Assembly (NCBI GenBank): GCA_023038255.1
Contig: CP082927.1
Location: 330,436-394,435 of the forward strand
Source: Candidatus Peribacteria bacterium
Lineage (GTDB): Bacteria; Patescibacteriota; Gracilibacteria; Peribacterales; Peribacteraceae
Length of the DNA: 64,000 nucleotides
Direction: 5' to 3'
Shown: positions 1 to 64,000 of the stretch, piece after piece
Numbering within the stretch: the first letter of the stretch is position 1
How the letters are laid out: each line of letters opens with the position of its first letter
Notes under the pieces: generated by a model
What the model was told of the DNA's origin: nothing
The model's input: the letters and a program-made list of their open reading frames with translations, nothing else
Databases searched by the model: none
Made by a program: the position numbers and the translations under genes

Positions 1-132
1 TCGTGCTTCCCATGGCAATAATTGCGCCGAAGTGCAGACGTGGAAAACGCATCTACTGCAACTCTATTCCTTGTGGTCAGTGATCTGCAATTGCGGACTG
101 TGACAGACAGAAGTGTAGCTCTGTTTACATGC
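1..132. other. Non-coding edge segment
   Basis: This is the 3' flank of the first surface-protein gene. I see no convincing coding frame, terminator or RNA gene in it; open frames crossing it on the plus strand are antisense shadows of the gene at 133-3228. Confidence 0.5.
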
Positions 133-3100
133 TCATCGGGCAATCTGCAAAGCCAGTGTTATCATTTTTGCAACTTCCGCGCGGTTGATGGGCGCATTTG
201 GTCGGAACGTATTCTGTCCGTCATCACCGCTCACAATGCCAAGTCTGGTTGCAGTTGCCACGACCGGTGCGTACAGGGACCCGGTTGGGACATCCGCGTA
301 GAGAGCTTCATCTTCTGTGAGGGGGATTTTCAAAACCTCGAGCAGCGTCTGCAGGACAATGCCGCGTGTAGCGGGAGATGCAGCCTGCACAGTGTGAGTG
401 AAGGCCGAGAGTTTCATGGCAGATGCCGCTTCCACATACGGAGCGGCCCATGCATCGCCCGATCCCTCTGCACCGACAGGAAATGCCGCCAGCTGTGTTG
501 CGACTTTTGCCAGCTGCCCGAGCGTGATCATATCGGCGGGGCCATATAATCCGGTCAGCTCACCGTTTTTGTTTTTGTACCCTGAAAAAATACCTTCGCT
601 GATGACCGTGTGGACCGGACAGGCAAACCATTCGCGTACAGGAACATCCTGAAACAGGACAGGCTGTGACTGGATCGACAGAAATAGTTTATTATTTTTT
701 CCGGGAATTTTTTCTGCGGAACATGTTGGGACAGGTGCTGAAGATGTTCCAGCGACACTCGCGGAGACGGGGGTTTTGGTGATCGATCGACAATTGCTTC
801 CTCTGCATCCACCATTACCTCCCCCCGAGACAGTTGCAGTATCGGTTGTCGCAGCAGCGACAGGGATGCCGAAAATACCAAATGATGAAAAGTCGGTTGT
901 CGTACAGGAGAGGACATTTGTGGTCGTATTGTGCGTACATGTCAGTTCGTCCCATGCAGTGGCTCCTGACCCGAAGCGGTAGACACCGAGTGACGATTCC
1001 ACGAGGCCGGCCACATCATTTTCATGATAGGCAAACGTGACTGACAGCGGTTCGTCGAACGATGTTACTCTGGTGGAGTCGGGACAATACGCCGACAGGT
1101 CATGTGCGGACACAATAGTGTTGCGGCCGGACGGCGCACCGAGTTCTGCTTTGACGGGAACCGGATCAAGTCCCTTGAGCTGGAATTGCGCACCAGTGGG
1201 ACAGGTGCCGTTGGTGGCGATGTACCCTGCGGGAACGCTCAGAGAAACAGAGCTTCCTGTCAGGACAATGCTCCCGGTTGAGCCGTTGGCGTTCCAGATA
1301 ATGTTTGTACCGGTACTGGTGCGCACTGTTGCATCACCCGTGCAGCCAGCTGTCGTAAAGGTGTGACCTCCTGATGTTGCGGTATTGGATGCGGCGTCTG
1401 TGGAGGTGACGGCATAATAATAGAGTGTGCAGCGGAGCAGACCGGATAGAGACATGGAGTGTGACGTGACGCGCGGGGACGTGTCGGCCACGGCAGTGTC
1501 TGTGCCATAAGAAGGAGTGAGACCGTATGACACTTTCGTGGATGCATTTTCATCTGTTGTCCATGTAATCACTGCACTGCTGGTGGTGATGGAGCCCGTG
1601 CCTACGGCAGTGATAACCGGCGGATTACGTTCGGTGATGGTCACGTTCACGGTAATCGTATCGGTGGCGCTGCCATCGGATACCTGCACGATAAAGCTGT
1701 CTGATCCGTTGTAATCAGCATCCGGCACATAGCTGATGTCCATACTATCTCCGGCCCCGCTTGCTGTAGCTGTTCCATGAGAAGCAGCACTTGAAATACT
1801 CCAGGTGAGGCTCTGATACTCCGCATCGGTTGCACTCAGCGTGAGTGCGAATGCCTGTGGCGTAGAATTCTGATCCATAGTCACGCCCGTACTGCTTCCG
1901 GTGGTAATCACTGGTGCATTGTTTGTCGCCGTAAAGGTGATGTTGCGATAGGTGGAGTTACTCTGTCCGTTGCTCGCATCGGTCACCGTAAAGGTAACGG
2001 TGCGTGTGGATGTGGTGGGAGTGGCGTCGCTATTGGCATACCGGACGGAACGCAGGGCGGTCTGGTAGTGTGCGAGGGTCGCTGATCCGTTTAGTTGGAG
2101 TGATCCTGCGCTATACGTTCCTGTGATGCCGTTCTGGTCTGTAAAAAGGAGTGAATCCTCTGCCACGGTGTAGTTTGAGGTAATAACCACTGCACCGCTG
2201 GCAATCATAGTGGAGTCCACATCTGCCACAGTGATGGCATCGTCGACAATTGCAGATGCGGCGCCGTTGACATAGTTGAGTGTTGGACGAGTGGTGGCCG
2301 GAAAGAGGCGCGCCTGGGGGATAACCTGCGTGCTCTGGCCACTGTAGGCCCATTGAAGAATGGCGACATCACCGCCTCCGCGTTCGTAGAACTCCATGCG
2401 GATATTATATTTTTCACCTGCAACCAGGCTTACGGGGGATGCGGTATCGGTTGTGGTGCCGTGCAGGGTCCAGTTATCAATAATCAATGTGTCATCCACC
2501 CACAGACGCACACCGTCGTCACTCTGGGTGCTGAATGTCACGTTGCCCGTAATAGGAGCTTCGATCTGACCGCTCCAGCGTACGCTGAAGTTTTCATCAT
2601 TAAATCCGGGCACGGCGAAGTTGTTTGAGAAATTCACTCTGGAGTCGATGCGCTGGTACGTCGGCCCCGTCAAATCCCATTCCTCTATGTAGTAGGTGGC
2701 CGCCAGTCCGATACCGGTAGGGCCACTGAGTGTCTGGAGAACAGGGGAGTCATTCACGGGGTTGATGCTGATAGTTGCTGTAGATGCACTGGAGTTAATG
2801 GTCTCGTCCTGCACGTCTACCACTACATATTGAAAACTTGCATTCGTATCCCGCCCCGCATCCGGTCGGAAGCGCAGGTCCAGTCTGCCCGTGCTCAGGG
2901 TGAGCTTTGTCCCTGTAGTGCCGAGGGTGATGGCATTGCCACCGCTATCCCACAGTGTGCCGCCACTCACGGAAAGAATCCGGATTTTGCTGGGTGTTCC
3001 GCCATCAGTATCGGTGAGTGTGGAAACGATGAGGCGGATATTTGCGGATTCTGGTTGTACTGCATCTTCATTCACACTGACCGCTCCTTCGCCCGACGGG

Positions 3101-3228
3101 TTGACGACTGTGGTATTTCCGCCTGCTGATGGAGCGGCGGCATGGACACTGACAGCAACAAGAAGCGCAGCGGAGACCGTGAACATTGTAAAAATCCGCC
3201 GCTTCTTTTGTAAAACATCCATAAACAT
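133..3228 (-). CDS. Large secreted SLH protein with PA14 and cadherin/fibronectin-like domains
   Basis: A predicted cell-surface protein of about 1031 residues. It starts with a basic stretch and a hydrophobic signal sequence ending in VHAAAP. An Ig/cadherin-like domain with the INPVNDSPVL hallmark follows, then a PA14 domain (about residues 170-320; YYIEEWDLTG, SDDGVRLWVDD, GEKYNIRMEF), more cadherin-like repeats (VTDASNG, YNGSDSFIVQVSDG) and a fibronectin type III-like domain (ITWTTDENASTKVSYG). The last 180 residues hold SLH-type repeats (FRPNAPINRAEVAKMITLAL), which in this family anchor proteins to wall polymers. PA14 domains often bind carbohydrate, so a role in adhesion or glycan binding is inferred. 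I chose the ATG at 3228 because a TAGAAT box ends 5 bases before it; the open frame extends 13 codons further upstream, and an ATG two codons downstream is also possible. Confidence 0.85.
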   Translation of the reverse strand: MFMDVLQKKRRIFTMFTVSAALLVAVSVHAAAPSAGGNTTVVNPSGEGAVSVNEDAVQPESANIRLIVSTLTDTDGGTPSKIRILSVSGGTLWDSGGNAITLGTTGTKLTLSTGRLDLRFRPDAGRDTNASFQYVVVDVQDETINSSASTATISINPVNDSPVLQTLSGPTGIGLAATYYIEEWDLTGPTYQRIDSRVNFSNNFAVPGFNDENFSVRWSGQIEAPITGNVTFSTQSDDGVRLWVDDTLIIDNWTLHGTTTDTASPVSLVAGEKYNIRMEFYERGGGDVAILQWAYSGQSTQVIPQARLFPATTRPTLNYVNGAASAIVDDAITVADVDSTMIASGAVVITSNYTVAEDSLLFTDQNGITGTYSAGSLQLNGSATLAHYQTALRSVRYANSDATPTTSTRTVTFTVTDASNGQSNSTYRNITFTATNNAPVITTGSSTGVTMDQNSTPQAFALTLSATDAEYQSLTWSISSAASHGTATASGAGDSMDISYVPDADYNGSDSFIVQVSDGSATDTITVNVTITERNPPVITAVGTGSITTSSAVITWTTDENASTKVSYGLTPSYGTDTAVADTSPRVTSHSMSLSGLLRCTLYYYAVTSTDAASNTATSGGHTFTTAGCTGDATVRTSTGTNIIWNANGSTGSIVLTGSSVSLSVPAGYIATNGTCPTGAQFQLKGLDPVPVKAELGAPSGRNTIVSAHDLSAYCPDSTRVTSFDEPLSVTFAYHENDVAGLVESSLGVYRFGSGATAWDELTCTHNTTTNVLSCTTTDFSSFGIFGIPVAAATTDTATVSGGGNGGCRGSNCRSITKTPVSASVAGTSSAPVPTCSAEKIPGKNNKLFLSIQSQPVLFQDVPVREWFACPVHTVISEGIFSGYKNKNGELTGLYGPADMITLGQLAKVATQLAAFPVGAEGSGDAWAAPYVEAASAMKLSAFTHTVQAASPATRGIVLQTLLEVLKIPLTEDEALYADVPTGSLYAPVVATATRLGIVSGDDGQNTFRPNAPINRAEVAKMITLALQIAR

Positions 3229-3233
3229 ATGAA

Positions 3234-3239
3234 ATTCTA
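3234..3239 (-). promoter_or_regulatory. -10 box, leaderless start of the PA14/SLH gene
   Basis: TAGAAT preceded by TGG (extended -10 pattern) lies 5 bases before the ATG at 3228. Confidence 0.45.
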
Positions 3240-3405
3240 CCAAATTCAGAGAGCAGAGCGTACGCATCTGTTATTGCATTGTCAGAAAGTTGTGTGCAAA
3301 GAGAAATAATAGAGGCCGCGCTTTAGGCGGCGCAATAGAAGGAGAAGAGTTATTCCGTGCAGGTACATCCGACGCGTTTTTCAGCAGCTCTTCTGTCTCA
3401 TATTA

Positions 3406-3439
3406 ATCGAAAATCAATACTTTTTTATTGTATTTCGAT
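3406..3439. promoter_or_regulatory. 14-base inverted repeat, operator candidate
   Basis: ATCGAAAATCAATA and TATTGTATTTCGAT form arms that match at 12 of 14 positions around a 6-base spacer. The palindrome sits just upstream of a possible -10 box TATGCT (3446-3451) of the DUF2975/XRE group. Autoregulation by the XRE protein encoded at 4063 is the simplest inference. Confidence 0.55.
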
Positions 3440-3483
3440 AAATTCTATGCTTTGATGTGCCTACATTCATTTCTCACGTCTTT

Positions 3484-3984
3484 ATGAAATCTCTTCCCAT
3501 CAAACGCGTTTCCACACTCTTTCTGAAGTCCGTTCTCATCTTCATTGCACTGGTTGTCAGTGTCGGATGTTACTTTGCATTCCCGAATATCTGGAATGGA
3601 CTGCCGGCAGAGTGGCCCAATATTCCTGCAGCGCTGCTCTACCCGGGGCTCATCAGTTTTGACCTCTCACTGATTCCATTTTTGATCGCGCTGTATCAGG
3701 CGTTCAGACTTCTTCAGTTCATTGATACGAATAATGCTTTTTCTGATCGATCCATTGGTGCGCTGAGAAACATAAAATACTGCGCCATCAGTATGAGCGT
3801 GCTGTACTGGATCACGATGCCGTTGATGTTTGCCGTTGCCGAACTGGATGATGCACCTGGTCTTATTCTCATGTGGGCTACGTTTGCATCTGCACCGCTT
3901 GTCATCGCAACCTTTGCCGCAGTGCTTCAGAAGCTTGTGCAGAGTGCCATCGATATGAAAACCGAAATTGATTTAACCGTCTAA
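3484..3984 (+). CDS. DUF2975-type membrane protein (first copy)
   Basis: A four-helix membrane protein of 166 residues with the DUF2975 look: hydrophobic segments near residues 10-35, 55-75, 95-125 and 130-155, and the motif ALYQAFRLLQFIDTNNAFSDRSIGALRNIKYCAI in the middle. DUF2975 genes are commonly paired with a small XRE-type regulator, as here (4063-4275). Function is unknown; a membrane sensor or partner of the regulator is a guess. The start is uncertain: an in-frame GTG at 3457 lies 5 bases after a TATGCT box and would make a leaderless product nine residues longer, while ATG 3484 gives the MKSLPIK start usual in the family. Confidence 0.75.
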   Translation: MKSLPIKRVSTLFLKSVLIFIALVVSVGCYFAFPNIWNGLPAEWPNIPAALLYPGLISFDLSLIPFLIALYQAFRLLQFIDTNNAFSDRSIGALRNIKYCAISMSVLYWITMPLMFAVAELDDAPGLILMWATFASAPLVIATFAAVLQKLVQSAIDMKTEIDLTV

Positions 3985-3998
3985 TTCGACAAGCTCGC

Positions 3999-4008
3999 TA
4001 TACATAAT
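3999..4008 (+). promoter_or_regulatory. -10 region of the XRE regulator gene
   Basis: Overlapping TATACA and CATAAT boxes lie immediately before the hexamer array that fills the leader of the gene at 4063. Confidence 0.35.
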
Positions 4009-4062
4009 CCGAACCCGAACCCGAACCCTAGCTCTAGCCCTAGCCCTAGCCCCACCCCCCCC
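4009..4062 (+). repeat. Nine hexamers filling the leader of the XRE gene
   Basis: Three CCGAAC units, then CCTAGC, TCTAGC, CCTAGC, CCTAGC, then CCCACC and six C residues. The array ends exactly at the ATG at 4063. It is the whole distance between a -10 region and the start codon, so copy-number change would alter leader length. Confidence 0.85.
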
Positions 4063-4275
4063 ATGCCCATCCTCATCAACCTCGACGTCCTGCTGGCCAA
4101 GCGCAAAATGAGCGTGACCGAACTCTCGGAAAAAGTCGGGATCACCATGGCCAATATTTCGATTCTGAAAAACGGAAAAGCCAAAGCAATCCGCTGGTCC
4201 ACACTCGAATCTATTTGCAAGGCACTCGAATGTCAGCCCGGCGATATTCTGGAATATAAAGCGGATAAAAAATAA
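4063..4275 (+). CDS. Small XRE/Cro-type DNA-binding regulator
   Basis: A 70-residue protein consisting only of a helix-turn-helix domain of the YozG-like XRE group: LDVLLAKRKMSVTELSEKVGITMANISILKNGK followed by IRWSTLESICKALECQPGDILEY. This ending is typical of stand-alone regulators beside DUF2975 genes. It lies 78 bases after the first DUF2975 gene and 27 bases before the second. It probably controls its own group through the inverted repeat at 3406-3439. Its leader is made entirely of a C-rich hexamer array. Confidence 0.85.
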   Translation: MPILINLDVLLAKRKMSVTELSEKVGITMANISILKNGKAKAIRWSTLESICKALECQPGDILEYKADKK

Positions 4276-4302
4276 TTTCCTTTTTTATTTCTCTATCTAT
4301 TT

Positions 4303-4764
4303 ATGAAGCGCTCTTCTGCACTATTCCTCCGGACAGCGGTGATTCTCATCGGCATTGGCACGCTGGCTTTCCTGCTTGTGATGCCGCACTTTGAAGGCAG
4401 AAATGTGGATGCCACATTCTTTGAGGTATACTTCCAGGATCCATTCCTGGCATACGTGTACATTGCGTCGATTCCTTTTTTCACCGCACTCTTTCAGGTA
4501 TTCAGACTGCTCGGATGTGCCGGGCGCAATGCATTTTTCACCCAGCATTCTGTGAGAGCTCTGCAGGTCATTCAGTATTGCGGGATGCTGATGTCTGTGT
4601 GTACGGTGGGAGGAGCGATCTGGCTGCTCTTGAGTGAAACTGATGACAGACCGCCCGTTATTGCAATGGGCCTAGTCGCGTTGTGTCTTTCTATTGGTAT
4701 CGCTGTTGCGGCAGCTGTACGCGGGAGGCGGGTGCTCCTGGGCGTTCGTGCAAAAAGGCAATAG
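4303..4764 (+). CDS. DUF2975-type membrane protein (second copy)
   Basis: A 153-residue membrane protein with four hydrophobic segments, related to the gene at 3484: the motif ALFQVFRLLGCAGRNAFFTQHSVRALQVIQYCGML matches the central motif of the first copy. The regulator between them therefore has a DUF2975 partner on each side. The start is an ATG directly after a T/C-rich stretch and has no Shine-Dalgarno sequence. Function unknown. Confidence 0.75.
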   Translation: MKRSSALFLRTAVILIGIGTLAFLLVMPHFEGRNVDATFFEVYFQDPFLAYVYIASIPFFTALFQVFRLLGCAGRNAFFTQHSVRALQVIQYCGMLMSVCTVGGAIWLLLSETDDRPPVIAMGLVALCLSIGIAVAAAVRGRRVLLGVRAKRQ

Positions 4765-4782
4765 CGGATAGTGGCTTCTGCA

Positions 4783-5154
4783 TTATTCCTTCCGCAAAAT
4801 CTTCTCCATCGGCCTGCCTTTTGCCAGTTCATCAATCAGCTTATCCATATAGCGCATGGTCTGCATGGTCGGATCTTCAATATCTTCCACCCGCACGCCG
4901 CACACAACACCTTTGATGAGAGATCGTAGAGGATTCAGATCCGGAGCTTCTGCAATAAATGTTTCCAAGTCTTTTTCTTTCTTCAGTTGGCTGTCGAGTT
5001 CTTTCTGTGTGTAGCCCATCAGCCAGCAGATGCACGCGTCGACTTCTTTTTTCGTGCGTCCTTTTTTCTCCGCCTTCGCTATGTACATCGGGTAGATGCG
5101 CGCGAAGCTCATGGTGAAGACGCGGGGTTTTTTGGTGGGGTCTGGTTGCTTCAT
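4783..5154 (-). CDS. DUF2200 family protein
   Basis: A soluble protein of 123 residues matching the DUF2200 pattern: [37 protein letters not shown] in the first half. The family is found in many bacteria and its function is not known to me. The open frame reaches 5187, but a TACACT box 7 bases before the ATG at 5154 argues that transcription starts at that ATG, giving [10 protein letters not shown]. It converges on the DUF2975 gene with an 18-base gap. Confidence 0.8.
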
Positions 5155-5161
5155 GGAACCC

Positions 5162-5167
5162 AGTGTA
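5162..5167 (-). promoter_or_regulatory. -10 box, leaderless start of the DUF2200 gene
   Basis: TACACT, then GGGTTCC, then the ATG at 5154. Confidence 0.55.
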
Positions 5168-5208
5168 CCACGGGATTTTGTACGCAATCACACGCGGGAC
5201 ATCACCCT

Positions 5209-7425
5209 TTAAAACAGAGAAGATACTTTGACGAGAATCTTTGCTGTCTCTGCGCGGTTGACGGGTTCATTGGGGCGGAAGGTCTTTTGGCCGTCATCAC
5301 CGGATACAATGCCCAGCGCGGTGGCAGTCAGAATATCCTGTGCATAGGGGTGCGTCATTTCCAGATCGCTGAAGGGTATCTGCACAATATCTTTTCGTGC
5401 AACGTTGTAGGATTGGAGAATGGTGTGAATAATTTCTCCGCGCGTTGCTTTGGCTTCCAGGTTAAGTGCCTCATTCATGTACACAGTCCATTCCAGTCTG
5501 CGGGCTTCGCGTACGTATGGCTCGGCCCAGTGCTTGTCTGCCTGCATACTGGAAGGAACACGTTTGGTGAGTCCGATGATCATTTTTGCAAATTCACCGT
5601 GTGTGACATTGTCTGCCGGTCCGAATAGACCGGTGCTGTTTCCCTGTGCATCTTTGTATCCGGAGATAATGCCCTGACCACGCAGTGCGTCGACTGCAGA
5701 AAAAAACCATGCAGTGGTGCTGACATCCGAAAACGCAGGAGCGGCTCCATGGATTTCCTGGGTACTTGCTGCGGACGAAGGCGCGGCGGTAATGCGGGCA
5801 AGAAAGCGCTTGCTGGCTTCCTTAATCATTTCCGGGGTAGCGGGCCGACCGCCCCCGATTGACGGGCTCTCAGACGAGGAAGATGACGACGATGACGCGA
5901 CCACTGGTGTTGCAATCACCACGCTTGTACTGGTATCCGTTGCAGCAGCATTGCCGAGCGCATCCACATACGAAAGAGTCACGGTGTAGGTGCCGTCCGG
6001 AATGACATTTGACGTGCTGGAGGCTACCTCCGGCGACGCGATGATGTCCAAAAGATTCAGCGTGAAGCTGACAGTCTGATCATCATCCATGGTGAGCGTG
6101 ATGTTGTTGCTGCCCCCATCATTGAAATTCAACGTAATGCTGTTGGAGAGCGGAGATTCCGGAAGGGAGTAGCTGATCGCCATGGAAGGTGGCGTGATTG
6201 ATGTGGACGTTGCAGGAGCAGTGAGAGTGGGGGATTCTGTTTCTGTGTCGCCCGCACAGGCAAAGTCGTAGCACTTTGCCACTTTCAAGTGGTAGGCAGT
6301 TTGATTCGCGTATGCGATGACCGGGAAGTTGTCACTACCCACGCCAATGGCAATAGTGGAATACATTCCATCGAAGCCGCCGTTGTCTACGGTACTGAGT
6401 GTGGTGGAAGCTGTGCAGCCGGAGTTGGAACATTTGGCGACTCTCAAGGCCGTGTTGGTGCCATCGTAGTAACTGATAACAGGGAAGCCGTCGGCTCCGA
6501 TTGCAATGCTGGTGTAGTCGCCGGTAACTCCCGTGCTATCTACGGCTGTTATTGTGGCGGTTGTACAACTGACGTTACCGCATTTAGCAACTTTAAAGTC
6601 CGCATTTGAGTCGTCGTAGTAACTGATAACAGGCAGCCCATTTCCGTCCACGGCGATGGAGCTACTTCTTCCGACGGTACCGACGGAGTCGAGGGTGGTT
6701 ACCGTGGTTCCGGTTGTGCAACCGGAATTGGCGCATTTCGCCACCTTAAGGGCTGTATTAGTGAGGTCGTAGTAGCTGATAACCGGGAAGCCGTCATTGC
6801 CGATGGCGATGGAGCTATAAGTGCCGAGAGATGCAGCATTATCAACAATGGTCAGGGTTGTAGCTACAGTGCAGCCGGAGTTAAAGCACTTGGCAACTTT
6901 CAGCGCTGTATTCGTTGTGTCGTAGTAGCTGATAACGGGGAAGCCGTCTGTGCCCAAGGCGAGTGAAGTGTATTCACCCATACTGCCGGTTGCATCAACT
7001 GTTGTGAGCGTTGTTGCAGACGTACATCCGGCATTAGCGCATTTCGCCACCTTGAGGTTTGTATTTGAGCTGTCGTAGTAGCTGATAACCGGGAAGCCAT
7101 TACTGTCTACTTCCAGAGAAGTATAGTGACCCACACTCCCTGCAGTATCTACAGCAGTGCTGGTATTCCCTGAGGAACAGGCAGCATTGCCACACTTGGT
7201 CACTTTAAGGTTGGCACTCGTGTTATCATAATGACTGATGACAGGGAAGCCGTCACCTCCTATGTCTATGGATGTATGGAGCGCTACGACCCCTGAGTTA
7301 TCCACGGTGGTGATGCTGACTGCTATGGTTCCTGCAATGGCAATGACAGGGACGACAAAGGCTGCGACTGTCAGGTATTTTGTTGCACGCGAGAGGCGTG
7401 ACCATGACAAAGGAGAGGTGTGCAT
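5209..7425 (-). CDS. Secreted SLH protein with seven 51-residue repeats
   Basis: A surface protein of about 738 residues. After a signal sequence (VAAFVVPVIAIAGTIAV) come seven near-identical 51-residue repeats (residues about 35-390), each carrying FPVISYYD, LKVAKC and a second cysteine 4-5 residues later. The period, the aromatic/aspartate motif and the count of seven suggest a beta-propeller with one disulfide per blade; this is inferred. An Ig-like domain (YTVTLSYVDALGNAA) and a serine-run linker follow, then C-terminal SLH-type repeats (FRPNEPVNRAETAKILVKVSSLF). I chose ATG 7425 because a TATGAT box lies 7 bases before it; the frame opens four codons earlier. It is divergent from the LamG gene. 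Confidence 0.85.
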   Translation of the reverse strand: MHTSPLSWSRLSRATKYLTVAAFVVPVIAIAGTIAVSITTVDNSGVVALHTSIDIGGDGFPVISHYDNTSANLKVTKCGNAACSSGNTSTAVDTAGSVGHYTSLEVDSNGFPVISYYDSSNTNLKVAKCANAGCTSATTLTTVDATGSMGEYTSLALGTDGFPVISYYDTTNTALKVAKCFNSGCTVATTLTIVDNAASLGTYSSIAIGNDGFPVISYYDLTNTALKVAKCANSGCTTGTTVTTLDSVGTVGRSSSIAVDGNGLPVISYYDDSNADFKVAKCGNVSCTTATITAVDSTGVTGDYTSIAIGADGFPVISYYDGTNTALRVAKCSNSGCTASTTLSTVDNGGFDGMYSTIAIGVGSDNFPVIAYANQTAYHLKVAKCYDFACAGDTETESPTLTAPATSTSITPPSMAISYSLPESPLSNSITLNFNDGGSNNITLTMDDDQTVSFTLNLLDIIASPEVASSTSNVIPDGTYTVTLSYVDALGNAAATDTSTSVVIATPVVASSSSSSSSESPSIGGGRPATPEMIKEASKRFLARITAAPSSAASTQEIHGAAPAFSDVSTTAWFFSAVDALRGQGIISGYKDAQGNSTGLFGPADNVTHGEFAKMIIGLTKRVPSSMQADKHWAEPYVREARRLEWTVYMNEALNLEAKATRGEIIHTILQSYNVARKDIVQIPFSDLEMTHPYAQDILTATALGIVSGDDGQKTFRPNEPVNRAETAKILVKVSSLF
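6250..7330 (-). repeat. Tandem repeat of about 153 bases inside the SLH gene
   Basis: The word gataacNgggaagccgtc and variants recurs at about 6475, 6625, 6777, 6932, 7085 and 7240, a period of about 153 bases, matching the 51-residue protein repeat. DNA similarity between units is high enough for slippage or recombination. Confidence 0.8.
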
Positions 7426-7432
7426 GGATCTG

Positions 7433-7438
7433 ATCATA
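7433..7438 (-). promoter_or_regulatory. -10 box, leaderless start of the seven-repeat SLH gene
   Basis: TATGAT, 7 bases, then the ATG at 7425. Confidence 0.5.
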
Positions 7439-7661
7439 GGGGGAAAAAGCCGCGCGCCCTATTGCTTATGGATATTTACGGTAGCGCTTCCATGTCTTTA
7501 TTGTTCAGTGGGTGCGCAGTCCGAAGAGTGAACTCTGCTGTCGGATACAGTGGCAGGCGGCCTGAATGTATCACGACGTTTATCGTAATTATGATCAAAT
7601 AGTATTCATTGAATGCTATCTCTTCTTTACACTGAACTCCGACATAATTTCCCCTGCTTTC

Positions 7662-10600
7662 ATGAGTCGGAATGCATACACAAAATATATCTTTGCTTGC
7701 ATGGTGCTTGCAGTTGTTCTTGTCGTGCCACTGCATACGTTTGCCGCTCAGGCCACGGCCGACACGCTCGCTGCATATTGGAAGCTGAATGAGACGTCGG
7801 GTACAACGGCTGCGGACTCCTCCGGTGACGGCAAAACGGGCACGCATACGAATAGTCCGACAATCAGCTCGGATGTGCCGACTACAGCGTTCGCCAACGC
7901 GCGCAGTCTGAGTTTTGACGGCACGGATGATTACGTTTCGGCATCCAGTCCGCGTACCACTGGTAATGCTGCGTTCACGTACTCCCTCTGGTTCAAGACA
8001 GCGAACTCTACGAATGCATACCGCACTCTGTTTGGTGAGGGAAATTCTGGCTCATCCACGCAGACGTTTCATATCCAGATGCCTGCTGACGGAGACAGTG
8101 TCTGCACGACCGATGATTCGATCAAAGTGTATATGAATGATAACTCAACCGGTCAGGCGATTTTGTGTTCTACGGCAGCGGTCAATGATGGAACATGGCA
8201 TCATGTTGCTCTCACCAGCAATGGCAGTAACAGTCACGTGTTGTACATTGATGGTACCCAGGTCGACTCCGACACTACTGCAATCAGTACGACCACATTC
8301 GATTCGGCGGCCATCGGAGCATTGCGCAATACCACCTTCTCCCAGTTCTTTCCGGGTAATATCGACGATGTGCGCGTCTACAAACGGGCGCTTTCCACTG
8401 GTGAGCTGACGGACCTTGCACAAGGGAGACATACGTCTGCCACATGGGATGGCTCGACGCATGCGGGTTTCGAAAATGGGACGAACTGGAGTACGAATGT
8501 CGTGCCGGATCCCTACACGCACATCACGATTCCTTTTACCGCAAACAAGCTGACGCTGACAGGTGCTGTGAGTACCGCGAATCTGACGATCAACACAGGT
8601 GCAATGCTCTTCATGAACGCTCAGTCGCTGAGCATCACGGAAGACGCGGTTCTCACGAACTACGGTACGCTTGCGGTGAAAAACACGACCGATGCATTGA
8701 ATGTAAGTTTGTCGGCCGATAAAGGGACAGTGATGGTCATTGGCACCGGTGCCACGACGGGCCTCCCATTCGGAAATTCCTACAATAACCTCACAATCAA
8801 CGATGGATTGGTTACCTACCTGAAATTTGACGAAACGTCTGGTACGCGCGCCACAGATTCATCGGGTTATTCCGCTTCCGGCAGACTCATTAACGGTGCT
8901 GCATTCAGTACTGCCGCCGCGCCCACGAATTTTTACAATTCCGGCAGCGTCGCGCTCGATGGATCGAACGATTACGTCGACACGCCGAGCAACCTTGTGA
9001 TTGCCGCCAACAAAGGATTCATGTTCGCCGCATGGGTACGCACCAACGCAGTGACAGGCAATAAACTGGTATTTGACCGCACTGCGGCAACGCTGGGTAT
9101 TGTGAACATCGGTCACAGCGGGACGAGCCTCACGTGCACAATGCGCGACGACAACAACGCCTCGCCAACCACTATCACTATCACGAACGCCATTGCTGTC
9201 GATACGTGGACACACGTTGCCTGCGGTCGCGACCAGGGGTCTTCCACCATGCGTTTTTATATTAACGGCAGACTGGCAGGTGTGTTTACCGGCCAGACCG
9301 GTCCTATTACGTCCACCATCCGGGTAGGTAATCATCAGAATGCGTCTTCGGGCTGGAACGGCTATATCGATGAAGTCCGCATTTACAATCGCAGTCTCAT
9401 GCCCGGCGAAGTCGCCGCGCTCGCCGCCGGTAACCAGCCGTCGACTGCCCGTGGAACTGTGACACTCAATCAGCTTATTGCTGTGTATGGTGATCTCACG
9501 CTCAACGGAGGTAGCCTGGACGTATCGTCTTCAGATTACGCACTGCAGGTATTCGGCGATTGGATAAATAACGGCGGTATTTTTAATGCGCGCAAAGGAA
9601 TCGTGCACCTTCTCGGTAGTGGCGATTTCACGGTCCAGTCCGGTGGTCAGCGGTTTAATCAGATTATATTCAACCAGAGTGCTGGTGACTGGACATTGCG
9701 CGAGGCGCTGACCGCAAGCGGACAGTTGACTCTTCAGGCAGGATCTCTCGATGTTCATGCGACGGAAAATTATCCGATCCGCGCGGGCTCTCTGGATAAA
9801 GGTCTGGACGGCTCCTTCCTTCCGCGTTCCGGAATGGTCATCCTTACCAATGCAGAGGATGCACAGCTCTCCTTCGATACGTCCTTCAACGAATTGCAGA
9901 TCGAAGACGCAACCGAAAACGGGCTTGTCGGTTACTGGAAATTCGACGAGGGCACGAACTCTGGCGCGATCCTTGATCTATCCGGTTATGACAATACCGG
10001 CGTGCGAAGCGGTACGGGTGCTATTTGGAGTGGCAGCGACAAGGCATCTCTTGCTTTTCAGAATCCCAATGCCATGCAGTTCAATGGATTTAACGATCAT
10101 GTGACGGTGCCGGATGATACATCACTGGATCTCTCGGGAGCGGCGACACTGAGCGCGTGGGTCAAGTGGGGCAGTGCGATCGGCACCGACGATGATTCAC
10201 TCATTGATAAAACACAGTCCGCCGATTCGGCGAGTTACCGCATGTATCTCATCAACAGCGGTTCGGATGCCGGAAAGTTCGGTTTTTACAACGGCACGGC
10301 TGCCGCGACCAGCGTGACGACCGTGTCGCGCGGTACGTGGCATCACCTTGCAATCACGCTGTCCGGCTCGACGGCGTTGTACTATCTGGATGGCGTACTC
10401 GACGCGACCCGTTCGATCAGTCTTGGTTCCGCAAATAACGGTCCTGTGTTGATTGGTACGGATACGCAGCTCGCAACCCGGCATTTCAACGGATCGCTCG
10501 ACGACGTGCGCTTGTATAATCGCGCTCTTTCTGCAGCTGAAATTGAAAATCTATACAACGGCTTCTACGCCAATGGCGACAGTGGAACGGCAACCACGAC

Positions 10601-12194
10601 GCTCATTGCTAATCTGGATACAGACGCACTGACCATATTCTCCGGCAAGTTTTCAGGCGGGTCTGAAACCACCCGCATCTCGGGTAATCTCAATAACTAT
10701 GCCGGCAGTGATGCTTTTGATGCGACGTATGCCACTGTGTATTTTGATGGCAGCAGTGCCCAGACCATTCGCGGTTCCAATACCTTCGGTATTATGGAGA
10801 TTTCCACGGCAAGCGCCCGAACGATCAGTTTTTCATCCGGCTCCCTTCAGCGTGTGTCCAGTTCTCTTACCCTGCTCGGGCAAGCGGGCAATCTTCTCAC
10901 GCTCTCCCCGCTTACAGCGGGTACTACGTGGTACATTGATCTTGATGAGGCTGCCACACAGAGTGTTCAGTACGTCTCCCCGAGTTATTCCAGTGCGATA
11001 GATGGTCTGACTATTCTGGCATATAACGGCACATCCGTTGATGGTGGCCATAACGTGAACTGGCAGTTTACGCAATCTTCGTCATCTTCCAGTACGACTA
11101 CAGAAACGGTCACAACAGGTGGGATGCGTGGCCATGGAACAAATACGACCCGCGCGGTCGCAATCATCAACGAACGCTACCGTCGTGCATTGGTGATGAA
11201 TGATGGAACGGAGAAGAAAACATCAACCACGCCGCAGACTCAGCCGACAGAAGATGTGACCGATCCCATCGGAACATATGCCATTTCCACAAGCCAGAAC
11301 CGTATGGTCCTCAATACGGATGATGTGCTGCTTGTCTACAGAGACGTTCTGTCCGACATGTGGTACTCGCCCTATGTTGCAAGCGTCATCGAAAGTAATA
11401 TCGCTCGTGGATACAAGGACAAAAGCGGAAAGCTTACCGGAGAATTCGGTGTCGGGAAGCCAATTACCTACGCGGAAATTCTGAAAATGACTCTGGAAGC
11501 AGCCAGGAAATCAGCCATCAAAACGGCACCGCCACGCAACAAATCGGCTCAGGGAGATTGGTCCTCCCCGTATGTCGGCATTGCCGAGGAACTAGGGTTG
11601 AGTGTGATCGGGGTCGATGTAAACGTACAAACATCCATCACCCGCGGAGAAGTGGTGCAGCTCATTATGGAAACCATGGGGATCACTATCGGACAAACGC
11701 CATCCACTTTCCAGGATGTTCCGGCTACACATCCTCATTCGCATGCCATTGCAGCTGCCGCCTTTTTCGGATTGATTGAAGGGGACAGGGATACGAATGG
11801 AGCACTACTCAACACGTTCCGCCCGGATGCGCATATTAATCGTGCAGAAGCGGCCAAACTTATTGCGCTCGCCAAGGAAATCCAGAGACGCGGAGCTATT
11901 TCCCTGCCAGCCTTCGGTGGAATGCCGGCACCATCGTCCAGCACCTCCAATCCCTCTTCTTCATCGTCTGTTGCATCCTCCATTAGTCCGCAGCAGGCAG
12001 TGCGTGCAACGGTTGCCTCTCCGCAGTTGAATGTGCGTCTTGATTCCCGCATCGAGTCCGATCAGCTGCGAACGTTGTACTACGGCGCAGTTGTCGAGAT
12101 TCTCTGGAGCCAACCAAATGGTTGGTCGCGCATCAAAGATGCATATGACAGAGAGGGTTTTGTGATGACGCGGTTCCTTGCGATACAAGAGTGA
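7662..12194 (+). CDS. Giant surface protein: three LamG domains, SLH region, SH3b
   Basis: A secreted protein of about 1510 residues. A signal sequence (YIFACMVLAVVLVVPLHTFAA) is followed by three concanavalin-like LamG domains (about residues 35-250, 385-590 and 755-965), each opening with a YWKLNETSG or YWKFDEG motif and ending with DDVRLYNRALS. Between them are beta-rich segments resembling right-handed repeat domains. SLH-type repeats lie near residues 1220-1405 (FRPDAHINRAEAAKLIALA), then a serine linker, then a C-terminal bacterial SH3 domain (NVRLDSRIES...GWSRIKDAYDREGFV). LamG domains usually bind glycans, so carbohydrate-mediated attachment is inferred. The frame opens at 7566, but MSRNAYTKYIF at 7662 gives the proper signal peptide. 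Confidence 0.88.
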   Translation: MSRNAYTKYIFACMVLAVVLVVPLHTFAAQATADTLAAYWKLNETSGTTAADSSGDGKTGTHTNSPTISSDVPTTAFANARSLSFDGTDDYVSASSPRTTGNAAFTYSLWFKTANSTNAYRTLFGEGNSGSSTQTFHIQMPADGDSVCTTDDSIKVYMNDNSTGQAILCSTAAVNDGTWHHVALTSNGSNSHVLYIDGTQVDSDTTAISTTTFDSAAIGALRNTTFSQFFPGNIDDVRVYKRALSTGELTDLAQGRHTSATWDGSTHAGFENGTNWSTNVVPDPYTHITIPFTANKLTLTGAVSTANLTINTGAMLFMNAQSLSITEDAVLTNYGTLAVKNTTDALNVSLSADKGTVMVIGTGATTGLPFGNSYNNLTINDGLVTYLKFDETSGTRATDSSGYSASGRLINGAAFSTAAAPTNFYNSGSVALDGSNDYVDTPSNLVIAANKGFMFAAWVRTNAVTGNKLVFDRTAATLGIVNIGHSGTSLTCTMRDDNNASPTTITITNAIAVDTWTHVACGRDQGSSTMRFYINGRLAGVFTGQTGPITSTIRVGNHQNASSGWNGYIDEVRIYNRSLMPGEVAALAAGNQPSTARGTVTLNQLIAVYGDLTLNGGSLDVSSSDYALQVFGDWINNGGIFNARKGIVHLLGSGDFTVQSGGQRFNQIIFNQSAGDWTLREALTASGQLTLQAGSLDVHATENYPIRAGSLDKGLDGSFLPRSGMVILTNAEDAQLSFDTSFNELQIEDATENGLVGYWKFDEGTNSGAILDLSGYDNTGVRSGTGAIWSGSDKASLAFQNPNAMQFNGFNDHVTVPDDTSLDLSGAATLSAWVKWGSAIGTDDDSLIDKTQSADSASYRMYLINSGSDAGKFGFYNGTAAATSVTTVSRGTWHHLAITLSGSTALYYLDGVLDATRSISLGSANNGPVLIGTDTQLATRHFNGSLDDVRLYNRALSAAEIENLYNGFYANGDSGTATTTLIANLDTDALTIFSGKFSGGSETTRISGNLNNYAGSDAFDATYATVYFDGSSAQTIRGSNTFGIMEISTASARTISFSSGSLQRVSSSLTLLGQAGNLLTLSPLTAGTTWYIDLDEAATQSVQYVSPSYSSAIDGLTILAYNGTSVDGGHNVNWQFTQSSSSSSTTTETVTTGGMRGHGTNTTRAVAIINERYRRALVMNDGTEKKTSTTPQTQPTEDVTDPIGTYAISTSQNRMVLNTDDVLLVYRDVLSDMWYSPYVASVIESNIARGYKDKSGKLTGEFGVGKPITYAEILKMTLEAARKSAIKTAPPRNKSAQGDWSSPYVGIAEELGLSVIGVDVNVQTSITRGEVVQLIMETMGITIGQTPSTFQDVPATHPHSHAIAAAAFFGLIEGDRDTNGALLNTFRPDAHINRAEAAKLIALAKEIQRRGAISLPAFGGMPAPSSSTSNPSSSSSVASSISPQQAVRATVASPQLNVRLDSRIESDQLRTLYYGAVVEILWSQPNGWSRIKDAYDREGFVMTRFLAIQE

Positions 12195-12217
12195 TTTTGG
12201 CTTCGAACAAGCACATG

Positions 12218-12223
12218 TATACT
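12218..12223 (+). promoter_or_regulatory. -10 box, leaderless start of first PNPOx-like gene
   Basis: TATACT, 8 bases, then the ATG at 12232. It lies just beyond the stop codon of the giant LamG gene. Confidence 0.55.
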
Positions 12224-12231
12224 GTCTCCAT

Positions 12232-12681
12232 ATGCAAATCGATCTGACCCCCTCTCAATGTGAAGATATTCTGGAGCGGAACCATTACGGACACCTTGGC
12301 TGTGTCGACAATGGTCAGCCCTATGTTCTTCCTATTACCTATGTCTATGACAGCGGCACCTTCTATGCCTTCTCGCTCACAGGACGCAAAATCGACATTA
12401 TGAGGAAGCATCCTTCCATCTGTATTCAGGTGGAGCGCATTGTCAGTGAGCGCGAATGGGAGAGTGTGCTCTGTTTTGGAGAATATGAAGAGGTAACCGA
12501 TCCAGGCGAAGCAAAGCAAATACGCTTACGACTCGCAGAGCTCCATGGAGATGCTCTCTGGAATGGAGTAGAACCGCCTGTCATGCCGGCAGTGGTGCAA
12601 AGCGGGCAAAGGAACATTGAAGAAAGCATTACCTACCGCATGAAGCCGGTGCACATGACGGGTAGAGCGGAAAAGGCATGA
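12232..12681 (+). CDS. Pyridoxamine-5'-phosphate-oxidase-like flavin protein (NimA-like), copy 1
   Basis: A 149-residue protein of the PNPOx-like split-barrel group: HYGHLGCVDNGQPYVLPITYVYDSGTFYAFSLTGRKIDIMRKHPSICIQVERI. Family members bind FMN or F420 and some (Nim proteins) reduce nitroimidazoles; substrate cannot be told here. The frame opens at 12178 inside the preceding gene, but the TATACT box points to ATG 12232. It converges with its own paralogue (12683-13156), with one base between the two stop codons. Confidence 0.82.
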   Translation: MQIDLTPSQCEDILERNHYGHLGCVDNGQPYVLPITYVYDSGTFYAFSLTGRKIDIMRKHPSICIQVERIVSEREWESVLCFGEYEEVTDPGEAKQIRLRLAELHGDALWNGVEPPVMPAVVQSGQRNIEESITYRMKPVHMTGRAEKA

Positions 12682-12682
12682 C

Positions 12683-13156
12683 CTACCTGTCCGCTTCGTA
12701 CAGCTTTCCTGTCCTCTCGGTGACCACGATACGGAATAGCGTGGATTGCCTGTTGTTCACAGGCAGGGGGGTTGCTTTCTCTGTGAAGGAATAGTGAGGC
12801 ACTGCAATGCCGACGTTTTCCTGCATAGCGCCCAATCGGTTTGTCAGGAGTTCGACAATCATGGATGCTTCCACTTCATCCAGTGTTTCAAAGGAGAATT
12901 CCTCAAAATGTCCCCAGCATATTACACTTCTCCACTCCTTTTCCTTTTGCTGCTGCACCTGAAAGCAAACAAGCGGATTCCGTCGGAGAATATCGGTTTT
13001 CTTCCCCTCCGTTGTCTGTCCATACAGCACATTCTCATGAAAAACGTATGCAAGAGGAATGATGTACGGTTTCCCGTTGTCACTGCAGGCAAGATGTCCG
13101 TAGATTTCTGACTCCAGCAGCGTGTTCATGTCGGCGTCTGACAGCATTCGTTCCAT
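12683..13156 (-). CDS. Pyridoxamine-5'-phosphate-oxidase-like flavin protein (NimA-like), copy 2
   Basis: A 157-residue paralogue of the opposite gene: IYGHLACSDNGKPYIIPLAYVFHENVLYGQTTEGKKTDILRRNPLVCFQVQQ aligns with copy 1 throughout. The GHL-C-DNG-PY motif is the flavin-binding region of this family. The start at ATG 13156 (MERMLSD) is favoured over ATG 13174 because a TATACT box lies between them, 6 bases before 13156. The two copies share this start pattern as well as their sequence, which suggests an inverted duplication. Confidence 0.82.
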   Translation of the reverse strand: MERMLSDADMNTLLESEIYGHLACSDNGKPYIIPLAYVFHENVLYGQTTEGKKTDILRRNPLVCFQVQQQKEKEWRSVICWGHFEEFSFETLDEVEASMIVELLTNRLGAMQENVGIAVPHYSFTEKATPLPVNNRQSTLFRIVVTERTGKLYEADR

Positions 13157-13162
13157 ATGCAC

Positions 13163-13168
13163 AGTATA
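13163..13168 (-). promoter_or_regulatory. -10 box, leaderless start of second PNPOx-like gene
   Basis: TATACT, 6 bases, then the ATG at 13156. The box lies between the end of the upstream PH-domain gene and the start. Confidence 0.55.
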
Positions 13169-13170
13169 CC

Positions 13171-13728
13171 TCATATCATGCCCATTGCCTGCTCAATTTG
13201 CCTGGCCATTGTTCCTGGATGCGGTACGCGCGTGATCGCAGTCGCAGATTCAAACTGGAGCGTGCCGTAGTTCAGGACATATTGCAGGAAATTCTGTTTG
13301 TGCGATTCCACTGTCTTCATTTTTTCAAAACTGATTTCCAGCATCTCCTCACGCCATAACAGGCTTTCACGGATGGAGATGACCCGTTTGTTTGTCACGA
13401 TAATATATGCCTGTGATTCAGCCAGCAGAAACCAGAAAAACCAATGCTGGGTTACAAAAAGAATGATGAGGCCAAGAAGAAAGAGTGTGGCTGACATGCC
13501 GAACGCAGCGGGTGCACTCACCGTTGAAACATACAAAAGAAGCGCCCCTCCACCCATCAGAACGATGTACAGAAAACAGGGGAAAACGTACTTGATCCAG
13601 TGTTCGGCAGAAATGAGACGCAAACTTTCATTGCTGGTGATGACGGGTTTTGCAACAGGGCGCCTGATCCAATAGCGATCAAGTCTCGACAGAAACGACA
13701 GGCCGTCGGGGGTGGATTGCTGATCCAT
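13171..13728 (-). CDS. Membrane protein with bacterial PH domain
   Basis: A 185-residue protein with two adjacent membrane segments (about residues 47-72 and 78-103) followed by a bacterial PH-like domain: AYIIVTNKRVISIRESLLWREEMLEISFEKMKTVESHKQN, then YGTLQFESATAITRVPHPGTMARQIEQA. This is the layout of YdbT/DUF304-type proteins, which sit at the membrane and are of unknown biochemical role. It begins 3 bases after the preceding small membrane gene, so both are likely cotranscribed. Confidence 0.8.
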   Translation of the reverse strand: MDQQSTPDGLSFLSRLDRYWIRRPVAKPVITSNESLRLISAEHWIKYVFPCFLYIVLMGGGALLLYVSTVSAPAAFGMSATLFLLGLIILFVTQHWFFWFLLAESQAYIIVTNKRVISIRESLLWREEMLEISFEKMKTVESHKQNFLQYVLNYGTLQFESATAITRVPHPGTMARQIEQAMGMI

Positions 13729-13731
13729 AGT

Positions 13732-14007
13732 TCAGGAGAGAGTGAGTAACCTCACATAGATCACGCTCGTCAGCACAACGAGGAAGAGTGTGGAGAGAAC
13801 GTAGAGCCAGAACAGTATGCCAAATGATTCTCGTCCCGCCTGCTTCCCGCCGTTTTGAAGAGATGAAAAAAATGCTCTGTGACTGACAATAATATGACGA
13901 TACGAAAGAAGTCCGATACAGAGCACAAGGAGCGACAAACATTCCAGCACAATAATCACCGTAGACAGGATGGATACGCCCGTTGATGCAAAAAGTGTGG
14001 TGCCCAT
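13732..14007 (-). CDS. Small two- or three-helix membrane protein
   Basis: A 91-residue protein I do not recognise. It has hydrophobic segments near residues 8-33 and 62-88, and a basic polar loop between them (NGGKQAGRES). It heads a two-gene unit with the PH-domain gene, 3 bases apart. The start is supported by a TATTAT box 6 bases before the ATG. Small paired-helix proteins of this kind resemble TrbC/pilin-type proteins in outline, but I see no motif to claim that. Confidence 0.6.
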   Translation of the reverse strand: MGTTLFASTGVSILSTVIIVLECLSLLVLCIGLLSYRHIIVSHRAFFSSLQNGGKQAGRESFGILFWLYVLSTLFLVVLTSVIYVRLLTLS

Positions 14008-14013
14008 GTGAAG

Positions 14014-14019
14014 ATAATA
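14014..14019 (-). promoter_or_regulatory. -10 box, leaderless start of the small membrane/PH unit
   Basis: TATTAT, 6 bases, then the ATG at 14007. Confidence 0.5.
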
Positions 14020-14062
14020 CTATCACAATACAGTATGCGTGCGATTGCCAAAGTGATTCATA

Positions 14063-15049
14063 TCAGTGTGCGGACACTCCCGGCACATCGCATACAACAG
14101 TGAGCGGGTGAATAAGATGCTCAAGATCTTTGCCATCCTGCCACTCTTCAATACTTTTGAAGGCATCGATATACATATTGCGCATGGAATCATCCGCATA
14201 GAACGCTATATGCGGGGTGGTGACCACGTTCGGATGGGCGATGAGCTCCTTGTTCTCGGAAAAATTCTGCTCATGTTCCAGTACGTCCAGGAGCGCGTGT
14301 GCCACTTTTCCGTTCCTGAGTGCGTCGAGGAGCGCGCCGGAATCAATCAACGATCCGCGTGCAGTGTTCACGAGGACAACGCCCTGTTGCATCTGCGAAA
14401 ATGCGGAAACATCAATCATATGATGCGTTTCTTTCGTATCGGGAACGTGCAGGGTGATGATATCACTTTGTGACAGAAGCTCCGGCAACGACACGTAGCG
14501 AACTCCCAACTGCTCCACTAGTTCCACGGTTCTGCACTGATCCACAGCAAGGATATCCATGCCAAACCCGTGCGCGATTTCTGCAACTTTTCTGCCGATT
14601 TTTCCCGTGCCGGCAATGCCGATGGTCTTTCCGCGCAATGCCATGCCGCGCAATCCGTGGTAATCGAATGTGCCCCCTTCCACCTTCCGGTCTCCTTCAG
14701 ACACATGGCGAAGTGTGCTCAGTAGAAGTGCAAAGACGTGTTCTGCGATGACATGCGAACCGTAGTCGGGAACATTGCAGACCATGATGCCACGCTCTTT
14801 GCATGCATCGGTATCAATATGGTCATAGCCGACGGAGCGCGTCACTATGAGCCTGAGTGTGGGGAGAGCCTGAATGACTTCTTTTGTGAAATGCGTATTG
14901 ATAAAACAGGACACTGCTTCAGCATCTGTACAGGCGCTGATCAGCTCCTGCTCGTTCAGGATTCCCTCCTGAATAATAGCGGTCGGAAATGCCCGCTCAA
15001 CGAGTGGACGGTCTTCACGGTCGACTTCTACAAATATGATAGAGGACAT
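14063..15049 (-). CDS. D-isomer-specific 2-hydroxyacid dehydrogenase
   Basis: A 328-residue NAD-dependent dehydrogenase. The Rossmann motif is GTGKIGRKVAEIAHGFGMDILAVD (from about residue 148); the catalytic set is arginine in NTARGSLID, glutamate in LDVLEHEQNF and histidine in TTPHIAFYADDS. It reduces 2-keto acids such as pyruvate to D-hydroxy acids in known relatives. In a fermentative small-genome bacterium a D-lactate dehydrogenase role is plausible, but formate-, glycerate- and phosphoglycerate-type enzymes share the fold. A TATAGT box lies 6 bases before the ATG. Confidence 0.88.
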   Translation of the reverse strand: MSSIIFVEVDREDRPLVERAFPTAIIQEGILNEQELISACTDAEAVSCFINTHFTKEVIQALPTLRLIVTRSVGYDHIDTDACKERGIMVCNVPDYGSHVIAEHVFALLLSTLRHVSEGDRKVEGGTFDYHGLRGMALRGKTIGIAGTGKIGRKVAEIAHGFGMDILAVDQCRTVELVEQLGVRYVSLPELLSQSDIITLHVPDTKETHHMIDVSAFSQMQQGVVLVNTARGSLIDSGALLDALRNGKVAHALLDVLEHEQNFSENKELIAHPNVVTTPHIAFYADDSMRNMYIDAFKSIEEWQDGKDLEHLIHPLTVVCDVPGVSAH

Positions 15050-15055
15050 GATCGT

Positions 15056-15061
15056 ACTATA
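15056..15061 (-). promoter_or_regulatory. -10 box, leaderless start of the dehydrogenase gene
   Basis: TATAGT, 6 bases, then the ATG at 15049. Confidence 0.55.
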
Positions 15062-15072
15062 CGCTTATTTTT

Positions 15073-15654
15073 TTACGGGTAATGACTTTTTCTGATCCTC
15101 TGAGGTGTATAAATGAAGATGGTCATCGCTGCATTCATAACAATCATTGCCAGTGAGTGGAGCATGGTCGCTACGTTGTATGCTTCCAATGAAAAAAGCG
15201 TCAGGATATGCCGCAGGACATTCATCGTAAATAACGTCGGTGCTTCCGTATGAGGATTGTGCGATGCTTTGATGAGTGTCGGAATAAAAGCGATCACATC
15301 GATCGATACCACGACGATTACCGAAATAGTCGGATCGTTTGTCAGCGCCCATGGAATCAGTCCTGCTAAGGCTGCAATCAAAAAGTATGTATCCCTTCTA
15401 GCGATATTCCTACATCCATTTTGCAGAGAGAACAGGAAGATAATGATAGTGAATATTTCAGCCACTCCTGTCGGGATAGCTCCGACACCTCCTCCTTTCA
15501 CGACCTGTCCGGAAAAAGTGACAGCAGAGACGATCGACCATACAAGCCACGTATAGGGGTGGGGCTGAATTTTCTTCGTGATGACATCGTATAAATATGG
15601 AACATTTCCCATAATCGCCAACACCGTCGCTATGAGAGACAATATCTCTTTCAT
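15073..15654 (-). CDS. PQ-loop-like membrane protein
   Basis: A 193-residue membrane protein with six to seven hydrophobic segments. Two related stretches, GNVPYLYDVITKKIQPHPYTWLVW in the first half and DVIAFIPTLIKASHNPHTEAPTLF in the second, look like the paired PQ-loop repeats of SWEET/cystinosin-type transporters. Transport of a small solute is therefore possible but unproven. Its TATAGT box, 7 bases before the ATG, lies about 50 bases from the left boundary of the integrative element. Confidence 0.65.
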   Translation of the reverse strand: MKEILSLIATVLAIMGNVPYLYDVITKKIQPHPYTWLVWSIVSAVTFSGQVVKGGGVGAIPTGVAEIFTIIIFLFSLQNGCRNIARRDTYFLIAALAGLIPWALTNDPTISVIVVVSIDVIAFIPTLIKASHNPHTEAPTLFTMNVLRHILTLFSLEAYNVATMLHSLAMIVMNAAMTIFIYTPQRIRKSHYP

Positions 15655-15661
15655 GTTTGTG

Positions 15662-15667
15662 ACTATA
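15662..15667 (-). promoter_or_regulatory. -10 box, leaderless start of the PQ-loop-like gene
   Basis: TATAGT, 7 bases, then the ATG at 15654. Confidence 0.55.
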
Positions 15668-15690
15668 GCACGTTCACTCTGCCCAGATTC

Positions 15691-15879
15691 GTGTTTGTAG
15701 ATTTTGTTGAAAGGATGAATTGGCTCCCCCGTAAATGGGATGCTCGCACCCTGCTCAATGCCTGTGAAGACATAGAGTTGAAGATCATCTATGTGGGTAA
15801 GTTCAGGCCATGGAGTGAAGAGGCTCAGCTTATGCAGGACTCAGTATTAGGAGATGTGACTTCCCAAGTCGTACAATAA
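15691..15879 (+). CDS. Doubtful small open frame at element boundary
   Basis: A 62-codon frame with a GTG start and no recognisable domain, just before the HEPN gene. It crosses the left 11-base repeat of the proposed element, so it may be a chance frame or the remnant of a gene cut by integration. I list it only because it fills an otherwise empty 230-base gap. Confidence 0.25.
   Translation: MFVDFVERMNWLPRKWDARTLLNACEDIELKIIYVGKFRPWSEEAQLMQDSVLGDVTSQVVQ
15718..15728. other. Left attachment-site candidate
   Basis: AATTGGCTCCC, identical to 21774-21784. The TGGCTCCC part equals the CCA end, discriminator and first acceptor bases of tRNA-Asn as read on the plus strand. Confidence 0.5.
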
Positions 15880-15886
15880 CCATGCT

Positions 15887-16429
15887 ATGGAAGTACCTTA
15901 TTCATCAAAATATACAACAGATGGCTTATTTGCGGCCAATATCATCCATTTTCTATATGCACTGCATATGATTCCAGCTGTCCAGCAGTCTGTGCAGCAT
16001 AAACTAAGTGGAGCAATTACCTTACAAACGTCACAGGGTGAACAAATAACTACTTATTTACATGAATTGCCAATTCTTGATAAAGATAAAATGGATCTGA
16101 TTGGCAAGAAGCTCTATCAGCTATCTGCTCAAATTCTTTTAGGTGATTGTTATGAAATTGCCTTATCAAGAGCCAAAGATTCCAACTCAGAGATAATGGA
16201 TTTTTTCAGGCACATTAGAAATGCATGTGCCCACAATGGGCGCTTTTTAATAACAAAGAACATCAACCGTTTGGCTAAGTGGAGAGATAAAGAGATTGAT
16301 AAAAAATTAGACGGGACTCCTCTGTTTGATTTTTTTGCTGTAGGAGACGCCCTTCTTTTTCTGCGTGATGTAGAACAGCACCTATTGTCGGACGAATCTG
16401 CATGGCAGTTAGAAAAAGCTGAAAATTAG
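15887..16429 (+). CDS. HEPN-domain protein, probable RNase partner of the OLD ATPase
   Basis: A 180-residue mainly helical protein. Residues 107-120 read FFRHIRNACAHNGR, with R111-N112 and H116 forming the R-x4-H motif of HEPN ribonucleases. HEPN domains occur as RNA-cutting effectors in toxin-antitoxin, abortive-infection and CRISPR-linked proteins. The gene ends 75 bases before an OLD-type ATPase in the same direction, which suggests a two-gene defence unit in which the ATPase senses and the HEPN protein cuts RNA. The family is inferred from the single motif and the helical pattern; I do not recognise the rest. The gene is AT-rich compared with the chromosome. Confidence 0.65.
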   Translation: MEVPYSSKYTTDGLFAANIIHFLYALHMIPAVQQSVQHKLSGAITLQTSQGEQITTYLHELPILDKDKMDLIGKKLYQLSAQILLGDCYEIALSRAKDSNSEIMDFFRHIRNACAHNGRFLITKNINRLAKWRDKEIDKKLDGTPLFDFFAVGDALLFLRDVEQHLLSDESAWQLEKAEN

Positions 16430-16504
16430 AATTCAGGCATAATATGGGCTTTCTAAGAGTAATCTGAACTAATACTATGAATGGCACCCCATACATAGTT
16501 ATTT

Positions 16505-18193
16505 ATGATTGAAAGAATCTACATAAAGAATTTTCGCTCTATCAAAGAGATAACAATTGACCCTCAGGGTCTTTGTGCCTTGATTGGCGCAAATAGCACT
16601 GGCAAAACTAACGTATTGAGAGCGCTTGAAACATTGCTTGGTGAGACATATCCCACCGAGCGTGCGTTTACCAAAGACGATTTCTACGGTAGAGATTCCA
16701 ATGCTACGATTACGATTCAGGTATGGTTTAAGGAGCCTCTTAACAGGTGCAAATTAAAAAGCTGTAGTACAAATGCTACAGAATCATGTAGCCCTGCTTC
16801 TTTTAAACTCACTCACACGAAGGATGAAAACATATCCTTTGGGGCTACTAAGTTTTTGGTTTTAGATGAAAGTGGAAATGAATATTGGGGTTCTGGCGCT
16901 GCGAGAGATCAAGTTTGCTTTGTGTACATTCCCTCAGACCGAAGCCTAGAAAGACAAATGACAGTCAGTCAGTGGACTTTATTGGGGAAAATTTTGAGGA
17001 AGATTGATGAAAATTTTAGAAAGAAGAATTCTAGTCAGGATATTTCCTTGGAAGAGCAATTTAGAAGTGCCATGGAACATCCGAGAAGCATTTTGGAATC
17101 TGATTTTGATGACAAATTGGATTACAAAAAGTTCAAAGCAGTTTTTACCGAAATATGTAAGGATTATGCAAAAGGACTCGCACATGGATTCTCTTTGGAT
17201 TTAGAAATTTATGATCCTCTCTTTTATTACAAGACAATCCAAATAATCGGTAAGGAGGATATGGGTAGTTTTAATGTTAGTGAATTAGGCTCGGGTGTAC
17301 AGAATTTGGTTCTTCTCTCATTGTTTAGGACATATGCGAAGATCATGAAAAATAAAGTTGTGTTCGCAATTGAAGAACCTGAGATTTATTTGTATCCACA
17401 GGCTCAACGTCAATTGTTCAAGTGTTTTTTAGCTCTTTCTTATCCAGAAGAAGGAGAAGGAACTCAGATATTTTATACAACTCATAATCCCAATTTTGTA
17501 GATGCTAGCAGAGCAAATGAAGTTGAATTGCTGCGTAAAAAAGAGGATGGAACTTACAAACTTGAAAAGAATTCTGCAATTACTGCCGATTCTCTCAGGG
17601 CAGATCGTTTTAAAATTTATACGCATTTCAATACTGAGAGAAACGAGTTGTTCTTTGCACGCAAAACAGTACTGGTAGAGGGGGATTCGGATAAAATCTT
17701 GGTGCACACTCTATGTGAAAGATGGGGGATTGATTTAGATAAAGAAGGCATTTCAGTAATTTCCTGTGGAGGAAAAACAGGTGTTCTCTACTTTGTAGGT
17801 GTCTGTAGGTTGTTGGGTATTGAGGACTTTTTTGCAATGTGGGATGAGGATGATGACGGAGAGCAGGCTGTGGACTCGCATGGAAACTTAGCATATGCCT
17901 TAACATCTGGTCATGGCTTGCAAATTGAAGGTAATTTAGAAATATTTTTAAAGAGTAAATTCCCAGCAAGTAACTTTAGGAGTAAGCATAAAGTTGAGGA
18001 CGCGTATACATGGGCATCCTCTGTATCGGTAGAGCAAATACCTACTGAGTTTGAAGACATCAAAAACTTTCTGTTGCCTCCTACAGTAGACGCAGGGGGT
18101 TCTACTGAGATTGCCGCACAAGAGCAGCCTGCCGAAGTGGTGGCAGCTTTTCATTATGACAGTGATATAAAGGTAGAAGATCTCCCCTTTTAA
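16505..18193 (+). CDS. OLD-family ATP-dependent nuclease (ABC ATPase plus TOPRIM)
   Basis: A 562-residue protein. The N-terminal SMC/RecF-like ATPase has YIKNFRSI, Walker A GANSTGKT at 28-35, the signature ELGSGVQNLVLLSL, Walker B VVFAIEEPEIYLYP near residue 285 and TTHNPNFVD. The C-terminal TOPRIM domain has VLVEGDSDK near residue 389 and MWDEDDDGE near 445, the acidic groups that bind metal in OLD nucleases. Relatives include phage P2 Old and the GajA subunit of Gabija. No UvrD-like gene follows, so this is not Gabija; the only neighbour in the same direction is the HEPN gene. Role in phage defence is inferred. Start ATG 16505 gives the usual MIERIYIKNFRSI. Confidence 0.85.
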   Translation: MIERIYIKNFRSIKEITIDPQGLCALIGANSTGKTNVLRALETLLGETYPTERAFTKDDFYGRDSNATITIQVWFKEPLNRCKLKSCSTNATESCSPASFKLTHTKDENISFGATKFLVLDESGNEYWGSGAARDQVCFVYIPSDRSLERQMTVSQWTLLGKILRKIDENFRKKNSSQDISLEEQFRSAMEHPRSILESDFDDKLDYKKFKAVFTEICKDYAKGLAHGFSLDLEIYDPLFYYKTIQIIGKEDMGSFNVSELGSGVQNLVLLSLFRTYAKIMKNKVVFAIEEPEIYLYPQAQRQLFKCFLALSYPEEGEGTQIFYTTHNPNFVDASRANEVELLRKKEDGTYKLEKNSAITADSLRADRFKIYTHFNTERNELFFARKTVLVEGDSDKILVHTLCERWGIDLDKEGISVISCGGKTGVLYFVGVCRLLGIEDFFAMWDEDDDGEQAVDSHGNLAYALTSGHGLQIEGNLEIFLKSKFPASNFRSKHKVEDAYTWASSVSVEQIPTEFEDIKNFLLPPTVDAGGSTEIAAQEQPAEVVAAFHYDSDIKVEDLPF

Positions 18194-18197
18194 CTGT

Positions 18198-18899
18198 CTA
18201 ACAATTCCCAGCCTTTCTCCATCCAGCCTTCACTGCCTCTTGCTCAGTGCAGAACCACTGTTCACCTTTGCTGGTATCTATCACCGTGCGGTTGTAGTCA
18301 CGACAAGTGGAGAGGTGGTAAATCTTCTCTTTGCTAGTAGAGACATTGCCTTTAATCGTGCAGGTGGCCTTGGATGATGCCTGTGCGCTGCTGGAACTAC
18401 TCTGCTGCTTCACAGGTGCCTTCTTGCCCTCACAGGAAGCCCACAGGCCGCGCTGATGCTCCATCGCGCCCTTTTCTAGCAAATTATATTCTTCAAGACG
18501 TGGGTGAGGATATTGCTTGTAGCTAAACGCATACCCCTCGCTGATAAGCTGCGCGCCAATATCTTTGCCTTTGAGTTCCACGTAACGCAGCAGTCGTTGG
18601 TACTTATCCCTGTCCTCTGCTGGATTCATTACAAGCGTTACTGCTTTGCGCGCAAGCAGGCGCTTCATTTTGTTACTGGCTTCTTTGCCAAAGCACTGCA
18701 CGGTTGTGCGTGGGTCTACTGTCTCTGGTGTATCAATGCCGATAATGCGTATCTTCTCTGTCTTGGTGCCGATTTTCACTTGGATGGTATCGCCATCTAC
18801 TACGCGCTGAACCTTAGCGCTTTGATCGGTGCTGGCTGCTGTTGCAGTAGCAGCGATAATAAGTGGAAGAACTGCTGAGAGTGCGATCAGCCTTTTCAT
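18198..18899 (-). CDS. Secreted thermonuclease-like nuclease with C-terminal cysteine domain
   Basis: A protein of about 233 residues: signal sequence (LIALSAVLPLIIAATATAA), a staphylococcal-nuclease domain (VVDGDTIQVKIG, IRIIGIDTPETV, DRDKYQRLLRYVELKGKDIGAQLISEGYA) that holds the expected Asp, Arg and Glu residues, a serine/glutamine linker and a C-terminal domain with KIYHLSTCRDYNRTVIDTSKGEQWFC. That last module recurs in secreted nucleases. It should degrade extracellular DNA or RNA, perhaps for nucleotide salvage, which many CPR bacteria need. ATG 18899 is chosen over 18929 because it begins MKRLIALS and follows a pyrimidine-rich leader. It converges on the OLD gene with a 4-base gap. Confidence 0.85.
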   Translation of the reverse strand: MKRLIALSAVLPLIIAATATAASTDQSAKVQRVVDGDTIQVKIGTKTEKIRIIGIDTPETVDPRTTVQCFGKEASNKMKRLLARKAVTLVMNPAEDRDKYQRLLRYVELKGKDIGAQLISEGYAFSYKQYPHPRLEEYNLLEKGAMEHQRGLWASCEGKKAPVKQQSSSSSAQASSKATCTIKGNVSTSKEKIYHLSTCRDYNRTVIDTSKGEQWFCTEQEAVKAGWRKAGNC

Positions 18900-18953
18900 A
18901 GAGATGTGTGGGAAGAAATATATGCACACATCCCATGAGGGACGCTGCTTGCG

Positions 18954-19077
18954 GCACTCAGCATTTCCGTCGGGCGAAGCCCTAGCGGTAAGCTGCGCAG
19001 AGGCAGCGCCCCTTTTGAGGCTTGTCCGCTAGGACAGTAAAATTTAACTTCGCGTGGCCGATAGAAATACTGAGTGC
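18954..19077. other. Large folded element of nested inverted repeats
   Basis: Outer arms GCACTCAGCATTTC (18954-18967) and GAAATACTGAGTGC (19064-19077) pair at 13 of 14 positions. Inside are GTCGG/CCGAT (18969-18973 with 19058-19062, one G-T pair), GCGAAG/CTTCGC (18974-18979 with 19048-19053), then CCTAGCGG/CCGCTAGG (18981-18988 with 19026-19033), which encloses two small hairpins, GCTGC/GCAGC (18992-19007) and GCC/GGC around CTTTTGA (about 19008-19022). The whole makes a bulged long stem with a three-way junction. It could be a structured RNA or a recombination or replication site of the element; it matches no RNA class I know. Confidence 0.6.
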
Positions 19078-19140
19078 ATGAGTATTATCCTCTTTTGCCT
19101 TGGGAATGACAATTGTATTCAACAGGCATAAAATCAGCTT

Positions 19141-19713
19141 GTGTCTAACCCCCCGAAAAAGTCACTTTCTCAAACAACAGCCACACAGCCATCAGCAAAG
19201 CATGAAGCCAAGAAGTCGCTGAATCTTCCAAAAGCCCAACAGGAGAAAGTGGCTCAGAAACGGCAAGCGAAAAAGAGCATCCTTGAAGATGCGGCAATAT
19301 TTACAAATCTTGAAGTAGCATTTCGTGTTGGTGCTACACAGGCACAGGCAGCACTTCATGCAGGATGCTCACTCACGGCACTCAAAAATCATCTGCGTGA
19401 TAACACTATGATGGATTATAAAGGGAGTAGCATCGGATTTACGGAACTAGTGGAGATGTGGAAAGGAAGTCTAGTACTCAAAGCAAAAATGCGCATTGCA
19501 GATGCGATGGATGACAAAAAGACAGGCGTTGACCATGCCAAGTGGGTGTTAGAGCGTCTAGAGCGACATCAGTATTCATCAAATAGCTCCAATTCGTCTG
19601 CCGACGATACGACGCATCCCACTAACTCTTATGAAGTAGCGATGCGAGGAGTACGCAAGCTGCAAAGCCTCAAAGCGAGTATGTCCCTTGAAGTAGAAGA
19701 TAGTGGAAAATAG
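19141..19713 (+). CDS. Phage-like small HTH protein (terminase-small-subunit-like)
   Basis: A 190-residue basic protein with a GTG start. After a lysine/alanine-rich N-terminal tail there is a helix-turn-helix-like segment AFRVGATQAQAALHAGCSLTALKNHLRD, then FTELVEMWKGSLVLKAKMRIADAMDDKKTGVDHAKWVLERLERHQYS. This layout (recognition helix, then DHAKWVLERLE) resembles small terminase-like or homeodomain-like phage proteins. It sits between the folded element and the recombinase, consistent with a regulator or DNA-binding factor of the mobile element. Function is inferred weakly. Confidence 0.6.
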   Translation: MSNPPKKSLSQTTATQPSAKHEAKKSLNLPKAQQEKVAQKRQAKKSILEDAAIFTNLEVAFRVGATQAQAALHAGCSLTALKNHLRDNTMMDYKGSSIGFTELVEMWKGSLVLKAKMRIADAMDDKKTGVDHAKWVLERLERHQYSSNSSNSSADDTTHPTNSYEVAMRGVRKLQSLKASMSLEVEDSGK

Positions 19714-19788
19714 TGTAGTACAAGCCAAAAACTTGCTATAAGGACAATTGCCAACTAGCATAGAAGTTCACCGAACAGGTGGCTTCTC

Positions 19789-20016
19789 ATGTCTTCTTAT
19801 GCAAAGAGACATAGCGCCCCAACAGCCCAACATCCCCCTAAGGACACTCTCACTGTCCAAGATGTTGTGCGTGTCTTTGCATATGAGAGTGATCAGGATT
19901 TTATGAAAGATCTTGCAGATGTATTAGAAGAAGATTACGGCGTGCATCTAATGGGAGTGCAACTTGAAGAGGCAGGGCGTAATGTAAACCAATACCTGCG
20001 GTCATTCCTCTCTTAG
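19789..20016 (+). CDS. Small acidic protein upstream of the recombinase
   Basis: A 75-residue protein not recognised. Its middle (TVQDVVRVFAYESDQDFMKDLADVLEEDYGVHL) is acidic and probably helical. It lies 26 bases before the recombinase gene in the same direction, so it may be a directionality factor or regulator; this rests on position only. Confidence 0.5.
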   Translation: MSSYAKRHSAPTAQHPPKDTLTVQDVVRVFAYESDQDFMKDLADVLEEDYGVHLMGVQLEEAGRNVNQYLRSFLS

Positions 20017-20042
20017 GAATCTAACGATACAATGAATAACCC

Positions 20043-21818
20043 ATGTCTCTCCGTACAGCCATCTACATTCGCAAGTCCACAAAAGATAAGGATGAAAAAC
20101 AAATTCATTCTATTCCGAGGCAAAAGAGAGAAATTCAGGAGTTCATAGAAAAATATAATGGCGTTAATGCTCCGCCAGATCGTCTCATCTATGATGAAGA
20201 AGATATAGTTGCCGAAGATGCTTCTGCAAAGCTCGTAGGTAGGCCAAAATTTAATGAACTTATGCATAAGATTGGCAAAGGGAAATACGATGTACTTCTC
20301 TGTACGGAACTATCTCGCCTTTCTAGAAACGCCATTGATACGGGTGCATTAGTACAAGCCTTAGAAGATAAACATCTAAAGCGGATACAGACCAAAGACA
20401 AAGTATTTAATGCAACGCCCACAGATAAATTTACACTGGCACTCTTTTTATCTGTTTCTAAATTTGAAAATGATCAAAGGGCATTAAATACACAATCTGG
20501 AATGTATAACCAGAAAATGAAGGGTGAAACGACCCATAAAGCTTCTATGGGTTACCTGAATGCAGGAACGGAGAAGGGTAGGAAATGGGTAGAACAAGAC
20601 CCAATAACATGGGAATTGGTACGTCAGATATGGGACAAGATGCTTACGGGTAATTACTCTGTTTCCGATCTAAAAGAAGAGGGAGATGCTATGGGCATTA
20701 CAATCTTACGTAGCGGCAAACGTGAAGTGCCTGTTGAGAGTGCTTATCGTTACATGCTCTGCAATCGTTATTATGCTGGTTATGTGAAGGTAACTAACAA
20801 AGAAACAAGCGAGGTAAAATGGCACCAAGGTAAACATCTTCCGATGGTTACTGAGGATGAATTTGATCGTGTACAGCTCATGCTTCAAAATCGTGGATAT
20901 AAACATCAGAAACTAATTAGACCGACTGCCATTGAGGGGATTCTTAATGAAATACTTTTGTGCGGAAAATGTATGTCAGAAGTTAACGGCAGCAAAAAAC
21001 CAACAAAAATGATGTTTGAACAAAAAACACGCTATACATGCTCTGGCTGCAAACATCGTTTCTCTTCATCCCAGCAAGAACCTTGTCCTAAATGTGGCAC
21101 ACCTATCAATGAAAAAACAAAGGTTGATATGCATCGCTATTACCGATGTTGTAAAAAATATTCCTCACATTCATGTGCTCATATCTTCAAAGATGGTAAA
21201 GCCACAAAGAGCCTTCCTGCTGAGTCTATTGAGCATTATCTTGATCAGCAGATTTCACGTCTATATCTCAGTGAGAAGTTATTTAATGTTTTAAAGCGAC
21301 AGCTATATACCCTCTGGCAAAGAAATAACGAGGTTTTAGAGAGACAAAAAGATATTTTGAAGGCAGACCTTAGCAAATTAGATAAAGAAAGAGTAAAGAT
21401 TAAGCGTGAAGGTCTGGGCAAGCTCATGAACGAGGTTGAGCAGGAAGATCAGGAGCATATGTTGGATGAAAATAGAGGTGAACAGGAGAGCATCAAGGAT
21501 AAATTATCTAAGTTGGAGGAATTTGAAGAAGAAAAATATGAGCGAGCATGGCAAGCTCTCCAAGTACTCGCAGATGCAAAATCTGTATTCAATTCGCCAA
21601 TCCTTGATCTCGCACCAAAACGGAACCTTGTTTTATCCATGATCTCGCACCTGAAAATTACAGACAGTAAAATGGAGATAGAGTGGAAAAAACCTTTTGA
21701 TGCTGTGGCAAAAGCCTCTATTGCCAAAAAAGGCAGACCGAAGTCTGGTACTGACTCTGATGGTGACAAATTCAATTGGCTCCCTGACTTGGATTCGAAC
21801 CAAGAACCCTCTCGTTAA
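20043..21818 (+). CDS. Large serine recombinase
   Basis: A 591-residue site-specific recombinase. The catalytic domain begins AIYIRKSTKDKDEKQIHSIPRQKREI with the nucleophile S12, and has ELSRLSRNAIDTGALVQAL. The recombinase domain follows, then a zinc ribbon (CGKCMSE, CSGCKHRFSSSQ, CPKCGTPI), and a long coiled coil (about residues 440-520), the normal order for large serine integrases. The last 13 codons (WLPDLDSNQEPSR) run through the 3' half of tRNA-Asn on the other strand, and the stop TAA at 21816-21818 overlaps the anticodon. The original protein end was probably replaced by this tRNA-derived tail on integration. Confidence 0.92.
   Translation: MSLRTAIYIRKSTKDKDEKQIHSIPRQKREIQEFIEKYNGVNAPPDRLIYDEEDIVAEDASAKLVGRPKFNELMHKIGKGKYDVLLCTELSRLSRNAIDTGALVQALEDKHLKRIQTKDKVFNATPTDKFTLALFLSVSKFENDQRALNTQSGMYNQKMKGETTHKASMGYLNAGTEKGRKWVEQDPITWELVRQIWDKMLTGNYSVSDLKEEGDAMGITILRSGKREVPVESAYRYMLCNRYYAGYVKVTNKETSEVKWHQGKHLPMVTEDEFDRVQLMLQNRGYKHQKLIRPTAIEGILNEILLCGKCMSEVNGSKKPTKMMFEQKTRYTCSGCKHRFSSSQQEPCPKCGTPINEKTKVDMHRYYRCCKKYSSHSCAHIFKDGKATKSLPAESIEHYLDQQISRLYLSEKLFNVLKRQLYTLWQRNNEVLERQKDILKADLSKLDKERVKIKREGLGKLMNEVEQEDQEHMLDENRGEQESIKDKLSKLEEFEEEKYERAWQALQVLADAKSVFNSPILDLAPKRNLVLSMISHLKITDSKMEIEWKKPFDAVAKASIAKKGRPKSGTDSDGDKFNWLPDLDSNQEPSR
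21774..21784. other. Right attachment-site candidate
   Basis: AATTGGCTCCC, identical to 15718-15728, covering the CCA end and acceptor start of tRNA-Asn. Confidence 0.5.
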
Positions 21819-21851
21819 CAGCGAGATGCTCTACCATTGAGCTATCAGGGA
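21777..21851 (-). tRNA. tRNA-Asn (GTT)
   Basis: Read on the minus strand it starts TCCCTGATAGCTCAATGG and ends GTTCGAATCCAAGTCAGGGA, discriminator G and an encoded CCA. The 7-base acceptor, D arm, anticodon arm with GTT (21817-21819) and T arm are all complete. It is the likely target of the serine recombinase, whose coding sequence overlaps its 3' half on the opposite strand. Confidence 0.97.
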
Positions 21852-21920
21852 ACGTCTGTGGCAAATGAGCGCGCTCCTCGTGGAGGAGCCGGGTTATTAT
21901 ACCCAGCTTTTTGTCCTTGG

Positions 21921-23480
21921 CTAGAGATTTGCAGGCACTTTTACCATGTTTGGGCCATGATAGATGCCAAGCAGCGGAACGCCATCTGCGTTGATCATAT
22001 GAGCCAAATGACTGTCCGGAGGAATGATTTTGTACTGATCCTCACGGAAATTATCGAGGACATATTCCGCTTCCTGCACGGGGACAAAATAGATCCGCTT
22101 CAGCTCGTCTGCAGAGAGGGTTTCGACTGCCTTCTCGCCGGCACTGGTGCGGGAGAAAACGTAGAGAGCGGGACTTGGATGATTGGCAAGCAGCCACTTC
22201 CAGCCCTCCCGATAACTGAGTCCCCAGTAATCCATTTCAAAATTTCCCTTCACCCAGGATGCGGGAATCGAGAAGTAGCCGAATTCCAGAGGATGAAACC
22301 GGACCATCCAGAGGCCGGTCCAAAGCACGCTGCAGGCAGTAACGGCCAGGACAGATTTCCGGAAGAGGGGATGGCTGACGGCAGTAAGAAGGAAGTGCAG
22401 ACCAAAGAGTGCAATCAGCAGGAAGGCGGGATACAGGAAGAGCATATGTCTCCATTCATCAAAAATACCCGCACCTGATGCGTACAGCAGGACTATGGGA
22501 AAGAGGAACCACAAGAACAGAATGATGTCCGTTTGCCGCTGCACTAAAAACTCTTTCGGTTGTGTGCGCAGACTGTGCACCAATTGCATCCCAAGAACGC
22601 AAAAACCGATCAGGAAGAGAACAGTGTAAAGCGGAGGAATGGTAATCGCCATCCAGACCGGCAGATAGTGCCACAGCGCGGCGCTGAGCATCGGTCCTCC
22701 CACCATCTGCCCGAAATAAAATCCGCCCCCGCTGCGCGTGCCGCTGTTGAGCAGAGCGTGCAGGAAGTGATTGACAGGGTCTGTCCACAAATACGGCCAG
22801 ATGGCATAGAGACAGAGACAGAATGTCAGAAGAAAACCCGCACTGACGGCGAGGGATGTACGGTGGCGTTTCGTACCGAGTACAAACATCAGTGTGAGCA
22901 GAGGGATGAGCAATCCCACCATGCGCATAGACACAAGGATGGCGCAGAAGAGGCTGTGCACCAGCAGCATGGGGATAGTGCGCGTTCTCAGGAATGTGAC
23001 CAGTGACCAGGTGCTGAGAATGAAAAAGACCATCGCGGGACTGTCTTTGGGATTATAAAATGCATGCGCAAAGACGCGCGGAGACAGAACCAGAAAGACG
23101 ATGCCGAGCAATGCGTACCGCCAGTCTTTGAAGAAAATTTTTCCAAGCTTGTAGAAAAAAATCAGCCCCGTGAAAAAGAGTGCAAAACTCAGGAAATGCC
23201 GGATTTCCCAGAATGTTTGTATGAATTGCACATGCAGCATTCTGGTGACACTGATGAGGAAAAGCGGCCAGATAGGTCCATAAAACTGCCAGTCATAAGC
23301 TTCCGGAACCGCACCGCCCGACAGATAATCAAATACCTGTTCTCCGTATGCTTTTATGGCGGGCTCATCAGCAGAGACGCCATAGTCGGTAAAAGACAGA
23401 GCTCCTGCGATGCCAATGAGAAGAAACGTCAGGGGAACAAGATATTTTTCCTGCAGAAAGAAACGCAGTGAGTGGGTCAT
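21921..23480 (-). CDS. GT-C-fold membrane glycosyltransferase-like protein
   Basis: A membrane protein of about 519 residues with 11-13 hydrophobic segments. The first extracellular loop carries SADEPAIKAYGEQVF, the acidic pair found in PMT/ArnT-type (GT39/GT83-like) enzymes, and a later loop has FYNPKDSPAM. These enzymes move sugars from polyprenyl carriers to proteins or lipids outside the membrane. The donor and target are unknown. ATG 23480 overlaps the stop of the HTTM gene as TGATG, so translation is probably coupled; the open frame reaches further back to 23522. Confidence 0.75.
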   Translation of the reverse strand: MTHSLRFFLQEKYLVPLTFLLIGIAGALSFTDYGVSADEPAIKAYGEQVFDYLSGGAVPEAYDWQFYGPIWPLFLISVTRMLHVQFIQTFWEIRHFLSFALFFTGLIFFYKLGKIFFKDWRYALLGIVFLVLSPRVFAHAFYNPKDSPAMVFFILSTWSLVTFLRTRTIPMLLVHSLFCAILVSMRMVGLLIPLLTLMFVLGTKRHRTSLAVSAGFLLTFCLCLYAIWPYLWTDPVNHFLHALLNSGTRSGGGFYFGQMVGGPMLSAALWHYLPVWMAITIPPLYTVLFLIGFCVLGMQLVHSLRTQPKEFLVQRQTDIILFLWFLFPIVLLYASGAGIFDEWRHMLFLYPAFLLIALFGLHFLLTAVSHPLFRKSVLAVTACSVLWTGLWMVRFHPLEFGYFSIPASWVKGNFEMDYWGLSYREGWKWLLANHPSPALYVFSRTSAGEKAVETLSADELKRIYFVPVQEAEYVLDNFREDQYKIIPPDSHLAHMINADGVPLLGIYHGPNMVKVPANL

Positions 23481-24415
23481 CAGGTGCGGATGAAAAGGGT
23501 GTGCCACAGACGGCGGAGCCATTGGATATCTGTATCATCCAGTAATCCGCAATACGCAGCAAAAATAGCCAAGGAGAAGGATCCTGCATCCATCAGCAGG
23601 AAAATACTCCCGTGAAACAGGATGCCACCCAGCATCAGAATGCGCTTAAGCGGGAGGCGGGGGAGTTGGGGCGGAAGAAGATCGACGATAAAACGGGGGA
23701 CGAGCAGCAGAATCCAGAGTGCCTCCCAGAGCAGACTGGTCCAGTCGATAAGCGGTGTCACGGGTGTCAGAAGAGTCATGAATTCCTGTGGCCAGCGTGC
23801 GAAGACCGGGTGATGGAGCGCAGTATCCACAGCAGTGCCGTTCATCCAGAGAGTGCCGAGGAGTTTGTACCAGAACGATGTGCCGTACAGGACAATCATC
23901 TGCCAGAGGAGCAGACGGTAGGGCCATGCGGGCATGACGGGTGATCGGTGATCGGTGATCGGAGACCGGGGGAGGATAGAGAAGAGTTGTATGTTTGGGG
24001 CGATCATCAGGATGAAACCGATGGTGCGGAGCAGTGTGTCGCCACCACCGAGAATCATCGGATTGCGTTCATGGAAGGAGAAGAGGAGCAGGACGCTCAG
24101 AATAGTGGTGAGTCGCGGGAAAATACCCAGGAGCATCAGTGTGAGTGATACGAGAAGGAAGAGATAGAAACCGAAGACTGCTTCCGGCGATGTCGCCCAG
24201 AAGAGGATGCTGTACCGGTTCGTTGCACGAAGAACAGTCGGCGCCAGATCCATGGGGAGCAATCCATCGTTGCTGTAAAACATGCTGACATCACTCCACT
24301 GCAGAAGCAGAAAAAGCAGCACCACTCCCGCCCACCCCATACGCATCAGCCCGAAACCACGCGCGGTGTGCGGAGCAAAGAAAAATGCCTCCAGAGAGCG
24401 GAAAAAAGACATCAT
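23480..24415 (-). CDS. HTTM-domain membrane protein (gamma-carboxylase-like)
   Basis: A 311-residue membrane protein of the HTTM group, related to the membrane half of vitamin-K-dependent gamma-glutamyl carboxylase: RMGWAGVVLLFLLLQWSDVSMFYSNDGLLP at the start, then SFHERNPMILGGGDTLLR and WPYRLLLWQMIVLYGTSFWYKLLGTLWMNGTAVDTALHHP. The bacterial reaction is not established. It overlaps its upstream neighbour by 4 bases (ATGA) and the next gene by TGATG, so the three form one unit. The sequence contains a threefold heptamer repeat (23941-23961) that encodes SPITDHRSP. Confidence 0.85.
   Translation of the reverse strand: MMSFFRSLEAFFFAPHTARGFGLMRMGWAGVVLLFLLLQWSDVSMFYSNDGLLPMDLAPTVLRATNRYSILFWATSPEAVFGFYLFLLVSLTLMLLGIFPRLTTILSVLLLFSFHERNPMILGGGDTLLRTIGFILMIAPNIQLFSILPRSPITDHRSPVMPAWPYRLLLWQMIVLYGTSFWYKLLGTLWMNGTAVDTALHHPVFARWPQEFMTLLTPVTPLIDWTSLLWEALWILLLVPRFIVDLLPPQLPRLPLKRILMLGGILFHGSIFLLMDAGSFSLAIFAAYCGLLDDTDIQWLRRLWHTLFIRT
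23941..23961. repeat. Heptamer GTGATCG three times within the HTTM gene
   Basis: Three exact copies in a row. Loss or gain of one 7-base unit would shift the reading frame; three units keep it. Confidence 0.85.
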
Positions 24416-24987
24416 GACTCTGCGGGGAAAGGACAGAGAGTGCCTGCTTCCACCGTGCGCTCAAACGCCGGCATCCATGTTGCCCATTCGTCCATGGTGA
24501 TGGGTTTTTGCAGATACGGAATCACGGTTGCAAACAGAACCAGGCGGACTGGAGTGCCGCTTTCAATGCCTTGTTGCCTGCACTGTATGTCCAGGAATCT
24601 GATCTGCGCTTTCTGTGCGTATTCGTTCGTATTGTTCAGGATGTTGATAAAATATTTGAAGTAGACGGCATGGCGGAGAAACGAATAGGTTCCCGGCTTG
24701 ATGGTGATACGCTCGGTCCATTCACCGTCTTTCTGCTCTTCAATTCTGTAGAGCGTCACACGGCGCAGTGGGTCCGGGGCAAACAGATCCCATAACTGCC
24801 ACTGGCTGGTGAGTTGCAGATACGGCGTGACAAGCGGCTGCAGGAGGTGGCTCACATCTTTTGAAAATTTGTCTGTGGCGCTGCGCGGAATAGAGGTGAT
24901 GCCGACGGCAAACATATGCCAGATGCAGAAGAGGACAATAATCACCCGGAATAGCTTTTGCCGCAGAACGAATGATGAAGTGATCAC
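24412..24987 (-). CDS. Partner protein of HTTM gene, one membrane helix
   Basis: A 191-residue protein with one N-terminal membrane helix (KLFRVIIVLFCIWHMFAVGI) and an extracytoplasmic remainder with YLQLTSQWQLWDLFAPDPLRRVTLYRIE. Proteins with the QWNMFAP-like motif commonly sit next to HTTM genes, and this one overlaps its HTTM partner by 4 bases. It is likely a subunit or substrate-handling partner; no activity can be assigned. Confidence 0.7.
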   Translation of the reverse strand: MITSSFVLRQKLFRVIIVLFCIWHMFAVGITSIPRSATDKFSKDVSHLLQPLVTPYLQLTSQWQLWDLFAPDPLRRVTLYRIEEQKDGEWTERITIKPGTYSFLRHAVYFKYFINILNNTNEYAQKAQIRFLDIQCRQQGIESGTPVRLVLFATVIPYLQKPITMDEWATWMPAFERTVEAGTLCPFPAES

Positions 24988-25029
24988 AGGAACAAAAGAA
25001 AAAAATTCTCCATTCTCAATCCTCCATTC

Positions 25030-26244
25030 TTAATTCTTGATGGGTTTGAGGAACACAACTTCACGGCCGACAACCTGATCCGGACGGCGGTACAGGAGGG
25101 ACAAGCGCTCCGGATTATCCGTTGCCATACCCGGAGGCAGCACCGGCTCAAAGCCGATATCCGCAAGTTTCTTCCATGTTTTTTCCAGGTAGAGCGGTCC
25201 GGTTTTCAAAAACCAGACAGGGAAGGTGGCGACAACCGGCACTCCCGGCAGATTCTTCGCGGCGTTTTCCAGAAAGCCGATTTCAATCGCCTCACATTCT
25301 GTGCGGATTTTTGCCGCATCTTTTGCTGTCGGTCTCTCTGTGAGTCCGGGGCCGAGTGTGGTTTCGGTGACAATCATGTTCGGTGTCTCATCGAGTGCAA
25401 AATCTTTCGTTGCATCCTGCTTCCAGACAGTCACTGCGGTATCTTTTTTCAGGATCTTATATTCCTTCCGCATCCACTCGATATTTTTCTCACAGCCGTT
25501 CACTGCTTTGAGCGACATATCCGATGCAAAGACCGGCCAGCCGCGCAGCAGTGATTCCATTGCAAGGACGCCGGTGCCACAGAACGGATCGAAGACAGAG
25601 AGTGTTTTTTTGGCTTTGGGATTGGTCGTTCTGACCAGCCATTCGCCATAGTTCAGGAGCATCTGGGCAAGTTTCGGAGGCAGCAGTCCGACGCGCGTAT
25701 CGCGCACCGGCTTCTCCATGTCACGCTTGGTATATTCATCCGGGTCCTGCACGGCAACGGTCCGTCCTATCCAGAGTGTTTTCTCCGCGCCAAGCAGCAC
25801 GATTTCACATCCGTGTTTTCCATCGACCACGCCGCTGTCTTTCAGGAGGGCAGAGACTGCGGGCTTGTTCTCCGTGCCGATGTAGCGCACAGCACGATCC
25901 TGTTTCTTCAGCAGACTTTTGCAATCGCGATACAAATCATGAACGGTGGATTTCTGAACGCCGTATGCGCGGAGGCTGAAGGTGATTTTTCCTTTCACGT
26001 TCTTCGTCTGTTCCGCGAGCAATGCGGGAACATCTTTCAGTGTCGTTTCTGCTGTGCCGATTTCTTTGGCGAGCAGGAAAATGCCGCCCCAGCGGTTTAG
26101 CTGTTTCATACCGAGCTCTTCGGGGGTCTCAAAAATGAGCATGGTCTGCCCGATGGTGCGCAGTGGTTTGAAGCCCGGGATGCTGGCACTGAGTTCAGCC
26201 TGGCTGAGCGAGGGGTGGTTTCCGAGGAACGCGGCGTACTGCAT
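25030..26244 (-). CDS. THUMP-type RNA guanine methyltransferase-like protein
   Basis: A 404-residue protein. The N-terminal half (GNHPSLSQAELSASIP, KITFSLRAYG) resembles the ferredoxin-like/THUMP part of Trm11/TrmG10 proteins; the C-terminal half is a class I SAM methyltransferase with VFDPFCGTGVLAMESLLRGWPVFASDMS, motifs I and II of the UPF0020 group. Such enzymes make N2-methylguanosine in tRNA or rRNA. The usual catalytic D/N-P-P-Y is not visible; TETTLGPGL occupies the expected place, so activity or substrate may differ. The start lies after a pyrimidine-rich leader. Confidence 0.78.
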   Translation of the reverse strand: MQYAAFLGNHPSLSQAELSASIPGFKPLRTIGQTMLIFETPEELGMKQLNRWGGIFLLAKEIGTAETTLKDVPALLAEQTKNVKGKITFSLRAYGVQKSTVHDLYRDCKSLLKKQDRAVRYIGTENKPAVSALLKDSGVVDGKHGCEIVLLGAEKTLWIGRTVAVQDPDEYTKRDMEKPVRDTRVGLLPPKLAQMLLNYGEWLVRTTNPKAKKTLSVFDPFCGTGVLAMESLLRGWPVFASDMSLKAVNGCEKNIEWMRKEYKILKKDTAVTVWKQDATKDFALDETPNMIVTETTLGPGLTERPTAKDAAKIRTECEAIEIGFLENAAKNLPGVPVVATFPVWFLKTGPLYLEKTWKKLADIGFEPVLPPGMATDNPERLSLLYRRPDQVVGREVVFLKPIKN

Positions 26245-26300
26245 ACAAAGAGACAGGGAAAAGTCACAAACAGGATAGCGTGCACTCTCCGAACACCAAG

Positions 26301-27746
26301 CTAGTCAGTCGCCATTTCACGTTTTTCGGCAAGGGCATTCGAGAGGCGCGGGAACGCCTGCTGCAACAAAAGAATCGTCAGCAGAATGACGACAGGCGTC
26401 AGGTGGATGAGGCCGCGGGCATATCCGGTCTGGCGCAGGGCTTCCGTAGAAAGGCTGGTAAAGAGGTAGAGCAGGCCCTGGCCGATATAAATAATCAGGA
26501 AATAACTGCTCAGAAGGGCGAGGGGGCCGAATGCTTTTTTCCACTGCCAGATGAGTAGTCCCAAAAGCAGCGGGAAGAGGAAAATCCAGTTTCCTTCAAA
26601 GAATGTATTGATGCTGATGGAAAGCAGCACATTTTCCTGCCACCCGATTCCCAGGCTGGTGAAAGGTTTTCCGTTTCCGAACGTGAGACCATTGGACCAT
26701 TTGAAGAGCAGCCATGGACCTGCAATACACAGAAGTGCGATACCGTACCACAGAAGCGTCTGTACCGTGTCGCGGCGTGAGAAGATTTTTTTCTTCTCAA
26801 GCAGGAAAAGCGTGCCCGCAAGCAACAGCAGCAATGGCGGCAGATACACGAGCATGCCCTCGTTTTTGGTAAAAGGAAGCAGTGCAGTCAGGACAGCGCC
26901 CAGACGCAGGAAGGACTGACGGGTATCCATCGACACTGCTTTCAGAGCGTGGAACAGCATGCTGACAGCAGCAAACACATGGACCGACAGGAATGTATCG
27001 GCATAGGCATTTGTTCCGTGCATAAGGTACAGCGGTATACTGCCAAGCAGATAGGTTCCCGTCAGTGCCCAGAACAGTCCCGCATGCCGGCGGATACCGT
27101 AGAAGACCAGTATCAATGCAGCGATGTACCAGACAATCTGAATACTATTAATCAGTCCGTTGTTCCATTCTCCATTGAGCGTTGCCACCCAGGTTTTCAC
27201 AAGCGGCACCGTGGGCGGATAGGAACTGACACCGAGTGGCGATGTCTCCGGATTTTCTCCGGGCAGCACGAGTGTCAGTGCACGGTCGGTGTAGAATAAT
27301 TTTCCACGCATGTTCCATGCATCCAGCGAGTCATCCAGATACGTGGGCGCAAGCAGCAGGAAGACAGTTGAGGTCAGAAGCACTTTGGCCGCAATCCACA
27401 TGCCGAGGACAATGAAGCATCCTGTGACCAGATCTTTGAGTGTCTCGTGCGGGAAAGATATGCCGGTATTTAGTGAAGGTAAAAAACCATTTTTCCAGCA
27501 GAAGAAAGACAAAATAATAGAACACAAAATGTGTACAGAAAGAAAGAGGGGGAGGGCGAGAGCCAGGCCTGTTGAGACGTGGATCACAAAAACCAGAAAC
27601 ATCATGAGCGTCAGGCCTGTGACACAGCCGAGTGCCAGTCGCTCCACTTTTGCAAGCACCATCGTCCGTCCTTCCAGCAGTCGTACAAGGAGGACACCGT
27701 TGAGAGACGGAAAGAGAATGCCGACAAGGAAAGCGATGATGGTCAT
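26301..27746 (-). CDS. Multi-span membrane protein, GT-C-like
   Basis: A 481-residue membrane protein with about 11-12 hydrophobic segments. The loop after the early helices contains YLDDSLDAWNMRGKLFYTDRALTLVLPG, an acidic and aromatic stretch like the first extracellular loop of GT-C glycosyltransferases, and later HGTNAYADTFLSVHVFAA and PFTKNEGMLVYLPP. It overlaps the preceding gene by 4 bases. Glycan or lipid-sugar handling at the membrane is inferred from fold style alone. Confidence 0.7.
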   Translation of the reverse strand: MTIIAFLVGILFPSLNGVLLVRLLEGRTMVLAKVERLALGCVTGLTLMMFLVFVIHVSTGLALALPLFLSVHILCSIILSFFCWKNGFLPSLNTGISFPHETLKDLVTGCFIVLGMWIAAKVLLTSTVFLLLAPTYLDDSLDAWNMRGKLFYTDRALTLVLPGENPETSPLGVSSYPPTVPLVKTWVATLNGEWNNGLINSIQIVWYIAALILVFYGIRRHAGLFWALTGTYLLGSIPLYLMHGTNAYADTFLSVHVFAAVSMLFHALKAVSMDTRQSFLRLGAVLTALLPFTKNEGMLVYLPPLLLLLAGTLFLLEKKKIFSRRDTVQTLLWYGIALLCIAGPWLLFKWSNGLTFGNGKPFTSLGIGWQENVLLSISINTFFEGNWIFLFPLLLGLLIWQWKKAFGPLALLSSYFLIIYIGQGLLYLFTSLSTEALRQTGYARGLIHLTPVVILLTILLLQQAFPRLSNALAEKREMATD

Positions 27747-28891
27747 TGGGTTGTAAAGAGGAAGCTGCCGGTATCGTAGTTCGCAATGACTGTTCCCGTC
27801 CCGCTCAGGATGGTGCCGTTGCCATCCACAAGGCGATTGTTCTCGACACGAATATCCCCGCGGTCAATCATCACCCACAGTTTGACACCGCTCGTATCCT
27901 GATCCGGCCGCAGGGCAATGCTCGGGTAGGTGAGATAGCGGAGGTTTGAATAAAACGGCATCTGCTCGCGGGTGTACACAACATACCGGTCGTAGCGTGC
28001 AATGAGGGGCATCATGCGCTCTGCGAGTGTGTAAAAATTCCCGTGTGTGCGGAACATTTTGTCTTCATCCGGCGGCTGCACGAATGTCTTGTAGTCCGTC
28101 ACGGCGTAGGACATCAGCTCCGCTCCCATGCGCATATCAAACAGCAGCCAGCAAATGCCCAGCGTGCCAAACACCGACCAGAGCAGAATGTATCTTCCGT
28201 TTTTCCGGTCGAACAGCGAAAAGACCACGCCGATCAGTGCACAGATGCCAAGCAGTGCATAGAATATGCGGGTGACAGACCATGCCGTTGGCGGAAGGTG
28301 ATCGTAGAGTTCCTCAAGAGCGACGGGATCGAATCCGAGCAGCGGGCCCCACAGAAAGTTAATGGAATATGCCCGGAACTCATCAAACGTCCAGAAGCTT
28401 GCCCAGGCGTTTGCCATTTTTTCTGTGAACGAATACTGCCTCCAGATCATTTCCTCCAGCACAATGTCTGTGCCCATCGGCAATCCGATGCCGATTTTTG
28501 CAGTTTTCCAGTTCCAGCTTTTCCAGTCGTGCAGAGACAGGCTCATGATATGTGTTGTCTCGGATGCAGGAATATCTATATCGCGCTGTACCTGTTCATC
28601 CAGGTTTTCCGTCGGATGCCAGAGCAGTCCGATAGTGACAGGTTTTTTTGAGCGGAGCCGCAGTGTCAGCACATCAACTGGATGGACAAACGGCGTATTC
28701 CAAATGAGGAATCCATTCTGACTGGTTTGCACATGAATCCCTTCCGGCTGCTTCTCCGCCATCGTCAGTCCCACCGCACTGGCAGGAAGATGCTGATCTC
28801 TCCGGAAATCCCACACATCGGTCTGCTCCGCATGGCTGACGGGAGCGAGCGCAAGGAAGAAGAGAGCGATGAATGAAAAAAGAGTGCGCAC
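27743..28891 (-). CDS. Membrane-anchored protein of unknown function, GTG start
   Basis: A protein of about 382 residues with a signal sequence (TLFSFIALFFLALAPVSHA), a beta-rich extracytoplasmic part (FLIWNTPFVHPVDVLTLRLRSK), two membrane helices around residues 210-265 (IFYALLGICALIGVVFSLF and YILLWSVFGTLGICWLLF) and a C-terminal domain with YDRYVVYTREQMPFYSNLRYLTYPS. I do not recognise it. It overlaps the GT-C-like gene by 4 bases and is probably its partner. GTG 28891 is chosen because a TACACT box lies 6 bases before it; the open frame reaches 28912. Confidence 0.72.
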   Translation of the reverse strand: MRTLFSFIALFFLALAPVSHAEQTDVWDFRRDQHLPASAVGLTMAEKQPEGIHVQTSQNGFLIWNTPFVHPVDVLTLRLRSKKPVTIGLLWHPTENLDEQVQRDIDIPASETTHIMSLSLHDWKSWNWKTAKIGIGLPMGTDIVLEEMIWRQYSFTEKMANAWASFWTFDEFRAYSINFLWGPLLGFDPVALEELYDHLPPTAWSVTRIFYALLGICALIGVVFSLFDRKNGRYILLWSVFGTLGICWLLFDMRMGAELMSYAVTDYKTFVQPPDEDKMFRTHGNFYTLAERMMPLIARYDRYVVYTREQMPFYSNLRYLTYPSIALRPDQDTSGVKLWVMIDRGDIRVENNRLVDGNGTILSGTGTVIANYDTGSFLFTTQ

Positions 28892-28897
28892 GGACAG

Positions 28898-28903
28898 AGT
28901 GTA
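28898..28903 (-). promoter_or_regulatory. -10 box, leaderless GTG start
   Basis: TACACT, 6 bases, then GTG at 28891. Confidence 0.5.
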
Positions 28904-28939
28904 CCGCGTCACATGGCCTTCGCACAGCTCCTGATTCCT

Positions 28940-29263
28940 CTAGCGTCCATCTGTATCATATTCACCAATACCCTGTACCAGTGGACGGATAATATCCGCA
29001 TCCACATCAACCTCGCTATCGAGCGGCAGTGAGAGGCTGAAAAAATGGTAGTCATCTTTCTCTTCATTTTTCTTTTCATATTTGCCATCTCTTTCTAGGA
29101 GAGCTGCGAGCTTTCCTTGTATACGTATCCTGTTTCCTTCAATAGCATGTGAGATGATCAGATTTTCACGGACATGTGGTCGCTGCCCTGTCACGTTTTC
29201 CGTAATATCATCGATAATCGCCTGATTCTCGCTTCTGTCGCCTGTAAACATGATTTTTGTCAT
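28940..29263 (-). CDS. Small protein of a local paralogous pair (A)
   Basis: A 107-residue soluble protein I do not recognise. Its outline, an N-terminal MTKIMFTGDR, a central NRIRIQGKLAALLERDG strand pair, a charged KKNEEKDD insert and FFSLSLPLDSEVDVDADIIRPLVQGI near the end, matches the neighbour at 29304 (NKLRIVFYILQAGE, NLTLPLGEDIDVGMYIMEPVWTEI). The pair clearly arose by duplication. A perfect TATAAT box lies 6 bases before the ATG. Confidence 0.65.
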   Translation of the reverse strand: MTKIMFTGDRSENQAIIDDITENVTGQRPHVRENLIISHAIEGNRIRIQGKLAALLERDGKYEKKNEEKDDYHFFSLSLPLDSEVDVDADIIRPLVQGIGEYDTDGR

Positions 29264-29269
29264 ATGATT

Positions 29270-29275
29270 ATTATA
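29270..29275 (-). promoter_or_regulatory. -10 box, leaderless start
   Basis: TATAAT, 6 bases, then the ATG at 29263. Confidence 0.65.
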
Positions 29276-29303
29276 AATTATATTAAAATTATGTCAAGTA
29301 TTA

Positions 29304-29618
29304 TCAAAGGTATCTTCTCAGTCTCGAACGCGTCCGTAGAGCTATTTCAGTCCACACAGGTTCCATAATATACATTCCGACATCAATGTCTTCACCAAGC
29401 GGCAGGGTCAGATTGGCGAGTTCAACGGAGTCGTGCGTCACCTCTGTTTCTCCCGCTTGCAGTATGTAGAAGACAATACGCAGTTTGTTTCCCAGAAGAG
29501 TGGATGTTGAGAGAAGCCGATTGCCGATCTCAGGATGTATAACGCGCAAATCGGCCGTGATTTTTTCCACGCTGTCGTGATTGTCTGCATCATCCCGAGA
29601 AAACACTGCTATCTGCAT
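29304..29618 (-). CDS. Small protein of a local paralogous pair (B)
   Basis: A 104-residue soluble protein, paralogue of the gene at 28940: the motif SLPLDSEVDVDADIIRPL of that gene corresponds to TLPLGEDIDVGMYIMEPV here, and GNRIRIQ to GNKLRIV. The function is unknown. Each copy has its own -10 box (TAGAGT here, 6 bases before the ATG), so they are separately transcribed. Confidence 0.65.
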   Translation of the reverse strand: MQIAVFSRDDADNHDSVEKITADLRVIHPEIGNRLLSTSTLLGNKLRIVFYILQAGETEVTHDSVELANLTLPLGEDIDVGMYIMEPVWTEIALRTRSRLRRYL

Positions 29619-29624
29619 GTGGTT

Positions 29625-29630
29625 ACTCTA
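29625..29630 (-). promoter_or_regulatory. -10 box, leaderless start
   Basis: TAGAGT, 6 bases, then the ATG at 29618. Confidence 0.5.
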
Positions 29631-29690
29631 AAACGATATCAAAAGATATCAAGCATTCTCTTTGTAATATGTGGCTGTAGAGAGCCGGAA

Positions 29691-31553
29691 TTACGCCTCT
29701 CCCGCCACCTCAATATCCGCCGGCCCGCCACTGACAACAGCCTTAATACGCCGGACGCCTGCGGAGGAGCTTTCCTCTTTCTGGATCTTGAAGGTCCCGA
29801 TGACTCCGGTGTGACTGACATGCGGGCCGCCACAGATTTCTTTGGAGAAGACATCGCCGTCACCGATTTTTCCGGTGCCGGCAGTTTTGCTGTCCTGCTT
29901 GCCCATCACATAGACCTTCACTTCCGATCCGTACCGGTCATCAAACACCCCGATAGCACCTTCTGCCTTAGCGCCATCCACCGTCGTGAGGTGATAGCCA
30001 ACCGGAAGGTCTGCCTTGATGGCATCATTGACGAGCTGTTCGACCTCACTGATCTGCTCCGGCGTCATCTTGCCGTCGTAGTTGAAATCGAAACGCAGGC
30101 GCTCGGCGGTAATATTACTTCCTTTCTGTCCGATGTGATTGCCGAGTACGCGGTGCAGTGCGGCGTTCAGAAGGTGTGTTGCCGTGTGGAGCTTCGTCGT
30201 CTCTGCAGAATTGTCCGCAAGTCCGCCTTTGAATTTCTGTTCGGCTCCAGCACGCGAGAGTGCCTGATGTGCTTCAAACGATGATGTGAATCCTGCTTCA
30301 TCCACCGTGAGTCCCTGCTCCGCTGCCATTTCTTTGGTGACTTCAAACGGGAAGCCGTAGGTGTCGTACAGATGAAAGGCTGTGATGCCGTCAATCTCCG
30401 TTCCTTCCAGAGATGCGACCACATGCGAGAACCGTTTCAGCCCTTCCTGCAGCGTTTTTCCGAACTGCTGCTCTTCGTGACTGAGGGTATCGCGGATCTC
30501 TTTTTCTTTCGCCTTCAGGTGTCCGTAGATGTGACCGTACTGGTTGATCACCTCTTCGGCGATGGTCGGCGTGAACTGTCCTGCGTGTTCAATACCCAGC
30601 GTGCGTGCTGACCGGATTGCCCGACGGATGATGCGGCGGAGAACATAGGATTGATCCACATTTCCCGGCTTCACACCGTCAGCGATCATGAACGTCGCAG
30701 CTTTAATGTGGTCGGTGATGATGCGCACATGCTTTGTCTCATCCGATCCCATAACCGATAACCCATAACCCATAACTTTTTTCACGATCGGCTTCATGCG
30801 ATCCGTCTCATACACATTACTCACGCCCTGCAACACTGCAGCAACACGTTCAAGTCCCATTCCCGTATCCACATTCTGCTGTGCCAGCGGTTCAAATGTT
30901 CCATCCTCTTTTTTGTTGTACTGCATGAAGACGTCGTTCCAGATTTCCATCCAGTTCGGATCGTCTGTTGCAGGATTGCTTCCTGGCGGAGGCAGTTCAC
31001 TTTTTCCGACCCAGTAAAACATTTCTGTATCCGGTCCGCAGGGTCCGGTGACACCGGCAGGTCCCCACCAGTTTTTTGCTTTCGGCAGGAACCCGATGCG
31101 CTCACGCGGGACACCGAGCTTCTCCCAGATGCCGGCAGATTCTTCGTCGCGCGGAGCATCTGCGTCTCCTTTGAAACAGGTGACTGCGAATTTTTCAATC
31201 GGGATTTCGAGCACATTGATCAGAAATTCGAAGCTCATGGTAATCGCTCCTTCCTTGAAATAGTCCCCCAGGGACCAGTTTCCCATCATTTCAAAGAGTG
31301 TCAGATGCGAACTGTCACCGACTTCATCAATGTCTCCTGTGCGAATACAACGCTGCACATCGGTTAAACGCGTTCCCATCGGGTGCTGTTCGCCCATCAG
31401 ATAGGGCACAAGCGGGTGCATACCGGCTGTCGTAAAGAGGACAGTCGGGTCGTTTTCAGGGACAAGGGGGGCTCCGGGAATCACTGCATGGCCTTTGGAT
31501 GCGAAAAAGTCGAGGTAGGCCTGGCGGAGTTCGTCGGTGGTGAGATGCTTCAT
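29691..31553 (-). CDS. alaS: Alanyl-tRNA synthetase, short form
   Basis: Charges tRNA-Ala with alanine. The class II catalytic core is clear (FASKGHAVIPGAPLVPENDPTVLFTTAGMHPLVPYL, then VGDSSHLTLFEMMGNWSLGDYF, then QQNVDTGMGLERV), followed by the tRNA-recognition domain and the editing domain with its zinc ligands, HTATHLLNAAL and CGGPHVSHTG. The protein stops at 620 residues just after the editing domain, while typical bacterial enzymes have about 870 with an oligomerisation/C-Ala domain. A 7-base repeat inside the gene encodes an unusual MGYGLSVMGSD insert near residue 263. A TACAAT box lies 9 bases before the ATG. Confidence 0.95.
   Translation of the reverse strand: MKHLTTDELRQAYLDFFASKGHAVIPGAPLVPENDPTVLFTTAGMHPLVPYLMGEQHPMGTRLTDVQRCIRTGDIDEVGDSSHLTLFEMMGNWSLGDYFKEGAITMSFEFLINVLEIPIEKFAVTCFKGDADAPRDEESAGIWEKLGVPRERIGFLPKAKNWWGPAGVTGPCGPDTEMFYWVGKSELPPPGSNPATDDPNWMEIWNDVFMQYNKKEDGTFEPLAQQNVDTGMGLERVAAVLQGVSNVYETDRMKPIVKKVMGYGLSVMGSDETKHVRIITDHIKAATFMIADGVKPGNVDQSYVLRRIIRRAIRSARTLGIEHAGQFTPTIAEEVINQYGHIYGHLKAKEKEIRDTLSHEEQQFGKTLQEGLKRFSHVVASLEGTEIDGITAFHLYDTYGFPFEVTKEMAAEQGLTVDEAGFTSSFEAHQALSRAGAEQKFKGGLADNSAETTKLHTATHLLNAALHRVLGNHIGQKGSNITAERLRFDFNYDGKMTPEQISEVEQLVNDAIKADLPVGYHLTTVDGAKAEGAIGVFDDRYGSEVKVYVMGKQDSKTAGTGKIGDGDVFSKEICGGPHVSHTGVIGTFKIQKEESSSAGVRRIKAVVSGGPADIEVAGEA
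30751..30776. repeat. Heptamer ATAACCC array inside alaS
   Basis: ATAACCG, ATAACCC, ATAACCC and ATAAC follow each other. Three heptamers keep the alaS frame. Confidence 0.85.
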
Positions 31554-31652
31554 AGTGCCGGAATTGTACAGGCTTTTGCCTATCTACAAGAAGGGTCTTC
31601 TATCTCTCGCATTTTTCCGGTTTTTTTGCTATAATTACAGGAAACATTCACA

Positions 31653-33065
31653 TTGCTCACTGTGCGTTTTACCACTCCCTCCAGCCTTTCCGGCAGCCTC
31701 CGGTACGCCGTCCTCCCGATGGTCGTCATTGGCTGTGTGGCAATGCTTGGCATATTCTTCTTTCTGCACGGCCGTTTCATTATGGAAGAGGAGCTGAAGG
31801 AGCGTCTTCGTACAACAGCCATCCTGGCAACCCTTCATATTGATCCCGCACTCATCAAAGCACTGCGAACACATGCAGATACCACGAAGCCCCAGTACCG
31901 CACACTCGTGACAGAACTGGATGTGCTGCGCAAGAATATCCCGAACATCCGGTTCGTCTACATCATGCGTCCGACGAATGATCCTCTCGTCATGGATTTC
32001 GTGGCGGATGCCGACGGATTGAAAACGCCTCAACAGCTTGATACGAACAGAAACGGTATTGTCGATCCGGATGAAGAGCCTGGTCATCCCGGTGATCCCT
32101 ACGACATCCGTGATGTACCGGCACTGCAGAATCTCACGGAGCCCCGAGTGGATGAGGAATTCACAGCCGATCAGTGGGGCACATTCATTTCGGGATACGC
32201 CCCGATTGTCGATGCGAACGGACATGTTGCCGGCGTGCTGGGACTCGATATGGATGCCAGTGATTTCATCAGCATTTCACAGCGGATCTTCTCTCCGGTC
32301 GCTCTGCTCCTTGTGGCATTTGCAGGAGTGCTGATGTCTGTCTATGTGGTTGCCGTTGTGCGTCAGCGCAGACTCGAATCGCTGCAGCAGCTCGAAGCCG
32401 ATCGCGGTGCACTCATGGATCTCGCAACACACCAGCTCGGCGTACCGCTCGCAACATTCCGCTGGTGGGTCGAAATTCTCCGTGACCAGAGCAAAAAGAA
32501 AAATGATGATGTCATCAGTCAGCTGGAAGAAGGTATTTCCCGCATGGATCACATCATCACGTCTCTGCGCACAGCATCACACATGCAGAACAAACAGGCC
32601 GATTACCGCGCCGTCCGCGTGAGTGTGGAAAAAATCATCAACATGATTCCGGAGAGCACCCTCTCTCTGGTCAAGCGCCGCAAGCAGACTATTGTCCGGA
32701 ACATTTCTCCGGCAGCCAGCATCAGTATCGATCCGAAAGTGTTCAGCGGTGTGCTCCAGGAGCTCATTGAAAATGCGTCGTACTATTCTCCGGAAAAGAA
32801 AAAAATCACAATCCGTGCAACCGTTGTCCGCCGCCGCGTGGTGATTGAAGTGGAGGACCAGGGATACGGAATCGACCCCAAAGATCTGCCGCATATTTTT
32901 GAGCAGTTCGCCCGCGGATCAAAAGCGATGCTCTATAAGCCCGTTGGAAACGGACTCGGACTCTTTATTGCAAAAAATATTATCGAAAATGCAAAAGGAC
33001 GTATTCAGGTCGAGAGTGCGCCGGGGAAGGGCACGCTCTTTACCATCAGCCTCCCCCTCGCCTGA
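31653..33065 (+). CDS. Sensor histidine kinase with extracellular EF-hand loop (first of pair)
   Basis: A 470-residue membrane kinase with a TTG start (an alternative GTG follows at 31662); a TATAAT box lies at 31630-31635. Two membrane helices (about residues 20-40 and 215-240) bracket a sensor domain with a canonical 12-residue EF-hand loop at D130-E141 (DTNRNGIVDPDE), expected to bind calcium. The kinase part has the H box THQLGVPLATF near residue 260, N box ELIENASYYSP, and the EDQGYGIDP and NGLGLFIAK ATP-binding motifs. No response regulator is nearby. The second kinase begins 2 bases after its stop. Confidence 0.88.
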   Translation: MLTVRFTTPSSLSGSLRYAVLPMVVIGCVAMLGIFFFLHGRFIMEEELKERLRTTAILATLHIDPALIKALRTHADTTKPQYRTLVTELDVLRKNIPNIRFVYIMRPTNDPLVMDFVADADGLKTPQQLDTNRNGIVDPDEEPGHPGDPYDIRDVPALQNLTEPRVDEEFTADQWGTFISGYAPIVDANGHVAGVLGLDMDASDFISISQRIFSPVALLLVAFAGVLMSVYVVAVVRQRRLESLQQLEADRGALMDLATHQLGVPLATFRWWVEILRDQSKKKNDDVISQLEEGISRMDHIITSLRTASHMQNKQADYRAVRVSVEKIINMIPESTLSLVKRRKQTIVRNISPAASISIDPKVFSGVLQELIENASYYSPEKKKITIRATVVRRRVVIEVEDQGYGIDPKDLPHIFEQFARGSKAMLYKPVGNGLGLFIAKNIIENAKGRIQVESAPGKGTLFTISLPLA

Positions 33066-33067
33066 GT

Positions 33068-34471
33068 ATGCAGATATTCTGGAAACGCTGGCCGATTATC
33101 ACGCTCTCACTGCTGATTGCGCTCAGTATCACATCCATGGGTGTCGTGTTCTACACGCGCGCCCGCGACATCATGCAGGAGCAGCTGCATCAGCGTCTGG
33201 AACATATTGCCGCATCCGCTGCACTCTTTATCAGCGGCGACAGTCTAGATGAGATCCGCACGCCCGCAGACCGCACGAATGCTTTTTTCATCCGCACCGT
33301 CAACCGTCTCAAATCCATGCGGACTCTCTCCGATGTGCGCTTCGCCTACATCATGCGCCGCACGGATGATCCGCTCATGCTTGAGTTTATTGCGGATGCG
33401 GATTCACTCAGTACTCCCGCGGAGCTCGACCTCAACGGAAACAATGTTGTCGATCCGGATGAAGAGGCATCACAGCCCGGCGATCTCTATGATATTGCCG
33501 ATATTCCCGCCCTCCAGGGCCCCGCCTTCGAAAAACCGTCGAGTGACCAGGAGGTGACGTATGATCAGTGGGGATCACTGATGTCCGGCTATGCTCCTAT
33601 CCGCCGCGCAGACGGAAGTGTCGCCGGTATTCTCGGGATCGATATTCAGGCGGACCGCTATTTCATGCTCTCGCAAAGCGCCTTCACGCCTATTGCCCTG
33701 CTCTTTGTGATTCTCATCGCCATCGTTATATCCGGCGGCATTATCATGCTCTGGGAACGCAGACAGATCAGCGTGCTCAACAAAGTGAATGCCGAACGCT
33801 CAGGCCTCCTGAAGCTCACGTTCCACCAGATCGGGGAACCGCTCACCATCATGAAGTGGTCACTGGAAACACTGCGTGATGATACGAACAGTCCCGAGCT
33901 CAAAAAACTGGTGGAGGATCACGTTGTCTGTATGGATGAAGGTCTCGGTCGTCTCAACAGTATTATTGATACGTTGCAGCAGGCGGAGAAAGTGGATCTC
34001 AATACCATGGATTACGTACCGGCTCCCACCTCACTGCGCACCCTTCTCGACAATGCCATCGGTGAATGGAAGTCGAGTGCAGATAAACGGAATCAGACCA
34101 TCGAGGTTTTGATGAGTCATGACATCACGCTTCCGCTTGATCATACTCTCATCGGACTCGTGCTCCGTCAGCTTCTGCAGAATGCACTTGAGTACTCTCC
34201 GGATGGATCGGGCATCACTATCCGTGTCACGCCGTCCCGCAAGCAGGTGGTCATCTCTGTGGAAGATCATGGTTGTGGTATTCCGAAAGCGGACATGGAA
34301 AGAATGTTCGAAAAATACCGCCGCGCATCGAATGCACCCCTCCATAAACCGGACGGCAACGGACTCGGTCTCTATATCGCCCGCGGCATCATCACGCGCG
34401 CTGGCGGAAAAATCTGGATTGAGAGTATTGAAGGAAGCGGGACGAAAGTGAGCTTCACACTGCCGCTCTAA
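33068..34471 (+). CDS. Sensor histidine kinase with extracellular EF-hand loop (second of pair)
   Basis: A 467-residue paralogue of the preceding kinase, 2 bases downstream. The sensor domain has the same order of motifs, including the EF-hand loop at D121-E132 (DLNGNNVVDPDE) and DQWGSLMSGYAPI. The H box is FHQIGEPLTIMKWSLETL, in which a glutamate follows the glycine after the phosphorylated histidine; N box QLLQNALEYSP; ATP-binding motifs EDHGCGIPK and NGLGLYIARG. Tandem duplication is evident. Probably the two proteins sense the same kind of signal and may form heterodimers; no regulator gene is in the window next to them. Confidence 0.88.
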   Translation: MQIFWKRWPIITLSLLIALSITSMGVVFYTRARDIMQEQLHQRLEHIAASAALFISGDSLDEIRTPADRTNAFFIRTVNRLKSMRTLSDVRFAYIMRRTDDPLMLEFIADADSLSTPAELDLNGNNVVDPDEEASQPGDLYDIADIPALQGPAFEKPSSDQEVTYDQWGSLMSGYAPIRRADGSVAGILGIDIQADRYFMLSQSAFTPIALLFVILIAIVISGGIIMLWERRQISVLNKVNAERSGLLKLTFHQIGEPLTIMKWSLETLRDDTNSPELKKLVEDHVVCMDEGLGRLNSIIDTLQQAEKVDLNTMDYVPAPTSLRTLLDNAIGEWKSSADKRNQTIEVLMSHDITLPLDHTLIGLVLRQLLQNALEYSPDGSGITIRVTPSRKQVVISVEDHGCGIPKADMERMFEKYRRASNAPLHKPDGNGLGLYIARGIITRAGGKIWIESIEGSGTKVSFTLPL

Positions 34472-34498
34472 GGGAATTGTCACTCTGAGCGGAGTCAA

Positions 34499-34525
34499 AT
34501 ATTGAGTACATTTTTTGTTCAATAT
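34499..34525. repeat. AT-rich palindrome (TACA-T6-GT type) after kinase pair
   Basis: ATATTGA-gt-ACA, TTTTT, TGTTCAATAT: arms of ten pairs with a two-base bulge. One member of the recurring palindrome family described in the findings. Confidence 0.5.
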
Positions 34526-34565
34526 AAATGTTTGCCGAAAAGATGATTTCGGATGTTTTATCGCA

Positions 34566-34571
34566 TACAAT
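34566..34571 (+). promoter_or_regulatory. -10 box, leaderless start of YdeI-like gene
   Basis: TACAAT, 6 bases, then the ATG at 34578. Confidence 0.6.
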
Positions 34572-34577
34572 GCGCTC

Positions 34578-34898
34578 ATGCCAGCACAAGAGATTTCCGG
34601 CGGCACCGCCCATCCCATGCCTGCAGATTTGAAGAAGGCACTGCTGGCCGACAAAGAGGCGCTCACTCAGTGGGAAAGTCTCACGCCACTCGCGCGCAAC
34701 GAATGGATTTGCTGGGTGGAATATGTGAAGAAAGCGGAGACACGCAAAGAACACATCGAACGGATTCCTGAGCAGCTCAAAGAAGGGGATCGCCGTCCGT
34801 GTTGCTGGATGGGGTGTATGCACCGGACGGATAAGCCACTGAGTTCCACGCAGAAGTGGATTCTGGAGAAGAAGAAAGCGAAGAAAGAGATCGTATAA
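34578..34898 (+). CDS. YdeI/OmpD-associated-type small protein
   Basis: A 106-residue protein with the pattern of the C-terminal part of the YdeI family: LKKALLADKEALTQWESLTPLARNEWICWVEYVKKAETRKEHIERIPEQLKEG. The usual ending is replaced by a cysteine-containing CCWMGCMHR and a lysine-rich tail. The biochemical role of the family is not known. ATG 34578 is preferred over the frame start at 34515 because of the TACAAT box. Confidence 0.75.
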   Translation: MPAQEISGGTAHPMPADLKKALLADKEALTQWESLTPLARNEWICWVEYVKKAETRKEHIERIPEQLKEGDRRPCCWMGCMHRTDKPLSSTQKWILEKKKAKKEIV

Positions 34899-34919
34899 GT
34901 GTCAAAGTCTAAATTATAC

Positions 34920-35156
34920 TTAAATCAATCTTTTGTTTCTAAAGGCAAAGCCTGACGAACTCTTTAAATATTTTTCAAATGCATATGCTTTCTCCTTATT
35001 TTTAAAAGCAGCAAAAAAGATTAATTCATCTGGGCGAAGCCTGCTTGTTGTTGGAACTGCATGATGCCTATGTTTTTCTGTTCTTTTCACGAGATCATTT
35101 GTACAGCCAATGTAATGCTGATTATTTTTCAGATGAAGAATGTAAACAAAATACAT
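34920..35156 (-). CDS. GIY-YIG endonuclease-like protein
   Basis: A 78-residue single-domain protein: FVYILHLKNNQHYIGCTNDLVKRTEKHRHHAVPTTSRLRPDELIFFAAFKNKEKAYAFEKYLKSSSG. The YIL...YIG strands, the arginine in LVKR, the histidine and the late glutamate in FEKYLK are those of UvrC-like GIY-YIG nucleases. Stand-alone short versions are common and mostly uncharacterised. The open frame reaches 35321, but the homologous part starts at ATG 35156. The gene is AT-rich and sits beside the multi-hairpin repeats. Confidence 0.85.
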   Translation of the reverse strand: MYFVYILHLKNNQHYIGCTNDLVKRTEKHRHHAVPTTSRLRPDELIFFAAFKNKEKAYAFEKYLKSSSGFAFRNKRLI

Positions 35157-35286
35157 GTAGATAGTATGGTCTTTTGTTAAGAGCACATTGATGGAAAATA
35201 AAAGAATAAAAAGTGGATATGCAAAAAAATGGCATAGAAAAGAGAAAATCTTTGTTCTATAACCAAAAAGAACAACACAAAATAGG

Positions 35287-35468
35287 TTGCCCCACGCCGC
35301 TCTCGGAGCTCCGCGGGGCACACTTCGGATTATCTATTAAAAAAGTTTCACATTGAACAAACCAGCCCACGCCGTCCCGCTCTTGCGGAACTCTGCGGGC
35401 TAGGCGATCCACTCACTCTCTTGAGTTCGTGGCTCGCCACGCGAAGCTCTCCAGAGAGAGCGAAGTGT
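35287..35468. repeat. Multi-hairpin repeat unit 1
   Basis: About 182 bases containing four hairpins in a row: GCCCC/GGGGC; GCCC/GGGC with inner CCGC/GCGG; a perfect-looking GGCGA/TCGCC with inner CCAC/GTGG and ACTC/GAGT; and CACGC-GAA-GCTCTC-CAGA-GAGAGC-GAA-GTG. It is repeated almost identically 205 bases further on. Confidence 0.85.
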
Positions 35469-35491
35469 ATAATTATGGAATTATTTTTTAA

Positions 35492-35671
35492 TTGCCCCAC
35501 GCCGCTAAAGCTCCGCGGGGCACACTTCGGATTATCTATTAAAAAAAGTTTCATATTGAATAAACCAGCCCACGCCGTCCCGCTCTTGCGGAACTCTGCG
35601 GGCTAGGCGATCCACTCACTCTCTTGAGTTCGTGGCTCGCCACGCGAAGCTCTCCAGAGAGAGCGAAGTGT
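35492..35671. repeat. Multi-hairpin repeat unit 2, touching tmRNA 3' end
   Basis: About 180 bases, nearly identical to unit 1 apart from the first hairpin loop and small changes. Its last hairpin ends at the final A of the tmRNA CCA (plus-strand T at 35671). Confidence 0.85.
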
Positions 35672-36084
35672 GGTGGAGATGCCGAGAATTGAACTCGGGT
35701 CCAACGTGTGAACATGGTGCCCGTACGATCATGAATCTTCCGTTACTCACAGTTCCTTAGGAAGAAACAAGGATGGAGTGTGAGGATGACAGAGGGATGT
35801 CGGAGCAGTGCACTGTCAGACACTGATCCCACCTCACTGATAACGCCTTATCCTTTTAGTGAGGATGGAAGGTAAAGCGCGTTTCCACAAAGGGGAAACT
35901 TAGGCTGCGAATGCGAAGGAGCGAACGCTAGTCAGAGACTGAGCGAAACGCAGGCCCTTCTCAAGGCGAGCTGTTGCAGATTTGGCTGCAGTTGTTTTTG
36001 CAACAAGTGGGTATCGGGAACCGTTGCCATCCCGGATCGGAGCGACGCATATCCAGAATCACGCTGTCGAAGCCTGTCATCCCC
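35671..36084 (-). ncRNA. ssrA: tmRNA
   Basis: Rescues stalled ribosomes. The 5' end GGGGATG (36084 downwards) pairs over 7 bases with CATCTCC just before discriminator A and encoded CCA; the T arm is GACCCGAGTTCAATTCTCGG. Pseudoknot 1 is visible: CGGGA/TCCCG, with loop GCAAC pairing to GTTGC. Ten bases later a GCA resume codon (35989-35987) opens a frame that ends FAFAA followed by TAA at 35902-35900. The tag would be 29 residues, starting AAKSA; this is long, as most tags are near 10. A GTTTCC/GGAAAC hairpin follows the stop. Confidence 0.93.
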
Positions 36085-36140
36085 AAAGGTGAATTCGAGC
36101 TGAAAACGAGCAAAGCGAAGTTTGAGGCCGAAGATCCTTT

Positions 36141-36172
36141 GTCCTCCGTAGCTCCAAAGAGCGAAGGGGGAC
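36141..36172. repeat. Hairpin with GTA/GAA internal loop, copy a
   Basis: GTCCTCC, GTA, GCTC, CAAA, GAGC, GAA, GGGGGAC: two stems of 7 and 4 pairs separated by a symmetric GTA/GAA loop. Confidence 0.75.
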
Positions 36173-36222
36173 ACGATAAGGTTAATGTTGAGATTAAATC
36201 TAGGATCAGAGAATATTTCTGA

Positions 36223-36237
36223 GTACAAAAATTGTAC
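36223..36237. repeat. AT-rich palindrome GTACAAAAATTGTAC
   Basis: Near-perfect 15-base palindrome of the recurring ACA-(A/T)-TGT type, in the region upstream of the tmRNA gene. Confidence 0.5.
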
Positions 36238-36250
36238 GGATATGGGCTTG

Positions 36251-36286
36251 CCCGGCGTAGCTCAAAGAGCGAAGTCGGGTCTTTTT
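36251..36286 (+). terminator. Hairpin with GTA/GAA internal loop, copy b, followed by T run
   Basis: CCCGGC, GTA, GCTC, AAA, GAGC, GAA, GTCGGG, then TCTTTTT. The shape and T run suit a terminator on the plus strand, though no plus-strand gene ends just before it, so it may serve as a structural repeat instead. Confidence 0.45.
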
Positions 36287-36409
36287 GGAGTGCCGGAGGT
36301 TCCAGAGATCGGAATGTAAATATACCACACCCTCCATAAACTGATCAGCAAAAAAGCCGTTATTTCCTTAGGCTATCCTCATGCAGATGAAACGACCGGT
36401 ACAACAGGA

Positions 36410-36805
36410 TTAACTGGCAGGATTTCTGGACGAGTGATGATGCAGAATGTTCCACTCGTTATCCACTTTCTGCCACATCATCGTAAACCGCGCATCAACC
36501 TCCTGTTCCGACCCATCCACCGTAAGCTTGAAGCGATACACGCCGCAGTGGAGATAGCAGTCGTCAGATGTCGGAATCACTTCTTCCTGAAGCATGGTTG
36601 CTTCCGGATGGAGTGAGGTGAAAAATGTGAAATACTCCACAATGGCACTGTGGTCCGTGGCCATTTTTTTGAACATCGTGGGAATAAGAGTTGCATTGTC
36701 TGCGTACAGATCAGCAACCTGATGAGGATCGCGGGAAAGCAGGGCGCCTTGCCAGCGGGCAAAGTTTTGCACGGAGGGATGAAGCATGGGGGCATGATAA
36801 TGCAT
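36410..36805 (-). CDS. SnoaL/NTF2-like protein (SgcJ/EcaC type)
   Basis: A protein of about 131 residues with an NTF2-like fold: VQNFARWQGALLSRDPHQVADLYADNATLIPTMFKKMATDHSAIVEYFTFF, then a strand-rich half ending RFTMMWQKVDNEWNILHHHSSRNP. The HHHSS ending is typical of the CaMKII-association/SgcJ-EcaC group. Ligand unknown. An internal ATG six codons in (36787) is an equally possible start. It is divergent from the gene at 36837. Confidence 0.82.
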   Translation of the reverse strand: MHYHAPMLHPSVQNFARWQGALLSRDPHQVADLYADNATLIPTMFKKMATDHSAIVEYFTFFTSLHPEATMLQEEVIPTSDDCYLHCGVYRFKLTVDGSEQEVDARFTMMWQKVDNEWNILHHHSSRNPAS

Positions 36806-36824
36806 ACAAACAAGAAAGACAGAG

Positions 36825-36830
36825 TACTAT
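36825..36830 (+). promoter_or_regulatory. -10 box, leaderless start
   Basis: TACTAT, 6 bases, then the ATG at 36837. Confidence 0.55.
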
Positions 36831-36836
36831 TGCCCT

Positions 36837-37259
36837 ATGTTGCAATTAAGCGAGTATTTGTGGGGAGAAAAAATACATGTTGTATCTATGGAGCACGTAG
36901 CAATACAGCAAAAAAAATTCTCCATACACTATGTAAAAGCTAGTGATGATACGTATGCACTCTTGGTTGTGGATTCCATAAAAGTAGAAAGAAATACATA
37001 TGATGTACAAGATTTTTTGATGAATCATTTTTCGGCAAAACAATTAGACCTGCATTTTGTGGTTTCCCGAACACAATTATTTTTAGATTCCATAGAACCC
37101 CTTCAATCATTTTTACATACAAAATTCGCATCCCTCTCTTTTGGAATTATTATTCTGGTCAATGGACTGGAAATGGGAGATGGAACCTATGCAGTGAATC
37201 AAATGCATCTCAAAAGTGGAGACACTGTTCAGATACTGTATCGGGTAGGAAGAAATTAA
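36837..37259 (+). CDS. Uncharacterised protein with possible beta-grasp C-terminus
   Basis: A 140-residue soluble AT-rich protein I do not recognise. The last third (IIILVNGLEMGDGTYAVNQMHLKSGDTVQILYRVGRN) has the NG turn and the LKSGDTVQIL strand typical of ThiS/MoaD-like beta-grasp domains, but it lacks the terminal Gly-Gly, so it would not be a sulfur carrier. The rest is mixed alpha/beta. It overlaps the convergent gene 37256-37525 by 4 bases. Confidence 0.6.
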   Translation: MLQLSEYLWGEKIHVVSMEHVAIQQKKFSIHYVKASDDTYALLVVDSIKVERNTYDVQDFLMNHFSAKQLDLHFVVSRTQLFLDSIEPLQSFLHTKFASLSFGIIILVNGLEMGDGTYAVNQMHLKSGDTVQILYRVGRN

Positions 37260-37525
37260 CGCTTTCTTTCAGTGCTCTTTTTACTCGATGACAAATCCAT
37301 CACCAGCGCCAAAACCAATCCCAGTACCTGCACCCATTCCCACTGTCCGCCAAACCAGTTCACCACGACGCTGTACCAGAGGAGGGTGAACGGCAGGAAG
37401 AGGAATCCGAGGATGGGCCACAAACGTGTGTCGAAGACTCCGGTGAACCACGTGGAAGCGAGCCACAGGATGAAGATGGTGAAGCGCGGGGCGATGAGGC
37501 CGATGAAGGCGAGGAGGAGAGGCAT
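37256..37525 (-). CDS. Small membrane protein
   Basis: An 89-residue protein with three hydrophobic segments (LLLAFIGLIAPRFTIFILWLAS, PILGFLFLPFTLLWYSVV, VQVLGLVLALVMDLS) and a basic tail KKSTERKR. Small proteins of this outline with tryptophan-rich middle parts are widespread and uncharacterised. Confidence 0.65.
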   Translation of the reverse strand: MPLLLAFIGLIAPRFTIFILWLASTWFTGVFDTRLWPILGFLFLPFTLLWYSVVVNWFGGQWEWVQVLGLVLALVMDLSSSKKSTERKR

Positions 37526-37611
37526 GGGGTGAGGGTAGGGGATAGGTTTGATTAGGGCAATATCGTCGACGGGAGTGTTTTGGAGCTCAAGAGACCTTGT
37601 TGTAAGTAGAA

Positions 37612-37617
37612 TATAGA
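37612..37617 (+). promoter_or_regulatory. -10 box, leaderless start of TrlF-like gene
   Basis: TATAGA, 7 bases, then the ATG at 37625. Confidence 0.4.
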
Positions 37618-37624
37618 GCCTAAG

Positions 37625-40600
37625 ATGGCATCTATGAACTTTCCTCGTGGTTCTGAATGGCGCAAGTGGGATTTACATGTCCACACCCCAGCATCCATTT
37701 TAGAGAATGGATTTGGAGAAGATTGGGATGGATATGTAAAAAACCTTTTTCTTTCTGCAATTCAAAAAAATATTGCGGTAATAGGAGTTACTGATTATTT
37801 TTATATTGAAGGTTTTAAAAAAATAAAAAGTTATACGCAAAGCGATTCGGAGATGGAAAGAATCTTCGGCGATGATCAACTATTAATTCAAAAAATTAGG
37901 GAAATAAAATTGTTTCCCAATATAGAATTTCGATTATTTCCAATTAACGGTCAACGATTAAATTTCCATGTTATTTTCTCAGATAGTGTGAGTGTAGAGA
38001 ACATTGAAGAAAACTTTCTACACAATCTAAATTTTGTTAGTGAGAGTGATCCGTCTGGAGGGGATGAAAAAAGAAAATTAAAAAAAATTAATTTAGAAGA
38101 ATTAGGAAGAAAATTAAGAGATGAACATGAGCCTTTTAGAGATAGGTCTAATTTACATATAGGAATGATGAATGCTGTAGTTAACGATGGGGAAATAGTC
38201 GATGAATTAAAAAACAATAAAGTATTTTCTGGAAAATATATATTAACTATTCCTTGTGACGAAGATTTAAGTAAAATTTCATGGAACGGACAGGATCATA
38301 ATACTCGCAAGAAAATGATCCAAAAATCTCATTTTTTGTTGTCATCTAATGCTTCGACAATACAATGGGGGCTTGGTCTTAAACATAGTTCAAAAGAAGA
38401 ATTTGCAAAAGAATTCAAAACAATTAAACCTTGTATTTGGGGATCCGATGCTCATAAAAACGAAACGCTATTTGAACCCGCAGAACAAAGATACACTTGG
38501 ATAAAAGCAGATCCAACTTTTGCGGGTTTAAAACAAGTACTCAATGAACCAGATAGAGTGTTTATCGGAGCAGAATCACCTAATGTTAAAAGTGATCATC
38601 AAATAATTAATAACATTATAGTAAAAAATTCTAACGGATGGTTTCAGGAAGATTTTAAGATTGATATTAATTCTGATTTAATTGCAATCATAGGTGGCAG
38701 AGGTTCTGGTAAGTCGGCTTTATTGGAAATGATTGCATTGGCTGGTGGAGTTAAAGATACGAGTAGTAATGCCTTCCTCGATAAGGCAAAAAGGCATATA
38801 GATTCGATTGAAGGAACGAGTATTGAATTACAGTGGAAAGGAGGGAATATTACAAAGGCAATTGTAGGAGGTGACATGCCCCAAGAAGAATTACTACAAT
38901 TTCTACCACAACAATTTGTTGAGAAGATTTGTTCACCTGATTCAGATGGAGATTTATTGAGGCAAATTGAAGATGTAATTTTCCAAGCGCTAGATGAAAC
39001 AGAAAAACAAGGAGCATCTGATTTTGAATCTCTTTTATCTAAATTATTAATAAGATTTGAAATACAAAAAGAAGAAAGAATTCAAGAAATACGTTCGATT
39101 AATAAGAAAGTCTACGAATTAAAAGCTTCAATTAACGAAGTGCCACAAAAGCAAAAAACAATTTTAAATAAAGAAGCTGAGTTAAGGCAACTTAAGGAAA
39201 CTCTGCCAAAACTTTCAATAGAAGATAAGAAAGACCAAGATACATTAGTAAAATTAAATACTCTGAAAGATATAATTGAAGCTAAAATTATTGAAATTAA
39301 AGACTCTGAAATTCGTATTCCTGAAATAGAAACAAGGCTCTCAATTCTTAAAGAGAATATTGATAAACAAATCACTGATATTAATGCCCTCCTTGATTAT
39401 ATTGGTATTGAAAAAGAAAATATAATTAGCTTTATTCTCGATGATCAAAAATTGAATCAGGCACTTGCAAAGAAAAAAGGTGATTTAGCACTACAAATTC
39501 AAACCCTAAAGTCAGGCGAAGAGGCTGCTGTAAAAAAGATTTTAGGACTGGAAGAAATTATTTCTCCAAACTTAGATATTGTGAAAAATACAATTGAAGA
39601 GATTGTTAATAAAACAAAAGCGCATGAAACTGCTAAGTTGAAATATCAATTCCAAATGAAGGAAATTGAGAAAATTGATAAAGAGATTTTACTTTTAAAA
39701 GCTGAAATTGAATTGACAAAGACCACAAAGCAAAAAGAGTACGACGAATTAAGCGCCAAGAGAGTTATAATATTTTCCTCATTTTTCCAACTATTAATAG
39801 AAGAAAAAAAAGAGATTGAAAAATTGTATCTACCATTGCAGCATTCGTTAGATATTAGCTCTTCGGATGCTGATAGAAGTCTTCATTTTGAAGCTAAAAT
39901 TATTTATGAAGTAGATAAGCATTGGCAAGATGGGCTTGATTTAATTGATAGAACAAAAAAAGGACGTTTCAGGAGTCCGGAAAATTTAAAGGAGGCATTG
40001 AATGAATTTTGGTTAAAAATTTCTTCTCCTAATTTTGTTGAATTATCTGTTAAACAGGGCATTTATGATTTAATTAAAAAGTTTTTAACAGTTTCAGAAG
40101 GAGGTAAAGAGGTGGATCTTAGTATCGAGGATCAGTTAAGACAGAATCATAGCTTGGAACATTTCGCGAACTGGATTCTTGATGTTAATCGCTACAAAGT
40201 AATTTCTTCATTGAAATTTGATGGAACAGAATTGACTTTGTTATCACCAGGACAAAAGGGAATTGTATTACTAATTCTCTATTTGCATATTGATAAATCT
40301 GATACCCGGCCTCTCTTAGTAGATCAGCCAGAAGATAATTTAGATAATTTGTCTGTATATGTAGATTTAATTGAATATTTTAAAGAGAGAAAATTAAATA
40401 GGCAGATTATTATTGCTACACATAATCCTAATTTAGTTGTTAATACAGATGCAGAACAGATATGTATTTCAAATTATGAAGGAGGCAATAAACCAAGAAT
40501 AAATTATCAAACTGGTTCTCTTGAAAATTGTGCTAATCCGAATCTCGATGGCGAAGCATTTACAGATGGAATTATTGAAAATGTCTGTAAAATACTTGAA

Positions 40601-40663
40601 GGTGGTACAGCTGCATTTTCAAGTCGAAGAAAAAAATATCAGCTCTCTCCAAGAGAGATTTAA
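37625..40663 (+). CDS. TrlF-family PHP/SMC-like ATPase, probable defence protein
   Basis: A 1012-residue protein. It begins with a PHP phosphoesterase-like domain (KWDLHVHTPASI at about residues 14-25, GVTDYFYIEG, CIWGSDAHKNETLF), then an SMC/AAA-like ATPase with Walker A IGGRGSGKSALLE near residue 355, a coiled-coil region of about 300 residues, and Walker B RPLLVDQPEDNLDNLSVY near 897 with ATHNPNLVVN. These are the features of TrlF-family ATPases, often found in defence islands; the reaction is not established to my knowledge. The gene is far more AT-rich than both flanks and stands alone, which indicates recent transfer. ATG 37625 or 37634 may be the start. Confidence 0.85.
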   Translation: MASMNFPRGSEWRKWDLHVHTPASILENGFGEDWDGYVKNLFLSAIQKNIAVIGVTDYFYIEGFKKIKSYTQSDSEMERIFGDDQLLIQKIREIKLFPNIEFRLFPINGQRLNFHVIFSDSVSVENIEENFLHNLNFVSESDPSGGDEKRKLKKINLEELGRKLRDEHEPFRDRSNLHIGMMNAVVNDGEIVDELKNNKVFSGKYILTIPCDEDLSKISWNGQDHNTRKKMIQKSHFLLSSNASTIQWGLGLKHSSKEEFAKEFKTIKPCIWGSDAHKNETLFEPAEQRYTWIKADPTFAGLKQVLNEPDRVFIGAESPNVKSDHQIINNIIVKNSNGWFQEDFKIDINSDLIAIIGGRGSGKSALLEMIALAGGVKDTSSNAFLDKAKRHIDSIEGTSIELQWKGGNITKAIVGGDMPQEELLQFLPQQFVEKICSPDSDGDLLRQIEDVIFQALDETEKQGASDFESLLSKLLIRFEIQKEERIQEIRSINKKVYELKASINEVPQKQKTILNKEAELRQLKETLPKLSIEDKKDQDTLVKLNTLKDIIEAKIIEIKDSEIRIPEIETRLSILKENIDKQITDINALLDYIGIEKENIISFILDDQKLNQALAKKKGDLALQIQTLKSGEEAAVKKILGLEEIISPNLDIVKNTIEEIVNKTKAHETAKLKYQFQMKEIEKIDKEILLLKAEIELTKTTKQKEYDELSAKRVIIFSSFFQLLIEEKKEIEKLYLPLQHSLDISSSDADRSLHFEAKIIYEVDKHWQDGLDLIDRTKKGRFRSPENLKEALNEFWLKISSPNFVELSVKQGIYDLIKKFLTVSEGGKEVDLSIEDQLRQNHSLEHFANWILDVNRYKVISSLKFDGTELTLLSPGQKGIVLLILYLHIDKSDTRPLLVDQPEDNLDNLSVYVDLIEYFKERKLNRQIIIATHNPNLVVNTDAEQICISNYEGGNKPRINYQTGSLENCANPNLDGEAFTDGIIENVCKILEGGTAAFSSRRKKYQLSPREI

Positions 40664-40716
40664 TAGACTAATCCCGCCCCCACTCCCTTCCAAGAGCAGA
40701 GGCGGCGTAGTCTTTC
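40664..40716 (+). terminator. Terminator after the TrlF-like gene
   Basis: AGACTA (40664-40669) pairs with TAGTCT (40707-40712) and CCGCC with GGCGG inside, followed by TTCTTT. Confidence 0.45.
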
Positions 40717-40728
40717 TTTGAATACTAA

Positions 40729-42279
40729 TTACGGATTCGAAACCTCCGGCTGCGCCACATCCTCCATCACCCCACCCTTCATCATCGGCATCACCTCTGG
40801 CCGCTTGCTCATTTCCTCAAGCATTTCCTGGGAGAGTGGCACGACCACCTGCTGGCGGTAATACATGTTCTCCGTGGTATCACCTTCCACACGTTCGACC
40901 GGGAAGACGAGGGACGGAATCAGGATTTCCTCGTTGCGGTTCTGGGTGTAGCGGTAGTAGAGAGCGTAGGAGACGGTCGGCTGTCCGAGGATGACGGTCA
41001 CCTTCTTCGTGTTTGCGTCTGCACTTCCTTCCCGGACACTCGCTGCAGGGTCGATATAGTAGTTGTAGTTATCAACAGAGCTCAGGAATGTCTGGATGGC
41101 AGCTTCATCTGTGACACCTGCGTACTCGGACTTCAGGTAGCTGTGGTCAGCGATTCCGTAGACGTTCATCACGCGCTTCTCTTTTACGTTCACAGAGATG
41201 CTCAGACCGGACTTGATGCCGGACTGGTCGTAGACGGGCTTGCCGTCAATCAGCTGCGGGAAGATGACGCGCTGTGAATCCGGGATGTAGACCAGGGACT
41301 TGTCGGTCGCACGGTCATACTCGCGGCGCCACTGGCTATCGAGTTCGGGGGTGCCGTATTCAGAGAGGTCGATGCCGTGATCCTTCGCGAAGTCCTGTGC
41401 AATGCTGATGGCTTCTTCGTCACTCAGGACATCACCGATCTTCACCTGCTGCTGTTTCCAGCACGCTTCGGTCTGACAGTTGGACTGCGGCCACTTTTCG
41501 TAGTTCGCGTCGATGCTGACGCTGGAGTCCATCATGTTCACGTACATCCGGTAGCCGTACTGGGACTGCTGGGCAAACGATACGCTCTCGACATCCATGT
41601 TACTGAACGATCCCATATTCACGCCGCCCAGGTTCAGACTGGCAGCAATGGTCGACATCGGGACAGAGAGACGCTTGAAGTTGCGCTTGTAGACAGAGAC
41701 ATTCGGCTGCAGATCCGTGAGTGATCCGCTGTAGACGTAGGTATACGTCACAGGGTTCCACGGCATGATCCGCATATCCATATCGCCATACGGTGCGACA
41801 GCATTGGTAACAGCACCTTCACCACCGCCTCCAATGCCAGGTCCACCGCCACCACTCTGCGGGCGGGCACTGCGCATGTCTGTACCGACCATGGAATTCG
41901 TGGTGATCATGTCACTCAGCTTTCCGAAGGCATTCTTGCCGGTGGATTCCACACTATTCGTGAAAAGCGGTGAGCCCGGATTTGTGGGCTGCTGATTGGT
42001 GAGGATGAACGCGACCGGGAGAATGACGGCGACTGTCGCGAGTCCGCCGAATGCGTATTTGAAGCGCTCGAAGAAGGAACCCGCAGGTTCCTCTTCCAGA
42101 CCTGCTGCGTGTTCACGGAGCTGCATCCGGAGTTTCTGCACGAAGGCATCATCCGGTGCGGAGGACGGATCTTCTGCAATGAGTTTTTCGAGCAGGGGAA
42201 TAAGCTCAGGTTCGTGCGCTTTGAGCGTGGGGTCGATCGCGTAGAGATCGGCCAGGAATTGTTTGATAGAAGTCTTCAT
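40729..42279 (-). CDS. Membrane-anchored partner of the ECF sigma factor (anti-sigma-like)
   Basis: A 516-residue protein. The first 70 residues are helical and cytoplasmic (FLADLYAIDPTLKAHEPELIPLLEKLI), then one membrane helix (FGGLATVAVILPVAFILTN), a glycine-rich linker and a large extracytoplasmic domain with a PepSY-like or two-part look (ISIAQDFAKDHGI, VIFPQLIDGKPVYDQSG). The ATG overlaps the sigma-factor stop by 4 bases. Position and topology indicate an anti-sigma factor, although no zinc-binding anti-sigma motif is seen. The pyrimidine-rich leader lies inside the end of the sigma gene. Confidence 0.75.
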   Translation of the reverse strand: MKTSIKQFLADLYAIDPTLKAHEPELIPLLEKLIAEDPSSAPDDAFVQKLRMQLREHAAGLEEEPAGSFFERFKYAFGGLATVAVILPVAFILTNQQPTNPGSPLFTNSVESTGKNAFGKLSDMITTNSMVGTDMRSARPQSGGGGPGIGGGGEGAVTNAVAPYGDMDMRIMPWNPVTYTYVYSGSLTDLQPNVSVYKRNFKRLSVPMSTIAASLNLGGVNMGSFSNMDVESVSFAQQSQYGYRMYVNMMDSSVSIDANYEKWPQSNCQTEACWKQQQVKIGDVLSDEEAISIAQDFAKDHGIDLSEYGTPELDSQWRREYDRATDKSLVYIPDSQRVIFPQLIDGKPVYDQSGIKSGLSISVNVKEKRVMNVYGIADHSYLKSEYAGVTDEAAIQTFLSSVDNYNYYIDPAASVREGSADANTKKVTVILGQPTVSYALYYRYTQNRNEEILIPSLVFPVERVEGDTTENMYYRQQVVVPLSQEMLEEMSKRPEVMPMMKGGVMEDVAQPEVSNP

Positions 42280-42848
42280 AGAGAGAGGGGGAATAAAGCA
42301 AGGAGTGCGATGGTTGCAGATCCGCCGTAATTGGAGCGAAGCTGGGAGACAGCGCGGGAGAAAATAACTTTCGCATTGTTCTCCGTTTTTCCGGTGAGGT
42401 CGGCAATCTCTTTATAGGAGAGTCCTTCCCACATCCGTAGCAGCACAATGGTGCGCTGGTCTTTCGAGAGGGTCTGCATTGCCTCATGCAGCGCGGTCGC
42501 GTCCATATTTTTTTCGGTACGCATTTCCGTGATGTCATCAGACGGGAGATCCCAGACGGATTCAATGTCGACAGACGGGCGGTTTTTGCGGTAGTGGTCA
42601 ATGAGGGTATTGCGTGCAATACGGTAGAGCCACGCGCGGAGTTCGCCACGGTCGGACTTGAAAGAGCGGATGGATTCCATGGCCTTCATGAAGGTCACGC
42701 TGGTGAGGTCTTCGGCAATCTCTTTCACGAGAGTGCGCCGGTGCAAAAACCGGTAGACGGCATCGACATGCAGCGTATAGAGCTGGTCGAAGGCGGATAG
42801 ATTTCCCGCCTGGCATTCACCAATAGCGGACAATTCGGAAGATTCCAT
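42276..42848 (-). CDS. ECF-type RNA polymerase sigma factor
   Basis: A 190-residue sigma-70 family protein of the extracytoplasmic-function group. Region 2 is FDQLYTLHVDAVYRFLHRRTLVKEIAEDLTSVTFMKAMESIRSF...LRAWLYRIARNTLIDHYRK; region 4 is MQTLSKDQRTIVLLRMWEGLSYKEIADLTGKTENNAKVIFSRAVSQL. It heads an operon with the anti-sigma-like gene. The upstream pair TGTAAC and CGTAAT with a 16-base spacer looks like an ECF-type promoter, so autoregulation is likely. The hydrophobic tail LLALFPLSL is a by-product of the pyrimidine-rich leader of the next gene. Confidence 0.93.
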   Translation of the reverse strand: MESSELSAIGECQAGNLSAFDQLYTLHVDAVYRFLHRRTLVKEIAEDLTSVTFMKAMESIRSFKSDRGELRAWLYRIARNTLIDHYRKNRPSVDIESVWDLPSDDITEMRTEKNMDATALHEAMQTLSKDQRTIVLLRMWEGLSYKEIADLTGKTENNAKVIFSRAVSQLRSNYGGSATIALLALFPLSL

Positions 42849-42888
42849 GGGAAGGGAAAGAAAGGACTGGTAGGGACCTACACCATCT

Positions 42889-42916
42889 ATTACGGAGTGT
42901 TCAGAGAAAGGTTACA
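42889..42916 (-). promoter_or_regulatory. ECF-type promoter before the sigma gene
   Basis: On the minus strand TGTAAC (42916-42911), 16 bases, CGTAAT (42894-42889). The form suits an ECF sigma-dependent promoter and its place suits autoregulation. Confidence 0.55.
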
Positions 42917-42918
42917 GA

Positions 42919-43689
42919 TTACCGTGCGCGCTTCGGAGGAAGGGGCACGAACATACTGACTCTTTTTTTGTAATCTTCAAAATCCGGACGTCCTGCATAT
43001 TTCTGTTCGAGCATGGGCACACCGGATACAAAGAGAATCAGGAACGTGATGGTGATGGGCCCGATCAGGCTGATAAAAACAGACGGGAGCCCTGCAGCAA
43101 GCAGAAAAATACCCCACCACTGGACCACTTCCCCGAAATAATTCGGGTGCCGGGAATACGCCCAGAGTCCTGTCTGGAGGATCTGGCCTTTATGCGCGGG
43201 ATCTGCCACAAATGTCCGCAGCTGTCTGTCTGCAACAGATTCACACAGAAATCCGATGACCCATACTCCTACCGCAATCGCATCGAGCACGCCAAGATCC
43301 ACCGGTGCACCGGCATGAATCCCAAGAAGAGGAAGGGCGATGACGAACAGTAACACGCCCTGCAGCAGAAAAATCTGCACGTAACTGCGGATGTACACAT
43401 GTGTCCATGCCTGCCTCCAGGCGGCGTAGCGGCTGTCTTCGGGTTTCCGGAGTGCGCGTCTGGAAATATGCCACGCCAGACGGATGCCCCAGATGCTCAC
43501 AAGAACGGACACGAGCAATGACCGCGCAGACCCTGCAGAGAGCGCATACCCAATCCACGATACAAGGATGAATCCCGGCCCCCACGCAACATCCGCGACG
43601 TCGTTTCGTTTCAGGACACAGGCAATCAAAAACCAGACGGTCATGTACACAAGGAGCACGCTGCCGAAGACGACAGCCAGATCCATCAT
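42919..43689 (-). CDS. DUF1295 membrane protein (steroid-reductase-like)
   Basis: A membrane protein of about 256 residues: [31 protein letters not shown], and at the end [39 protein letters not shown], the SRHPNYFGE motif of DUF1295 and related NADPH-dependent reductases/isoprenylcysteine methyltransferases. Substrate is unknown. The ATG at 43689 overlaps the stop of the DUF2177 gene by 4 bases. Confidence 0.88.
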
Positions 43690-44081
43690 CCGATTTTCTG
43701 GGCGATGATGTACGTGAGTGTTGCGACTGATGCAGAGAGCACTGTGCCCCAAATAAGATCAACAATCGTAACCGGAAGCGGCCAGTTTTTGGCAACGGCC
43801 AGATTGGTCAGGTCGTATGTGGCATAGGTGACGAGTCCAAACAGTGCGCCAAATTTCAGTGCATCCATCCACGATTTTTTATCCATCGCGGGTTGGATGA
43901 CAAACACAATCAGACCGCAGAGAAAAATGACATAAAAGATGAGCGCAGCCATCCAGTTCACATCGTCTTTCAGGAGGGAGCCTATCTGCTGTTTATAAAA
44001 ATTCCGGGCGATGACCCCGAGCCACAGCATATCGATGGCCAGAAACACCGGAAGGGCAATGGCGAACAGTTTGAAAAACAT
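43686..44081 (-). CDS. DUF2177 family membrane protein
   Basis: A 131-residue protein with four membrane segments and the DUF2177 signature: [53 protein letters not shown], and [32 protein letters not shown]. Function unknown. ATG 44081 is chosen over the frame start at 44132, which lies in the TspO gene. DUF2177 and DUF1295 genes are often neighbours in light- or oxidative-stress clusters. Confidence 0.85.
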
Positions 44082-44085
44082 GGGA

Positions 44086-44484
44086 TCAGAGGGGATTGAG
44101 GGCGGTGATGGTAAACTGGAGCACGGTCGCAAATGTCACCCACAGGAGATAGGGGACTTGTGCCCATGTCAGAAGACGTGAGTGCGGATAGATGGCGATC
44201 ATGGCCCAAATCAAGGTTCCGAGAACAAGTGTGATATCGAACGCAGCCAGCACATTACTCCGCAGCGTAAACTGCAGCGGGCTGAAGGCAGCATTGGCAG
44301 CAAGGTTGAGGATGAACGGAATGGCGACCGTCCGGGGAATCTGCTTGCGGATAGCGAGCAGAAAGACGCGCCCGAACGAGAGAGCGATCCCTATATAGAG
44401 CACAGTCCAGACCGGACCGAACAAAAAAGCGGGCGGAGCCCACGATGGTTTAATAAGTGCCGCGTACCATTGTTCTGCTTCCAT
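44086..44484 (-). CDS. tspO: TspO/MBR family protein
   Basis: A protein of 132 residues with five membrane helices and the TspO pattern: WYAALIKPSWAPPAFLFGPVWTVLYIGIALSFGRVF, NLAANAAFSPLQFTLRSNVLAAFDITLVLGTLIWAMIAI, and LTWAQVPYLLWVTFATVLQFTITALNP. TspO proteins bind porphyrins and sterol-like ligands and are tied to light/oxidative stress in bacteria. The start at ATG 44484 follows from a TATACT box 6 bases before it; the frame would allow 34 more residues. First gene of a three-gene unit. Confidence 0.9.
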   Translation of the reverse strand: MEAEQWYAALIKPSWAPPAFLFGPVWTVLYIGIALSFGRVFLLAIRKQIPRTVAIPFILNLAANAAFSPLQFTLRSNVLAAFDITLVLGTLIWAMIAIYPHSRLLTWAQVPYLLWVTFATVLQFTITALNPL

Positions 44485-44490
44485 GGAGTG

Positions 44491-44496
44491 AGTATA
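44491..44496 (-). promoter_or_regulatory. -10 box, leaderless start of tspO unit
   Basis: TATACT, 6 bases, then the ATG at 44484. Confidence 0.6.
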
Positions 44497-44578
44497 GGCG
44501 TTTTCGCATTCTGCCGTTGTAAAATCGTAAGGAAAGCCCGGGTCATTCATTGTCGGGCGCATCTGATTTTCTTGTGAT

Positions 44579-44595
44579 GAATACATTTTGTATTC
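44579..44595. repeat. AT-rich palindrome GAATACATTTTGTATTC
   Basis: A perfect 17-base palindrome flanked by CTTG and CAAG, in the divergent gap between tspO and the gene at 44620. Member of the recurring family. Confidence 0.55.
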
Positions 44596-44607
44596 AAGTA
44601 TTTCCTG

Positions 44608-44613
44608 TACACT
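44608..44613 (+). promoter_or_regulatory. -10 box, leaderless start
   Basis: TACACT, 6 bases, then the ATG at 44620. Confidence 0.55.
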
Positions 44614-44619
44614 CGGCGC

Positions 44620-45282
44620 ATGACCTCCGAAGGATTGCCATCATTTCTTGATCGAATCCGTTTGCGCGAAACGAGTCTCTTTGCGGATCAGCTCGATGCC
44701 GCGGATGCCACGCGCATGAAGAGCGAAAAATATTCGTGGCTCTACCGCCCGAGTCATCACATCGAAACCGGACTGATCACCGAAGAAGACATCAACGAAT
44801 TACAAAACGGGAAGCGACTCCTGAGTGTGGGTGCGTGTCCTGCGCATCTTGAGCGATTGCTGATCGAACTTGGCATTCCATCTGGAAGTATCATCATCGC
44901 GGATTCCAACCCCGACATTCTCACTGTCGATACGCCGATCCAAAAAGAACTGTTCGACTGCACGCAAGAATGGCCGGAGCTAGGGCTCTTCGACCTTATC
45001 ATCTTTCCGGAGAGTCTGTGCATTGCACTCACGGATGCCATCAAGCAGGAACATGTTGCCGATCACACAGAATCATTCCCGACTGATGCGCAGGAGGCCG
45101 AGTTACTGGCGCACATCATGAAAGAAGCACTCTCACGATTGAAGCCAAGTGGCGTCATCCGTGCGAATGGTCCGCAGAGTCACCCGAATGTGTGGAAGAG
45201 GGCGGGGGCGATTCTCGAACAATCAGGCTATTCGTATGTGCTGGAGTATCAGCGCTATTTCATCACGGTGCGACATCACTGA
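44620..45282 (+). CDS. SAM-methyltransferase-like protein
   Basis: A 220-residue protein with a Rossmann-like centre: GKRLLSVGACPAHLERLLIELGIPSGSIIIADSNPDI, FDLIIFPESLCIAL, and ALSRLKPSGVIRANGPQSHPNVWKRAGAILEQSGYS. The glycine motif VGACPAH is weak compared with standard class I methyltransferases, so SAM binding is uncertain. It stands alone on its strand. Confidence 0.6.
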   Translation: MTSEGLPSFLDRIRLRETSLFADQLDAADATRMKSEKYSWLYRPSHHIETGLITEEDINELQNGKRLLSVGACPAHLERLLIELGIPSGSIIIADSNPDILTVDTPIQKELFDCTQEWPELGLFDLIIFPESLCIALTDAIKQEHVADHTESFPTDAQEAELLAHIMKEALSRLKPSGVIRANGPQSHPNVWKRAGAILEQSGYSYVLEYQRYFITVRHH

Positions 45283-45341
45283 AAAACCGGCAGACACAAC
45301 GTGTGCTGCCGGGAGTCGATCATCTACGGGTGATGGAGTGC

Positions 45342-45605
45342 TTAGCGAAGATGCACGAAAAAAGTGACGTACATCAGCCATATCATCATTGTCCCGAGAC
45401 GGACTGTGAATTGTAGGCCTGCTCTGTAGAGAGCTTCAATTTCACATGCAACCGCAATCGCAAGCTGTAATTCCATTCTCTTTGTAATGCCGCGCGTTGC
45501 TCTGGGTACCCTGTCCAGCTTGCTCAACACAGACACACAGGCACAGATTAGATATCCAAAGAAGATGAACATCACTATCGCGACCAACAAGACGATACCG
45601 GTCAT
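45342..45605 (-). CDS. Small membrane protein with a true Shine-Dalgarno sequence
   Basis: A protein of about 87 residues: one strong membrane helix at the start (TGIVLLVAIVMFIFFGYLICACV), a polar middle (LDRVPRATRGITKRMELQLAIAV) and a hydrophobic end. I do not recognise it. ATG 45605 has GGAGGT 4 bases before it, one of only two clear Shine-Dalgarno sequences noticed here; the frame opens further back at 45707 inside the next gene. Confidence 0.6.
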   Translation of the reverse strand: MTGIVLLVAIVMFIFFGYLICACVSVLSKLDRVPRATRGITKRMELQLAIAVACEIEALYRAGLQFTVRLGTMMIWLMYVTFFVHLR

Positions 45606-45609
45606 ACAT

Positions 45610-45615
45610 ACCTCC
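45610..45615 (-). promoter_or_regulatory. Ribosome binding site GGAGGT
   Basis: GGAGGT ends 4 bases before the ATG at 45605. Listed because such sites are almost absent from this window. Confidence 0.6.
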
Positions 45616-45679
45616 AGTGTGAAAGGATCAGGCACAATCGACTTCTGTATTCTACGCCCCATCCATTGTTTTCTGTCAA

Positions 45680-46198
45680 TTATATCTTTCTGCTGTCGTA
45701 CGCCCAATGCAGCACTGCCTGTCTCTGGCGTCTTCTACACGAAAGATCACCTTTGGCACAGTTATTTTTGATCTGCGTGATGTGCCGTTTGATGGCGATC
45801 CAGCGCTTGATTTGCCGTTCATCTTCTTCGGGGAGTCGGCGACCCCTGTAATACCGGCAGTACCACTGGAACCATCCGCGCGGGTCCATCGGGTGAATCC
45901 ATCCGTTTTTTTGCCAGACAGAGAGCGGCTGACTCGCATTCACGCCAAAAAAGTTCAGCGTCGCATCATGTTTTTCCGGACAGAGTTTTGCGTGTGTGTA
46001 CCAGTCTTCGGGAAATTCATCACGACAGTCTGTCATGTACTTGCCGCCAAACACCCCGAGAGCGAGCATCTCTTTCGGGGTGAGTTCGGGCTTGAAGCGT
46101 GGATCAAAATTTTCCCCGTCGGGTTCGGTGAGCGTGTACGTTGCTTCCTGCATGAGATCGTGCACATGAACGACCTGTGGACGTTTGTGCTCAGTCAT
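45680..46198 (-). CDS. Conserved uncharacterised Trp/Arg-rich protein
   Basis: A 172-residue soluble protein: TPKEMLALGVFGGKYMTDCRDEFPEDWYTHAKL, NASQPLSVWQKNGWIHPMDPRGWFQWYCRYYRGRRLPEEDERQIKRWIAIKRHITQIKNNC. The Trp, Tyr and Arg motifs look strongly constrained and I have the impression of a widespread unnamed family, but I cannot name it. ATG 46198 is chosen because the earlier part of the frame is antisense-free overlap with the membrane gene upstream, which ends 6 bases before it. Likely operon with 46204. Confidence 0.75.
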   Translation of the reverse strand: MTEHKRPQVVHVHDLMQEATYTLTEPDGENFDPRFKPELTPKEMLALGVFGGKYMTDCRDEFPEDWYTHAKLCPEKHDATLNFFGVNASQPLSVWQKNGWIHPMDPRGWFQWYCRYYRGRRLPEEDERQIKRWIAIKRHITQIKNNCAKGDLSCRRRQRQAVLHWAYDSRKI

Positions 46199-46203
46199 AA
46201 CGT

Positions 46204-46596
46204 TTATTGTGCGTCCCAGACCATCTTGTAGGTCTTGCGGTTGATCCACAGGAAGTAGGCATTCAGCAGGAAGAGCGGAATACCCAGTGATGCAGACGGG
46301 CTGATGAGTCCGGTGTCTACAAATGCGTGGAACAGAATGACGTTCAGAGACATCGGTGCAAGAAGTGCTGCCGCAAGAGCGGTGCGGTTCATGACGAGGA
46401 GCACAATCACGACTGCGCAGAGAATGCCGAGCAGTGGCATCATGTAGGTACTTGCCATCAGTGCACTCATGAAGACCCAGCCGTTTGGTGTGTAGAGGTC
46501 TGCAGTGGGAGCTGGAAAGACACCGAGCGTACCAAGAATGGGCATCAGGAGCAGGAGAATCAGAAGAACGCGGAGGATGTTCGTGAGGATTTTCAT
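46204..46596 (-). CDS. Four-helix DoxX-like membrane protein
   Basis: A 130-residue protein with four hydrophobic segments: [93 protein letters not shown]. The order and the LLAPMSLNVILFHAF motif resemble DoxX-like proteins. Function unknown. The ATG follows a C/T-rich leader. Confidence 0.7.
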   Translation of the reverse strand: MKILTNILRVLLILLLLMPILGTLGVFPAPTADLYTPNGWVFMSALMASTYMMPLLGILCAVVIVLLVMNRTALAAALLAPMSLNVILFHAFVDTGLISPSASLGIPLFLLNAYFLWINRKTYKMVWDAQ

Positions 46597-46656
46597 GGAA
46601 GGTGGAGAAAGATAGTTGGCAGTCTACCGAAAAATCCACAGGGCAGAAATCACTTC

Positions 46657-46836
46657 TTATCCCCGCATCAGCATTGTCATGTAATACGTGCTCGTGATAA
46701 TCGATGTAATCACCTGGACGACAATCAGCACAACCAGGGCAATCACGAGAATGCGGATATTCTTCAGTGCCTTTTCAGCGCTCTTTGCGACAGGCAGTGC
46801 CTGGATCGCGTCGGTAATCAGTGTCTTGATAGTCAT
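46657..46836 (-). CDS. 59-residue single-helix protein
   Basis: A short frame starting MTIKTLITDAIQALPVAK, with a membrane helix (ILVIALVVLIVVQVITSIITS) and the end YYMTMLMRG. Start and stop are both clear, the amphipathic N-terminus plus helix is protein-like, and the start lies behind the same pyrimidine-rich leader seen in neighbours. It fills the gap between the DoxX-like and YihY-like genes. Function unknown. Confidence 0.55.
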   Translation of the reverse strand: MTIKTLITDAIQALPVAKSAEKALKNIRILVIALVVLIVVQVITSIITSTYYMTMLMRG

Positions 46837-46861
46837 ACAAACAGAGGGAAAAGGATGAGAA

Positions 46862-47830
46862 TCAGGAACGGCGGACGTGTTTTGCTATTTTCTGCATGAC
46901 GGAACGGATGCGGTGTTTTTTAGTGCGTCGCGGCAGCAGTGTCGGTGTCGGATGATCCGGGGTCTCTATAAATTCCGCATAATTTCTTGGGACCAGAACG
47001 CGGTGGTGTTCCTCTGCATAGACTCTGGTGAATTCAATGCCGAAGAAGAGAATCTGCGCCGAATAATAAATCCAGAGCAGCAGGACAATGAACGACCCCG
47101 CTACGCCGTATGCAGAGGCCACATCTTTTTGTCCCAGGTAGAATCCCAGAAGAGTCTTTCCGATCACAAAGAGAAATGCCGTCAATGCTGCACTCAGGAG
47201 CACGTCTGTCCAGGCAAGCTGCACGTCCGGCAGGTATTTGAAGAGAATGGCAAAAAGAAAAAAGATGAGGAGGAAAGAGAGAAGAAAGTTCAGCGGCGGG
47301 AGAAGGACGCCGAGAACGGGAAAGGAAGCGGAGAGATACCCCATGAATGCCGTGGAGAGCGTCGAGACAATCAGGGAGACGAGGAGCAGAAACCCGATGG
47401 TCAGAATGAGTCCCAGTGAAAAGATTCTTTTTACAACCAGCACCAGAAAGCTGTTGGATGTTTTCTTGGTTTCCACTTTCCAAATAAAGTTCACAGCATC
47501 CTGCAATATCAGCATCAGTCCTGTTGCGCCCGCAAGGAGTGTGACAATGCCGATAATGGTCCCGAGGAGAGACTGGTCGCTTTGTTGTGCCGAGTCCAGT
47601 AATGACGAAATGCTATTGGTTGCCTCTTCCCCGAGGATCGTCTGAATTTCGAGCATCATCCGGGTCTGCACCGTCTCGGAATCAAAGAACAATCCTGCTA
47701 CTCCGACAATAATCAGCAGAAGCGGCGCGAGGGAAAATGCCGTGTAGTACGCCGTCGATGCGGCCAGCTGCGGTACTTTGTCCTGCTTCCAGGCAATGGA
47801 GGTCTTTTTAAGAAGAGAGAAAAATCTCAT
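46862..47830 (-). CDS. YihY/BrkB-family membrane protein
   Basis: A 322-residue membrane protein with six helices: TSIAWKQDKVPQLAASTAYYTAFSLAPLLLIIVGVAGLFF at the start, TIIGIVTLLAGATGLMLILQDAVNFIW, LLVSLIVSTLSTAFMGYL, and YGVAGSFIVLLLWIYYSAQILFFGIEFTRVYAE. Formerly called RNase BN by mistake; a transport role is considered likely. ATG 47830 is preferred to the frame start at 47920 because it follows a C/T-rich leader and matches the usual family start. Confidence 0.9.
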   Translation of the reverse strand: MRFFSLLKKTSIAWKQDKVPQLAASTAYYTAFSLAPLLLIIVGVAGLFFDSETVQTRMMLEIQTILGEEATNSISSLLDSAQQSDQSLLGTIIGIVTLLAGATGLMLILQDAVNFIWKVETKKTSNSFLVLVVKRIFSLGLILTIGFLLLVSLIVSTLSTAFMGYLSASFPVLGVLLPPLNFLLSFLLIFFLFAILFKYLPDVQLAWTDVLLSAALTAFLFVIGKTLLGFYLGQKDVASAYGVAGSFIVLLLWIYYSAQILFFGIEFTRVYAEEHHRVLVPRNYAEFIETPDHPTPTLLPRRTKKHRIRSVMQKIAKHVRRS

Positions 47831-47995
47831 GAGAGGGAGGGGATTCTGAAGGAACTGTACGCAACAATAGATGCTTCTTCTCTTCTTAGACATGTTTTTT
47901 GCTTTGTTATGACAGGGCAAAGTGTCATTTTCATCGACTCCTTTTTCTGATGTTCTCTGATACTATGCCCGCATTCTTTTTCCTTCCCCTCTTTT

Positions 47996-48382
47996 ATGAA
48001 AACCCGTATTGGAACAATCGTCGGTTGGATCTGTGTCTCTCTCGTGGCTGCGCTCACGATCTTCAGCGCCATTATGGAATTCGTCCCCCTCACGGACCCT
48101 GCGATGATCGACTTTGCAACGCGCCTGGGCGTCATCGACATTGCGTACCAGCTTGGTATTGCAAAACTGATTCTTGTGACGCTGTACATCATCCCCCGCA
48201 CATCCACAGTTGGCTTTGTGCTGATGGTTGGATACTTCGGTGGTGCGCTCGCAACGAACATCACCCATGGATTTATGTTTGCAGAATACGCTCCGCTCGT
48301 TGTTGCTATGGTGGTGATGACTATCGGTGCGTACTTCCGCAATCCAGAGTTGCTCTACAGACTTCAGGGCAAGAAGATCTAA
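47996..48382 (+). CDS. DoxX-like membrane protein
   Basis: A 128-residue protein with four hydrophobic segments and the DoxX-like order: GWICVSLVAALTIFSAIMEFVPLTDPA, LGIAKLILVTLYIIPRTSTVGFVLMVGYFGGALATNITHGFMFAEYAPLVVAMVVMTIGAYFRNPELL. Members occur widely and are mostly uncharacterised. A TACTAT box lies about 30 bases upstream, followed by a TTTTTCCTTCCCCTCTTTT leader without Shine-Dalgarno sequence. Confidence 0.8.
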   Translation: MKTRIGTIVGWICVSLVAALTIFSAIMEFVPLTDPAMIDFATRLGVIDIAYQLGIAKLILVTLYIIPRTSTVGFVLMVGYFGGALATNITHGFMFAEYAPLVVAMVVMTIGAYFRNPELLYRLQGKKI

Positions 48383-48387
48383 AAATA

Positions 48388-48410
48388 TTTGCATACAATT
48401 TTTGTACAAA
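48388..48410. repeat. AT-rich palindrome after DoxX-like gene
   Basis: TTTG-ca-TACAA, TTT, TTGTA-CAAA. It begins 6 bases after the stop codon and directly precedes the terminator. Confidence 0.5.
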
Positions 48411-48444
48411 AAAGACCGCCAGTCTCAGGGCTGCGGTCTTTTTT
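48411..48444. terminator. Bidirectional terminator
   Basis: AAAGACCGC and GCGGTCTTT pair around a short loop, with an A run before and a T run after. It separates the convergent genes 47996-48382 and 48448-49059. Confidence 0.85.
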
Positions 48445-48447
48445 CTA

Positions 48448-49059
48448 TTACCGAGCAACCACTGCGACACATTCGTTACTCACGCATGTGCACGCTGTCG
48501 CATCTGTCGCAGCATAGGCACCGCAATCACAGTCGCTATCGACACTGCAGCGCGCGGGGCGGTGCTCGCTGAGTTGTGGCGTTTGATCATCTTCCAGCAT
48601 GGGGCAGACCACAGCACATGCATTATCAATACATTGCGATGTAAACGGACAGCTGGAACGCACAAGATAATCCATCGGCGTCTGGCATTCACTGTCGGAT
48701 GTACACGCAGCGCCGACATTTCCGTCGCGATTGTCTAAAGGTGCTGCTTCCTCTGCAGCAGCCGGCATATCCGTCGTCACCTGGCACTTCTTCGCAATAC
48801 ATTCGACGCCTGTCATTGCCATACACGAATATGCACAGGTGGACTGATATCCATCCACCATTGCTTTGATGCGCTCCGCTTCGTTCTTATGCACAAAAAT
48901 GTAGCAATCAAACGGACACTTGGCTCCGACATCGACACAATCTGCAGCCGTCTCACAATAATTCGCTTCGGCAATCGCCTGTTTGATTTTTGCTTCGTCT
49001 GATGGTGCACATGCTGTCAGTAGGAGAAAGCCAAGAAAGATGGGAAGGTGTTTAGTCAT
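48448..49059 (-). CDS. Cysteine-rich lipoprotein
   Basis: A protein of about 203 residues with a lipoprotein signal (IFLGFLLLTAC, lipobox LTAC). The mature part is rich in cysteines grouped as CETAADCVDVGAKCPFDCYIF, CAYSCMAMTGVECIAKKC, SDSECQTPMDYLVRSSCPFTSQCIDNACAVVC and CSVDSDCDC, suggesting disulfide-bonded repeats. Function unknown. ATG 49059 is chosen because a TATGAT box lies 7 bases before it. Confidence 0.8.
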   Translation of the reverse strand: MTKHLPIFLGFLLLTACAPSDEAKIKQAIAEANYCETAADCVDVGAKCPFDCYIFVHKNEAERIKAMVDGYQSTCAYSCMAMTGVECIAKKCQVTTDMPAAAEEAAPLDNRDGNVGAACTSDSECQTPMDYLVRSSCPFTSQCIDNACAVVCPMLEDDQTPQLSEHRPARCSVDSDCDCGAYAATDATACTCVSNECVAVVAR

Positions 49060-49066
49060 GAGGTAC

Positions 49067-49072
49067 ATCATA
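49067..49072 (-). promoter_or_regulatory. -10 box, leaderless start of the lipoprotein gene
   Basis: TATGAT, 7 bases, then the ATG at 49059. Confidence 0.5.
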
Positions 49073-49140
49073 CTCTTTGGCTAGATCACATCTATGCATT
49101 TTGTGATGAGTTTTTCTTATAACATTCTCTTGTGATTCTC

Positions 49141-49404
49141 ATGAAACAGCATCAGAATTTTTATATGGGTTTTATTAAAAGCATTATTGATGGCATCGGT
49201 AAGGTGTGCACTTTGCTTTTTACCGGAGGAAGATATGGCACATCAGTGCGCACTGATCGCTCCCGAGAGTATGCCAAAAGACAGGAAAAACGTCATAAAG
49301 ATTTCCTTGAGTATGGAGGACATGATTGCAAGATTTGCCATGTGCGAATACCTGCAAATAAGTATTACTGTGCTCCTTGTTATTTTAAATATATCAAGAA
49401 GTAA
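49141..49404 (+). CDS. Small zinc-ribbon-like protein
   Basis: An 87-residue basic protein with a C-terminal CKICHVRIPANKYYCAPC, two C-x2-C pairs 9 residues apart that probably bind zinc. The N-terminal part has a short hydrophobic stretch (FIKSIIDGIGKVCTLLF). Unknown function. The frame also has a GTG at 49132; a TATAAC box lies 8 bases before that GTG and 17 before the ATG. Confidence 0.6.
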   Translation: MKQHQNFYMGFIKSIIDGIGKVCTLLFTGGRYGTSVRTDRSREYAKRQEKRHKDFLEYGGHDCKICHVRIPANKYYCAPCYFKYIKK

Positions 49405-49416
49405 TGTCGGAATGTT

Positions 49417-51006
49417 CTATTGTTGGTCCGGCTCAATTGATTTCTTCCTGTGACAGAGCATCAGCGTTGTTCCAATCACCGCAAGTACGCACACGGTGCC
49501 GATCAGACTCGTCACAAATTCCGCATCCGAAAATCCGCGCTTTGTTGCGTTGAAGATGACTGCAGACAATGGCTTCCACGTTGGACCTGCGGAAAAGTCG
49601 GTAATGAAGACGTTATCGATGGTCAGCCAGAAGACGATGACAAACACGATGCCCCATGGTCGCTGCCATTCGCGGAAGGCGGTTTTGAATGCGAGTTCCG
49701 GTTGCCTGTTCAGTGCACTTCCAAGCATCCAGAGTTTCTGCTTCTCGCTGTCGCCCCACAGGCTTTCCCATAAAAAGAAGGCGATCGGGACGCTGAAAGA
49801 TGCCATCAGCACAAAGAGCCAGAGTGGATTGCCGCGAAAAATGCCTGCGCCGGTAACAAACAGACTGAAGAGGACATAGGCCGCCTCCGGCATCAGCGCG
49901 AGTAAATACAGTGCCGGTAACCACCAGCGGTAGCGGCGCGGATATTCCTGGAAGACGGCGGAGAGGATTAATCCCAATGTTGCAGATGTCAGTGCCATCG
50001 TGAGACCGAGTGCAAGCATGACAAGTAGTGCGCGGCCGGTACCCGGAATCGGCTCCAGATTGCCGCCCTTTAGAAGAAGCAGCACAAGATCAATAACCAT
50101 GCCAATCACAGGCCAACTGATAAAGATGATGGTCAGTGCCGCCAGAAGACGGCCGGTCATCTTCAGTGCTTTTGAAGATCCTCTCATAGTTGCAAACCAC
50201 AGAGGGCGCAGTTGACGAATGAAAGCGCGGATTGCCATGCTGACGAGCAGTGCCGCAAGGTAGGCGCCAACGGTCACCAGGAGTCCGATGACAATCATCA
50301 GTGCTGCCTGGCTCACTGCTCTTGCTTCGAATCCTTTCTGCACAAAAAGCGGCGTCCAATAGAGGACGGTGTTTCCGCTGATGACATTGATCACCCAGTA
50401 ATCAAAGAACGTAAGCAGGAAGAAGAGAGCGAAGGAAATCGGGAAGCCTCTGGCCCAGACAGGAATGGCATCGAAGACGGTTTCCAGAAACGGCGGCAGG
50501 TCATGCGCAGTCACCTTTTTCTTCAGAACAAACAGCGTGCGCATGAGGTAGACCGGCAGATAGTGAATGCCGAGAATAATGGATGGCAGCAGGATGGTTG
50601 TAGAAAATTTCCGTCCGAAGAGTGAGTTCGACCAGTCGTAGATTGGGGTATAGAGCTGGAAGAGATCGAAGTAGGAAAGCGCACGCGCGACAGGGTTCAC
50701 CGCATAGACAGCGATCATCAGCAGGAAGAGCCAGTGCGGTTTTTTCTCAATGATCTCTCCCAACAGCCCGCCGCACAGGACAGCAAACACCGATGCAAAG
50801 ACCGAAAGAATCACCGAATTCCAGAGGGCCGACAGCAGGGCGCTGTCCCAGGTGCCGGTCACGCCCGCCAGCGAAAGACTGGGTGAGACGTTGAAATTCC
50901 GGTCTATCTGCAAGAACGGCACAACAAGAATAACCAAAAGAAGCAGGATCGACAGAATCCAGAAGCTGACATTCAGGGCCTGAAGTGATGCTGCAACTTT
51001 GCGCAC
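49417..51006 (-). CDS. Fused two-part ABC transporter permease, polyamine type
   Basis: A permease of about 529 residues with some 12 helices: two permease halves in one chain, as in FbpB/ThiP-type proteins. The first half has LLPSIILGIHYLPVYLMRTLF and the second the EAA-like region WMLGSALNRQPELAFKTAFREWQRPWGIVFVIVFWL. With the divergent binding protein (51117) and the ATPase (52268-53287) it should form a PotABCD/Fbp-like importer. GTG 51006 is chosen because TATAGT lies 7 bases before it; the open frame extends to 51102, through the region that would hold the divergent promoter. Confidence 0.85.
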   Translation of the reverse strand: MRKVAASLQALNVSFWILSILLLLVILVVPFLQIDRNFNVSPSLSLAGVTGTWDSALLSALWNSVILSVFASVFAVLCGGLLGEIIEKKPHWLFLLMIAVYAVNPVARALSYFDLFQLYTPIYDWSNSLFGRKFSTTILLPSIILGIHYLPVYLMRTLFVLKKKVTAHDLPPFLETVFDAIPVWARGFPISFALFFLLTFFDYWVINVISGNTVLYWTPLFVQKGFEARAVSQAALMIVIGLLVTVGAYLAALLVSMAIRAFIRQLRPLWFATMRGSSKALKMTGRLLAALTIIFISWPVIGMVIDLVLLLLKGGNLEPIPGTGRALLVMLALGLTMALTSATLGLILSAVFQEYPRRYRWWLPALYLLALMPEAAYVLFSLFVTGAGIFRGNPLWLFVLMASFSVPIAFFLWESLWGDSEKQKLWMLGSALNRQPELAFKTAFREWQRPWGIVFVIVFWLTIDNVFITDFSAGPTWKPLSAVIFNATKRGFSDAEFVTSLIGTVCVLAVIGTTLMLCHRKKSIEPDQQ

Positions 51007-51013
51007 GAGGTGC

Positions 51014-51019
51014 ACTATA
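51014..51019 (-). promoter_or_regulatory. -10 box, leaderless GTG start of permease gene
   Basis: TATAGT, 7 bases, then GTG at 51006. Confidence 0.5.
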
Positions 51020-51116
51020 CAAGAGGAGGGGGCATTGACGCATCTTTCCTCTTGTCGCATGACAGGGGATTGCGTATCGTTTTCGGTATCCCTTTTTTCC
51101 ACTTCCTTCCATTTTT

Positions 51117-52148
51117 ATGAAAAAGGTTTTCCTTTTCCTCGCTGTCGCTGTCGTGGCGGTGATTGTCGTTTTCACCCTCAAGCCCGGACAGAAACAGCTC
51201 ACCGTCCTCTCCTGGGACTACTACATCGGCCCGGATACCATCAGTGATTTTGAAGAAGAGACCGGCATAGATGTCACGTATGAACTGATTAAAAGCAACG
51301 AAGAGGCACTTGCGCGCGTGAAAGCAAACCCTGGTGTGTACGACGTGATCGTGGTGGCCGACTATATTGTGGACCAGTTGCGTCGCGAAGGCGGTGCTCT
51401 CAAGCTGGATCCTGCGAAAATCTCGAACAGCGCAAATATCGGTGAAGACTTCCGCGGCGGCTACTTCGATGAAAACATGGAGTACCACATCCCGTATGCC
51501 TACGGCACGATCGGGTTTGCGGTGAACACGAAGTACTTCAGCGGTTCCACTATCACCTGGAAAGAACTGGCTGATCCCAAGTACAAAGGAAAAATCGCTG
51601 TGACAGACGATATGCGCTATGTGCTCGGTTCCGTGCTGCTGGAACTTGGCTACAGCCCGAACAGCACCAGTCAGGCAGAAATTGACGAAGCGGTTGCACT
51701 CATCCGCAGAATGACTCCGAACATCGCAAAATTCACATCCGACAGCGCGGTGGATCTGATGGTGAATGAAGATGTGTGGATCGCCTATGCATGGAGCGGC
51801 GACAGCCTCCAGATGCACACCGAAAACGAGGATATTGAATACAGAATCCCGTCGTACGGTGCACTCAAATTCCTGGATAACATGCTCATTCCCGCTGATG
51901 CTCCGCACGCAGACAGTGCCTATGAATGGATAAACTTCATTCTCCGCCCGGACCAGAGTGCGGCTATTACCGAAGAAATCCAGTATGGTAACCCGAACAA
52001 AGAAGCATTACCGCTGATTGATGAAGCGGTGCGCAACGACCCGACGGTGTTCCCGGCGCCGGAGGTCATGAGCAAGCTCCAGTTCATACAGGATGTCGGA
52101 GACAGTATTTCGCTCTACGACGAGGCCTGGGAACATGTAAAGCAGTGA
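51117..52148 (+). CDS. Spermidine/putrescine-type binding protein
   Basis: A 343-residue secreted or membrane-tethered binding protein of the PotD/PotF family: N-terminal hydrophobic anchor (VFLFLAVAVVAVIVVFTL), then LTVLSWDYYIGPDTISDFEEETGIDVTYELIKSNEEALARV, YHIPYAYGTIGFAVNTKYF, and EDVWIAYAWSGDSLQM. It captures a small cation, probably a polyamine, for the permease encoded divergently. The ATG follows a pyrimidine-rich leader; no lipobox cysteine is seen. Confidence 0.88.
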   Translation: MKKVFLFLAVAVVAVIVVFTLKPGQKQLTVLSWDYYIGPDTISDFEEETGIDVTYELIKSNEEALARVKANPGVYDVIVVADYIVDQLRREGGALKLDPAKISNSANIGEDFRGGYFDENMEYHIPYAYGTIGFAVNTKYFSGSTITWKELADPKYKGKIAVTDDMRYVLGSVLLELGYSPNSTSQAEIDEAVALIRRMTPNIAKFTSDSAVDLMVNEDVWIAYAWSGDSLQMHTENEDIEYRIPSYGALKFLDNMLIPADAPHADSAYEWINFILRPDQSAAITEEIQYGNPNKEALPLIDEAVRNDPTVFPAPEVMSKLQFIQDVGDSISLYDEAWEHVKQ

Positions 52149-52170
52149 TTATTGTATATAAAAAGAGATC

Positions 52171-52201
52171 AAGAGTCTTCTCAATAGAGAGGGCTCTTTT
52201 T
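52171..52201. terminator. Terminator between convergent genes
   Basis: AAGAGTC-TTCTC, AATA, GAGAG-GGCTCTT, then T residues (two G-T pairs). It follows the binding-protein gene. Confidence 0.6.
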
Positions 52202-52267
52202 CGTAAGACGGAAAATTCTACATTCTAAACGCGCGTCATTTTCGGATTGCGACAATAGAGTGTCATC

Positions 52268-53287
52268 CTATTCATTATTCTCAATAATCCACTGCTCTTT
52301 TACCGACAGAATCACATCACCGGATGCCGGTGCGTCACCTTTGCCAATCAGAAGAAGAGGTTTTTCTGCGTCATTCAGAGCCATTTCAATCTGTGTATAC
52401 ACGTCTCCATGACGCATAAACGTTCTGCGGGATGTGATCTGCTCAGCGTTGATGGTGAGTTCCAGGTCATCTGCCGCCGTTTTCTTCCACTGCGACTGAC
52501 GGCCCCAGAACGCGAGCATCTTGCCCCGTTCCACACTGATCGCCTGTGTCATTGATGAGAGAAAATCTGCGGGGATCAGATTATCAACCCCGAGTGTCCA
52601 GGCTGCACGGAGATTTCTCGGCTTCCAGGTGGGATCACTCACAGGTGCAATCTCAATCACACCCTTATCATCCACGAGAAGAATGCTGCGGCTGAAACGG
52701 CAGAGAAGGTCAAAGTCATGGCTCACAATCACTGTCACACCTTTTTTCCGGTCAGCGCGGGCAAGCAGGTGTTTGGTGGAGACACTTTCAAACAGGTGAC
52801 CGATACCGGAAAACGGCTCATCCAGAAGGAGAATATCCGGATCCATCATCAGCGAGCGGACAATTTCCGCACGTTTGCGCTGGCCGCCGCTCATCATACG
52901 CGGATATTTCGTCAGATGACGGTCGACTTCAAATTCGGCAAGGAGATCGCCGAATGTCTGTTCCCACTGCACAAAGTCCGCAGCGGGCTTTGCAGAACAT
53001 GCGAGTCCGAGCTCAATATTCTGGCGGATGGTGGATTCTTCCAGCAGGGAATCAAACTGGGACATGTAGAGGACGCGCTCAGACGGAAAGTGTTCACGGA
53101 CCGCTTTCAGGTACGTCGTCTTCCCGGACCCAGACTTTCCGAATATACCCAGAATGTCCCCCTGTTGGAGTTGCACGGCGGGAACATCGATTCCAAACGT
53201 CTTATGACGGATGGAGACCGCAGGAAAGTCGATCGGAGAACCGGTGCCGGCAGACGGATTACTGAACTTGCTCAATGAACCCAGCAT
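52268..53287 (-). CDS. ABC transporter ATPase of the polyamine-type importer
   Basis: A 339-residue ATPase: Walker A GIFGKSGSGKTTYLKAV, Q loop YMSQFDSLLEESTIR, signature MMSGGQRKRAEIVRSL, Walker B PDILLLDEPFSGIG, H loop VIVSHDFD, then a C-terminal TOBE-like region typical of PotA-type subunits. The signature reads SGGQRKR. It energises the importer with the permease at 49417. The start ATG 53287 lies inside the end of the upstream LamG-SH3 gene (29-base overlap) and has GGAAGGAT 6 bases before it, a true Shine-Dalgarno site. Confidence 0.9.
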   Translation of the reverse strand: MLGSLSKFSNPSAGTGSPIDFPAVSIRHKTFGIDVPAVQLQQGDILGIFGKSGSGKTTYLKAVREHFPSERVLYMSQFDSLLEESTIRQNIELGLACSAKPAADFVQWEQTFGDLLAEFEVDRHLTKYPRMMSGGQRKRAEIVRSLMMDPDILLLDEPFSGIGHLFESVSTKHLLARADRKKGVTVIVSHDFDLLCRFSRSILLVDDKGVIEIAPVSDPTWKPRNLRAAWTLGVDNLIPADFLSSMTQAISVERGKMLAFWGRQSQWKKTAADDLELTINAEQITSRRTFMRHGDVYTQIEMALNDAEKPLLLIGKGDAPASGDVILSVKEQWIIENNE

Positions 53288-54464
53288 GCACATATCCTTC
53301 CGTTCCGTCCAGAGTTCTGACCTTGGCCCAGCCGTTATTCAGGAAGCTGTAAACGTGGATGACATCACCTTTGATGAGTGTCAGGAGTTCCTTGGAGGTA
53401 GCGCGGGAATCGAGACGGACGCGGAGCTGGAAGCTTGTGACGCGGTACATGGTGTCCATCGACGGCGTGGTCCAGACGGAGGACGTTGATGATGTGGCAG
53501 ATGCAACAGGTTTCGGCATCACAGATTTCTTCGATGATGACGATGAAGACACTGCAACCGGAGTCGGGCGGACAGAGGATGCAGACGAAGAGGATGAGGA
53601 TGCCGCTGAGGTTGGCAGAGGAATGCGCTTTCCAAGAGCGCGGCGAAGCGTCAGGCGCTCCAGACGTCCGATCAGATGAGAGACTTTGGACGATGATGAA
53701 CTCTCAGACGACTGAGAAGAAGCGCGTCTGCGGGACGATGTTGCTGCAGACGCATTCTCGTCACGCACAGCGAGTGCGGCAACATCCATGGGTGTCAGTA
53801 CGCCATCATAGACAGCAATATCATCCAGGTTGCCGTTCCAGTATTCAGCGCCGAACGGGGCAGTGTTCAGACGGCCGATATCGGTGATGCCGTTTCCGAG
53901 ATACACGCCCGATGCAGTACCGCTCGCCTGCATGACGCCATCAACGTAAATGCGGCGCTGACGGGTGTCTTTATCAAACGTGAACGCTGTGTGATGCCAC
54001 TTTTTGTCCGGTGACAGAACAGCGTCCGGGGTATCGGTGTGGTCACCGGTGAAAGAGAACTGCAGTGCACCCATGGTAGTCAGACGCAGGACGATTCCTT
54101 TACCGAGACGGACGGCGTCTCCCTGTGAGAGCAGGGTCTGGTTTTCTGCAAGATCATTCGTTTTGACCCATGCGGTGAGGGAAAAAGACTTCTTGCTCAA
54201 ATCAATTCTCGGGGCAGTGACATGCGATCTGCCTGTAAGTTCCAGCGAGGTGCGGTTTGTGCTCAGGGTCGGCGGGACATCTTTCGAACGCGTTGCTTCA
54301 TGAATAAGCATAGCATCATTTCCTTTGCCGAGCGCATCAATCACTGTGTTGCCACTGAGTTCATCGAAACCGAGATGCAGGATTTTGACAGGGAGTGTGG
54401 CTGCCTGTGTCTGAGCAGCGACAGAAAAAACGAGGACGAGAGACAGGGGGAACGTGATCTTCAT
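53259..54464 (-). CDS. Secreted LamG protein with SH3b end
   Basis: A 401-residue protein: signal sequence (PLSLVLVFSVAAQTQAA), one LamG domain (LHLGFDELSGNTVIDALG to WNGNLDDIAVYDGVLTPMDVAAL), serine-rich linkers, and a C-terminal bacterial SH3 domain (LRVRLDSRATSKELLTLIKGDVIHVYSFLNNGWAKVRTLDGTEGYV). It is a small version of the giant protein at 7662, with the same LamG and SH3 types but no SLH region. Carbohydrate or wall binding is inferred. It overlaps the transporter ATPase gene by 29 bases, an odd pairing. Confidence 0.85.
   Translation of the reverse strand: MKITFPLSLVLVFSVAAQTQAATLPVKILHLGFDELSGNTVIDALGKGNDAMLIHEATRSKDVPPTLSTNRTSLELTGRSHVTAPRIDLSKKSFSLTAWVKTNDLAENQTLLSQGDAVRLGKGIVLRLTTMGALQFSFTGDHTDTPDAVLSPDKKWHHTAFTFDKDTRQRRIYVDGVMQASGTASGVYLGNGITDIGRLNTAPFGAEYWNGNLDDIAVYDGVLTPMDVAALAVRDENASAATSSRRRASSQSSESSSSSKVSHLIGRLERLTLRRALGKRIPLPTSAASSSSSSASSVRPTPVAVSSSSSSKKSVMPKPVASATSSTSSVWTTPSMDTMYRVTSFQLRVRLDSRATSKELLTLIKGDVIHVYSFLNNGWAKVRTLDGTEGYVHAGFIEQVQ
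53294..53301 (-). promoter_or_regulatory. Ribosome binding site GGAAGGAT
   Basis: GGAAGGAT ends 6 bases before ATG 53287, inside the 3' end of the LamG-SH3 gene. It decides the start of the ATPase gene. Confidence 0.6.
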
Positions 54465-54578
54465 GGGAAAGCGGGAAGCGGTTGAAGAGGAGGTTCACAG
54501 TGTAAACCTGTGTGTACGCAATCGCTATTGCGCATTCTTCGATTGCAAAGGGAGAGTATAGATGGAACAATACGAAGC

Positions 54579-55049
54579 ATGTTCCGTTCAGCATACAGTT
54601 TGAGCGTCATCAGCCTCGCCGTGCTTGTCACAGCATGCGGACAATCTACCGATACCGAGTGGAAGAAAAACCAGGATATAGGAATGGGAGTCTCTCTTTC
54701 CTACCCCTCGAGTTTTGTTGCAGAGTCGGTATCCGACACAGAAGTTGCAAACGGAACCGGGACACTGCGTCTGCAGAAAGTCCGCCTGCGCCGCGGAGAA
54801 GGATCTCTGGGTACCATTATGATGATGCGCTCCGACAGCCGCCTGCTCCTCGCATCACTGCAGACTGATCATCCGCTGGAACCAGTGAATGTAGCAGGTA
54901 AAGATCTGCAGAAATTCAAGATGGACGGAGATGGGAATCCTGTCGGATTTCTCATTCAGGAAGACCCTGTCGTTGCTGTTGCATTCTCCAACGTGGAAGA
55001 CGAAGACCTCATAGAAGGTGTTGTCGGATCTATAACGGTCTCAGAGTAA
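54579..55049 (+). CDS. Small lipoprotein
   Basis: A 156-residue protein with a lipoprotein signal (SVISLAVLVTACGQS, lipobox VTAC) and a soluble beta-rich domain (MGVSLSYPSSFVAESVS, LRRGEGSLGTIMMMRSD, VVAVAFSNVEDEDLIEGVVGSI) of the kind that resembles PsbP-like or general stress lipoproteins. Function unknown. ATG 54579 gives the proper signal; a TATAGA box lies about 18 bases upstream. Confidence 0.75.
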   Translation: MFRSAYSLSVISLAVLVTACGQSTDTEWKKNQDIGMGVSLSYPSSFVAESVSDTEVANGTGTLRLQKVRLRRGEGSLGTIMMMRSDSRLLLASLQTDHPLEPVNVAGKDLQKFKMDGDGNPVGFLIQEDPVVAVAFSNVEDEDLIEGVVGSITVSE

Positions 55050-55143
55050 GTGCCCCGCCAGAGCGCAGAATGATCAGTATCTTTGTGTAGGAAACAGAAA
55101 GGCTTTTCTGCTACACTGGGCGCTCCGCTTTTCTCCCCTCCCT

Positions 55144-56376
55144 ATGAAACGAACACCGCTTTTTGCCGTTCTCCTTACCATTTTCATCGATCTGGTCGGA
55201 ATCGGCATCCTCTTCCCGGTTGTGCCGCAACTGCTTGCGAACCCGGATTCGCCGCAGTATTTGCTCTCGTCTGCCATGACGCTGGAACAGGGTTATCTGC
55301 TGCTCGGTATTCTCACCGCGTCGTATCCCATCGCACAGTTTTTGGCAGCGCCTATTCTCGGACAGCTCTCCGATAAATTCGGACGCAGACCGGTGCTGAT
55401 GATTTCTCTGACAGGGACGTGTATCGGATACATCCTGTTTGCCATCGCTATTTATACGCGCAACCTTCCTCTGCTATTTGCATCACGTGTTTTGGATGGC
55501 ATTACCGGAGGAAATATTTCTGTCGCACAGGCTGCCATTGCGGATATCAGCACCCCGGAAAGCCGTTCCAAAAATTTTGGTCTGATGGGTGCGGCCTTTG
55601 GTCTCGGATTCATTATCGGTCCGTACATCGGTGGGCAGCTTGCAGATACATCAAACGGTATCTGGTTCAACGCAGCGACGCCGTTCTGGTTTGCAGCCTT
55701 CCTCTCGCTCATCAATATTCTCTTCATTGCCTTCTTCCTCCCGGAAACGAACGATCAGCGCAAGCCCGGAAAGTTGCGCTGGGGAAAGTCATTTCAGGAC
55801 ATCATCAATGCCGTGCGCATGAAGGATCTGCGCTGGCTGTTTATTGTCGCCTTTTTCTACACGTCCGGTTTCGCCTTCTTCACATCCCTGTTCGGCGTGT
55901 TCCTCATCGACCGCTTCGGATTCGATGAAGCGGCAATCGGCAACGTGTTTGCCTATATCGGAATCTGGATTGTCATCACACAGGGATTCCTCACGCCGCT
56001 TGTCGCCAAGAGATGGAAGGAGCATGCAGTCGTACGTGTCGGAATGATCGGAACAGGCGTTGCGGTACTTCTCTTCCTGGCGCCCGGTCCGTGGATGGTG
56101 ATGCTTGCTGTTGTCCCTGTCTTTGCAATATTCAACGGTATCACCCAGGCGAACTTCATGGGTCTCATCAGCCGCAGTGCGCCGGATACCATTCAGGGCG
56201 AAGTGCTCGGGATCAATGCCTCTGTGCAGGCGCTCGCGCAGGCGTTGCCGCCGGTGGCATCCGGCTACATCGCATCGCAGTTTGCGCCGTCCGCCACACT
56301 GATGATTGCATCCGCGATTGTGGTCGCATCCGGCATCATGTTTATCCTCACGGTCGGACAGAGAAAAGTTGGCTAA
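55144..56376 (+). CDS. MFS exporter, TetA-like
   Basis: A 410-residue major facilitator with 12 helices. IFIDLVGIGILFPVVPQL at the start and GQLSDKFGRRPVLMISLTGTCIGYILFAIA (the DRxGRR-type loop) are those of the TetA/DHA1 drug exporter group, as are RVLDGITGGNISVAQAAIADISTPESRSKNFGLMGAAFGLGFIIGPYIGG. The substrate is unknown; several such proteins export tetracycline-like or unrelated compounds. The gene has a C/T-rich leader. Confidence 0.9.
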   Translation: MKRTPLFAVLLTIFIDLVGIGILFPVVPQLLANPDSPQYLLSSAMTLEQGYLLLGILTASYPIAQFLAAPILGQLSDKFGRRPVLMISLTGTCIGYILFAIAIYTRNLPLLFASRVLDGITGGNISVAQAAIADISTPESRSKNFGLMGAAFGLGFIIGPYIGGQLADTSNGIWFNAATPFWFAAFLSLINILFIAFFLPETNDQRKPGKLRWGKSFQDIINAVRMKDLRWLFIVAFFYTSGFAFFTSLFGVFLIDRFGFDEAAIGNVFAYIGIWIVITQGFLTPLVAKRWKEHAVVRVGMIGTGVAVLLFLAPGPWMVMLAVVPVFAIFNGITQANFMGLISRSAPDTIQGEVLGINASVQALAQALPPVASGYIASQFAPSATLMIASAIVVASGIMFILTVGQRKVG

Positions 56377-56409
56377 ACTGTATACAAATAGTGTTCAATT
56401 TTTTCAGCA

Positions 56410-56461
56410 GACAGATGGCCTGATCTACTCCAGTATACCTGGAATGAGATCGGGCTCTGTC
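56410..56461. other. 52-base long hairpin between convergent genes
   Basis: GACAGA/TCTGTC, GCC/GGC, GATCT/AGATC and TCCAG/CTGGA stack in order around a TATAC loop. There is no T run on either side, so it is not a standard terminator, though it lies between the ends of the MFS and PspC genes. Confidence 0.6.
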
Positions 56462-56494
56462 AGCAACCAGACGGCATAGAGAATGTCAGACGGC

Positions 56495-58828
56495 TTATCG
56501 GTTTTCCCATTCCTCCGGGAAGTCGTCCGTGTCGTCCTCGACGCCTTGATCGTATTCGTCATAATAAGAATCGGAAGAGATACCGCTCAAATCATGGGAG
56601 CGGATATCCGCTGCTGCATGACCGGTGTAATAGAGTTTGCTCATGTCATGGGTTTCGCCTTTGATCTCCTGGTGAACCAGAATCTCGGCATGGCTGAGGT
56701 CGTGCAGGATCACGCTGGCGCGCTGTGATTCCAGCTTCAATCCATCAACGTGCGACAGATCATTGGATTCCAAAGTCAGGAGGCCTGTTTTTCCTTCGAT
56801 CGATACATGCGACAGGTCTGCGGTTGTAAGGGTGAAAGTGGATCCCGTGAATCCTGTCACCGTTGCACGCGTCAGACCGCCGGCCGTGAGAGCTGTCAGG
56901 CGCGGGACGGTGATATCAAACTCCACACGCTGCGGATCGCAGAACAGGCAGAAAGCCCTGCTATCTACATGCTCGATCACCAGAGTCTCTTTCTGCTTGA
57001 GAAGGTGGATAGTCTGCAGATCGTCGTGCGGGCCCCGTGCGGTAATGCTGAAGCCGGTTCCCTGTCTGATGTGCAGGACGTCGCTGTTTTTTGCGTGGAT
57101 CGCGGTGAAATCCGTTGCACCGAATGTCTGCGTGGCCACAGGTCCATTGTCGACATGCCGCCAATCCGGGAAGAGAATGCCGCCTGCAAAGACGGCACTG
57201 GCAATTACCACAAGCCAAATCACAAAGAGAGAAATAGCCCCTGCGATCGTGAAACGTCTCTTGAGTTCAATCAGCGATGTGCCGATCTGAAAGAGGAAGA
57301 TAATCGGGACAAACACAATCACACACGCAACGGCGAGGTAGAGATACGCGAGCGGCGAATGATCCAGAATCGGACCGATATTCAGGTACGGAACGTAGCC
57401 CGTCTGAATAATGCGGATGACGGTCATAATCAGGAACATCAGTGCAATTGCCGTCACTGTGGTGATGATGCCACCGATCACACGAAGGATTGTCTGGATG
57501 ATTACTTTGATACTCTTCCAGATCATGCGGAAGAACCGGGAGATAGGGGAGTGATATGTATACATATTTTGATCAACTTTTATGTCTTCTTTCTGCCATT
57601 GAGGAGCCTCCTCTGCTTTCCCGTCTTTATTAGTGACACTGCTTGTGCCCGACGCTTTTGCCGTGACTACCGGCGACCCGTAGATGCATACACTGCTTCC
57701 GCCCGTGGCCTGACCATCAACAGTGTCCGTCGCCTGCAGATCTGCCGAGCTTGCACCGGAAATATCGGTGTGGGCGTTGGCTGTTTTGAACGCGCGCGCA
57801 TTCAGGCTGGACGCACCGCTGACCGTCGCATGAATGGTGTCTGCCGATCCCGTGATCGTCGCTGACGATGCGCCGCCTACCTGTATGCGGAGAACTGTTG
57901 CCTGCAGACTTGCGCGGAGTGCCGATGCGCCGACTGCCTTCAGGCTGATTTCTTTTCCTTTGAATCCATCAATGTCGACACTGCAGCCGCCATTCACATC
58001 GACTGCCTGCAGATCCGGCAATGTGATATCAAACGACAGGCGCTGGAATCCATGGAATATCCATGATGTCCATGATCCCTGAAACGGATCAATCCGCAGC
58101 TGGCCGTTCACGACATGAACATCCGTCGCCTTCAGGCCCTGCGCTGAACCGCGTGCCGAGACAGTCCATTCTTTTCCTTCACGGATGAAGAGCCGGAGTC
58201 CGCCGCGTGCGTAGACGGACGTGAACTTTTCTGTGGCGTAGGTTTGGGTGGAGCGGCGTATTTTTTTTTCGAGACCCGTGAGAGTCATTGGTTCGCCCTG
58301 CATTTCCATCCGCTCTGTATGCGTTTTTGCAAGCGGCATTGCGATCCACAGGACTATGTAGGCTATCACGCCAAGTCCGTTAAAGAATCCGCATATCACA
58401 AAAATCACGCGGACAATCACCGGATCAATGCCGAAGTACGCTGCTATGCCGGATGCAACACCCGCAATCACTTTATCGTCCGGATTTCTGTAAAAACGGC
58501 GGGGCGGATTTTTTTGTGCGGAGTCAGTCGTCTTTTTCTTCGGCGTCTCGTCGGCATCCGCTTCAAATGCTTCAAAGTCTTCCACTGTTCCCATTTTTGC
58601 AATCAGCGCGTCCACATCTTTCAGGGTGACTGTCTGTTTGCTCTTCTTCAGCTTCTCGGAAAATGTCTCCGCAATACGGCTTTCGATATCACTGACAATC
58701 TCATCACGGTCTGCGAGTGTCGCAAAGTGTGATCGGATGGATTCCAGGTATTCATCAAGACGGATGTAGGCGTCGTCATCGACGTGGAACAACATGCCGC
58801 TTATCTGGATAGAGACTGTCTTTTTCAT
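56495..58828 (-). CDS. PspC protein with two DUF2807 beta-helix domains
   Basis: A 777-residue membrane protein. Residues 1-105 form a DUF1700-like helical part (LDEYLESIRSHFATLADRDEIVSDIESRIAETFSEKLKK); residues 110-165 are a PspC domain (RNPDDKVIAGVASGIAAYFGIDPVIVRVIFVICGFFNGLGVIAYIVLWIAMPLA). A first DUF2807 adhesin-head-like beta-helix spans about 205-400 and a second about 570-755, with three membrane helices between (about 430-560). A role in envelope-stress sensing is inferred from PspC. The gene overlaps the padR stop by 4 bases and is probably controlled by it. Confidence 0.85.
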   Translation of the reverse strand: MKKTVSIQISGMLFHVDDDAYIRLDEYLESIRSHFATLADRDEIVSDIESRIAETFSEKLKKSKQTVTLKDVDALIAKMGTVEDFEAFEADADETPKKKTTDSAQKNPPRRFYRNPDDKVIAGVASGIAAYFGIDPVIVRVIFVICGFFNGLGVIAYIVLWIAMPLAKTHTERMEMQGEPMTLTGLEKKIRRSTQTYATEKFTSVYARGGLRLFIREGKEWTVSARGSAQGLKATDVHVVNGQLRIDPFQGSWTSWIFHGFQRLSFDITLPDLQAVDVNGGCSVDIDGFKGKEISLKAVGASALRASLQATVLRIQVGGASSATITGSADTIHATVSGASSLNARAFKTANAHTDISGASSADLQATDTVDGQATGGSSVCIYGSPVVTAKASGTSSVTNKDGKAEEAPQWQKEDIKVDQNMYTYHSPISRFFRMIWKSIKVIIQTILRVIGGIITTVTAIALMFLIMTVIRIIQTGYVPYLNIGPILDHSPLAYLYLAVACVIVFVPIIFLFQIGTSLIELKRRFTIAGAISLFVIWLVVIASAVFAGGILFPDWRHVDNGPVATQTFGATDFTAIHAKNSDVLHIRQGTGFSITARGPHDDLQTIHLLKQKETLVIEHVDSRAFCLFCDPQRVEFDITVPRLTALTAGGLTRATVTGFTGSTFTLTTADLSHVSIEGKTGLLTLESNDLSHVDGLKLESQRASVILHDLSHAEILVHQEIKGETHDMSKLYYTGHAAADIRSHDLSGISSDSYYDEYDQGVEDDTDDFPEEWENR

Positions 58829-59166
58829 TGGTGAAGGAGGGAAGAGAGAGAAGAAGAGAGGGAATTCCAGTGGGCGATCAGATTTTTGAGTCCTGCTTTA
58901 CCGTCTTTGGTCAGTGTGTAGAGTTTGCGCGGCGGTCCGCTTTTCGATTCTTCCCATTCATACTCGAGCATGCCGTCACGTTTCAGACGGCTGAGCAGGG
59001 GATAAATGGTGCCTTCGACGACAATCATGTCGATCTCGCCGAGTTTTTTGAGGATATCCGGGGCGTAGATACCGGGGGATTGGTTGATGATGAGGAGAAT
59101 GCAGAACTCCAGCGTGCCTTTGCGCATCTGGGCTTTCGTATTCTCGGTGTCGAATGCGGGAGTCAT
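58825..59166 (-). CDS. PadR-family transcriptional regulator
   Basis: A 113-residue winged-helix protein: TKAQMRKGTLEFCILLIINQSPGIYAPDILKKLGEIDMIVVEGTIYPLLSRLKRDGMLEYEWEESKSGPPRKLYTLTKDGKAGL, the core PadR motif. It heads an operon with the PspC gene, as PadR and PspC genes often do. The serine/leucine-rich end (SSSLSSLLH) is encoded by the pyrimidine-rich leader of the next gene. A perfect 13-base palindrome upstream is a likely operator. ATG 59166 was preferred over 59196, which lies within the promoter. Confidence 0.9.
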   Translation of the reverse strand: MTPAFDTENTKAQMRKGTLEFCILLIINQSPGIYAPDILKKLGEIDMIVVEGTIYPLLSRLKRDGMLEYEWEESKSGPPRKLYTLTKDGKAGLKNLIAHWNSLSSSLSSLLHQ

Positions 59167-59189
59167 GTGTTGAGAGTAATCTATAGTAC

Positions 59190-59202
59190 CTTGCAATGCA
59201 AG
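59190..59202. promoter_or_regulatory. Operator candidate CTTGCAATGCAAG
   Basis: A perfect palindrome directly upstream of TACTATAGA, the likely -10 region of the padR-pspC unit. Autorepression by PadR is inferred. Confidence 0.6.
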
Positions 59203-59406
59203 CTACTATGTCAGAAAATTGTACATAATATCAACCATACGATGATTCTCTGATGTTTTTACTGCTTGTACCGCGTAGCGTCTGTCTTTGATGAAAAGGA
59301 TGTTGTTGATGAGTGCTTGGCATCACATCATATTTTTGATCGCGAAGTGGTATCATCACTTTTCCAATCGTCCTAGAATCAGGGGGATTCTTCCCACCTT
59401 CTTCCT

Positions 59407-61950
59407 ATGAAACGCGTCACCGCTTCGGTTGCTCTGCTGTCTCTTCTTGTCTCTGCATGCACGTCTGCACCTGGTCCGGATGCAGGAAGCGGCAGCACTG
59501 TCTCATCCGCTTCGTCCAAGGCATCCGGCATTCTTCCTGTTGCGGAAGCCGGAGCATTCGGCGCATCTGTTACATACACTGAGCCAACTGTGGCTATCAA
59601 TACAGACATCGCTGCCCCGTTTCAAAACAGCGAAGCCACGAACCTTGCAGACCTCGAAAAAGCCTACGGCATCAAGCTGAGTGCCGCCGAAAAGGCATTC
59701 CTCGAGAAAAACAAGTTCGTCGAAAAGACACTTACCGACACATCCATCACACCGCTCCTGCCCAAAGGCGGCAATGCCGATATGTACCGCGAGTTCGTCG
59801 GACTCTATAACACAGTGAATGGTGAGTGGGATTACAAAACACGCGGCGCACAGAATGCGGTGTTTTATACCTCCGATGTCTTCTTCAATGCCTATAACAA
59901 TCTCTTTGTGGAATTGCTGAAAGAGATGGAAAACAAAGTCTTCTTCCCTGCCATGAAAGACCTGAGCATCGGATTCTACAATGCATCTGTCGAGAAGCTG
60001 AAAGCAGCCACGACGGATGCGGACAAGAAAACATGGACGCAGGTCAGAAATTACTATGCCGTTCCGTATGCTGTTTTCTCAGCATCCGCAGAACCGCTCA
60101 ACCAGGATTCGTATTTCAAAGACGGAGAAATGCTGGATCCTGCAACCGTGCAGGCAGATTTCAAAAAGAATGATGCGACGGTCGATACGTTCGAAAAAGC
60201 CACAGCAATCGTAAAAACCCTCAAGCTCGATAGTGCCAGCGAAGCAGTGGTCATCAAAGATCTGAAACAGGTCTACGCTGCTGCCGCTCCCGGGGTTCCG
60301 TACATCCTGGAAAATGAATTTGCAGAGTACAAGAAGCAGACCGATGTTGATTTCAAGATCGATTTCAGCTTCTTTACGCCGCGCGGCTCCTACACATCGT
60401 CTTCTCTCCGCCGCGCGTATTTCCGCGGTATGAACTGGTACATCCAGGTGCCGTTTTTCGTGAAGAGCCCGCAGCTCACGGCTGATGCGTTCGCGATCAC
60501 ACAGCTGATGGCAGAACATCCGGAGCACCTGAATAACTACAATAAGCTCGAAGCAACCATCAACTTCCTCGTCGGCCGCAGCGACGACCTCATGCCCGCC
60601 GATTACCTGTCCGCACTCCATGCATCGAAGAATGCTGCAGATCCGGAAGCGGCATCACTCGATTATCTCATGAAAGCGCGCAGCCCGCTCATCAAGAGCC
60701 TGAGCGCCATGTACAGCGCAGTTGGTGTCAACAAGACGGATGACGTCGTGAACCTGACCAAAGGCATGCGCTTCTTCAGTGGCAAATTCATTATCGATAG
60801 TTTCTGGACCGGTCAGCTCTCCCAGGGGGATGAAGCTATCAAACCGGGCTATGACCAGAAGCTCCCGCCGTACGTGTCCTCTCTGGAAGTGATGGCGATT
60901 CTCGGCTCCGACTACGCAAAATCCCAGATTCCAAAGCTCGATTTCTATAAGCCCACAAACGCAAAAGCTATCGACAAAGCTGTTGCCGATCTCACGGCTG
61001 CGCAGGAAAAACTCGATGTGCCGTTCTGGCAGAGCAACATCTATAACGGCTGGCTCTGGACGATCAAGGGCCTCTTCTCCTGGCAGAAAGAGCACAAGTC
61101 CTCTCTCCCGCTCTTCATGCAGTCGCCCATGTGGGACATCAAAACGCTGATGACCGGTGCCGGATTCTGGGCCGAACTCCGCCATGCAACCATCCTCTAC
61201 GCCAAGCAGTCTTTTGCAGAACTCGGCGGAGGCGGAGGGGATTGCGATACGCGCCCCGTCCCCCCGGCACCCAAGTCCTACATTGAACCGCAGCTCCTTG
61301 CCTATGAGCGTCTCCACTTCCTTGGCAAGCGCACCGCGGAAGGGCTGCGCAGTATGAAGTTTGAACTCAGTAACCTGAATAATCTCGACTCATTCGTCCA
61401 GTTGATGGAAAAGGTGCAGAGCTACACAAAGAAACAACTCGGGAACACGGCTCTGAACGAAACAATTGTCGATAAAACCTATCCTGATGTGAAAGACGAA
61501 ACCGGAAAGGTTTGTGTCCAGCACGAGATTGAAGGGGAGAGTGACTGGGAAGATCTCCGCATCGGCATCGTTTCCGGTCTGGAAGCATCACTTCCTCTGC
61601 CGGTCGAAGGCCCGGTTCTTCCTGCAAAAGACCGTCGCGCGGCCATTGTTGCCGATATCCACACAGGTCAGGATTCCGATAACCCTTTACAGATTGTCTA
61701 CCAGGCAACCGGCGTCCCCCGCGTCATCATCGTCGCGGTGAAAGATGTAAACGGCCCGCGCTACACTATCGGCTTCACGTATTCCCACTACGAATTCCGC
61801 AAAGATCACGGGGGAAACCGCATGACCGATGAAGACTGGCAGAAGAATTTCTACATCGGCGAAGACCCGAATGCAGCCTTCAATTATACGAATAAGAGTG
61901 GCTGGCCGCAGATGAACAGCTGGTACCTTCCCATCACCGATATCAAATAA
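59407..61950 (+). CDS. DUF3160 lipoprotein
   Basis: An 847-residue protein with a lipoprotein signal (VALLSLLVSACTSAP, lipobox VSAC) and a short serine linker, then a long helical domain matching DUF3160: LPKGGNADMYREFVGLYNTVN, YTSDVFFNAYNNLFVELLKEMENKVFF, SYTSSSLRRAYFRGMNWYIQVPFFV, LSQGDEAIKPGYDQKLPPYVSSLEVMAILGSD. The family is found in diverse bacteria and archaea with no known function. A C/T-rich leader precedes the ATG. The stop overlaps the next ATG as TAATG, so the two proteins are probably made together. Confidence 0.85.
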   Translation: MKRVTASVALLSLLVSACTSAPGPDAGSGSTVSSASSKASGILPVAEAGAFGASVTYTEPTVAINTDIAAPFQNSEATNLADLEKAYGIKLSAAEKAFLEKNKFVEKTLTDTSITPLLPKGGNADMYREFVGLYNTVNGEWDYKTRGAQNAVFYTSDVFFNAYNNLFVELLKEMENKVFFPAMKDLSIGFYNASVEKLKAATTDADKKTWTQVRNYYAVPYAVFSASAEPLNQDSYFKDGEMLDPATVQADFKKNDATVDTFEKATAIVKTLKLDSASEAVVIKDLKQVYAAAAPGVPYILENEFAEYKKQTDVDFKIDFSFFTPRGSYTSSSLRRAYFRGMNWYIQVPFFVKSPQLTADAFAITQLMAEHPEHLNNYNKLEATINFLVGRSDDLMPADYLSALHASKNAADPEAASLDYLMKARSPLIKSLSAMYSAVGVNKTDDVVNLTKGMRFFSGKFIIDSFWTGQLSQGDEAIKPGYDQKLPPYVSSLEVMAILGSDYAKSQIPKLDFYKPTNAKAIDKAVADLTAAQEKLDVPFWQSNIYNGWLWTIKGLFSWQKEHKSSLPLFMQSPMWDIKTLMTGAGFWAELRHATILYAKQSFAELGGGGGDCDTRPVPPAPKSYIEPQLLAYERLHFLGKRTAEGLRSMKFELSNLNNLDSFVQLMEKVQSYTKKQLGNTALNETIVDKTYPDVKDETGKVCVQHEIEGESDWEDLRIGIVSGLEASLPLPVEGPVLPAKDRRAAIVADIHTGQDSDNPLQIVYQATGVPRVIIVAVKDVNGPRYTIGFTYSHYEFRKDHGGNRMTDEDWQKNFYIGEDPNAAFNYTNKSGWPQMNSWYLPITDIK

Positions 61951-63581
61951 TGAATAAAAAATGTATTCATAGCATGAGCGTCTCTGCAACAGTAGCAGGG
62001 GCGCTTTTGCTGTCTGGCTGTTCTGATGCACTGCGGCTCCATACATACGATAACCCGTATGAAAATCCGCAGATTTTTATGGAAGGGATCTATGCTGCAG
62101 ACAAAGAGATCGATCCTCCGTCTGCTGCGTATCCCATTAGGGCAGTCATCCTCCCACATCATCTCACCGCAACACGGTCCATGGCGGCAGGAGTCCGGAT
62201 GCTCCAGAACCAATCCTTCAAGCACATCCTCCTCCTCTCCCCCGATCACTTCGATCAGTGTCCGACGCCGCTCTGTACGGTCAACAGCCTGCAGGAGACG
62301 CAGTTTGGGAAAGTCTACAGCGACCGCCAGACAGTCAGGACGTTATCGGAGTCACAGCTCACCACCATTGCTCCGGAGATCTTCAAGAAAGAGCATGGTG
62401 TGCATGCGGTCCTTCCCTATATCGCACACTATTTTCCTGATACGCCTGTTACAGCGGTCGTTCTCTCTCAGAAAAATTGGAAAAGTTACAGCGGAGCCCT
62501 ATTGGAAAACATAAAATCTGTACTAAAAAATGATACAATATTGATGGTCAGCAGCGATTTTTCTCACTATCTGTCCCTCACAAAATCCAATGAAGCGGAT
62601 GAACGTACGGCGGAGACACTCTTTTCCAAAAATCTGGAGGGGGTCGCGCAGTTGAAAAATCCTGATCAGACAGACTGCGCACAGTGTCTGTGGGTGCTAG
62701 GGTCCATTGCTGCAGAGCGCGGTTTCTACAATCCATCCACTGTTGCACACACCAACTCAGCGATCTTATTGAATAATAAAAGTGTTCAAGAAACGACCAG
62801 TCACTTCGCCATGGTCTGGTATCAGAATGCTGCACTGACCGGAGACGATCTTGCTGTTGCCGGTGATGTGACGATGACCCGGACAAAACGGACGCCGAAG
62901 ATGAAACCGCCGATGCAGACGTTCTGGTCCGGCAGTGGCCTGCGCGTTGTGAATCTCGAGGGACCGCTTCTGGAAACCTGTCCTCCTGATCGCACGATGT
63001 TTAATTTCTGCAATCAGCTGAATCTATGGAAGGGCATGCTCGATTATGCGACACATTGGGGGATTATGAATAACCATACACTCGATCAGTACGTTGCCGG
63101 TCTCGCAGAGACCCGTCAGCTTATTCCCGCAAACGGTGAAATACTTGTTGATGACCATATGGTGGATGCAGGCCCGTATCGGTTCATCGGACTGAGCGGT
63201 CTGATGAATCCGGTACTGGATACGCCATTGCTCAATCTTTCGTATCAGTACAAACAGGTCGTGGCAGAACTGAAGAATAAGAACCCGGACAAGATGACAA
63301 TCGTCTTTGTGCATGAGGGTATTGAATACCGGGCCCTCACATCCGAAGGGGAAAATCAGTATCTCCGCTCATTCATCGATGCCGGAGCGGACGTCGTGGT
63401 TGCCGCTCATACGCATGTCGTCAGTGATATGGAGGTCTACAAAGGAAAGCTGATTTTCCGTGGGGTGGGAAACTTTATCTTCGACCAGTATGACGAGATT
63501 TCCACGACGACCGGGAAAGCTGTCCGCCTGAGGAAAGGTAAAGATGGAATCGAATTTCAAAGCTTGATAGAGCGCATATAA
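61950..63581 (+). CDS. Fusion of MEMO-like and CapA-like domains, lipoprotein
   Basis: A 543-residue protein with a lipoprotein signal (VAGALLLSGCSD). Residues about 60-305 match the MEMO/AmmeMemoRadiSam-B fold: AVILPHHLTATRSMAAGVRML, ILLLSPDHFDQ, EHGVHAVLPYIAHYFPDTPVTAVVLS, LMVSSDFSHYL. Residues about 305-540 match CapA (poly-gamma-glutamate synthesis/metallophosphatase-like): DDLAVAGDVTMTR, LRVVNLEGPL, MNNHTLDQYVAGL, DVVVAAHTHVVSDMEVYKGKLIFRGVGNFIFDQ. The two domains are usually separate. Coupled by TAATG to the DUF3160 lipoprotein. Function unknown; metal-binding residues appear kept in both parts. Confidence 0.85.
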   Translation: MNKKCIHSMSVSATVAGALLLSGCSDALRLHTYDNPYENPQIFMEGIYAADKEIDPPSAAYPIRAVILPHHLTATRSMAAGVRMLQNQSFKHILLLSPDHFDQCPTPLCTVNSLQETQFGKVYSDRQTVRTLSESQLTTIAPEIFKKEHGVHAVLPYIAHYFPDTPVTAVVLSQKNWKSYSGALLENIKSVLKNDTILMVSSDFSHYLSLTKSNEADERTAETLFSKNLEGVAQLKNPDQTDCAQCLWVLGSIAAERGFYNPSTVAHTNSAILLNNKSVQETTSHFAMVWYQNAALTGDDLAVAGDVTMTRTKRTPKMKPPMQTFWSGSGLRVVNLEGPLLETCPPDRTMFNFCNQLNLWKGMLDYATHWGIMNNHTLDQYVAGLAETRQLIPANGEILVDDHMVDAGPYRFIGLSGLMNPVLDTPLLNLSYQYKQVVAELKNKNPDKMTIVFVHEGIEYRALTSEGENQYLRSFIDAGADVVVAAHTHVVSDMEVYKGKLIFRGVGNFIFDQYDEISTTTGKAVRLRKGKDGIEFQSLIERI

Positions 63582-63602
63582 TTGATCACAAAATGTGCAC
63601 AA
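63582..63602. repeat. AT-rich palindrome after the MEMO-CapA gene
   Basis: TTG-at-CACA, AAA, TGTG-ca-CAA, starting right at the stop codon and running into the terminator. Confidence 0.5.
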
Positions 63603-63632
63603 AAAAATACCGCGGTATCCGCGGTATTTTTC
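63601..63632. terminator. Bidirectional terminator
   Basis: ATACCGCGG (63607-63615), TAT, CCGCGGTAT (63619-63627), with an A run before and a T run after. It separates the MEMO-CapA gene from the partial gene on the other strand. Confidence 0.88.
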
Positions 63633-63647
63633 TTCTCTCATCAAATA

Positions 63648-64000
63648 TTAAAAGAGTTTGTACCAGGGCAATGTCGTGTCAGAGGATGTTGATCCAACAC
63701 TGGAAGGCATGGAGGAGCTGGATGCTGCAGAGCTTGGCGTGGTCTTGGTGGGAGGGAGGACCAGAGCCTTGGTCGGTCTGTTCATCTGAAGGAGAACATT
63801 CAACGGAACAACACGTGCGTCGAGCTGCTTGTACGGAGTACCCGGGCGTGTGGTGATGTCATTGTCGAGGCGCTCCAGCATTTCCATCGCTTCATCAGCT
63901 GTAACAATGTGTTGCAACGTTGAGACAGAAACCGGGATGGTATTGCGTTCTGCAAGGGCAAAAGCGTACGGACCGTACCAGGCACCGCGGTTTGTCGCTT
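63648..64000 (-). CDS. C-terminal end of an SLH-type protein (partial)
   Basis: The frame is open through the window edge, so only the last 116 codons are seen. The visible start, TNRGAWYGPYAFALAERNTIPVSVSTLQHIVTADEAMEMLERL, resembles an SLH repeat (GAWYGPYAFALAER), and the end is a proline/serine-rich tail with SSAASSSSMPSS, the linker style of the other surface proteins here. A complete frame would show whether it is another large secreted protein. Confidence 0.7.
   Translation of the reverse strand, partial: ATNRGAWYGPYAFALAERNTIPVSVSTLQHIVTADEAMEMLERLDNDITTRPGTPYKQLDARVVPLNVLLQMNRPTKALVLPPTKTTPSSAASSSSMPSSVGSTSSDTTLPWYKLF

Follow-up and report, generated by a model that had tools for sequence, protein, structure and literature searches.

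Directly downstream of the tmRNA gene of a Candidatus Peribacteria bacterium lie two nearly identical groups of hairpins, and the question this locus raises is whether they serve the tmRNA or arrived there as something mobile. The stretch of DNA analysed (64,000 nt; hereafter, the window) belongs to a complete genome consisting of a single contig of 1,239,242 bp. Its AlaRS groups with Candidatus Peribacteria (Peribacteraceae), whereas the neighbouring histidine kinase gave no match to a named relative. The tmRNA is encoded on the minus strand, from 36084 to 35671, and the repeat therefore lies downstream of it, as its 3′ flank. The features of the locus, in plus-strand coordinates, are as follows.

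34578..34898, plus strand: small conserved protein gene, a neighbour outside the putative element; its orthologue lies directly 3′ of the tmRNA in a relative (G009).
34920..35156, minus strand: 78-aa GIY-YIG nuclease ORF (PF01541), the only protein of the putative element, with intact catalytic motifs, conserved residues and purifying selection.
35157..35286, minus strand: AT-rich linker from leader A to the ORF, longer than in most relatives.
35287..35467, minus strand: distal hairpin unit A, assigned by repeat comparison as the probable leader of the ORF-bearing copy.
35468..35491, strand not applicable: AT-rich spacer of 24 nt between the units, from the sequence.
35492..35670, minus strand: proximal hairpin unit B, abutting the CCA (CACTTCGC...GTGTGCCCCGCGGAGC..GCGGCGTGGGGC; four hairpins), with H1 and P4 motifs that also occur in the leaders of relatives.
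35492..35525, strand not applicable: right hairpin P4 of unit B, with polarity opposite to H1 (−21.1 kcal/mol on the minus strand versus −16.0 on the plus strand).
35640..35673, strand not applicable: left-end hairpin H1 of unit B, whose outer stem CCAC/GTGG takes in the tmRNA CCA (−19.3 kcal/mol on the plus strand versus −13.8 on the minus strand).
35671..36084, minus strand: tmRNA gene (ssrA), the proposed insertion target, identified by ARAGORN and Rfam (RF00023, 83.9 bits), with an encoded CCA at 35671–35673.
36141..36171, plus strand: one of two solitary hairpins lying upstream of the tmRNA, CCGTAGCTC..GAGCGAAGG.
36248..36280, plus strand: the other solitary hairpin, of the same motif and likewise upstream, GCGTAGCTC..GAGCGAAGT.

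The two tandem units, ~180 nt each, share 98% identity across 130 nt and then 100% across another 38 nt, with a start-to-start spacing of 202–205 nt, and folding places four hairpins in each, confirming the original prediction on both points. The block as a whole folds much more stably than its shuffled versions (z = −8.7 on the minus strand and −9.2 on the plus strand), none of which was equally stable. The last hairpin had been said to meet the CCA end of the tmRNA at 35671; it does, and H1 of unit B (CCACACTTCGCTCTC-tctg-GAGAGCTTCGCGTGG) even includes the CCA in its outer stem. H1 and P4 thus form a pair of inverted imperfect hairpins of opposite polarity, and their stability on opposite strands is what would be expected of inverted ends read as DNA. 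No known RNA family in Rfam matched the repeat or the leaders, in the window and 16 element loci. A group I or II intron carrying a homing endonuclease was considered and rejected, as no Rfam intron model matched in that same set. The tmRNA itself has a long predicted tag peptide of 29 aa, AAKSATARLEKGLRFAQSLTSVRSFAFAA.

The genome search for more copies that had originally been suggested gave a divided result. No further copy of the whole unit exists in the 1.24 Mb of the complete genome; for a related simple hairpin, AGCTC..GAGCGAAG, there are 12 copies (versus one for the reversed pattern used as a control), and 4 of the 12 flank the tmRNA. The other eight (G000:C1, L006–L013) are solitary and distant from the tmRNA, several beside tRNA genes or intergenic, and are perhaps decayed leader hairpins.

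A GIY-YIG ORF also belongs to the block and had been missed. It scores 54.2 bits against the PF01541 profile (curated cut-off 22.6), which places it in the superfamily, and in the family alignment Y5, Y15, G17, R25, H29 and E61 are invariant, as is a K, with a T invariant or nearly so. The nuclease genes show a pN of 0.09–0.22 versus a pS of 0.8–1.1, with synonymous change saturated, indicating that the nuclease is maintained as a functional protein though its genes occupy different loci. Known transposases are absent from the element, whose only protein is the GIY-YIG nuclease, and NCBIfam gave no match. The same neighbourhood, tRNA-His followed by hairpins and then the ORF, surrounds a second small GIY-YIG gene in this genome (L095). 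To our knowledge, no UPF0213/YhbQ-like protein has been linked to tRNA ends or hairpins, and no member of the GIY-YIG superfamily is known to act as a transposase on its own. The UPF0213/YhbQ-like proteins, which share the single-domain fold, provide the closest solved structure (BH0048, PDB 1zg2).

We consider it highly likely, on the strength of sequence comparison, that the block consists of two copies of the 5′ leader of a mobile element of ~0.4–0.5 kb whose sole gene encodes a stand-alone GIY-YIG nuclease, and whose insertion sites are the ends of tRNA and tmRNA genes. The comparisons that support this reading concern the shared layout, the junction at the CCA, the single orientation, the many tRNA isotypes, the target duplications, the filled and empty sites, the leader-only copies and the selection on the nuclease. 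An insertion element of REP/MITE-like type had been one of the original suggestions, and the copies found at many tRNA and tmRNA ends in relatives, with their duplications and empty sites, support it. Mobility and a link to RNA genes had been set against each other; both are supported, and what falls is the either/or, for the element appears to target RNA genes.

The arrangement of leader, GIY-YIG ORF and tRNA or tmRNA recurred when related genomes were compared, as the original prediction had proposed doing. For 61 Peribacteraceae ORFs, 600 nt or more of sequence lay upstream; within those 600 nt, a tRNA or tmRNA gene was present on the same strand for 49 ORFs and on the opposite strand for one, against a background chance of about 0.5% in sampled contigs and of 0.9% for the window itself. 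The RNA genes concerned are the tmRNA and the tRNAs for Ala, Arg, Asp, Asn, Cys, Gln, Glu, Gly, His, Ile, Leu, Met, Pro, Ser, Thr, Tyr and Val. The nuclease family is present in 109 of 145 genomes across the phylum; in families other than the Peribacteraceae the layout was found for 20 of 30 sampled ORFs, several of them at the tmRNA, and none on the opposite strand. Within a set of 32 named mixed genomes the family was confined to CPR-type genomes and one Woesearchaeote. Seven of the 31 ORFs in this set directly follow an RNA gene; many have no intact upstream tRNA, some of these lying in rRNA or RNase P RNA genes or beside split tRNAs and others being unexplained. Five viral contigs without tRNAs and one distant plasmid match were found, and vectors are not evident.

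The leaders begin immediately after the CCA in nearly all cases. In the subfamily to which the window belongs they read CACTTCGC-stem-GC(T/A)TCGCGTGG ... GCGAAGTGTG-CCCCGCNNAGC-stem-GCGNNGTGGGGC, the P4 motif of relatives being GTGTGCCCCGCNNAGC..GCGNNGTGGGGC; the outer motifs are constant, and the inner stem occurs in nine different sequences, complementary every time. The CACTTCGC leader is found after the tmRNA and after tRNAs for Ala, Pro, Tyr, Val and Ile, and because it sits behind several different RNA genes it is independent of the host gene. Across 59 distinct left ends (taken with the CCA), complementarity to the element's own leader had a median of 9 bp, compared with mostly 4–6 bp to the leaders of others, a pattern that points to compensatory change across subfamilies. 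Terminal inverted repeats are weak overall: they are clear in L216 and L206 only, and 6 of 50 elements reach at least 10 of 14 matches where about two are expected.

Behind the ORF, the last nucleotides of the RNA gene may appear a second time. The element's own tRNA 3′ end was repeated there with at least 13 of 16 matches in 8 of 50 elements, versus 0.4% of mismatched pairs; extended matches span 12–21 nt, and only ~15–20% of elements retain the duplication. Within one genus, the tRNA-His site is filled in G060 (20–21 nt copy) and in G080 (19 nt copy), each copy matching that genome's own, differing tRNA, and is empty in G076. Homology between species ends exactly at the CCA for tRNA-Ala (G064 versus the empty G004 and G081) and for tRNA-Cys (G013 versus the empty G067 and G252). 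The right flank lacks conservation at the empty sites, so that there the left boundary alone is proven. At tRNA-Cys, a leader-only second copy stands in tandem after the duplicated end of the full element. Taken together with the survey, the same leader and nuclease are thus found at non-orthologous sites, namely many tRNA isotypes and the tmRNA. Separately, the tRNA-Cys of G067 (L297) carries, just after the CCA, a perfect palindrome with an inverted copy of the tRNA 3′ end, and G252, the sister species, lacks ~150 nt of that region.

The tmRNAs of L107, L110 and L117 have leader-only copies as well; in L117 the end of the tmRNA is repeated over 13 nt. Since such copies exist in relatives, the window block is best read, as far as comparison goes, as a leader-only copy (unit B) followed by a copy with leader and ORF (unit A). 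The 24-nt spacer between the units holds no copy of the tmRNA 3′ end, and behind the ORF neither a target duplication nor a right end was detected; the next gene, on the opposite strand, ends 21 nt away. The window copy has therefore probably lost its right end and target duplication, and is old, degraded or immobile. Among other tmRNAs, L102 and L117 have a leader-like insertion without an ORF followed by a 12–13 nt copy of the tmRNA 3′ end, and in the 3′ flanks of L122 and L124 the CCA is directly followed by a different hairpin family (TTCGACTCG...CGAGTCGAA), beyond which lies a different GIY-YIG ORF.

In the layout that recurs in these comparisons, a complete element consists, after a tRNA or tmRNA ending in CCA, of the hairpin leader, the GIY-YIG ORF, a short right end and a copy of the last 12–21 nt of the RNA gene, the leader comprising the left hairpin H1, which uses the CCA, optional nested hairpins and the right hairpin P4 of opposite polarity. 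From these patterns we infer a mechanism in which the nuclease would recognise the paired hairpin ends and nick or cut the RNA gene near its 3′ end, between the T-loop and the CCA. The cut would be staggered by ~20 nt and repaired with a copy of the element, so that the RNA gene would stay whole ahead of the element and its duplicated end would follow it. Targeting the end of an RNA gene would render the insertion harmless. Leader-only units such as 35492–35670 would be non-autonomous derivatives, moved or duplicated along with the element.

GIY-YIG ORFs of the same family were also found inside 16S rRNA, 23S rRNA and RNase P RNA genes (L278, L264 and L277). At six loci (L263, L276, L281, L285, L247 and L253), the ORF and hairpins have on one side a 5′ fragment of a tRNA, 15–52 nt long, and on the other a complete tRNA of that kind. 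These loci suggest a second insertion geometry, inside tRNA genes, in which longer duplications of the 5′ part would likewise rebuild the RNA gene. The evidence seems to us evenly balanced on a wider proposal, that these are phylum-wide minimal transposable elements of Patescibacteria in which a single-domain GIY-YIG nuclease is the transposase and the paired inverted hairpin ends are what it recognises; insertion would be into structural RNA genes (tRNA/tmRNA 3′ ends, tRNA loops, rRNA and RNase P RNA), unusually long target duplications of ~20 nt or more would rebuild the gene, and leader-only derivatives would arise from the elements.

GIY-YIG is a classic homing nuclease domain, and the insertions inside rRNA and RNase P RNA genes are what a free-standing homing endonuclease might leave. 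Such an enzyme would spread only by homing, from one allele of an RNA gene into others that lack the element, with the hairpins as intervening-sequence-like spacers removed or tolerated in the RNA. The present elements share with free-standing GIY-YIG homing endonucleases the catalytic domain and the habit of a selfish gene at a harmless site. They differ in lacking an allelic homing pattern: one leader type behind many different tRNAs implies ectopic insertion at many isotypes, and the duplicated ends match each host's own tRNA, whereas allelic conversion makes none. They differ also in their structured leader and in their size of 78–90 aa, without an additional DNA-binding domain. Insertions with GIY-YIG ORFs that are not group I or II introns have been reported in CPR rRNA genes, and that study (2024) itself found them at odds with homing spread (PMC11270868). 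Those insertions resemble the present elements in their occurrence in Patescibacteria, their GIY-YIG ORF and their position in structural RNA genes; they were described from rRNA genes alone, and that paper uses none of the terms 'tRNA gene', 'tmRNA' and 'hairpin'. The 16S and 23S family members found here are probably the same elements. On balance we regard homing as an unlikely account.

Even less probable is that the repeat is of REP/REPIN type, moved by a tyrosine (HUH/RAYT) transposase encoded at another locus of the genome, with the GIY-YIG gene as a hitch-hiker. The pair of imperfect hairpins, opposite in polarity and separated by a spacer, and the solitary hairpins in the genome fit it, and REPIN/RAYT systems likewise couple one small enzyme that acts on DNA to a short non-coding unit made up of two inverted imperfect hairpins, and have non-autonomous copies. 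The nuclease ORF, however, is tied to the leader across the phylum and is under selection; the linked enzyme is a GIY-YIG nuclease rather than a Y1/HUH transposase, and the element is tied to tRNA and tmRNA genes, with target duplications of 12–21 nt.

The original prediction also held that the block might protect, process or terminate the tmRNA 3′ end, and a host element of this kind (a terminator, RNase III site or 3′-end protection, duplicated by chance) would account for a block that abuts the CCA, draws it into a hairpin and folds far better than shuffles. Comparison weighs against this: many relatives' tmRNAs lack the block and have unrelated sequence directly after the CCA, as in G009, where the orthologue of the 34578..34898 gene comes directly next, so the block is not required for the tmRNA; with the same leaders behind unrelated tRNAs and empty sites in sister species, a host element is highly improbable. 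An effect on tmRNA 3′ processing is possible, because H1 draws in the CCA. We think equally little of an RNA-level route, in which element RNA is linked to the CCA ends of mature tRNAs and then reverse-transcribed into DNA: the junction exactly after the CCA at many isotypes would suit it, but the element has no reverse transcriptase, the D-loop and T-loop insertions with a duplicated tRNA 5′ part start elsewhere than the CCA, and the inverted polarity of the leader's end hairpins fits DNA recognition better. Elsewhere in the window (37625–40663), a 1012-aa ORF with a PHP-like start and ATPase-like features by eye is located in a stretch of 31% GC within a region of ~52% GC and was likely acquired horizontally.

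The favoured reading, a mobile element with the GIY-YIG nuclease as its only protein, has one further parallel. Casposons and the integrative elements that target tRNA genes exploit tRNA 3′ ends, and after their insertion the tRNA is restored and its 3′ end is present in duplicate. Their length runs to kilobases and they depend on an integrase or Cas1, whereas the element described here would manage with ~0.4–0.5 kb and one nuclease of 78–90 aa. We found no description of such an element in the open literature (subscription papers and preprints were outside this scope, and an earlier description is possible), and the class is apparently undescribed so far.

If the interpretation is correct, these would be among the smallest autonomous mobile elements, with GIY-YIG as a lone transposase and a harmless way into essential RNA genes. 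They would offer biochemistry a compact system that targets RNA genes, would account for the small GIY-YIG genes beside tRNAs throughout Patescibacteria, and would supply a mechanism for the uncharacterised GIY-YIG insertions in the rRNA genes of this phylum.
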